A DNA stretch of 33,864 bases, taken from assembly GCA_003153435.1 (NCBI GenBank), contig PLYR01000148.1:1-33864 (forward strand), in the 5' to 3' direction. Positions 1-33,864 of this stretch are shown one piece after another. This DNA comes from Bacteroidota bacterium (GTDB lineage: Bacteria; Bacteroidota; Bacteroidia; Palsa-965). Every line of letters starts with the position of its first letter. The first letter of the stretch is position 1. Made by a program: the position numbers and the translations under genes. The notes below the pieces were generated by a model. The model had not been told where the DNA came from and searched no databases. It saw nothing but the letters and a program-made list of their open reading frames with translations.

Positions 1-66
1 TATTTCTTAAGCTTCCGTTTGGTCTGCCTTCACTGCAAGACATATTTCTTAAGTTAATGCTTGGTC
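1..66. repeat. Imperfect 42-bp direct duplication
   Basis: Positions 1-25 and 43-67 share TATTTCTTAAG at the left and TTGGTCT at the right, in the same order and 42 bp apart. The centres differ. On the minus strand each copy ends with a TTAAGAAATA segment, so each copy carries an in-frame stop for the decayed regulator. The array may continue beyond the left edge of the window. Confidence 0.45.
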
Positions 67-240
67 TCTTTCCAGTAAAAGAACTCCTGTTTGTACCAAT
101 GCCTTCACAACTCTATAAACGGTCCTAACACATACACCAAAACTTTTTGCAAGAGCTGTTGATGTCAAAAATCTTCTGGTCTGCAATTCAGTTAAAATAG
201 CAACTAGTTGTGAAATTCTCTTTGTGATGTTGCTTTTCAT
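49..240 (-). pseudogene. Decayed YafY-type HTH regulator (N-terminal remnant)
   Basis: The 63 residues match the N-terminal helix-turn-helix (HTH_11) half of YafY-like regulators, which normally continue into a WYL ligand-sensing domain and total over 200 aa. The segment KRISQLVAILTELQTRRFLT and the following FGVCVRTVYR are recognisable as the family's DNA-binding start. The usual R-D-I after the recognition helix reads R-V-V here, and the frame then stops at 49-51. Reading on in the same frame gives a second stop at about 10-12, and no WYL sequence appears before the window edge. The coding strand faces away from the glycosyltransferase gene, with 70 bp between the two starts. I read it as a degraded gene. 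A short functional HTH protein is possible but less likely. Confidence 0.6.
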
Positions 241-310
241 CTGGAGCTATTATCACAAAAACATGTACTTTAGTAGTCCGTTAACTACAGGTTTTAACCA
301 ATTGGGTTGC

Positions 311-2428
311 ATGAGTTCTATTCTTAACAGACAGTCCAAACTACCGGCAATTTTATTGCTTTTGCCTCTGATCTATTTAGTTCTTTCCTTCTTTTATCTT
401 CAGGGCCTTAGCCCTTTTCATTTCAGCGGAGATGATCCTGTTTACCCTTATCTGTTTAATAGCCTCAATCTGGCGGGAGCTCATTGGGAAGTTGGGATTT
501 ATGAGCATCCAGGAATGACTGTTGATGTTATGGGAGGAGTACTTATAAAGATGATTCATATCATCCGTCATAACGACCTCCCAATTGACCAGGATGTCAT
601 CCTGAATCCGGAAGCTTATTTACATTCCTGTAGTTTAGTGCTTATAGGATTATTCACCCTCATTACATATTTAACAGGGTACTATATATACAAGAATACA
701 GGCAATAAAACATTGAGCTTTATTTTTCAATTAGCTCCCTTTTTGAACGCCGAATTATTTGAAAACTCACTTATATTAATGCCGGAATCACTTATTGTAC
801 TTGCAAGTCTTTTCTTTTCTGCATTTATATACTTCAATACCATTGAAGCATACCAAACAGAATCCGGAAAATGGAGGAAGAAGACGGTATTAATAATGGG
901 GATCTTTATAGGTTTTTTAGTGGCAACTAAATATGTGTGTGCACCCTCAGTGTTCCTTGTTCTTTTTGTTTTAAAGAATAGCTGGCAGCGCATCTTTTTT
1001 GTGATATGCACCTTCTTCTCTTTTTTATTAGGCGTTATTCCTGGAATTCGACAATTCAACCGTAGCCTTACCTGGATTACGAATCTGTTTACGCATGATG
1101 GGGCCTATGGATCCGGAAAGAAGCAGGTCATCGATGCAGCCACCTTTATTGAAAATTTGAAAGAAGTGTTCACGCATGATATTGTCTTCACATCCGTATA
1201 TTTGTTTCTTACAGGCGCCCTGATCTTAATTGCGCGAAAAAAACTACTTGCAAATAATGCTAACAAGGCTCTATTACGATTAGCTGGCGGACTATGGGTA
1301 TCCACCACATTGCTTATTCTATTTGTTGCCAAACATTATTCATCCCACTATCTCATTCCTGCAGAAATTTTTTTCTCTTTGGCCCTTGTTGTTTCCTGGT
1401 TAACCCTTTTCCCTTCATTTAAATTTGATTCTATTACCCAAAAGCAAAGAGTGATCGTGGCTACAGGAGGGGGGCTGATCATAGGTCTATTGGCCTTTCA
1501 ACAAATCAGCTACGCAGGCACGTTTCTAGCACGGAAGGCGTCTATGACGGAAGCGTGTAATATTATTAAAAAACAAAAAGGTATCCCTGTCATTTCCTGC
1601 AGGGCTAATAGAAGTGCCTCTGTCCAAGCATCTATTTCTTTTGGATTTGAATGGGCCGGAAGCTTACACTATAAATATTATGCTTTCGCAAAAGAGCAGT
1701 ATCCTAATTCATATTATTACCATCAAGACCTGAAAATGATTGATTACTGGCAGGAAGAGGTAATGATTCTGGAAATTTTGGCAAAAAATCCGAAAGTAAT
1801 GGTGTATGATATCGCTGACCATCCTGAGGCAGAAAAAGAAATGTTGCAGCATTTCTGCATGGCTGGCAATACGATCAGAGTGGCTAGATGCGAACAGATT
1901 TATTCCAATACGAAAACAAATGAGCACATTTATCTGCTGGAAAGTGACACTGCAATTGCTGCGAAACAATTGATTCCGAAAATTACTGCTACCTGCGACT
2001 TCGAAACCCCTCTTCAAGAGATGGATGGACCAACAACAGATGGAAAATTTCATAATATCACTACGCATACACTCTCCCATAAAGGGTCGCATTCCGGAAC
2101 TAACTCCCTGCTCTTAACTCAGGCTTTTCCTGATGGGGCAGAGATCGAGTTCGCAGTTAGTCCTGGTGATTTTGTGAACGCCAGAGTCTGGAGGAAAGCA
2201 GCAAATCATTTGGGTGGGATCTCTTATGACTTATGTGACGGAACGGGGCCAGTAATCAATAGTCTAGTGGTATGCAACCATGATTCCGATGGCTGGGAAC
2301 AAATAAGTTGCCGTTTTAGAATCCCTAAGAATAGCTTATCAAAGAGATTACGTCTGAAGCTAACTTATACCCTTCCAGGTGAAGCACTGTTCGACGATTT
2401 CAGTATACTAATATATCCAGAAAACTAA
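311..2428 (+). CDS. Multi-spanning membrane glycosyltransferase candidate (GT-C / PMT-like) with C-terminal soluble module
   Basis: A 705-aa protein with an N-terminal membrane anchor (residues 11-30) and about ten more hydrophobic segments up to about residue 400. The first external loop has the acidic pair D41-D42 in FHFSGDDPVYPY. That is the place and style of the catalytic acidic motif in GT-C enzymes such as the PMT/ArnT group, which move sugars from polyprenyl-phosphate carriers to protein or lipid. The last 115 residues or so are soluble and beta-rich, resembling a carbohydrate-binding jelly roll; this is by appearance only. I chose ATG 311 because the 29 codons upstream (from 224) overlap the divergent regulator and look non-coding. 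A strong hairpin follows the stop. Two secreted fibre-like proteins are encoded next, which are possible acceptors (inference). The exact sugar and family are not certain. Confidence 0.7.
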   Translation: MSSILNRQSKLPAILLLLPLIYLVLSFFYLQGLSPFHFSGDDPVYPYLFNSLNLAGAHWEVGIYEHPGMTVDVMGGVLIKMIHIIRHNDLPIDQDVILNPEAYLHSCSLVLIGLFTLITYLTGYYIYKNTGNKTLSFIFQLAPFLNAELFENSLILMPESLIVLASLFFSAFIYFNTIEAYQTESGKWRKKTVLIMGIFIGFLVATKYVCAPSVFLVLFVLKNSWQRIFFVICTFFSFLLGVIPGIRQFNRSLTWITNLFTHDGAYGSGKKQVIDAATFIENLKEVFTHDIVFTSVYLFLTGALILIARKKLLANNANKALLRLAGGLWVSTTLLILFVAKHYSSHYLIPAEIFFSLALVVSWLTLFPSFKFDSITQKQRVIVATGGGLIIGLLAFQQISYAGTFLARKASMTEACNIIKKQKGIPVISCRANRSASVQASISFGFEWAGSLHYKYYAFAKEQYPNSYYYHQDLKMIDYWQEEVMILEILAKNPKVMVYDIADHPEAEKEMLQHFCMAGNTIRVARCEQIYSNTKTNEHIYLLESDTAIAAKQLIPKITATCDFETPLQEMDGPTTDGKFHNITTHTLSHKGSHSGTNSLLLTQAFPDGAEIEFAVSPGDFVNARVWRKAANHLGGISYDLCDGTGPVINSLVVCNHDSDGWEQISCRFRIPKNSLSKRLRLKLTYTLPGEALFDDFSILIYPEN

Positions 2429-2456
2429 TTACATTTTGATTTTCACTACAATCAAG

Positions 2457-2491
2457 ATTGTCTAAAGCTGTCTAAGTCAGCTTTAGACAAT
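2457..2491 (+). terminator. Terminator-like hairpin after the glycosyltransferase gene
   Basis: ATTGTCTAAAGCTG (2457-2470) and CAGCTTTAGACAAT (2478-2491) are perfect inverted copies around a 7-nt loop, making a 14-bp stem 28 bp after the stop. No clear T-run follows on the plus strand, so this is not a textbook intrinsic terminator. It could instead be a 3'-end stabilising structure or a site for a dimeric protein. Confidence 0.55.
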
Positions 2492-2654
2492 GCATTCGAC
2501 TCCCAATTTGGCAGATATATTTTTATGGATTCCCTTTATTTAATTAGGACATTTGTATCGATAAAAATAAAGTATTATATTGCTTTATAAGGAGTGTTGA
2601 ACTGCGATGGAGGTTCACCGTGTTAAACAGCATCTTTAATATTAATTCTTATTA

Positions 2655-2675
2655 TAGGTATTAGGCAGATACCTA
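2655..2675 (+). promoter_or_regulatory. Short inverted repeat before the first fibre gene
   Basis: TAGGTAT (2655-2661) and ATACCTA (2669-2675) are perfect inverted copies with a 7-nt spacer, ending 16 bp before the ATG at 2692. The position suits an operator or a 5'-leader hairpin. No similar repeat sits before the second fibre gene. The stem is only 7 bp in AT-rich sequence, so chance is a real alternative. Confidence 0.35.
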
Positions 2676-2691
2676 ATTATTATTTTAACCA

Positions 2692-4482
2692 ATGAAGAAA
2701 AGTATTGTTCACTTTTTATTCGGTATAAGTGTGTTATTTGCATACAATTCAAGTAATGGACAGAATGTTGGTATTAATACAACGGGTGTAGCTCCGAATA
2801 CCGCTGCCATTCTAGACATCGCCAGCGGGGTTACCAATCTCGGATTTCTTGCCCCGAATGTGGCGCTGACCAGTATTTATGTCTGGACTCCTGTAGTCGG
2901 TTCGTCTATCAATGGCATGCTGATATTTAATACATCCACCACAACAACCGGCGGGAGTGGGATTGGGTATTATTTTTGGGCAAGCAATCAATGGAACTAT
3001 ATTGCTAACAGTGCTTCATTCGGTCCCCTGAACCAATGTAGTACTGTAACCGAATTGCTCAGGGTATGGAATTCATACACCATGTTATGCAGCAATATTT
3101 ATGACCAGGGTACAACCGTTTCTATATTTAAACCAAATCCTTCTGCAGGCTATTTATTTGACCTTGACCCGGGTAACGCAGCTGTATCGACCATCGACAC
3201 CCGGATCCTGGCACAAACAAGCAGTGGAGGAGCCGGTATTAATGGAGGCAATATATATTTAGGAGCAGGAATAGGAACGATGGCTGGCACCAACGGAGGA
3301 AATGTTTATGTTGTACCGGGTGCAAAAGTGGGCGGAGGAGTCAATGGAAGTGCTGTATTAGGCAGCGGTGATAAAACAGCAACTCCGCTAGGTTACACCC
3401 TTCGTGCACCGAGTGCAACGGGAACCGATATTGCAGGAGGAGATTTAACGGTCACTTCGGGAAATGGGGTTGGCGCGGGTGGCTCAGGCAGTGTAATTTT
3501 CCAAACTGCTCCCATAGCCGCCAGTGGCACAACAGCTGATGCGATGACAGAAATTATGCGTTTTACCAATACCCGCGCGCTTACATTCAGCGGGGCAGCC
3601 AATTATGGCGTTGCAGGTCAGCTTTTGACATCCAACGGTAATGCGGCTCCTGCATTCAAAAATTATGTGACCAACGGAACCATCAATGCAGTTACGTTTA
3701 GCCCAACAGCAACTACGATTGGGTCTGCAACAACCGGATCTCCATTATACGGCATGTATTGGGATAATGTGAATGGGTATCTGGGTATTGGTGTCACCAC
3801 TCCATATTGTGGCTTAAGTCTGGAAAATGGAGGAATGTCGATCGGATATGCTTCAGCAGCACCTTCCAGCGGCCTCATTGTAAGCGGCTTCACTGGGATT
3901 GGCACCTCTTTACCTGGAAACAATATACTGAATGTACAAGGCGGAACCGGGGCTGCGGCCGGGCCTGGAATTATTCTTGTTTCCGGCAGTGGAGGTCCAT
4001 TTAGCGGCAATGGTGGTGCCATCCCTATTACTGCAGGTAATAGTGGTGCCGGCGCATCATCTGCAGCCAGTGCTGGCTCTATCATCCTTACTCCGGGTGC
4101 TATTGGTGCTCCAGCTTCAAGCGTAATCGGAACGGTGAATATTAAGGGTAATCTGATCATAACAAAGACTTCTGTTGCAGTAGCAGCGGGAGCAAACAAT
4201 GACTTGATTGTTGGGAATTACGCTTTTGTGAAACTAACAGGGGGTGCCGCATTTACTCTTAACAGCTTTACTAATTATGCTGCTGCTACTCCACCGATAG
4301 ATGGTCAGCAAGTGATCGTGTATAACTCGACCGGTTTTGCAATGACTATCGGTAACAATGGAGGAGGCACCGCAGCCAACGAAATATTAACTACGACAGG
4401 AGCCAATGTGTTGAATGCGCATTGTGCAACATTTATATATGATGCAACTCCACAGCGATGGATTTTAATTTCGTGGAAATAA
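2692..4482 (+). CDS. Secreted fibre-like repeat protein, copy 1
   Basis: A 596-aa protein with a signal peptide (residues 1 to about 23, ending SSNGQ). Next is a module common in Bacteroidota surface proteins: NVGIN near residues 25-29, then a PNTAAILDI segment, an alanine-leucine-threonine strand, and GYYFWASNQWNY. The middle is rich in Gly, Thr, Asn and Ala with short beta repeats (GGNIYLGAG, GGNVYVVPGAK), like a beta-helix or tail-fibre shaft. Near residue 360 there is a YLGIG..TP element. The C-terminus is a separate module that ends in NAHCATFIYDA and RWILISW. No type IX sorting domain is seen, so the export route past the outer membrane is unclear. It is clearly the paralogue of the next gene. 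Function unknown; adhesin or surface fibre is inference. Confidence 0.75.
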   Translation: MKKSIVHFLFGISVLFAYNSSNGQNVGINTTGVAPNTAAILDIASGVTNLGFLAPNVALTSIYVWTPVVGSSINGMLIFNTSTTTTGGSGIGYYFWASNQWNYIANSASFGPLNQCSTVTELLRVWNSYTMLCSNIYDQGTTVSIFKPNPSAGYLFDLDPGNAAVSTIDTRILAQTSSGGAGINGGNIYLGAGIGTMAGTNGGNVYVVPGAKVGGGVNGSAVLGSGDKTATPLGYTLRAPSATGTDIAGGDLTVTSGNGVGAGGSGSVIFQTAPIAASGTTADAMTEIMRFTNTRALTFSGAANYGVAGQLLTSNGNAAPAFKNYVTNGTINAVTFSPTATTIGSATTGSPLYGMYWDNVNGYLGIGVTTPYCGLSLENGGMSIGYASAAPSSGLIVSGFTGIGTSLPGNNILNVQGGTGAAAGPGIILVSGSGGPFSGNGGAIPITAGNSGAGASSAASAGSIILTPGAIGAPASSVIGTVNIKGNLIITKTSVAVAAGANNDLIVGNYAFVKLTGGAAFTLNSFTNYAAATPPIDGQQVIVYNSTGFAMTIGNNGGGTAANEILTTTGANVLNAHCATFIYDATPQRWILISWK

Positions 4483-4528
4483 ATCAGGTTAGTACATGTT
4501 TTGTTAAATACAGATACTTCGTTCTCCT

Positions 4529-6304
4529 ATGAAAAAAAACATATCTCACTACTTACTCTGTCTGAGTGTATTGTTTGTGTGCTATTCAAGCAATGGACAG
4601 AATGTCGGAATTAATCCGGGAGGGGTAACTCCTAATACCGCTGCTATACTTGATATCAGTACCGGGGTTACCAATATGGGATTCCTCGGTCCGCAAGTGG
4701 CGCTGACAAGTGTAAGCACCTGGTCTCCTGTAATTGGGGTGGCTACCAACGGAATGCTGGTATATAATACTTCCACAACCACTACCGGAGGCAGCGGGGT
4801 AGGCTATTATTATTGGGCAAATGCGCAGTGGAATTATATGGTTAACTCCGGCTCAATCGGAGCTCTCAATGCGTGCCTTACCGTTAATAACGTGCCCAAG
4901 ATGGCAACGGCCACAACATTGGGTTGTAGTAATATTTATGACCTGGGTACGACCATGTCTGTATTTAAATCGGCTCCCTCGGCAGGGTATTTGTTTGACC
5001 TGGATCCCGGAACCGGCAATCCAACATTGGATACCCGCATCCTTGGACAATCCGGAAGTCCTTTCGGAGCGAATGGTGCCAATTTATATTTAGGTGCAGG
5101 AAGTGGAGGTACGGGATCTTCCAATGGAGGAAATGTTTATCTCGTTCCCGGTGCAAAAGCTACCACCGGAAGTTATGGAAGTGTGGTAGTGGGCAGCGGC
5201 GATAAAACGGGAACACCCCTGGGTTATACACTTCGTGCGCCGAATTCAGCAGGCACTGATATTTTGGGAGCAGATTTAACAATCACTCCCGGAAATGGAG
5301 TGGGTGCAGGTGGTTCGGGAAATCTTATATTCCAGACGGCTCCAGTGGGTGCTAGCGGTGCGACGGCAGATGCGATGACAGAAGTATTGCGCATTACCAA
5401 TACAGGCGCACTTGCATTTAGCGGGGCTGGAAATTATGGTACGTCCGGTCAGATATTGAAATCAAATGGCAATGCAGCCCCATCCTATCAGAACATTATC
5501 AACGGTACCATCAATGCGGTGACGTATAGCCCCACAGCTACTACCATTGCATCTGCAACTACCGGTACTCCGTCTAAAGGCATGTATTGGGATAATGTGA
5601 ATGGATACCTGGGTATTGGACAGGCACTCCCGCTTACTTCAGCCTTAATGGTGATGAACGGTGGAGCTACTATTGGCTATAATGCCGCTGCACCTGCAAA
5701 TGGCCTGATCGTCTACAATTATACCGGGATTGGTACCGCGGCTCCTGGAATAAACATCTTAAATGTACAAGGTGGGTTTGGTTTAGGATCCGGACCCGGA
5801 ATTATACTTACTGCCGGTAACGGTGCTGCCGGTAATAATAACGGTGGTAATGTAACGATCACCGGAGGTAACGGTGGCAGTGGTGCTGGCAACGGAGGCA
5901 GCATTGTCCTTACTTCAGGTACTCCCAGCGGTTCGAGTAATATCGGTTCCATTAATATCAATGGAAACCTTTCCATTACCAAGAATGCACTTGCAACAGC
6001 CATCAGCGGAGCTACAAACGACCTGCTTATCGGGAATAATGCTTTTGTAAAGTTAACCGGACCTACTGCCGCATTTTCCCTGAACAGTTTTACAAATAAC
6101 ATTGCAAGCACTCCACCTGTTGATGGAGAATACGTAGTCATTTACAATGCTACAGCTAATCAAATGACTATAGGTAATAATGTTGCGGGCGGCACTGCAG
6201 CCAATCAAATAATTACCAACACCGGGGCCAATCAAAATGCACATTGTGCTACATTTTTATACGACGCAGCTCAATCCCGTTGGATTTTAGTTACCTGGGA
6301 ATAG
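4529..6304 (+). CDS. Secreted fibre-like repeat protein, copy 2
   Basis: A 591-aa paralogue of the preceding gene, 46 bp downstream and probably in the same transcript. The two align from end to end with few gaps. The first 61 residues differ at about 17 positions, and the C-terminal modules (VKLTG...NSFTN...TPP.DG...MTIGNN...GTAAN...GAN..NAHCATF.YDA) match almost fully. The Gly-rich middle has drifted most, including small insertions and deletions. Signal peptide residues 1-23. No transmembrane anchor, lipobox or type IX sorting domain is visible. The pair looks like a tandem duplication kept long enough to diverge, which suggests two subunits of one structure or antigenic alternatives (inference). 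Confidence 0.75.
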   Translation: MKKNISHYLLCLSVLFVCYSSNGQNVGINPGGVTPNTAAILDISTGVTNMGFLGPQVALTSVSTWSPVIGVATNGMLVYNTSTTTTGGSGVGYYYWANAQWNYMVNSGSIGALNACLTVNNVPKMATATTLGCSNIYDLGTTMSVFKSAPSAGYLFDLDPGTGNPTLDTRILGQSGSPFGANGANLYLGAGSGGTGSSNGGNVYLVPGAKATTGSYGSVVVGSGDKTGTPLGYTLRAPNSAGTDILGADLTITPGNGVGAGGSGNLIFQTAPVGASGATADAMTEVLRITNTGALAFSGAGNYGTSGQILKSNGNAAPSYQNIINGTINAVTYSPTATTIASATTGTPSKGMYWDNVNGYLGIGQALPLTSALMVMNGGATIGYNAAAPANGLIVYNYTGIGTAAPGINILNVQGGFGLGSGPGIILTAGNGAAGNNNGGNVTITGGNGGSGAGNGGSIVLTSGTPSGSSNIGSININGNLSITKNALATAISGATNDLLIGNNAFVKLTGPTAAFSLNSFTNNIASTPPVDGEYVVIYNATANQMTIGNNVAGGTAANQIITNTGANQNAHCATFLYDAAQSRWILVTWE

Positions 6305-6417
6305 GACTGGATTTGTAACGCTCACAGAGTAGCAACTTTTAAATACACCTACCCCTAATATTCCTTTGCAATTGTTGTAATTGTAAAAAGAAGAGGACGG
6401 TTAAGAGTATAGGAAAC

Positions 6418-6468
6418 AGAAACAGAGGGGAGGAAGAGTGTATATTCACCGTTCTCCGCTCTGTTTCT
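6418..6468 (-). terminator. Strong hairpin downstream of tRNA-Arg
   Basis: AGAAACAGAG (6418-6427) pairs with CTCTGTTTCT (6459-6468). After one mismatch, GGAG (6429-6432) pairs with CTCC (6454-6457). This gives a 15-position stem with a 21-nt loop. Read on the minus strand it begins 10 nt after the tRNA 3' end and is followed by a T-rich run near 6385-6393 (TTCTTTTTAC), so it fits a terminator for the tRNA transcript. It could equally end the fibre-gene transcript from the other side. Confidence 0.55.
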
Positions 6469-6478
6469 AGCCTTAAGT

Positions 6479-6549
6479 GGTCCCGAAGGGATTCGAACCC
6501 CCATCAAGAGAACCGGAATCTCTCATTCTATCCATTGAACTACGGAACC
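6479..6549 (-). tRNA. tRNA-Arg (anticodon CCG)
   Basis: The minus strand folds into a full cloverleaf. The acceptor stem is GGTTCCG/CGGGACC with one T-G pair. The D arm is GTTC...GAAT, and the anticodon stem AGAGA/TCTCT holds the loop TTCCGGT with anticodon CCG (reads CGG). A 4-nt variable loop follows, then T arm GGGGG-TTCGAAT-CCCTT. The discriminator is A, and CCA is not encoded in the DNA. Length is 71 nt. Confidence 0.93.
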
Positions 6550-6570
6550 TTATAAACCAATAATAAGCGA

Positions 6571-6578
6571 CAAAGGTA
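6571..6578 (-). promoter_or_regulatory. -7 box for tRNA-Arg
   Basis: The minus strand reads TACCTTTG, a perfect match to the Bacteroidota -7 consensus TAnnTTTG, 21 nt before the tRNA 5' end. No TTTG -33 element is seen at the usual distance. The flanking sequence TTATACCTTTG also occurs before the ABC ATPase gene at 15156-15163. Confidence 0.6.
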
Positions 6579-6792
6579 TAAAAAAGGAGGAGAAGGAGAG
6601 AGGTGATAAATAGAACTTGCCAGGCGAAGCTTCAGCAAGCCAAGAGTGTTTATAGGGTTTTGTAAATTCAACAATTGCACTCGTCTGAAAGAATTTATCC
6701 GCAACAGGAAAGGTAGCAGATTACAGTATTTTTATTTATTTTAGATTCAGAATGGAGCAGGGGTTAGCAAAACAAGTTTTAACAGTACTAAC

Positions 6793-7239
6793 ATGATCAA
6801 TAACACAAGAAAAAATTGGGCTTTATGCCTAATCGCAATACCATTGCTTTTGATTGGCAGCAGCTGTAGCAACCAGGGTAACCGGCAGGCAAATGAGAAA
6901 ACAATTAAAGATTATTATGCCGCCTATGAGAAGAAAGACTGGAACATGCTGAGTTCCCTTCTTGCCGATGGATTTGTTTTCAACAGTCCGTACGACGATC
7001 ATATTGATTTAAAGACCTATAAAGAGAGGTGCTGGCCTAACAGCGACAACATCAAAAAGTTTGATATCGAGAAGCTCATCGTCGATGGAGAAGATGCATT
7101 TGTAACGTATAATGGCTGGACCAATGACGGCAGACTATTCAGGAACACGGAGTATTTTAAATTGAAAGAAGGAAAAATAAAGGAGAATGCCTGTTTCTTC
7201 GGCCCTGGTGTGAGTTTCCCGAACAACAAAACAAAATAA
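6793..7239 (+). CDS. Lipoprotein with NTF2-like (SnoaL) domain
   Basis: A 148-aa protein with a lipoprotein signal: hydrophobic residues 10-22 and the lipobox IGSSC with Cys25, so it should be lipid-anchored. Residues 34 to about 140 look like the NTF2/SnoaL fold: the opening helix KTIKDYYAAYEKKDWNMLSS, then F-N-S-P-Y-D-D, and the late strands NTEYFKLKEGKIKENACFF. Members of this fold are small binding or enzymatic cups with many ligands, so the substrate cannot be inferred. The gene stands alone, with 129 bp to the porZ start. The start is the only ATG ahead of the signal peptide. Confidence 0.75.
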   Translation: MINNTRKNWALCLIAIPLLLIGSSCSNQGNRQANEKTIKDYYAAYEKKDWNMLSSLLADGFVFNSPYDDHIDLKTYKERCWPNSDNIKKFDIEKLIVDGEDAFVTYNGWTNDGRLFRNTEYFKLKEGKIKENACFFGPGVSFPNNKTK

Positions 7240-7368
7240 AGCGGATTTTTAGTCTCCTTCCGTATGGTCTTAAATGCCCTATAATCTGGTTGATTCTCCA
7301 ATAGGAAGACAATAAATTCCCCGGTTTGCCCGTTTCTTATCTCGCTATAAAGCTGTATTATTGTGCTA

Positions 7369-9750
7369 ATGAAGTATATGCGCGGACTTATTCTTTCGTC
7401 ATTATTTGTATTTGCCTGTTTTTCGGTCCGATCCCAGACTACCGGGATAGGCCAATGGAGAGACCATCTGCCTTATTCTAAGGTGGTTGCAGTCACAGAA
7501 AGCCCGGACCGGGTATATGCCGCTTGCTCTGGAGGAATCTTTGCCCTGGTAAAAGCCGACAACTCCCTCGAGCGTCTTACTAAGGTGAACGGACTCAGTG
7601 ATTTCTCCATTTCTACCATCAATTACAATTCTTATAATGGTAAAGTGATCATTGCTTATACCGATGGTAATCTGGATGTGCTCCTGAACAAACAGATCAC
7701 CAATGTGCCTGACATTAAACTTTCCACCCTTATCGGGAACAAAACGATCAACTCAATCTTCTTTGTAAATCAATTTGCTTACCTCGCCACCGGTTTTGGG
7801 ATCGTAGTTTTTGATACAGATAAAATGGAAATTTCCGATACTTATATCATCGGAAACAACTCTACATATGTAAACGTACAAGGCATTACTTCCGATGGCC
7901 AGAGTCTTTATGCGGCGACCACCACCAGCATTTATACAGCATCATTAAGTGCACCTAACCTGAGTAATTATACTTATTGGACACAGATGACCGGAGGTAG
8001 CGGGCATACGCTTCCCGTCGGAATCTATAATCAGATTGTATCTTTCAAAGGGTCTATCTATTTTAATTTCTCCAATCTTCAAACCAGTGGTGGTGCAAAC
8101 ACGGAAAAAGATACCATCTACCAGTATAACCCTGGACTTAATACCTACCAGGTCTTTGAAAAGACCATGAATTGTTTCAGCATCAAAGTCAATCAGGGCT
8201 TTATGGTGACCTTGCACGACCTGAATGCTCTGGTTTATGATTCATCGTTTGTGGCACCCGGTGCGCTGCCTGCCCTCATCAATGCCATTACTAATTATCC
8301 TTTTGGTAATATTAATGCCAATATGGCTATCAAAGCTGCAAAAGGCAAAGACGTATATTTTGCAGATAACTTCTACGGACTTGTACATTCGGTGGATAAT
8401 TATAATGCTTGGAAATTTTATCCAAATGGTCCAAAGCGGTCTGACTGTTATGCCATGACTTATGGGGGTGGCACTATTTCCATGGTTCCCGGTTCCCATG
8501 CTGACAATTGGGGGAATATGTATAACAACTCTGGAATCAGCACCTTCGTTAATGAAAACTGGACCACTCTCGACTATAACAACTACACAATTCTGGGGCA
8601 CGACTTCGATTTCCTGGCTACAGCTGTGGATCCTAACAATTCACAGCATATCATGTATGGTTCTCTGGGATTTGGAGTTTTTGAGTTTACGAACAATATA
8701 CTCGGAAATATCTGGAACTATGACAAGGGTAACTGTACTCTCCGCCCACGTTCTGCTACCGACACACTTACTGCTGTCGGAGGGCTGGCGTATGATAAAT
8801 CCGGAAACCTCTGGGTCACCAACCTCCTCACCAATTACCTGATTCATTGCCGCGATGCTTCCGGAACATGGCATGCTTTCGATTGTACTTCGGCTATTGC
8901 CAATGTGGAGATAGGATCCATCATCGTGGGTCAGAATGGTTTGAAGTGGGCCATCCTTCCAAGAGGCAGAGGAATTCTGGTGTATGACGATCGGGGTACC
9001 ATCTCTAATCCCAATGATGACCGTGTACGCCGGCTCACTTTCTCTGCGGGAAGCGGAGGATTGCCGGGGACAGAGGTTTATTCGATTGCAGAAGATGCCG
9101 ATGGTCAGATTTGGGTCGGAACAGATGCAGGTATCGCTGTGTTCTACAATCCTGATAATATGTTTGGCTCCTCGGGTTATGATGCCCAGCAGATTCTTAT
9201 TCAGCAAGGAATCCATGTGCAGATACTTATGGGTACCCAAACGGTTACAGCACTGGCCATAGATGGCGCGAACCGGAAATGGATCGGCACAGCAAGTGGT
9301 GGTGTATATCTTATGTCGGCCGACGGAACCCAACAGGTACTGAACTTCAATAAAGACAATAGCCCTCTACTCTCCAATACCATCAATGCCATTACCATCA
9401 ACGGTAAAACAGGAGAAGTGTTTTTCGGAACCGATAAGGGGGTGGTCTCCTACCGGAGCACCGCTACCGATGGTGATACAGGCTTCAACGATGTACTCGC
9501 ATTTCCAAACCCTGTAACTCATGATTACGAAGGACCTATTTCCATCAGGGGGCTTACAACCAATGCCGATGTAAAAATAACCGATATCACCGGTGCATTG
9601 ATTTATCAATGCAAGGCTCAGGGAGGTGAGGCGCAGTGGAACGGAAAAAATTTCAAAGGAGAAAGGGCACATACCGGAGTATACATCGTGTTCTGTTCCG
9701 ATTCCGACGGAAAGCAAACTTTTGTAACCAAGATCCTGTTCATCAACTAA
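7369..9750 (+). CDS. porZ: Type IX secretion component PorZ
   Basis: A 793-aa exported protein: signal peptide to about residue 22 (...CFSVRSQ), then IGQWRDHLPYSKVVAVTESP, the typical opening of PorZ. Repeated propeller blades with V-Y-A, G-I, W-V-G-T-D-A-G-I style strands follow, enough for two seven-bladed beta-propellers. The last 90 residues or so are a beta-sandwich like a type IX C-terminal domain (FPNPV...ITDITGALIYQ...TGVYIV). In Porphyromonas, PorZ sits on the cell surface with PorU, PorV and PorQ and binds the anionic LPS that is attached to cargo. The ATG at 7369 is preferred over the GTG two codons earlier. A near-match -7 box (TATTATTG, 7356-7363) sits just before it. No other por genes lie in the window. 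Confidence 0.88.
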   Translation: MKYMRGLILSSLFVFACFSVRSQTTGIGQWRDHLPYSKVVAVTESPDRVYAACSGGIFALVKADNSLERLTKVNGLSDFSISTINYNSYNGKVIIAYTDGNLDVLLNKQITNVPDIKLSTLIGNKTINSIFFVNQFAYLATGFGIVVFDTDKMEISDTYIIGNNSTYVNVQGITSDGQSLYAATTTSIYTASLSAPNLSNYTYWTQMTGGSGHTLPVGIYNQIVSFKGSIYFNFSNLQTSGGANTEKDTIYQYNPGLNTYQVFEKTMNCFSIKVNQGFMVTLHDLNALVYDSSFVAPGALPALINAITNYPFGNINANMAIKAAKGKDVYFADNFYGLVHSVDNYNAWKFYPNGPKRSDCYAMTYGGGTISMVPGSHADNWGNMYNNSGISTFVNENWTTLDYNNYTILGHDFDFLATAVDPNNSQHIMYGSLGFGVFEFTNNILGNIWNYDKGNCTLRPRSATDTLTAVGGLAYDKSGNLWVTNLLTNYLIHCRDASGTWHAFDCTSAIANVEIGSIIVGQNGLKWAILPRGRGILVYDDRGTISNPNDDRVRRLTFSAGSGGLPGTEVYSIAEDADGQIWVGTDAGIAVFYNPDNMFGSSGYDAQQILIQQGIHVQILMGTQTVTALAIDGANRKWIGTASGGVYLMSADGTQQVLNFNKDNSPLLSNTINAITINGKTGEVFFGTDKGVVSYRSTATDGDTGFNDVLAFPNPVTHDYEGPISIRGLTTNADVKITDITGALIYQCKAQGGEAQWNGKNFKGERAHTGVYIVFCSDSDGKQTFVTKILFIN

Positions 9751-9758
9751 GCACTCCG

Positions 9759-10484
9759 ATGCTCCACAAAACACGAGGCATCGTATTCCGTACAATCCCT
9801 TATTCTGACTCCAGTTTAATCGTTCATATCTATACCCAGGTATTTGGGTTGAGATCTTATCTTGTTAACGGTTCTCACGGAAAAAAAGCAAAAATCAAAG
9901 CCAATGTCTTCCAGCCTCTTTCACTGGTAGAGATGAATGTCACTAACAGGGAAAAGAACAGTATGCACCGGATCAGCGATATCACTTTGATCCAAGCCTG
10001 GACAACCATCCCTTATGACATACTGAAAAGCTCCCTGGTGATGTTCCTGAACGAAATACTTTCTAAATCAATCCGCGAGGAAGAACCGAATGAGCTTTTG
10101 TTTGAATTCATCTCTCACGCTATACAGATCCTTGATCTGAGTGCCGAAAGCCCCGCCAACTTCCACCTGGTATTTCTCGCTCAGTTAGCAGATCGTTTAG
10201 GCTTCGCCCCTCATGGAATGTGGACGGATGACACTCCTTATTTCAATCTTGCAGAAGGAGTCTTTCAGGGGCACGAACCTTCCCATCCACATTTCATGTC
10301 ATCTCCTGTTTCAAAAATGTTTGCAGAGGTGCTTCAGGTGAATTTTGAGAATTCACATTCACTTACAATGACAGGTCATATGCGGAAAGAATTGCTGAGG
10401 AAGACGATCCTGTATTTTCAACTGCATATTTCAACAGTGAAAGAGATTAAGTCGCATGTAGTGCTTGAAGAGGTATTTGGATAG
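9759..10484 (+). CDS. recO: DNA repair protein RecO
   Basis: 241 aa, the usual RecO length. It opens MLHKTRGIVFRTIPYSDSSL and reads into the N-terminal OB fold (residues 1-80), followed by the helical C-terminal part with FLAQLADRLGFAPHG. RecO anneals single strands and helps RecR load RecA in recombinational repair. The ATG at 9759 starts 8 bp after porZ, so the two are probably co-transcribed. The open frame runs further upstream inside porZ, but those residues do not resemble RecO. There is no cysteine in the whole protein, so the C4 zinc finger of many RecO proteins is absent, as I expect for this phylum. Confidence 0.9.
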   Translation: MLHKTRGIVFRTIPYSDSSLIVHIYTQVFGLRSYLVNGSHGKKAKIKANVFQPLSLVEMNVTNREKNSMHRISDITLIQAWTTIPYDILKSSLVMFLNEILSKSIREEEPNELLFEFISHAIQILDLSAESPANFHLVFLAQLADRLGFAPHGMWTDDTPYFNLAEGVFQGHEPSHPHFMSSPVSKMFAEVLQVNFENSHSLTMTGHMRKELLRKTILYFQLHISTVKEIKSHVVLEEVFG

Positions 10485-10508
10485 GGTCAACGACAAGAGG
10501 CCAGGGTC

Positions 10509-10934
10509 TTATTCTTTAAAAACCTCCATCCACCGATCAACATTAGAGAGGGATTTAAACCCATACTGGGCATAAAGCTTATGCGCATCTTTGGTGGCCA
10601 GCATAAACCGGCGTAATCCCTGAAGTTGTGGATAGGACATAATGGTTTCCAGCATCCATTTGGCATGGCCCTTTCCACGGTGTCCTTCCAGGATATAAAC
10701 ATCAGCGAGATAAGCAAAGGTTGTGAAATCGGAAATCACTCTGGCAAATCCAACTTGCACCCTTCCAAAGTACAAGCCGAAACAAAGGGAATGATCGATT
10801 GATCGAAGCACAGCCTCCATGCTCCTTCCCTTGGCCCAATAGCTTTCATTGCTCAGGTAATCATGAATAGCCACTGTATCTAGGCGTGTCTTATCTGTAC
10901 TAATGGTGTAATTATCTTTCTGATAATCGGTCAT
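10509..10934 (-). CDS. GNAT-family N-acetyltransferase
   Basis: 141 aa. The acetyl-CoA pyrophosphate-binding loop is visible as GHRGKGHA (residues 84-91) after the strand AYLADVYIL, and the C-terminal half has DAHKLYAQYGFKSL, typical of motif B. The N-terminus looks like the compact GNATs with an early YLSNESYWAKGRS segment. It transfers acetyl from acetyl-CoA to an unknown amine. The gene begins 9 bp after the stop of the beta-lactamase-like gene and shares its direction, so it is probably the second gene of that transcript. The substrate is unknown. Confidence 0.85.
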   Translation of the reverse strand: MTDYQKDNYTISTDKTRLDTVAIHDYLSNESYWAKGRSMEAVLRSIDHSLCFGLYFGRVQVGFARVISDFTTFAYLADVYILEGHRGKGHAKWMLETIMSYPQLQGLRRFMLATKDAHKLYAQYGFKSLSNVDRWMEVFKE

Positions 10935-10943
10935 AAGGAATGA

Positions 10944-12464
10944 TTAAGGAATTCGGGTGAATTCATAAGACATATAGTCTATGAAATTGTTTACAGAAAC
11001 GCTTACAGACTTTACTTTATTGTCTACCACTGTAAATGGAATCGTTCGCACACCATATTCCGGATCTGAGTAAACGCAAAGAAAGGAGCTTTTCTCGAGT
11101 ACGTCCAGATGACCTATGAGGGTTGGGTGGTGGGAGAAATAGATATTCAACTTCTCCTTTTCTTCTTTGATGGTAATGTCTCCGTAAACAGCATTGTGAT
11201 ATGTTCCGGTATATTCTTTGAGCTCCAGTTCTGGTTTATTCTTTTTAGATACTAATGCTTCTTTGATGGCCAGTTCCGCATCTTCTTTGGTCATGCCTTT
11301 CTCCTGACGTATTAAATTATACTGGCTATAGTTCCGGTAAGGAAGGCCCATATATGCATCAATGATCTGCTGACGGAGAGCGCCATAGAGATAATTCACA
11401 TCGGTGTTTGTAAGAACAACAATACCAAGGTTCATTTCCGGGATTACACAGGTGGTGGTCACAAATCCATTAGCTCCCCCATCGTGGCTGATGATTTTCT
11501 TTCCGTTATAATCTTCCAGGAACCAGCCTAACCCATATGTTTCAAAATGCTTAGAGGGGTAATAAGGATTGTTCTGATCTCTCACGATAGTATTCGAAGT
11601 ACGGGTGTTCTGCAAAACAGAAAAAGGGACAATACGTTTCCCTTCATAACGCCCGCTGTCAAGTTGCATAAGAAGCCAGTGAGACAGATCTTTCACACAG
11701 CTGTTAATAGAAGCAGCGGGACCCAGGTTATCAACATTCACAAAGGGCATGGCCACAAGCTTATCTTTTACCAGAGTATAAGGAGTGCAGGCGTTTTTAT
11801 CGGAATGGATAGTACTCCAGGTGGTGGAGGTATGAGTCATCTGAAGTGGCTGGAAAAAATGATATTTCAGAAAATCATCCCAGGTGGTATCACTCACGAG
11901 TGGAATGAGTTCGCCGGCAGTAAGAAATCCTGCATTGCAATAACCATAATGACTACGAAAGCTATACACAGGATCCACATTGCGGAGGTTCATGATGATT
12001 TCTTTGCGACTTAAGTTGCATCCCCAATTGAGCATATCGCCCTGAAAGGTTTCGAAGCCCAAGCGGTGGCAGAGTAAATCACGTACACGAACATCATTTG
12101 TGGCGAAAGGATCTTTGAGTTGGAAGAAGGGCATCCATTTTGTAACATGATCTTCCAGACTAATACGGTGCTGGTATGCAAGCAGGGCGATAGAAGTAGC
12201 TGTAAATGCTTTGGAGTTGGATGCAATCTGAAAAAGAGTGTTCTCATCCACCTTTTCGTCTTTCTGGTCTTTGTCTCTCAATCCATACCCTTTCGAAACA
12301 ACCACTTTACCGTCTTTCACAATAGCAACAGCCATCCCCGGCACTTTCCAGGCTTTCATTTCCCGCTGGATGTAAACATCGAGGCTGTCACTGATGAAAG
12401 AGTTCTGAGCCGCTGAATAAACAGAACTGATGATGAGAAATGAGAGGATTAGTTTGATTTTCAT
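10944..12464 (-). CDS. Serine hydrolase of the class C beta-lactamase / S12 family with DUF3471-like tail
   Basis: 506 aa with a signal peptide (residues 1-19, SSVYSAA). The S12 catalytic set is complete: S82-N-S-K85 (SxxK), Y175-C-N177 (YxN), and H327-D-G-G in place of the KTG box, as in the esterase/peptidase-like members. After about residue 400 there is a beta-rich tail with LKEYTGTYHNAVYGDITI, like DUF3471. Such periplasmic proteins act on D-amino acid peptides, esters or unknown substrates; true beta-lactamase activity is not implied. It is the first gene of a pair with the GNAT gene. The intergenic space to the divergent TonB-domain gene is 95 bp and shows no perfect -7 box for this strand. 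Confidence 0.88.
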   Translation of the reverse strand: MKIKLILSFLIISSVYSAAQNSFISDSLDVYIQREMKAWKVPGMAVAIVKDGKVVVSKGYGLRDKDQKDEKVDENTLFQIASNSKAFTATSIALLAYQHRISLEDHVTKWMPFFQLKDPFATNDVRVRDLLCHRLGFETFQGDMLNWGCNLSRKEIIMNLRNVDPVYSFRSHYGYCNAGFLTAGELIPLVSDTTWDDFLKYHFFQPLQMTHTSTTWSTIHSDKNACTPYTLVKDKLVAMPFVNVDNLGPAASINSCVKDLSHWLLMQLDSGRYEGKRIVPFSVLQNTRTSNTIVRDQNNPYYPSKHFETYGLGWFLEDYNGKKIISHDGGANGFVTTTCVIPEMNLGIVVLTNTDVNYLYGALRQQIIDAYMGLPYRNYSQYNLIRQEKGMTKEDAELAIKEALVSKKNKPELELKEYTGTYHNAVYGDITIKEEKEKLNIYFSHHPTLIGHLDVLEKSSFLCVYSDPEYGVRTIPFTVVDNKVKSVSVSVNNFIDYMSYEFTRIP

Positions 12465-12559
12465 AATTAGCCTTATGTGTGGTGCGGCAATTTAGGAAAA
12501 AGGAAAGAAATTTGCCACATTAATCATTCATACGGTCGGCTTTTTTTTACCTTTATCTC

Positions 12560-12967
12560 ATGAAACCTAAACACCCTCTTCTTGCGCTTTCACTGCTATT
12601 TATGGCTGCTGCAACGAATGCTCAGACCGGCACTCCATCTAAATCCGATCCACAGAATATTAAGATGAAAAGTACCCGCGATCCTGAATATCAAAAAGGG
12701 GAGCAGGCGCTATATCAGGAAGTAAGAATGAAGGTGAAATATCCGGAGGAAGCCATCAAGAAATTTGTGGAAGGAGAGGTGACCCTTAGCTTTGATGTAA
12801 AAGCTGACAGTACAGTAGCGAATTGTATTATCATTAGTGGAGTAGGGCATGGAGTAGATGAAGCTGTGAAGGCCTATGTCGAAAAAATCAAATTCTCACC
12901 AGGAATGATGAACGGAATAAAAGTGAAAATGAATGTGAATATGTCTTTTCCGGTGAAAGCGCATTGA
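12560..12967 (+). CDS. Stand-alone exported TonB C-terminal-domain protein
   Basis: 135 aa: signal peptide with cleavage near residue 21 (AAATNAQ), a short linker, then a TonB C-terminal fold from about residue 52 to the end. The marks of the fold are VKYPEEAIKKFVEGEVTLSF, VDEAVKAYVEKIKFSPG and the last strand MNVNMSFPV. True TonB is anchored in the inner membrane and has a Pro-rich span. Here the N-terminus looks cleavable and there is no span, so energy coupling through ExbBD is unlikely. A -7-like TACCTTTA (12548-12555) lies just before the start. It converges with the ABC permease gene with an 8-bp gap. Confidence 0.8.
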   Translation: MKPKHPLLALSLLFMAAATNAQTGTPSKSDPQNIKMKSTRDPEYQKGEQALYQEVRMKVKYPEEAIKKFVEGEVTLSFDVKADSTVANCIIISGVGHGVDEAVKAYVEKIKFSPGMMNGIKVKMNVNMSFPVKAH

Positions 12968-12975
12968 TCTTGCGA

Positions 12976-14199
12976 CTAGGCAATCTTCAATATATTCCGC
13001 CTGAACATAAAGATCGCTATTGTATTCAGCACCAATCCGATTAGAAAAAGCATCCCCACCCGCATCAGAAAATCAGGATCAGAGATGGGTTTCAATCTCC
13101 AGTATATATCGTAGAAACCCTGTATACTCCAATAGTTCACCGAAAAGACGGCCATATGCTGCATCCAGATGGGCATAACAAAGGTTGGCATCATACTGCC
13201 TCCGATGGCTGACATGGTTAATACAATCAGTGTTGTTAATCCCTGAACCTGGGCTCGGGTCTTCACAAAGGAAGCCAGCATAATACCAAAACCGGAACAA
13301 GCAAATGCGGTGGCAATAATCATCAGAATTAATCCGGGAATATTCTGTTTGATGTCTAAACCGAATGCGAGCCAGGAAAAGAGGAACATAATCAGCAACT
13401 GAGTCATGGCAACAATATTGGCGGATATCATTTTTCCGAAAAGAATATTTCCGGGAGTAAGAGGAGAGAACAATAATTTTTTCAAAGTACCCTCTTCTTT
13501 TTCCTGTAATAAAGAAGCACCAAGACCGGCAACGCTAAAAAGCAGCATCATAACTGCCGTTCCTGCTACCGCCTGTATAAGACCCGGAGAAACTTCTGCC
13601 TGTGCGGAAAGTGCGGTTGAAGTCAGAATAGCTTCACTCTTTCCTGTACTGGTACCTCCACCAAAGTTCGAGGCAATCATCTGGTGTACCCCTTTCTTCA
13701 TGGCCGAATCCATTCCCGGGTTCTGCTGATCAAAGCGTACGATGGCTTTTCGTTCCAGTGATTTTGTACCTACCAAATGCATCAGATTTCCACTAAGAAC
13801 TGCCATCAGCATACCCATCTGGACTTCTTTTGCTTTGTCATAACGCAATTCTATTGGCAGATTTTTTCCTTCCTCTAGAGAGTCAGCGAATCCTTTGTGG
13901 AATACGAGGGCTGCATCTTCTTTTCCTTTTTGCACCAGATCATTTGCAGTATCCAGGCTAGTATGGAAGAGCCGTAGCTGAGGGAGTGAGTCGAGCTGCT
14001 GCACAAGTCTTTTCGTGCTAATGGAATGATCTTCGTCGCACACTACCAGAGGAAGCTTTCGTACATCGGAACTTTTACCCATCCCCCCGAAAGCCAGAGA
14101 GAAAAGTGTGATGAGGGGAATAGGGACGATAAAAGTAAGGATCATACTCCTTTTTTCGGCCACAAATAGTTTTAAATCTTTGATTGCAATTCTAAACAT
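12976..14199 (-). CDS. ABC-2 type exporter permease
   Basis: 407 aa with the ABC-2 layout: one membrane helix near residues 18-38, a large external domain (about 45-215), then five more helices from about 218 to the end. EKEEGTLKKLLFSPLTPGNILFGK is the cytoplasmic coupling region conserved in NatB/YhaP/DrrB-like permeases. The last helix ends FMFRRNILKIA. It pairs with the ATPase encoded 12 bp upstream. Substrates of such pairs include sodium, drugs, lipids and polysaccharides; nothing here decides between them. Confidence 0.88.
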   Translation of the reverse strand: MFRIAIKDLKLFVAEKRSMILTFIVPIPLITLFSLAFGGMGKSSDVRKLPLVVCDEDHSISTKRLVQQLDSLPQLRLFHTSLDTANDLVQKGKEDAALVFHKGFADSLEEGKNLPIELRYDKAKEVQMGMLMAVLSGNLMHLVGTKSLERKAIVRFDQQNPGMDSAMKKGVHQMIASNFGGGTSTGKSEAILTSTALSAQAEVSPGLIQAVAGTAVMMLLFSVAGLGASLLQEKEEGTLKKLLFSPLTPGNILFGKMISANIVAMTQLLIMFLFSWLAFGLDIKQNIPGLILMIIATAFACSGFGIMLASFVKTRAQVQGLTTLIVLTMSAIGGSMMPTFVMPIWMQHMAVFSVNYWSIQGFYDIYWRLKPISDPDFLMRVGMLFLIGLVLNTIAIFMFRRNILKIA

Positions 14200-14211
14200 G
14201 ATTCTGTGTGA

Positions 14212-15138
14212 TTAGTCGCGCAGTTGCTTTCCGGTGAGGGAAAGGAAAATGGTTTCCAGGTTTACTTTTTGAATTTCTATATTGGAGATATCAGCACCTT
14301 GATCGTTGCATAATACGATTAGTTTTCCGAGATCCGATTTAATCTGATTTGAATAGTAATGCAAAGTGTTGCCTGTAAACTTGAATTCCCCATCCAGGAA
14401 AGTACCAATTTTTTTCGCAACCTCTTCGGAAATTTCATTAAAGGTTACCGCAATACTTTCCTTGATGCCTCCTGATTTTTTCAATTCAGCAAGTGTACCT
14501 TCTGCAATGATTTTGCCTTTGTCTATAATGCCGATCTGGTCGCAGAACCTTTCTGCTTCTTCCATGTAATGGGTGGTATATACAATGGTAATCCCTTCTT
14601 TGTGGAGTTTTTCCAGCACTTCAAAAATCAGGTTCCGGCTTTGAGGATCAACACCAACCGTAGGTTCATCCATGAATAGCACTTTGGGACGGTGTAGCAT
14701 TGCGGAAGCTATATTGATCCTCCGTTTCATTCCTCCTGAATAAGCTTCTATCTTGTCATGCTGTCTTTCTGTAAGGCCAAAAAGACTTAGTATTTCTGAA
14801 ATGCGTGTTTTTAGTTCTGCTTTGGGCACATCATAAATTCCTCCCCAAAACATCAGATTGTCAAAAGCAGAAAGTTTATTGTATAGGGCTATTTCCTGAG
14901 TGACCACACCGATATTACGTTTGCATTGGTCTGGGTCTTTCTGAAGGTCGAATCCAGCTATTCTAACGGTACCGCTATCGGGCCTAAGAATAGTACTCAG
15001 GATGCTGATCGTAGTTGTTTTGCCGGCCCCGTTTGGCCCAAGCAGCCCGAAGAATTTTCCTTCTTTTATTTCAAAGGAAATACCATCCAGGGCCGTAGTC
15101 TCCCCGTATTTCTTTACCAGATTTTCGACTTTTATCAT
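14212..15138 (-). CDS. ABC transporter ATP-binding protein
   Basis: 308 aa with all nucleotide-binding motifs: Walker A GPNGAGKT (34-41), Q-loop Q81, signature YSGGM (133-137), Walker B VLFMDEP (153-159) and switch H190. The sequence [20 protein letters not shown] is typical of the exporters with ABC-2 permeases (NatA/DrrA type). ATG at 15138 is chosen because the family starts at [12 protein letters not shown]; the 23 codons upstream are not conserved in style and overlap the promoter. It is the first gene of the exporter operon, followed by the permease. Confidence 0.92.
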
Positions 15139-15155
15139 GGGTGGTGTTTGTAAGG

Positions 15156-15163
15156 CAAAGGTA
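15156..15163 (-). promoter_or_regulatory. -7 box for the ABC exporter operon
   Basis: The minus strand reads TACCTTTG, a perfect TAnnTTTG, 17 nt before the ATPase start codon. Predicted transcription would start near 15149, leaving a leader of about 11 nt. The expected -33 TTTG is not seen. It supports the choice of start at 15138, because longer versions of the frame would begin inside or before the promoter. Confidence 0.6.
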
Positions 15164-15240
15164 TAAAAATAACCTCCTTCCGCTAGAGAGGATAGGGGTG
15201 GAAACACAGTACATTGGAAAATATATAGTAATTTTAAAAA

Positions 15241-16422
15241 ATGAAATCCCCGATTTTTTTTATTGTCTTGTTATTCTTTCTCTTTCTCAGCTTCATCCCT
15301 TCGTTTCAGGGGAGAGAAAAAGGAATAATGCATCCGGGACAGAGAGCTGCCCTGAATGATTCTGTGGTGAGCGTAAGGGTTAGTTTTACTGGTGATTTGA
15401 TGTGTCATATCGGACAATATGAAAATTCGAAGCTGTCGGATGGAACCTATGATTTCAACCCGAGTTTTACTTTTGTAAAGTCCTACCTTGAAAAAGCAGA
15501 TGTGACGATGGGTAACCTCGAACTAACTTTTGCTGGTACAGATATTCCTTATGCCGGTTATCCAATCTTTAATACTCCGGATTCTTATGCAGAAGCTTTG
15601 AAAACTGCCGGTTTTGATTTTGTCGTCACTTCGAATAACCATGCTATGGATACCGGAGAGAAGGGGTTACTAAGGACACTAGAAATCCTGAAGAAAACAA
15701 AGATAGGGAGTACCGGTACCTTTAAATCTCAGGCTGATCATGACTCCATACGGATTTTGAATATTAAAGGAATCAAACTGGGTGTGCTGAACTATACCTA
15801 TGGCACGAATGGGGCTTACCCTGCTTCAGATCACAAATACATGATCAATATAATAGACACACTGGCCATGGAGCGTGATATCAAAGCAGCAAGGATACAG
15901 GGAGCGGAACTTGTGCTTGTCTATTTTCACTACGGGCAGGAAAACAAAAGCATACCGAACGAATATCAGAAAATGGTGGTCAGAAAATCTCAGGAATATG
16001 GAGCTGATATCATTATCGGAGGACATCCCCATGTGATCAGTCCAGTGAATTATTACAAAACAGCACATGCCACACTGGATACCGGAATCGTGGCTTGGAG
16101 TCTTGGTAATTTTATTTCGAATCAGTACTGGAGGTATGCCGACGCCGGTCTCATTTTCACTCTTACATTGAGAAAGAACATTACGCAGAACAAATATTTG
16201 AAACCAGAAGCGGATTACCTTCCTACCTGGGTATATCGGGCAACAGATGCAAGGATGAGAAAACACATAGTATTTCCAGCAGAGATGGCTTTGACAGATT
16301 CACTTTCCCTCCCTTCATATATTGATGCTGCGGCGAAGTATAAAATGAAAGAAGCCTTCGCAGACACGAAGGCTTTGATGACAAAAGACTGCAAGGAAAT
16401 TAAATTGAGATCGATTCACTGA
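15241..16422 (+). CDS. CapA-family metallophosphoesterase-like protein
   Basis: 393 aa with a signal peptide or single anchor (residues 4-22). It carries the CapA/PGA_cap domain from about residue 45 to 300. The metal-binding set is in order: GDLM with D52, GNLE (91-94), SNNHAMD with N133-H134, HYG with H230, and GGHPHV with H262 and H264. The family is named after a poly-gamma-glutamate capsule protein, but most Bacteroidota members have no capsule genes nearby, and none are seen here. It may hydrolyse an envelope phosphoester (inference). It converges with the lytic transglycosylase gene with a 20-bp gap. Confidence 0.85.
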   Translation: MKSPIFFIVLLFFLFLSFIPSFQGREKGIMHPGQRAALNDSVVSVRVSFTGDLMCHIGQYENSKLSDGTYDFNPSFTFVKSYLEKADVTMGNLELTFAGTDIPYAGYPIFNTPDSYAEALKTAGFDFVVTSNNHAMDTGEKGLLRTLEILKKTKIGSTGTFKSQADHDSIRILNIKGIKLGVLNYTYGTNGAYPASDHKYMINIIDTLAMERDIKAARIQGAELVLVYFHYGQENKSIPNEYQKMVVRKSQEYGADIIIGGHPHVISPVNYYKTAHATLDTGIVAWSLGNFISNQYWRYADAGLIFTLTLRKNITQNKYLKPEADYLPTWVYRATDARMRKHIVFPAEMALTDSLSLPSYIDAAAKYKMKEAFADTKALMTKDCKEIKLRSIH

Positions 16423-16442
16423 GTCCTAATCCAAGATTCCTT

Positions 16443-17978
16443 CTAGGCCTTCGCTACTTTTATTTTACTCCCAGGTACCAGCTTGTAAACTTTACCAAAC
16501 CCGTTCAGTCTTTTTATCTCATCAACAGTTGTTTTATTTCTAAGACTGATATCCCAGAGCGTATCTCCTTTTTGAATGGTGTAATAAACAAAACCACTCA
16601 GGGCCATGGCGCTGTTGATCGGTTTATTGGGTGTAACTGAGGCAGTCACAGCAGGAGCTTGTTTGGAAACATTTACATTAGCGGGGTTGGCTTTCGGAGC
16701 TGGAGGAAGTGCAACAAGTATAGGCCTTGTCCCGGCTGAATAATAAATCAGTTTTTGTCCCGGCCTTACAGCGAGACTGCTTAATCCGTTCCAGGTTCTA
16801 AGATCATCAACGGTGCATTTACACGTTCTGGCAATTAGGTTCAGGTGTTCCCCTTTTTGTACGGTATAAATTTTACGGACTTCTTGAGGAGAAGAATAAG
16901 CGGTGGCAGAAGCAGAATCTTTTTTCAGGCAGGAATATATGGCCACCTCATTCGTTACAAACGAGCCTACCTTATCGGCAGGTAGGATGAGTTCATAACA
17001 CTTGCTATCTGCCGGATAGGGTACCACTGCTCGTTTATACATAGGATTCAGAAAAATCAAATCATCAATCGGAATATTCAGCGAACTAGAAATCTGAGCA
17101 AATGAAACCTGCTGTTTGATGTTCACTGTATCAGTCTGAAAAAAAGATTTACGGGGTTCGGCGGGGATGATGTTATGCTCGGTATAATAATTCATAACAT
17201 AGTTAGCCGCAATGAAGGCCGGTACATAACTTTGGGTTTCCCGGGGGAGGAAGGGACGAATCTCCCAATAGGTTTTTTTATTTCCGGACCTCCGCATGGC
17301 TTTCATGACAGTGCCTGGCCCGCTGTTATAAGCAGCAAGAACCATCTCCCAGTCGCCGAAAAGACTGTATAAATATTTTAGATACTCTGCAGCCGCGATA
17401 GTTGCCTTATAAGGGTCAGCACGTTCATCTACATAAGAGGTGTTGCTCAGTCCGTATAACTTGCCAGTAGTATACATAAACTGCCAAAGGCCCATGGCTC
17501 CCGACCGCGATTTAGCATTGGGGTTAAGGGCGGATTCAATAACTGCCAGGTGCCGAAGCTCAAGCGGGAGGTTGTATTTGTCTAATACCTCCTCCATCAT
17601 AGGATAATAAAGCTGCGAAAGCCCAAGCATTCGGGAAACGAGCTCCCGTTTTCGAACGAAATAAAGATCAATAAAACCTCTTACTATTGGATTATAAACC
17701 AGGTCAAAAGGAGATGCAGCATCCAGTTTAGCCATCCTCGATTCGTACATAATTTCTTCGTACCTAGGAATGGAGTCTGGGGCAAAGTTGTATTTGGATT
17801 TGATTGGTTTTCCAGGTTTCAGGAAAAAATTCATCCGAGCCAGACTATCAAGCATGGCTACCACGGGGTCGTCTTTGTACCGGATTGAATCGTTTTGGGC
17901 AGAGGCATGGGGTACCACCAATAACAGGCAGGCTAAGGAAAAGGCCGTCAGAAGAAAAAAATGCCTGAATAGATTCAT
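16443..17978 (-). CDS. Membrane-bound lytic transglycosylase with two LysM domains (MltD-like)
   Basis: 511 aa. Signal peptide to about residue 28 (HASAQ). The SLT domain spans about 125-265 with the catalytic Glu as E148 in AVIESALNP, then SGAMGLWQFM and the late NSGPGTVMKAM. Two LysM peptidoglycan-binding domains follow, about 368-412 (YTVQKGEHLNLIAR) and 462-508 (YTIQKGDTLWDISL), joined by a Pro/Ala/Val-rich linker. It cleaves the glycan strand with formation of 1,6-anhydro-MurNAc during wall turnover. No lipobox Cys is present at the cleavage site, so it is probably periplasmic rather than lipid-anchored. Confidence 0.92.
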   Translation of the reverse strand: MNLFRHFFLLTAFSLACLLLVVPHASAQNDSIRYKDDPVVAMLDSLARMNFFLKPGKPIKSKYNFAPDSIPRYEEIMYESRMAKLDAASPFDLVYNPIVRGFIDLYFVRKRELVSRMLGLSQLYYPMMEEVLDKYNLPLELRHLAVIESALNPNAKSRSGAMGLWQFMYTTGKLYGLSNTSYVDERADPYKATIAAAEYLKYLYSLFGDWEMVLAAYNSGPGTVMKAMRRSGNKKTYWEIRPFLPRETQSYVPAFIAANYVMNYYTEHNIIPAEPRKSFFQTDTVNIKQQVSFAQISSSLNIPIDDLIFLNPMYKRAVVPYPADSKCYELILPADKVGSFVTNEVAIYSCLKKDSASATAYSSPQEVRKIYTVQKGEHLNLIARTCKCTVDDLRTWNGLSSLAVRPGQKLIYYSAGTRPILVALPPAPKANPANVNVSKQAPAVTASVTPNKPINSAMALSGFVYYTIQKGDTLWDISLRNKTTVDEIKRLNGFGKVYKLVPGSKIKVAKA

Positions 17979-18046
17979 TTATAGGTTTTACCTTATATTA
18001 TATACGCAATATTCTAAGAATTGTTGTATTTCACAGCATTTTAGGG

Positions 18047-18065
18047 CCTTTTTTCGCCCAAAAGG
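18047..18065 (-). terminator. Weak hairpin between gatA and the transglycosylase gene
   Basis: CCTTTT (18047-18052) and AAAAGG (18060-18065) form a 6-bp stem with a 7-nt loop in a G/C-run context. It is a possible end for the tatA-gatA transcript. The rest of the 224-bp gap (17979-18202) shows no perfect -7 box for the transglycosylase gene and no gene. Confidence 0.25.
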
Positions 18066-18202
18066 GGGTAAAACCCAATTGAAAGCCTTAAAATCCGGAT
18101 TAAAACATTTGAAATATGTAGGATTTCACGCTTAAAACCATGGAACATACAATATTACTCATTAGGCAGGAAAACCGGAAGGCAAAGAAACGTATTTTTC
18201 AA

Positions 18203-19636
18203 CTAAGCATTGTTCAACAGGCTCTTCGAGAATCGGAGCAATGAAGCTTCGTTAAAATGGTCTGCCATAATCTGGACCCCAAACGGAAGTCCATTACTAT
18301 GTTTTCCCAACGGAAGAGAGATCGCCGGAATTCCGGCATGGTTGGCATGAACCGTAAAAATATCTTCCAGATACATTTTGATAGGATCAGCAGAGTTGGC
18401 GCCGAACTCAAAAGCAGTACCTGGAGTGGTAGGTAGCATGATAAAATCGTATTTGGAAAAAATTTCTCCAGTCTTTTCCTGAATCAATCGCCTTACTTTC
18501 TGACCTTTTGAATAGTAAGCATCATAATACCCTTCGCTCAATACAAAGGTTCCAAGCATAATGCGGCGTTTTACTTCAATTCCGAATCCTTCGCTCCTTG
18601 ATTTTTTATAGGTGCTTTCCAGGTCAAAAGCTTTTGGACTCCGATACCCAAAATGCACCCCGTCATACCGGGCCAGATTCGAACTGGCTTCAGCGGTGGT
18701 TAACACATAATAGGCCGGGACAAGGTAGTCGAGGTATGGAAAATCTATAGCTTCTACTGTATGACCTTCAGCTTCGAGGCGTTTAAGAAGATTCTGTACA
18801 AAAGCGCGAATCTCTGGGTCCAGGCCTTCGTGTTCAATACATTCTTTGATATACGCAATCTTGACAGGGGGCTGTGCTTTTTCAATTTCTTCTGAATAGG
18901 CTGGTATGGGTTTGGATGAAACGGTAGGGTCGAATTCATCGCACCCACCGATCACTTCCAGAATGGATGCAGCATCTTCCACACAAAGAGTAAGAGGACC
19001 CACCTGGTCGAAGGAAGAGGCATAAGCCACGATTCCATATCTTGACACCCGTCCATAAGTAGGTTTCATTCCTACGACCCCGCAGAAAGAGGCAGGCTGG
19101 CGGATGGAGCCTCCGGTATCAGTTCCTAAAGCGGCATGACAAAGCCGGGCCGCAACAGCAGCTGTGGATCCACCAGAGCTTCCTCCTGAAACACGTTTTA
19201 TATCGTGAGGATTTTTTACAGGACCAAATGCAGAATTTTCATTGGAACTGCCCATAGCAAACTCATCGCAGTTACAACGACCAATAATAATGGCATCTTC
19301 AGCCAGCAGTCGTTCTACCACCGTTGAGCTGTATAAGGAAACAAAATTCTCAAGAATTCTGGAAGAAGCAGAAACTTTATGCCCCTTATAACAGATATTA
19401 TCTTTTAGGGCAATGACTAGTCCGGCTAGTTTACCTGCCTTGCCAGTTTTCAGCTTTTCATCTACTTCAGCAGCTTTTATAATTGCAGAATCAGTAAACA
19501 CTTCCAGGAATGCGCCAAGGTGTTTCTGTTCTTCAATTCGTGAAAGGAAATGGCGAAGGACGGAGGTACAGGAAATGGATTTATCGGAAAGCCCTTTTCG
19601 GGTTTCTTGCAGTGTATCAAATTTTTGCACAGGCAA
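18203..19636 (-). CDS. gatA: Aspartyl/glutamyl-tRNA amidotransferase subunit A
   Basis: 477 aa, the normal GatA length. The amidase-signature triad is present: K78 in VIALKDNICYKG, cis-Ser S153 in GGSSGGS, and S177 in GTDTGGSIRQPAS. GatA frees ammonia from glutamine and passes it to GatB, which amidates Glu-tRNA(Gln) and/or Asp-tRNA(Asn). GatB and GatC are not in the window, which is common for this phylum. The gene lies 38 bp after tatA in the same direction, so the two probably share the tatA promoter. Confidence 0.95.
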   Translation of the reverse strand: MPVQKFDTLQETRKGLSDKSISCTSVLRHFLSRIEEQKHLGAFLEVFTDSAIIKAAEVDEKLKTGKAGKLAGLVIALKDNICYKGHKVSASSRILENFVSLYSSTVVERLLAEDAIIIGRCNCDEFAMGSSNENSAFGPVKNPHDIKRVSGGSSGGSTAAVAARLCHAALGTDTGGSIRQPASFCGVVGMKPTYGRVSRYGIVAYASSFDQVGPLTLCVEDAASILEVIGGCDEFDPTVSSKPIPAYSEEIEKAQPPVKIAYIKECIEHEGLDPEIRAFVQNLLKRLEAEGHTVEAIDFPYLDYLVPAYYVLTTAEASSNLARYDGVHFGYRSPKAFDLESTYKKSRSEGFGIEVKRRIMLGTFVLSEGYYDAYYSKGQKVRRLIQEKTGEIFSKYDFIMLPTTPGTAFEFGANSADPIKMYLEDIFTVHANHAGIPAISLPLGKHSNGLPFGVQIMADHFNEASLLRFSKSLLNNA

Positions 19637-19674
19637 CAGAGCTGTTGGTGAGACTAAAGAAGAACCGAAAAAGT

Positions 19675-19848
19675 TTATTTCTTCTCAGCCGGGGTGTTTT
19701 CGTCCTTGTGTTCGGTGGTCTTGGAAGCGTCTTTGAATTCCTTTACACCTTGTCCAAGTCCTTTCATAAGCTCGGGAATTTTTTTACCTCCAAACAACAG
19801 CAGAACAACACAAAGAATAAGAAGAATTTCGGGTGTGCCTAATTTCAT
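19675..19848 (-). CDS. tatA: Twin-arginine translocase subunit TatA/TatE
   Basis: 57 aa: one membrane helix (residues 5-19), the hinge FGGKKIPEL (19-27), an amphipathic helix [13 protein letters not shown], and a charged tail ending PAEKK. This is the standard TatA plan; TatA forms the pore that exports folded proteins. The start at 19848 is chosen because [11 protein letters not shown] is the typical opening. The longer frame to 19950 would cover the promoter. TatC is not nearby. Confidence 0.93.
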
Positions 19849-19879
19849 GACTTTTAATTTTAGTAATGAGAATGAAGTA

Positions 19880-19887
19880 CAAAGATA
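19880..19887 (-). promoter_or_regulatory. -7 box for tatA-gatA
   Basis: The minus strand reads TATCTTTG, a perfect TAnnTTTG, 31 nt before the tatA start. It lies in the 109-bp gap after the EnvC-like gene, so tatA-gatA is probably a transcription unit separate from the envelope operon. A -33 TTTG at the right spacing is not seen. Confidence 0.55.
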
Positions 19888-19957
19888 TGAAAAAACCAGG
19901 GAAAACGGGCGGTTTTCGACAAATTCTACTTCATTAGGCATGAATGTCACCCGGAGG

Positions 19958-21268
19958 TCATTCTTTGAAGAGCCATTCTTCGGGGTTCAGTTTATTTTGC
20001 CCTTTCCAAATCTGGAGGTTCATCTCGGTCTTCCCTTCATCCGCATCGAACTGTATTTTGCCAATGTTCTGTTTAGCCTTCACTTTATCACCTGTCTGGA
20101 CATACACTTCATCCAGGTTTGAATATACACTCAGGTATTCTCCGTGCCGGATAATGACCAGTTTACCTACTCCAGGAATGCTCGTTACTCCCGTTACTTC
20201 ACCCTGAAAAATACACCTGGCCAATGAACCCTTACCTGTACTTATGGTGATTCCGTTATTAAAAGTGTGGATATTGCTTATAGTTGGATGAGGGTGCTCC
20301 CCGAAGCTTTCAGTAATCATTCCTTGAATGACGGGCATTGGTAATTTTCCTTTATTACTTGAAAAATTGAGGTTCACATCCATTTCATCTTTAGAGAGGT
20401 GGTATTTAGGAGAAGCCTTGACAACGGTTTTGTTCTTATTTTCAGAAGGGGCTTCTGACCTGCTTGCTTTTTCTGCTGCTTCCGCTGCAAGTTTCTGCTG
20501 ACGTTCAATTTCTGCCTTGATCAAGGCCTGAATTGCAAGCTCCGTTTTTTCGGCATCTCTTTTCTTTTTTTCGAGGTCTTTTTTAAGCTGGACTTCTTTT
20601 TGCTGAAGGTCTGATAGGAGTTCTTCTTTTTCTGTTTTTTTGGCGGTTAGGTCCTTCTTCTCTACTTCCTGATTTCCCAGAAGGTCTTTCTTTTCACTTT
20701 TTTTCTGTTCAAGATCCTGCACTTGTTGACCCAATTCATGCTGCTTGTTGGATATACTCAGGATTTGTTTTTTTCTGGCTTCATTATATTCTTGTATATA
20801 TTTCAACCGTTTATAGGCCTGATTGAAATCAGAAGCTGCAAATACAAACATCATCTTATCATAATTATCCCTGTTTTTATAGGCAAAGTAGACCATCCTT
20901 GCATATTCCTTTTTTAGCTTTCCGATATCACCATGGAGGGCCTGGATTGTGTTGTTGTTTTCATCTATCTGGTGGCTCATCAGGCCTATTTCGGAGTTGA
21001 TGGTGGAAATGTACTCTTCTCTTTTTTCAATATTCTTGTTAAGGGCAACCAGGGTGTTAAGCGTTTTGGTTTTGCCCTGTTTGGTTTCTTTGAGTAGTTG
21101 TTCGGCAAGCTCAATATCTTTCTTTTGTTTTTTCTTTTTAAGCTCCAGGGCTTTTTTATCTTGCTTTTGGGCAGGAGAAGGTAGGCTCAGAAAAAAGATG
21201 AGCAGGAGTATTCCAGAAACTATCCGCAAAAGGTTAGTGTGGCCTTTCGGGTTCTTTGACTGTTCCAT
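19958..21268 (-). CDS. EnvC-like murein hydrolase activator with degenerate LytM (M23) domain
   Basis: 436 aa. Signal helix at about 13-33 (ends SLPSPAQ), a long charged coiled coil (about 35-270), then a LytM/M23 domain (about 312-436). The fold is clear ([48 protein letters not shown]) but every metal ligand is gone. The HxGxD place reads NNGIT (337-341), the A-H place reads SNLD (383-386), and the HLHFE place reads MNLQIW (416-421). In E. coli, EnvC has the same coiled-coil plus inactive LytM plan and activates amidases at the septum under FtsEX control. The start overlaps the DUF4292 stop by 35 bp. FtsEX and amidases are not in the window. Confidence 0.9.
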
Positions 21269-22154
21269 TGGGTTCCTTCATATAAATTCGTTTGTAGCCT
21301 TCGGGAATGTAAAAAGGGAATTCGAGTGGATGGTTCAATTTGATTTTGCGATAGCTCATATTGAGGAGCAGGTTTCGCTCAGCTTTGATCTGGAACATAG
21401 CGGTATTTGCAATCATCATCCCATTGGATGCAGGATTGAAGTCAGAATAGCTGGCATCAAAACTACGACGGGTATTGAAATCATTGAAGAGCAAGCGGGC
21501 TATTTTGTGACTGACAGGGTTTACCCAGATTGTTTGAGCTGAATCAGTCTTGGTGAGCTCACGGTTTCTATTCACCACCCTTTTGAGTTTCCGTTTGCGA
21601 ATTGTACTTAGCACACATTTTCCATTTTCAGAATATGAATGAAGTTTTTCATTCTCTTCATAAAACGTTGCGCTATTACCGATTAGTATACTTTGAACCA
21701 TGTCAAAATCAAAGTCGGCGAGAAGCATATGATTGATATAGCTGAAGTCACCTTTGAAATACGATCCTTTCTTGTCGGAATCCTTGGGGATATAATCGAT
21801 AAAAAACACAGAATCAACGGTAATTAGAATACGGGCTACTTTGTACAAACCTCCTAGGGCGGTAACATCCATCCATATGGCGCTATCACGGCGAATCCGG
21901 AGTGTCACTTCAAAATTTTCTTTTACGCTATCTCCTTTTGCCTCACAATCGAGTTTGGAAGAAAGCGTCTCGAAATGAAACTGGTGTGTTTTCATACTGT
22001 CAAGCAGGCTTTGGGTATTTCTGCAATCCCCTGCAAGAAACACTTCGGCCCGTATCACATTTGCTTTTTGTCCGGCCTTACCGCTTTTACAGGACGACAT
22101 GAGGAGGTATGTCGCTAAGCAACAGAGCAGGAGCAAATTACCCGTCCTATTCAT
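21234..22154 (-). CDS. DUF4292 lipoprotein (LolB-like candidate)
   Basis: 306 aa with a lipoprotein signal: hydrophobic residues 7-20 and a Cys at position 22 (LMSSC). The body fits DUF4292, a family seen mainly in Bacteroidota: FEVTLRIRRDSAIWMDVTAL, then ARILITVDSVFFIDYIPKD, YFKGDFSYINHML and the DFDFDMVQSILIGN segment. The order (strand with W, helix, long beta sheet, helix after F/Y-x-G-D) resembles the half-barrel of LolA/LolB, which carries lipoproteins to the outer membrane. I recall the family being grouped with that fold, but cannot verify it here. ATG 22154 is chosen as the start right before the signal. It overlaps the TPR gene stop by 8 bp. Confidence 0.82.
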   Translation of the reverse strand: MNRTGNLLLLCCLATYLLMSSCKSGKAGQKANVIRAEVFLAGDCRNTQSLLDSMKTHQFHFETLSSKLDCEAKGDSVKENFEVTLRIRRDSAIWMDVTALGGLYKVARILITVDSVFFIDYIPKDSDKKGSYFKGDFSYINHMLLADFDFDMVQSILIGNSATFYEENEKLHSYSENGKCVLSTIRKRKLKRVVNRNRELTKTDSAQTIWVNPVSHKIARLLFNDFNTRRSFDASYSDFNPASNGMMIANTAMFQIKAERNLLLNMSYRKIKLNHPLEFPFYIPEGYKRIYMKEPNGTVKEPERPH

Positions 22155-23919
22155 ATAAATTCCTGTCAGCAATCTTTTTTTCCAGTAGTTCAGAGCCGCC
22201 GCCCTTGAGTTTGGCTTTCATCCAGTATGCAAATGCTTCGTCTTTCCTGTTCAGTTTAAAAAGAATATCTCCATAATGCTCCAGCATGACTGCACTTGGG
22301 TCTGAGTTGGATGCAAAGACTTTATCCATCCATTCCAGGGCCTGAGGATATTTTCCTGTCTTGTAAAGCACCCAGGCATATGTGTCCTGGAAATTGGCAT
22401 TTTTCGGATCCAATTCATTGGCTCTCTTTGACATTTTTTCGGCTTTATCCAGGTTTTCATTTCTGAGGCTGAGATAATAACTAAAGTTATTGAGGACATA
22501 AGAATTATCAGGATCGAGCTCCAGCGCCTTGTCATATTCGAGGTCAGACTTCTTATTCTCCTTTGTTTTATAATACGCATCACCAAGTGTGGAATGAAAC
22601 TGTCCTTCCAGAGGTTTATTATCTAGCACATAAATGAGTCCGCTGTTCAGAGCATCAATGCCATCTGGATATTTTTTTTCCTGAATGAGTGCGAGGCCAT
22701 TGAATAGATAGGGCAGGGGCATGCTGGGAAAGAGTTCGATAGCTTCTTTGCTGTCAATAGACATATCACTGTAGTCATTGAGTTCAGAATCAACAATTAG
22801 AAGTTGATTCCAGAGAACGTACTTACTCTTGTCTGCATCAATAGCTAAGCGGTATTCCTTTCTTGCTTCAGGAAGTCTTTTGTCACGATATAGGAAATCT
22901 GCATAGACGGCATGGCCTTTCGTTTCCTGGGGATGAAGTTTCGTAACGATGTAACAGAGGGTCTCACACGCTGATTTGAGCTTGATGTCTGATGCGGATT
23001 CATAATAATACCGGAGTAAAACCTTTATCTTGCTCTCTACATCCAGATCAGGATTTTCGAGAGCCTGTTTGTATTTGATAAAAGCGCTATCGGCCTGTCC
23101 TTTGTTTTCATAGTACTCTGCAAGATTGAGTTGGGCAAATGAATTGTATGGATCGTTTTTCAGAAGTTCAAAAAACACCTCGTGAACCTTCTCTTCGGCT
23201 TCTGCTTGTTTTATTTTGTTTCCTTTTTCTTTGGCGACATTGGCCCTATCCTGAAACAATTGAGCGAGTGCAGCATAGTATTTAGTCTCCAATGGGTTTT
23301 GCCGGATCAGTTTCCGGATCTCCTCTTCTGCTTTTGCTGTTTCTCCCACACGGTCCATAACTTTTGCTTTCTGAAGAATAACCTCATCTGAAGGTCCCAT
23401 TTTCTGTTCAATCTCCTCATACACCTTGATAGCTTCTTTGTATTTTCCTTCATATAGCAGGGCATCAGAATATCCATAATAGTACTCCAATTTCAGAGGA
23501 GAAATTTTGATGAGCTTAGTGAACTCTGAAGCAGCTTCCGCTGGATTATGTGTTTCCTGCAGGATCTGGGCATAAATAAGATGGTACCATTCATTCTGAG
23601 GGTCACCAGAAGCAGCAGCTTTCGCGTGCCCTAAGGCAAGATCATTCCTTTCTTGCTGATTGTAAATGCATGCCAGTTCATAATGTGCAGCAGCATTATT
23701 AGGATCAATATGCAAGCATTCATTGAAGCCATTAACAGCTACCTCCAGGTTTCCTTTTATCTTTTCCCTACAGGCATCCATAAATTTGCGGGTGAGGTCT
23801 GGGTTGGGATTTTCCTTGGCTGTTGGTGTGGAGGACTTAACACTCTTCTGCGCCGGCTTGCAGGATACCAGTATCCAAGCAGAAAAAAGAAACCAGGATG
23901 TTATCCGCAGAAATTTCAT
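22147..23919 (-). CDS. TPR-repeat lipoprotein
   Basis: 590 aa. Signal peptide with lipobox LVSC and Cys20 (ILVSCKPAQ), so probably lipid-anchored. From about residue 40 to the end it is almost all tetratricopeptide repeats, roughly ten or more: AAAHYELACIYNQQERNDLA, YYYGYSDALLYEGKYKEAI, FAQLNLAEYYENKGQADSAF, QFHSTLGDAYYKTKENKKSD, FQDTYAWVLYKTGKYPQALE. TPR lipoproteins are scaffolds for protein complexes; no catalytic domain is seen. It lies between the nucleotidyltransferase (37 bp) and DUF4292 (8-bp overlap), which suggests a partner role in the same envelope process (inference). Confidence 0.88.
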   Translation of the reverse strand: MKFLRITSWFLFSAWILVSCKPAQKSVKSSTPTAKENPNPDLTRKFMDACREKIKGNLEVAVNGFNECLHIDPNNAAAHYELACIYNQQERNDLALGHAKAAASGDPQNEWYHLIYAQILQETHNPAEAASEFTKLIKISPLKLEYYYGYSDALLYEGKYKEAIKVYEEIEQKMGPSDEVILQKAKVMDRVGETAKAEEEIRKLIRQNPLETKYYAALAQLFQDRANVAKEKGNKIKQAEAEEKVHEVFFELLKNDPYNSFAQLNLAEYYENKGQADSAFIKYKQALENPDLDVESKIKVLLRYYYESASDIKLKSACETLCYIVTKLHPQETKGHAVYADFLYRDKRLPEARKEYRLAIDADKSKYVLWNQLLIVDSELNDYSDMSIDSKEAIELFPSMPLPYLFNGLALIQEKKYPDGIDALNSGLIYVLDNKPLEGQFHSTLGDAYYKTKENKKSDLEYDKALELDPDNSYVLNNFSYYLSLRNENLDKAEKMSKRANELDPKNANFQDTYAWVLYKTGKYPQALEWMDKVFASNSDPSAVMLEHYGDILFKLNRKDEAFAYWMKAKLKGGGSELLEKKIADRNLYE

Positions 23920-23956
23920 AGTGTAAGATCTTATTCCTGGCCTGAACCGGAATGAA

Positions 23957-24970
23957 TTATTGGTTTTTGATTACAGTATAATCGCCGACACTTAGGTCGG
24001 CTGTTAGGCCGGCAATTTGGGCATGATTACCAATCATTGAATTAACAATATTACTTTTGTAAATTTTCGTGTTTTCTTGGATAATGGTATTCCGAACAAC
24101 AGAGTTTTCCACGAATGAATTTTTCCCGATAGAGACATGAGGTCCTACAGTAGAATTGATAAGCGTTACATGCTCACCTATAAAGCAAGGTTCAATGATT
24201 GTGCTGTTCAGGTTTTTGAGGCCAGATGAAATCAGCTTCTCTGATCGGTGAACAAATTCCAGGATTCGCTGGTTGGTATACACGGTGGCATCTTTGTTTC
24301 CGCAGTCCAGCCACTCTGTGACTTTCCCGGGGGAAAATTTAAGGCCTTTCCTTTTCATGTTTTCGAGTGCACTGGTGAGCTGATACTCTCCTTTGTCACG
24401 AATGTCATTATCAAGCAGGTGTTTTATTTCTTTTTTAAGATTTGCCCCATCCTTAAAATAATAGATGCCAATGATAGCCAGATCCGAAACAAACTCCTCC
24501 GGTTTTTCGATAAAATCGGTAATCACATTGAAGGCATCTACTTTCACAACACCGAAAGCTCTCGGGTCTTCAATTTTTTGAACCCAGATAATACCTTCCT
24601 TTTCAGATTCGAGTTTGAAGTCGGCTTTGAAAAGAGTATCTGCAAAAGCAACGACCACCTTGCCTGAGAGACTGGATTCTGCACAATAGATGGCATGAGC
24701 GGTTCCCAGGGCTTCGTCCTGATAGAAAATTTTTCCTTTTGCCCCAAGTTTTTCTGCAACGGCAACAAGGCTTTTTTCAACTTCAGCGCCAAAGGAAGAT
24801 CCAATAATGAAAGCAATTTCTTCGACGGGCTCAAGACATACCTTGGCAATATCCTCAACGAGTCTTTGTACGATAGGCTTACCAGCTACGGGCAACAAAG
24901 GTTTGGGTACGGTCAATGTGTGCGGTCGCATGCGTTTACCCATTCCGGCCATAGGTACTATAATCTTCAT
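23957..24970 (-). CDS. Sugar-phosphate nucleotidyltransferase with left-handed beta-helix tail
   Basis: 337 aa. The NTP-transferase core starts MKIIVPMAGMGKRMRPHT (nucleotide-binding loop G9-M-G-K-R-M-R15) and VPKPLLPVAGKPI (residues 21-33, sugar-phosphate side Lys). FADTLF includes the metal-binding Asp, then FIEKPEEF. From about residue 250, hexapeptide-like turns (IIEPCFIGEHVTLINSTVGP, SIGKNSFVENSVV) build a short left-handed beta-helix, as in GlmU/RmlA/Glc-1-P relatives. It would make an NDP-sugar from NTP and a sugar phosphate. The sugar cannot be told. It is third in the operon after the flippase and dut. Confidence 0.88.
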   Translation of the reverse strand: MKIIVPMAGMGKRMRPHTLTVPKPLLPVAGKPIVQRLVEDIAKVCLEPVEEIAFIIGSSFGAEVEKSLVAVAEKLGAKGKIFYQDEALGTAHAIYCAESSLSGKVVVAFADTLFKADFKLESEKEGIIWVQKIEDPRAFGVVKVDAFNVITDFIEKPEEFVSDLAIIGIYYFKDGANLKKEIKHLLDNDIRDKGEYQLTSALENMKRKGLKFSPGKVTEWLDCGNKDATVYTNQRILEFVHRSEKLISSGLKNLNSTIIEPCFIGEHVTLINSTVGPHVSIGKNSFVENSVVRNTIIQENTKIYKSNIVNSMIGNHAQIAGLTADLSVGDYTVIKNQ

Positions 24971-25005
24971 AAATTCTGAAAGTATAAGTATGAATAAAGA
25001 AAAAA

Positions 25006-25440
25006 TTATTTAATTCCTGTATGCCCAAATCCTCCACTTCCCCGTTCCGTTTCTTCCAGATTGTCTACTTCAATCCACTCCGCTTGTTCGTGTTTTGCAA
25101 TAACCATCTGGGCAATCCGTTCTCCGTTGGTTATGATAAAATTATCAGAAGAAAGGTTGATCAGAATAACTTTGATTTCACCTCGGTAATCAGCATCAAT
25201 TGTTCCTGGTGAATTAAGTACAGTTATTCCGTGCTTCATCGCAAGACCGCTCCTGGGTCTTATCTGTGCTTCAAAACCTTTTGGAAGTTCTATAAACAGG
25301 CCTGTCGGAATAGCTTGTCTTTCCATCGGGCGAAGGATGAGTTCGTCGGTCAGGCAGGATCTGAGATCAATACCTGCGGAAGATCCGGTTGCATAAGCCG
25401 GCAACGCATGTCCTGAATGATTGATGATTTTTATCGTCAT
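25006..25440 (-). CDS. dut: dUTP diphosphatase
   Basis: 144 aa trimeric dUTPase with all five motifs: AGIDLRS (22-28), PRSGLA (62-67), [10 protein letters not shown] (79-88), GERIAQMV (106-113) and [10 protein letters not shown] (133-142). It converts dUTP to dUMP and pyrophosphate, keeping uracil out of DNA and feeding dTMP synthesis. Its ATG overlaps the flippase stop by 4 bp (ATGA), so it is translated from the same mRNA. Its biology is unrelated to the envelope neighbours. Confidence 0.97.
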
Positions 25441-26936
25441 ACTTGTCGAGAAATGATTAAACGGAGATGATTCCTTTCCATCCGATAAACCAACAGGAGG
25501 AAAATTAAAAATAGTCCGTTCTTTAAGACCAGGCTCAGGAACAAGTTCCCGGTCTGGATATAATGTCCTAAGCTGTACAAAGTTAAGGATATAAACAGGT
25601 ATCCCAAAATCTTACTAACGTCATAGTTGATGTAGTATTTCCGTTGGCCAATGACATAAGAGATTACCATCATTGAGAAATAGCAGATCAGCGTTGCCCA
25701 GGCACTTCCCATATACCCACCGAAAAAACCGGTGCCTGGAATCCAGAGAAAATTCAGGATGAGTGTAACCACGGCACCATAAATGGCCAGGTAAGCCCCA
25801 AACCGGGTTTCTCCACTAAGCTTGTACCAGATGCTAAGGTTAAAGAAAATTCCTAAAAACAGATTAGCAAGGAGAAGAATAGGAACCACCCCAAGACCAA
25901 CACGGAAACGAGGGCCTACAAAATATTGGATCCATGAAAGATTCAACATGGTACCCAGAAAAATAATTGAGCATATTATGACGAAATACTTCATGACATC
26001 TGCATAAATTGTTCTTGAATCGGAAGCTTTCGCATGGGAAAAGAAAAAAGGTTCAGCAGCATAGCGGAATGTCTGAATGAATATGGTCATAATGATTGAT
26101 ATGCGGTAACAGGCCCCGTAGATTCCAACCTGAGACTCAGCAATATCTTTGGGCAATAAGTACTTCAGCATAATGCGGTCTCCGGTTTCATTAGTCATTC
26201 CGGCAAGCCCAGCAATCAGAAGGGGTAATGCATAAATCATCATCTTTTTCCACAAAGCAGGATCAAACTTCATTTTAACCCTGAAAATATCCGGACTAAG
26301 GAGGACTAGTGCCACCATGCTTGCAATAAGGTTTGAAAGGAATATATAACCAACCCCAATACTCGGATTGTATACCTGTACTGCGAACTCATGGAAGTGG
26401 GAGGCGGGATTCTCATAAGCTGGTTTACAGAAGGCAATAAAAAAGAGATTAAATCCAATATTGGCTCCAATATTAATGATCTTGATGGTCGCAAATCTGG
26501 CTGCTTTATTATTGAGGCGTAGTCTGGCAAAAGGTATTGAAGTGAATGCATCCAATGCAACGATTAACGCTATCCATGTAATGTATTCAGGATGAGAAGG
26601 ATGCTTCACGATTTCGGCGATTGACCTCGTAAAGAAAAATGCAGGCACTAGAAAAACGAGAGTGGAAACAAACAGGGAGATGAGAGCAGTGCTATATACC
26701 TTATCAGAATGCTCCTCTTTCCTGCTGAAATTGAACAAGGCAGTTTCCATTCCATAGGTAAGAATAATGACCAGAAACGATACGTAGGCATAGAATTCTG
26801 TGAAAACACCAATTTCGGAAGGAAGAAAAACACGGGTATATAGAGGGATAAGAAAGTAATTTAACAACCGGCCTACGATCGTACTCAATCCATAAACTGC
26901 TGTTTGCCCAGCTAGCTTCTTAAGTGGGTTTGCCAA
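25437..26936 (-). CDS. Oligosaccharide/polysaccharide flippase (MOP superfamily, Wzx-like)
   Basis: 499 aa, 12-14 membrane helices, typical of Polysacc_synt proteins. The opening [20 protein letters not shown] then [18 protein letters not shown] is the common N-terminal signature, and [20 protein letters not shown] is the mid-protein repeat of the first bundle. It probably flips a lipid-linked sugar chain across the inner membrane. Relatives also include MurJ-like lipid II flippases, but the sequence looks more like the Wzx group. First gene of the envelope operon. The 155 bp upstream is shared with a divergent lipoprotein gene and has no perfect -7 box on this strand. Confidence 0.88.
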
Positions 26937-27034
26937 TTGATAAATAATCTATAATAAGCTGCTAAGGTACAAAGAAAAAAACCTGTATCAGTCAGCAGCA
27001 CTGGCACTTATGGAGAATATAATGTGAATAACTT

Positions 27035-27062
27035 GCATGAAGTGAAAATTGTTTTACTTTTA
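27035..27062 (+). promoter_or_regulatory. Candidate promoter for the orphan lipoprotein
   Basis: TTG at 27033-27035 and TACTTTTA at 27055-27062 are 19 bp apart, the usual Bacteroidota -33/-7 spacing. The -7 has one mismatch to TAnnTTTG. The -7 box ends 29 bp before the ATG at 27092. Confidence 0.35.
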
Positions 27063-27091
27063 ACCACTCTAAACACCCCAAAAAACAAAAC

Positions 27092-27583
27092 ATGAAAACA
27101 TTGAAAAGAATACTGCCATTGCTTGCGATCGCAATCCTGTTTATGGGTTGTCCTTATAGCTCAGATGTCGCGATTGATGAAAAACCAGTGGTAAAGGTAA
27201 TTCCTGCCCTCCTTGGAAAGTGGGAGCAACGCTCTTCAAAGGACTATAATTATATGGTCAGCAAAACGGATGAGTTCAACTATAAAATCGAAAAAATTAC
27301 TGTTGCGGACGGAAAGAAGGAAGTATATAATGGATTTCTTTCGGATGTTGGAGGTGAAAAATTCTTCAATATATCTGAAGAAAGCGCTAACCCAAAGGTT
27401 TATTACCTCTATAAATTGGACATGAGCGGAGGAGATAATCTTATCTCAATGCTCTCGATGACTCCGAATGTCAAGGAGAAATTTACCTCATCGTCAGATC
27501 TCAAAAAATTTATCGATAAGAATAAGTCGCTAAGCTTTTTCTTTGAAAAGGACGAGGACAGTTATATTAAGACTGGAAAATAG
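27092..27583 (+). CDS. Lipoprotein of unknown function
   Basis: 163 aa. The lipobox is perfect (LFMGC, Cys20) after hydrophobic residues 8-18. The rest has a lipocalin-like opening, LLGKWEQRSSKDYNYMVSKT (residues 41-60), and the beta-strand pattern that often follows it: FNYKIEKITV, VYNGFLSDVGGEKFFNIS, VYYLYKLDM. Then come a helix near FTSSSDLKKFIDKNK and an end strand. A small lipid-anchored beta-barrel is therefore likely (inference). I do not recognise a named family. It stands alone between the divergent flippase operon and the convergent enoyl-CoA hydratase gene. Confidence 0.75.
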   Translation: MKTLKRILPLLAIAILFMGCPYSSDVAIDEKPVVKVIPALLGKWEQRSSKDYNYMVSKTDEFNYKIEKITVADGKKEVYNGFLSDVGGEKFFNISEESANPKVYYLYKLDMSGGDNLISMLSMTPNVKEKFTSSSDLKKFIDKNKSLSFFFEKDEDSYIKTGK

Positions 27584-27626
27584 ATTCAGTTTAGGCTAAA
27601 AGCGGTGATCAATTAATCTATTCAAC

Positions 27627-28421
27627 TTAGTGCTTTAACTTTTTACCGGAAAAAGAAGGTTTTCTCTTTTGCAGAAAAGCAGAGGTTCCTTCCTTATAAT
27701 CCTCTGTTCCGAAACACTTCCCAAATTCATCCAATTCGGTATCAAAACCAATAGTACCGGAAGCATAATAGGAGTTTACAGAACGAATAACCCCTGCTAT
27801 GGCTAGCGGAGATTTGGTCATGATTTTGTCCATGATTTCTATGCATTTTGGGATCAGGTTCTCAATAGTGGTGAGGTGGTTGATAAGTCCTAATTCTAGA
27901 GCTTCCTGAGCGTTGATCATATCTGCAGTCATCAACAATTCCAGGGCTTTAGATTTGCCGATATAGCGAACCAGTCTTTGGGTGCCTCCATAACCTGGAA
28001 TGAGCCCAAGGTTTACTTCAGGCTGCCCGAATCTGGCATTATCCGAAGCAACGCGAAGATGACAGGCCATGGCAAGCTCGCACCCCCCGCCAAGGGCAAA
28101 TCCATTTACTGCTGCAATAACCGGTTTGGTGGATTGTTCTATACGATCAAAAATAGACTGACCTGCGTGTGCCATTTTCTTCCCTTCTTCCGGACTAAGA
28201 CCAAGAAATTCGCTTATATCTGCCCCGGCAACAAATGCCTTCGTCCCTGAACCGGTAAGGATGAGGCCTTTAACAGAAGCGTCATCCAGAGCCTCCTTAA
28301 GGGCTTCTCCGATTTCTTGGACTGTCAAACGGGTTAAGGCGTTAAGCTTGTCGGGCCTGTTAATAGTAATGATACAGATGTTGTTGTGAATAGAATAGAG
28401 AAGGTTCTCGAACTTTTTCAT
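27627..28421 (-). CDS. Enoyl-CoA hydratase/isomerase family protein
   Basis: 264 aa crotonase fold. INRPDKLNALT (near residue 20), GTKAFVAGADISEF (first oxyanion region), and GFALGGGCELAMACHLRVAS with the Glu of GGCELA. Then FGQPEVNLGLIPGYGGTQRL with the second catalytic Glu in QPE, so both acidic residues of hydratases are kept. It adds water to trans-2-enoyl-CoA in fatty acid breakdown or butyrate-type pathways. ATG 28421 is used because MKKFENLLYS opens the family; 14 extra codons upstream look non-coding. It follows purN by 22 bp. Confidence 0.92.
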   Translation of the reverse strand: MKKFENLLYSIHNNICIITINRPDKLNALTRLTVQEIGEALKEALDDASVKGLILTGSGTKAFVAGADISEFLGLSPEEGKKMAHAGQSIFDRIEQSTKPVIAAVNGFALGGGCELAMACHLRVASDNARFGQPEVNLGLIPGYGGTQRLVRYIGKSKALELLMTADMINAQEALELGLINHLTTIENLIPKCIEIMDKIMTKSPLAIAGVIRSVNSYYASGTIGFDTELDEFGKCFGTEDYKEGTSAFLQKRKPSFSGKKLKH

Positions 28422-28443
28422 ATTAATGTGCTTTAAGGGATTA

Positions 28444-29007
28444 TTATATAACAAGAGATTCAACCAGAGGAGGAAAATACTGATGTTCCAGAGATCTGAT
28501 TTTGAGAGCTAGACTATTCGGGGTTTCCCCAGGCTCCAGGCTAAATTTTTTCTGGAGCAGAATCCGTCCGTCATCGTACCGAGAATTGACATAATGAATC
28601 GTAATACCACTTTCTTTCTCCCCTGCCTTCACAACTGCTTCATGTACATGCATTCCGAACATCCCTTTGCCCCCATACAAGGGCAGGAGTGCCGGGTGAA
28701 TATTGACAATCTTATCCGGAAACGCCTTTACCATGCACTCAGGAATAAGCCATAAAAATCCAGCAAGGACAATAAACTCTATTTTTTTTTCGTGAAGCTT
28801 CTGTGTCAATCCAGACGGGTTGTTAAAACTTTCCCTATCGCATACCAGTACCTCAACTCCAAGCCCTTTAGCCAGTTCCACAATTCCAGCATCCCTGCGG
28901 TTGGTAACCACCAGCGCTACTTCAGCTGTCTTTCGCTCCTTAAAATAACGAATCAGATTTTCCGCGTTGGAACCTGCTCCGGAAGCAAAAACACAAAGTT
29001 TCTTCAT
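28444..29007 (-). CDS. purN: Phosphoribosylglycinamide formyltransferase
   Basis: 187 aa GART. ASGAGSNAENL (residues 8-18) binds the phosphate. NIHPALLP gives catalytic N102 and H104, and YDDGRIL (144-150) gives the catalytic Asp. It transfers a formyl group from 10-formyl-THF to GAR in purine synthesis. The start MKKLCVFASG at 29007 is typical of the family. A perfect -7 box ends only 4 bp upstream, so the transcript may have almost no leader. It diverges from acpP, a common Bacteroidota layout. Confidence 0.94.
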   Translation of the reverse strand: MKKLCVFASGAGSNAENLIRYFKERKTAEVALVVTNRRDAGIVELAKGLGVEVLVCDRESFNNPSGLTQKLHEKKIEFIVLAGFLWLIPECMVKAFPDKIVNIHPALLPLYGGKGMFGMHVHEAVVKAGEKESGITIHYVNSRYDDGRILLQKKFSLEPGETPNSLALKIRSLEHQYFPPLVESLVI

Positions 29008-29011
29008 GGCG

Positions 29012-29042
29012 CAAAAATAGTTTTTATATTCGTGGCCGGAAA
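29012..29042 (-). promoter_or_regulatory. purN promoter
   Basis: The minus strand reads TATTTTTG (29012-29019), a perfect TAnnTTTG, with TTTC 19 bp further upstream as a 3-of-4 match to the -33 TTTG. The -7 box ends 4 bp from the purN start codon, so transcription should begin at or very near the A of the ATG. Confidence 0.6.
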
Positions 29043-29172
29043 GGAATAAAAATGAAGGGTTTGATGTTGCTGGCAATTTTACGTACCTTCGCCCTCCTTC
29101 ATTCTTCTACTCCAAATAACCGGTTGAATACAAAGGGATAATAACAGACTAATAAGCTAAAAACGTTAAATT

Positions 29173-29202
29173 TTTGCCATTTCTACAATAAATATATCTT
29201 TG
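29173..29202 (+). promoter_or_regulatory. acpP promoter (full -33/-7 match)
   Basis: TTTG (29173-29176) and TATCTTTG (29195-29202) are separated by 18 bp. Both elements match the Bacteroidota primary sigma consensus exactly. The -7 box ends 32 bp before the acpP ATG, giving a leader of about 27 nt. It is the best promoter in the window and probably drives acpP-fabF-rnc. Confidence 0.8.
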
Positions 29203-29234
29203 CACCAAATTTATATAACTAAAACCAAAATAAA

Positions 29235-29471
29235 ATGTCAGACATCGCAGCAAAAGTTAAGTCAATTATTGTTGACAAACTTGGAGTTGATGAAAAAGAA
29301 GTAACTCCTCAAGCCAGCTTCACCAATGATTTAGGAGCTGATTCTTTGGATACCGTAGAGTTGATCATGGAATTCGAAAAGGAGTTCAACATTGCAATTC
29401 CTGACGATCAGGCTGAGAAGATCAACACTGTTGGAGAAGCGATCACTTATATCGAAGCAAACGCTAAGTAA
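29235..29471 (+). CDS. acpP: Acyl carrier protein
   Basis: 78 aa, acidic. The phosphopantetheine attachment Ser is S37 in GADSLD, followed by [19 protein letters not shown], the classic ACP helix II. Holo-ACP carries growing chains in type II fatty acid synthesis. First gene of the acpP-fabF-rnc run, with fabF 17 bp downstream. Confidence 0.97.
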
Positions 29472-29488
29472 TTTAATAGACGGTAATT

Positions 29489-30742
29489 ATGCAATTCAAA
29501 CGGGTAGTAGTTACCGGTCTTGGAGCAATAACACCACTCGGTAATTCAGTAACAGATTACTGGAATAACCTTGTAGGAGGTGTAAGCGGGGCGGCACCAA
29601 TTACCCGTTTCGATGCTTCCAAATTTAAAACCCGTTTTGCCTGTGAAGTAAAAGATTTCAATCCGGAAGATTATTTCGACCGGAAACAAGCACGCCAGCT
29701 TGACCCCTTCTGCCATTATGGTATTGTAGCCTCCATGCAAGCAGTTCAGGATGCAGGAATCAACAAAGAAAACGTAAATCCCGACAGAGTGGGCGTTATC
29801 TGGGGATCAGGAATTGGTGGCTTAAAGACGTTTCAGGATGAAGTCCTGAATTTCGGAAAAGGGGATGGTACTCCTCGGTTCAATCCGTTCTTTATTCCTA
29901 AAATGATAGCGGACATCTGCTCTGGGCATATTTCTATTATGTTCGGATTTCGGGGACCCAACTATACAACCGTTTCAGCCTGCGCTTCTTCTACCAATGC
30001 ACTCATCGACTCGCTAAATTATATACGCTTGGGAAAGGCCGATGTTATTGTTTCCGGTGGTTCAGAAGCAGCGGTGAATGAATCTGGTATTGGTGGTTTC
30101 AACGCAATGCACGCCTTATCCACAAGAAACGAATCACCTCAGAATGCCTCTCGTCCATTCGATCTTGACAGAGATGGTTTTGTTTTAGGTGAAGGAGGAT
30201 GTTGTATTATCTTAGAAGAGTTAGAACATGCCAAGAAAAGAGGCGCTAAGATTTATGCCGAGCTTGTAGGAGGAGGAATGAGCGCTGATGCTAATCATAT
30301 TACCGCTCCTCATCCTGAAGGACTGGGTGCACGCAATGTGATGCGTCTATCCCTGGAAGATGCTGGTATGACAACCGCGGACATAGACTATATAAATGTA
30401 CACGGTACATCTACTCCACTTGGAGATGTTGCAGAGACAAAAGCCATTTTGGGCGTCTTCGGAGAAGATGCTTACAGACTGAATATCAGCTCTTCCAAAT
30501 CAATGACCGGGCATTTGCTCGGAGCAGCCGGCGCCATTGAAGCTACGGCATGCATCCTGGCTATCCAGAATGATCTGGTACCACCCACAATAAACCATTT
30601 TACAGATGACCCCGCACTGGATCCAAAGTTGAATTTCACATTTGGGAAAGCGCAGAAAAGGGTTGTCAGAGCCGCTCTCAGCAATACCTTCGGCTTCGGA
30701 GGACATAACGCTTCCGTCATCTTCAAAAAATTCGTTGATTAA
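29489..30742 (+). CDS. fabF: 3-oxoacyl-ACP synthase II
   Basis: 417 aa, full KAS II length. The catalytic triad is C165 in TVSACASS, H305 in NVHGTSTPLGD and H342 in GHLLGAAGAIE. It condenses malonyl-ACP with acyl-ACP to lengthen the chain; KAS II enzymes favour the longer and unsaturated acyl-ACPs. It lies 17 bp after acpP and 11 bp before rnc. Confidence 0.97.
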   Translation: MQFKRVVVTGLGAITPLGNSVTDYWNNLVGGVSGAAPITRFDASKFKTRFACEVKDFNPEDYFDRKQARQLDPFCHYGIVASMQAVQDAGINKENVNPDRVGVIWGSGIGGLKTFQDEVLNFGKGDGTPRFNPFFIPKMIADICSGHISIMFGFRGPNYTTVSACASSTNALIDSLNYIRLGKADVIVSGGSEAAVNESGIGGFNAMHALSTRNESPQNASRPFDLDRDGFVLGEGGCCIILEELEHAKKRGAKIYAELVGGGMSADANHITAPHPEGLGARNVMRLSLEDAGMTTADIDYINVHGTSTPLGDVAETKAILGVFGEDAYRLNISSSKSMTGHLLGAAGAIEATACILAIQNDLVPPTINHFTDDPALDPKLNFTFGKAQKRVVRAALSNTFGFGGHNASVIFKKFVD

Positions 30743-30753
30743 CAGATAGCTCC

Positions 30754-31467
30754 TTGCTCAACCGCCTCCGAGTCCGTTTCTCTAAAGACAGGAAATTCGG
30801 CGAATCGCTTAGAAACATCCTGGGATTTTATCCTCGGAATGTTGCGCTATACCGTAAAGCTTTTACACACAGTTCAGCAGCACTTGAAATTAAAGAAGGA
30901 GTAAAAGACAGCTATGAGCGACTCGAGTTTCTTGGAGATGCCGTGTTAGGTACAGTGATTGCAGATTACCTCTTCAAGAAGTTCCCCTATAAAGATGAAG
31001 GCTTTCTGACCAAGATGAGGTCAAAGATTGTAAGTCGTGTCCAACTGAATAAACTGTCTGTCCGCTTCGGATTACAAAAATTTATTGAAGCAGACTTTGG
31101 TTTTTCCAAAAACAACCATTCGGTGAACGGAGATGTATTTGAAGCCCTCATAGGAGCAATATATCTGGATAAAGGCTATGACTTTACACGACGATTTATT
31201 CAAGATAAAGTTATTCAGGATCATCTCGATATAGAAGAAATAGAACAAACAGAAACAGATTTTAAAAGTAAATTTATAGAGTGGGCTCAGAAAGAAAAGA
31301 AAGTGTTTTCCTTTGTTGTTGTGGATGAAATAATGAATGGCAGTGAGAGACAGTATATCATTGAAGCCAGGATCGACCAGCAAGTCCTTGGTAAGGGTCA
31401 GAGCATATCTAAGAAAAAGGCTGAGCAGATTGCTTCCGAACAAGCTCTAGCGCGATTGGGAAGCTGA
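30754..31467 (+). CDS. rnc: Ribonuclease III
   Basis: 237 aa. The catalytic domain carries the signature ERLEFLGDA (55-63) and the second acidic site GDVFEALIGAIYLDKG. A double-stranded RNA-binding domain covers about 168-237, ending KKAEQIASEQALARLG. It cuts dsRNA, including rRNA precursors. The start codon is TTG at 30754: no ATG or GTG lies in a suitable place, and LRVRFSKDRKFGESLRNILG matches the family's N-terminal extension in this phylum. The gap to fabF is 11 bp, so translation may be coupled. Confidence 0.93.
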   Translation: MLNRLRVRFSKDRKFGESLRNILGFYPRNVALYRKAFTHSSAALEIKEGVKDSYERLEFLGDAVLGTVIADYLFKKFPYKDEGFLTKMRSKIVSRVQLNKLSVRFGLQKFIEADFGFSKNNHSVNGDVFEALIGAIYLDKGYDFTRRFIQDKVIQDHLDIEEIEQTETDFKSKFIEWAQKEKKVFSFVVVDEIMNGSERQYIIEARIDQQVLGKGQSISKKKAEQIASEQALARLGS

Positions 31468-31534
31468 TGCAGGGAACCTCATAAGTAGTGAATGAATTTG
31501 GTAATTCAGACCTGCGATATTTCCACAGACTGTT

Positions 31535-31542
31535 TATCTTTG
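31535..31542 (+). promoter_or_regulatory. -7 box for the IPExxxVDY gene
   Basis: TATCTTTG is a perfect TAnnTTTG and the same 8-mer as the acpP -7 box. It ends 10 bp before the ATG, so the leader would be about 5 nt. A -33 TTTG exists at 31497-31500 but is 34 bp away, too far, so the promoter would need another -33 contact. Confidence 0.5.
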
Positions 31543-31552
31543 TTTACTGAAA

Positions 31553-31981
31553 ATGCAGGCCTTGAGTAAATTCACACTGGATGTTAAGTATGATTTTGAA
31601 TTTATCCTCCTGGGAATCTCCTGTCATGAAAAAGATTATCGCATTTCCTGGGCCTTACGTGAAAAACTGGAAATAGATCTCTGTAGGGGCGAAGACCTGA
31701 ATATTTCGTCAAAAAAAGCAGGAGAAGCTGGATCTTATGCAGTCTTTGAATGCCTAAATGAGGATAATGATTCTGCTATCTTCCTCGTTTCTAACCGTTG
31801 CGATTCCTCTTTTCTGATTCCGGAACAGCGATCCTGTGATTACTTTCTGGTGGCCAGGGGAGGTTATGATGAGGAAAACAAGGAAGAGATGCTTCAGAAA
31901 ATCAGGGAAATCCCGTTTGTACTCACGGCCTTTTCCATCGACCCTTCTTCACTCCGTTCTAGACAAAATCTTATCTTTTGA
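31553..31981 (+). CDS. IPExxxVDY family protein
   Basis: 142 aa, cytoplasmic (no signal or membrane helix). It carries the family's name motif as IPEQRSCDY at residues 89-97, with Cys in place of the usual Val. The N-terminal half is FTLDVKYDFEFILLGISCHEKDYRISWAL, typical of this small Bacteroidota family. No function is established as far as I know. It sits between rnc and pyk with 85 bp of space after rnc and its own -7 box. The two-domain look (mixed alpha/beta) gives no catalytic motif I can name. Confidence 0.85.
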   Translation: MQALSKFTLDVKYDFEFILLGISCHEKDYRISWALREKLEIDLCRGEDLNISSKKAGEAGSYAVFECLNEDNDSAIFLVSNRCDSSFLIPEQRSCDYFLVARGGYDEENKEEMLQKIREIPFVLTAFSIDPSSLRSRQNLIF

Positions 31982-32042
31982 TTAGTATTTCGGACACTGT
32001 GTTTCCGATCTTTTTTAATTCGTAAATTCGTATCCATTCAAG

Positions 32043-33467
32043 ATGAAAACGAACAAAACAAAAATAGTTGCAACCATGGGCCCGGCAACTGCGTCCTATG
32101 ACGTACTGCGCGACATGGTTAAAGCCGGTGTCTCTATTTGCCGCCTGAATTTTTCTCACGGGGATTATGATGCTGTTACCCGTACGATTGAAAACGTAAA
32201 GAGAATAAATAAAGAGCTTGGTGGAAATGTCGGACTCCTTGCGGATCTCCAGGGACCTAAACTCAGAATTGGCATAGTGAAAGATAATCAGGCAGAATTG
32301 GTTGCTGGGGAGGAAATAATGATCACCACCATTGAATGTGAAGGAACAAAGGAAAGGATTTACATCACCTACCCCCAGTTTCCGAAAGATGTGGCGGTGG
32401 GTGACAAAGTCCTGATTGATGATGGAAAAATCATGCTCCAGGTTTTGGACACAAACAAAAAAGATGAAGTTAGGGCAACAATAATCTACGGAGGAACACT
32501 CTCTTCCAAGAAAGGAGTAAACCTCCCGAACACGCGTATTTCATTGCCCTGTCTTACACCAAAGGATAAAAAGGATCTTGATTTTGCGTTGGAACAAAAT
32601 GTAGACTGGGTAGCTTTGTCTTTTGTTCGCTCCGTTACTGATATTGTTGAATTGAAAGAAATCATCAGAAAAAAAGGGGGAAAGGCAAGGGTAATCGCCA
32701 AAATTGAAAAACCTGAGGCTATTCTGGAAATTGACAATATTATTGACATGACAGATGGGATCATGGTAGCCCGGGGTGATCTTGGAGTAGAGTTGCCATT
32801 TGAACAGGTACCTATGATTCAGAAGATGCTGGTAAACAAATGTATCGCAGCCTCTAAACCGATTATCATTGCTACCCAGATGATGGAAAGCATGATCACC
32901 AACTTTGCGCCCACAAGGGCTGAAGTAAATGATGTTGCCAATGCAGTCATGGATGGGGCAGATGCTGTTATGCTTAGTGGGGAAACCTCTGTTGGAAAAT
33001 ATCCGGTAAAGGTTATTGAAGCTATGCAGAGGATCATCACTCGCGTAGAAGAAGAAGAAAGGATCTATTATAGAGAACATGCACCTGTTCTTAAAACGCA
33101 GACTTTTGTATCGGATTCAATCTGTTTCACTGCTTGTGTTATGGCACATCAAGCCAATGTGAGTGCCATTATTTCAATGACCAATTCGGGTTACACAGCC
33201 TTCAAACTTTCAAGTCACCGGCCTAAAGCAGATATCTATATTTTTACAGATAATCACACTTTGCTTACCTCGCTGAGTCTGGTTTGGGGAGTAAAAGGCT
33301 TCTTCTATGATCGGTATGAAAGCACCGATCAAACCATTATCGATCTGAGTCAGTTTCTTAAACAAGGAGGATTTGTGAAAACAGATGATATGGTTATTAA
33401 CATTGCCAGTATGCCTATGAAGGAAAGAGGCCGCACTAATATGCTTAAATTATCTGTTATACACTAA
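32043..33467 (+). CDS. pyk: Pyruvate kinase
   Basis: 474 aa. N-terminal TKIVATMGPAT and SICRLNFSHGDY open the barrel. The signature IAKIEKPEAILE (218-229) holds catalytic K220, and GDLGVELPFE (245-254) binds metal and substrate. A C-terminal allosteric-type domain follows (about 350-474). It makes ATP and pyruvate from PEP and ADP in glycolysis. It lies 61 bp after the IPExxxVDY gene, with no perfect -7 box in the gap, so it may be read from the promoter before that gene. Confidence 0.96.
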   Translation: MKTNKTKIVATMGPATASYDVLRDMVKAGVSICRLNFSHGDYDAVTRTIENVKRINKELGGNVGLLADLQGPKLRIGIVKDNQAELVAGEEIMITTIECEGTKERIYITYPQFPKDVAVGDKVLIDDGKIMLQVLDTNKKDEVRATIIYGGTLSSKKGVNLPNTRISLPCLTPKDKKDLDFALEQNVDWVALSFVRSVTDIVELKEIIRKKGGKARVIAKIEKPEAILEIDNIIDMTDGIMVARGDLGVELPFEQVPMIQKMLVNKCIAASKPIIIATQMMESMITNFAPTRAEVNDVANAVMDGADAVMLSGETSVGKYPVKVIEAMQRIITRVEEEERIYYREHAPVLKTQTFVSDSICFTACVMAHQANVSAIISMTNSGYTAFKLSSHRPKADIYIFTDNHTLLTSLSLVWGVKGFFYDRYESTDQTIIDLSQFLKQGGFVKTDDMVINIASMPMKERGRTNMLKLSVIH

Positions 33468-33469
33468 CT

Positions 33470-33799
33470 ATGGAAAAAACAAATATCACCACTGCATTCA
33501 TTCTCGATGGATACCGAATCACGAAAAATCTGGGTGTAATACGTGGGGTCACCGTGAGGTCCCGGAGTGTTTTCGGCAATATTGGGGCAAGTTTTCAGAC
33601 CCTTTTTGGAGGGAATATCACTATCTATACCCAATTATGTGAACGTGCCCGGGAAGAAGCATTTCAACTCATGTGTGCTGAAGCGACAAGGCAGGGAGCC
33701 AACGCTATTATAGGCATGCGGTATGATGCGAATGAGGTGATGGCAGGGGTAACAGAAGTGCTTGCTTATGGAACCGGAGTTGTTGTCGAAAAGATTTAA
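33470..33799 (+). CDS. YbjQ-family (UPF0145) protein
   Basis: 109 aa, full length for the family. GYRITKNLGVIRGVTVRSRS near the start, then CERAREEAFQLMCAEATRQGANAIIGMRYD is the conserved helix-strand core, and TEVLAYGTGVVVEK the last strand. YbjQ proteins assemble as pentamers and have been called heavy-metal-binding by annotation, but no function is settled. It starts 2 bp after the pyk stop, so it is co-transcribed and probably co-translated with pyk. Confidence 0.9.
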   Translation: MEKTNITTAFILDGYRITKNLGVIRGVTVRSRSVFGNIGASFQTLFGGNITIYTQLCERAREEAFQLMCAEATRQGANAIIGMRYDANEVMAGVTEVLAYGTGVVVEKI

Positions 33800-33807
33800 T
33801 AAAGAGC

Positions 33808-33864
33808 TTATTCCTCCTCCAGATTCTGAAGCGCTTCATTCAGTTCCCGGTATGTTTTAGTATT
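33808..33864 (-). CDS. C-terminal end of an unidentified gene (cut by the window edge)
   Basis: The minus strand stays open from the right edge to a TAA at 33808-33810 and encodes 18 residues ending RELNEALQNLEEE. The Glu/Leu-rich helical end and the 8-bp convergent gap to the YbjQ gene suggest a real gene, but there is too little to name it. Confidence 0.5.
   Translation of the reverse strand, partial: NTKTYRELNEALQNLEEE

Follow-up and report, generated by a model that had tools for sequence, protein, structure and literature searches.

A DUF4292 lipoprotein of a Bacteroidota bacterium as the probable LolB1 of its Lol pathway

Introduction

The locus analysed here raises the question of which protein takes over lipoproteins at the outer membrane of Bacteroidota. 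The window, a stretch of 33,864 nucleotides from a contig of an uncultured Bacteroidota bacterium, encodes a lipoprotein with a DUF4292 domain, and a preliminary description had proposed that this protein accepts lipoproteins from LolA and thereby fills the gap left by the lack of an obvious classical LolB. The assignment of DUF4292 as the LolB of Bacteroidota was borne out, but the gap it was meant to fill is no longer open, since this role was published in 2025–2026; the gene itself is an ordinary LolB1. With LolB1 identified, a step long missing from the account of outer-membrane assembly in Bacteroidota has been filled in.

Two published studies bear on the protein. De Smet et al. (2025; PMC11885536) described LolB1 and LolB2 in Flavobacterium johnsoniae, of which LolB1 works with LolA1, and homologues of LolA1 and LolB1 were present in all 30 species searched. 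Deletion of lolA1 or lolB1 abolished both gliding and type IX secretion, the two mutants had phenotypes in common, and lolB1 homologues cross-complemented. GldK and GldJ were reduced in the mutant outer membranes and a peptidoglycan hydrolase was down to 0.28 in that of the lolB1 mutant, but outer-membrane lipoproteins were not generally mislocalised upon deletion of lolB1, and a strain without any known LolA and LolB was viable (PMC11885536). A structure of LolB-PG from Porphyromonas gingivalis at 2.1 Å (coordinates 9TPM) came from Jaiman et al. (2026; PMC13103446). LolB-PG has some LolA-like features and binds LolA in the low micromolar range, while its mutant showed no fimbrial defect. E. 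coli LolB and its Bacteroidota counterpart have been described in print as unable to replace each other. The term DUF is used in neither PMC11885536 nor PMC13103446, and no paper was found that uses the term DUF4292.

Results

The lolB1 ORF lies on the minus strand (21234..22154), starts with an ATG at 22154 and encodes, stop codon included in these coordinates, a protein of 306 amino acids. A longer frame could start at an upstream TTG at 22172, but the ATG was preferred because it gives the better lipoprotein signal. From this start the N-terminus reads MNRTGNLLLLCCLATYLLMSSC22, with the lipobox LLMSSC22, and the cysteine is invariant in all 35 aligned DUF4292 homologues, in agreement with the earlier designation of the protein as a lipoprotein. 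Residues 1-22 (22089..22154, minus strand) thus form a lipoprotein signal peptide, judged by eye and by conservation, in which Cys22 is the predicted site of lipidation.

The protein matched Pfam PF14125 (DUF4292) with an E-value of 6.8e-34 and 117.8 bits against a cut-off of 23, a margin which shows that the match is not due to chance. It also matched the NCBIfam equivalog NF053559 (LolB1_Flavo), entitled 'lipoprotein insertase outer membrane protein LolB1', with 143.6 bits at a cut-off of 50. All 35 aligned DUF4292 proteins matched this model at E<=0.01; of two green sulfur rows scored once more, one had 39 bits, below the cut-off of 50. The model for the second protein type, NF053540 (LolB2_flexi), gave no match with the window protein. 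A match to PH_3 (E 0.13) was attributed to chance. The source genome carries one DUF4292 gene. Within the phylum, DUF4292 was present in 240 of 247 genomes, and the seven without a match belong to families f24 (five), f25 (one) and f37 (one), where divergence is likelier than loss, since the existing matches in these families are weak. Four genomes (G138, G035, G109 and G199) gave two DUF4292 matches each, which may represent duplicates of lolB1. A scan of genome contigs yielded as its only match a relative with 74% identity from a metagenome-assembled Bacteroidota genome, and two scans of viral contigs yielded no relatives.

When the DUF4292 family profile was searched against the PDB, it found 9TPM with an E-value of 7.4e-12 over residues 31-226 of 274. 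This entry, deposited as 'DUF4292 domain-containing protein', is LolB-PG (PGN0994), which by its PDB name belongs to the same Pfam family but is too distant from the window LolB1 for a direct sequence match; a direct phmmer search of the PDB with the window protein found no LolB. The family is also linked to classical LolB by sequence. The Pfam model PF03550 matched 10 of the 35 DUF4292 members (best E-value 8.9e-8), although three of these ten, viewed singly, scored 18.6-22.2 bits, below the cut-off of 23.7, and the window protein itself gave no match to PF03550 at E<=0.1. TIGR00548 (lolB) matched one of the 35 members at 7.8e-4. Profile comparison by hhalign, which the preliminary description had called for, gave an E-value of 3.9e-4 and a probability of 35.6 with the single E. 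coli LolB sequence, compared with a probability of 1.1 with E. coli LolA. LolB-PG (9TPM) has the LolA/LolB half-barrel fold. AlphaFold2, run on an input of two sequences, reached a pLDDT of 31.2 and a pTM of 0.22. Since this gave no usable model, the half-barrel fold of the window LolB1 rests on homology to the solved member 9TPM, through which the protein would be expected to adopt it. The LolA/LolB-like order of strands, noted earlier by eye, accordingly agrees with homology to 9TPM and receives no support from the AlphaFold2 model.

The hhalign register also bears on the protruding loop of LolB. It places mature Leu68 of E. coli LolB (Leu89 of the precursor), exactly the position changed in the PDB variants 3wjv and 3wjt, in the LGI loop of the DUF4292 family. 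In F. johnsoniae LolB1, according to the available text, changing Leu74 led to partial loss of function, and removal of loop residues 73-76 abolished function but also lowered the amount of protein (PMC11885536). By this register and loop comparison, residues 100-106 (LGGLYKV; 21837..21857, minus strand), between predicted strands 3 and 4, are the putative counterpart of the loop in the window LolB1, and Leu100 or Leu103 is the candidate for its tip residue. A weak hint in the same direction comes from the AlphaFold2 model of pLDDT 31.2, in which two strands flank residues 99-105. The window protein resembles F. johnsoniae LolB1 (Fjoh_1066) in its membership of the same equivalog above the cut-off, its lipobox, its leucine-bearing loop and a LolA1 gene that is unlinked and located elsewhere in the genome. 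It differs in its greater length of 306 amino acids, a longer loop between strands 3 and 4 (ALGGLYK, residues 99-105), a mid-protein stretch of 26 residues compared with 11-12 in Flavobacterium-like rows, and a longer C-terminal tail.

The loop is not universal, as it is missing from 8 of the 25 loci of family f5 (L002, L003, L004, L005, L013, L014, L015 and L022), a family which probably corresponds to Flavobacteriaceae. The loop stretch comprises 14-15 residues in these eight loci, 16-17 in the other f5 loci and 19 in the window. Three of the loop-less proteins were tested against the LolB1 model and scored 261-297 bits, and all eight loci retain the operon of a TPR gene, lolB1 and an M23 gene. 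It is this loop, naturally missing from the eight proteins, to which a crucial role has been ascribed in F. johnsoniae and E. coli.

Two LolA and two LolB proteins are encoded in the source genome. NF053572 identified LolA1 (129.5 bits, cut-off 100) on contig C47 (L065 1069-1749), where its gene adjoins ftsK. LolA2 (219.8 bits, cut-off 125) is followed by LolB2 (NF053540, 83.4 bits, cut-off 60) on contig C39; the two form a flexirubin-type pair (L064 1375-2680) near genes for a polysaccharide deacetylase and a FabA-like protein. LolB2 is likewise a LolB-like lipoprotein of this genome, but it is a separate gene on another contig and adjoins LolA2; identity of the window protein with LolB2 was rejected, as the NF053540 match is this separate gene. 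A search for GldK in the source genome revealed scattered GldK-like pieces below the cut-off.

The preliminary description had also placed the gene in an operon of envelope genes, and the neighbourhood bears out this envelope setting. Upstream of lolB1, and overlapping it by 8 bases, lies a gene for a TPR lipoprotein of 590 amino acids with the lipobox LVSC (22147..23919, minus strand). Downstream, with an overlap of 35 bases, the same strand encodes an EnvC-like protein with a coiled coil and a degenerate M23/LytM domain (19958..21268), beyond which follow TatA and a GatA-like amidase. This setting differs from that of E. coli lolB, which is located between ispE and hemA. When the loci were queried with the window proteins, the arrangement TPR – lolB1 – M23, all on the same strand, was found in 50 of 55 scored loci (L002-L024, L026, L027, L034-L063). 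In the first set all 25 scored loci showed it, the remaining 5 of 30 being unscorable because the window LolB1 had no match there at E 1e-3; in the second set it was found in 25 of 30 loci, including that of the window. The five deviating loci were L052, L056, L060, L061 and L063, of which L061 fails only on the distance rule, because of an overlap between its TPR frame and a long open frame. In all 53 aligned copies of the M23 partner, histidine was missing from both columns that we take to be the active-site positions of M23 peptidases. With both histidines missing, the partner is more like the amidase activator EnvC than like an enzyme. EnvC, TPR, M23 and division are unmentioned in the available text of De Smet et al. 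(PMC11885536), and no literature was found on EnvC together with LolB in Flavobacterium.

Families f18 and f16 were recognised as green sulfur bacteria by the FMO antenna protein PF02327, which was present in five of five tested genomes and in none of six other genomes. By a count made by eye, DUF4292 occurs in all 54 f18 and both f16 genomes, and none of these is among the 153 genomes positive for LolA by PF03548. In 15 of the 56 genomes, further LolA searches gave no match with PF16584, one chance-level match each with TIGR00547 (0.07) and NF053572 (0.05), and no match with a four-row LolA profile that recognised three of three controls; PF17131 matched in 5 of the 15, but these are a different kind of protein. 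Either LolA of green sulfur bacteria is too divergent to be seen, or DUF4292 uses another donor there. Two of their DUF4292 loci have sod and methyltransferase genes as neighbours, with neither TPR nor M23. Green sulfur loci encoding the DUF4292 lipoprotein were L025, L028, L029, L030 and L031.

Discussion

The window protein is very probably the LolB1 of the source bacterium, with which the Lol pathway ends at the outer membrane and which takes over lipoproteins from LolA1. By analogy with the published relatives, from which fold, LolA binding, insertion and clients are deduced, the acyl chains of lipoproteins would pass from the periplasmic carrier LolA1, encoded apart from lolB1 beside ftsK, into the open half-barrel of LolB1, and the protruding hydrophobic loop of LolB1 would place the lipoproteins into the outer membrane. 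The clients may be a subset of lipoproteins, as are GldK and GldJ in F. johnsoniae. The proposal that DUF4292 fills the LolB gap therefore holds for a subset and not demonstrably for all lipoproteins, since the published mutants were affected partially (PMC11885536) or, with respect to fimbriae, not at all (PMC13103446). These partial or absent defects count against the LolB1 assignment, as do the lack of a match at E<=0.1 between the window protein and the classical LolB model, the lack of any LolB among the hits of the direct PDB sequence search, the unusable two-sequence AlphaFold2 model, the GldK-like pieces below the cut-off, which do not clearly establish GldK clients in the source genome, the loop-less proteins in 8 of 25 f5 loci, and the green sulfur bacteria that have DUF4292 without a recognisable LolA.

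A protein with the LolB fold might instead act mainly with its TPR lipoprotein and EnvC-like neighbours in the control of peptidoglycan amidases, much as GerS activates CwlD in Clostridioides difficile. The conserved gene order in 50 of 55 loci and the M23 domains lacking both histidines in 53 of 53 copies would fit such a role. The family profile, in addition, weakly matched 7rag_A, annotated 'Lipoprotein', with an E-value of 4.5e-5, an entry which we take to be GerS. In the available parts of the respective texts, GerS resembles LolA/LolB in the fold of a lipoprotein (PMC8496864), and the decrease of a peptidoglycan hydrolase to 0.28 in the lolB1 mutant (PMC11885536) points the same way. GerS, however, activates a spore amidase and has no known part in lipoprotein transfer, whereas lolB1 shares mutant phenotypes with lolA1 and is cross-complemented by its homologues (PMC11885536), and LolB-PG binds LolA (PMC13103446). 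Gene linkage by itself is moreover no proof of joint action, and the gene order is missing from two green sulfur loci, so that amidase control as the main function appears very unlikely. That the protein shuttles some other lipid cargo, such as a pigment or glycolipid, a role put forward for the LolB2 of the flexirubin locus, is scarcely probable: LolB2-type proteins do exist, and the source genome has one with LolA2 at another locus, but it is the LolB1 model and not the LolB2 model that recognises the window protein, none of its neighbours is a pigment gene, and the published lolB1 phenotypes concern lipoproteins (PMC11885536). Despite the fold superfamily common to both and the LolA-like features of LolB-PG (PMC13103446), a LolA-type carrier in place of a membrane receptor is extremely unlikely, given the lipobox cysteine invariant in 35 of 35 homologues, the lack of a match between the window protein and any LolA model, and the separate genes for LolA1 and LolA2; this identity was rejected on account of the lipobox and the separate LolA genes.

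Beyond its identification as LolB1, the protein could be part of a fixed module of TPR lipoprotein, LolB1 and non-catalytic EnvC-like LytM protein which couples the insertion of lipoproteins to the cutting of peptidoglycan at sites of growth or division, in a family that is able to work without canonical LolA and without the loop, as in green sulfur bacteria and some Flavobacteriaceae-like species; we regard this wider proposal as speculative and rather unlikely. The TPR – lolB1 – EnvC-like linkage, the loop-less LolB1 and the green sulfur DUF4292 without a recognisable LolA were not found in the literature covered, and through each of them the mode of action of LolB1, and the question whether its donor is always LolA, can be tested directly. 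The position of lolA beside ftsK in the source genome recurs in genome G047 (L032 1462-2082) and in E. coli (L068 1873-2484), an arrangement common across phyla.
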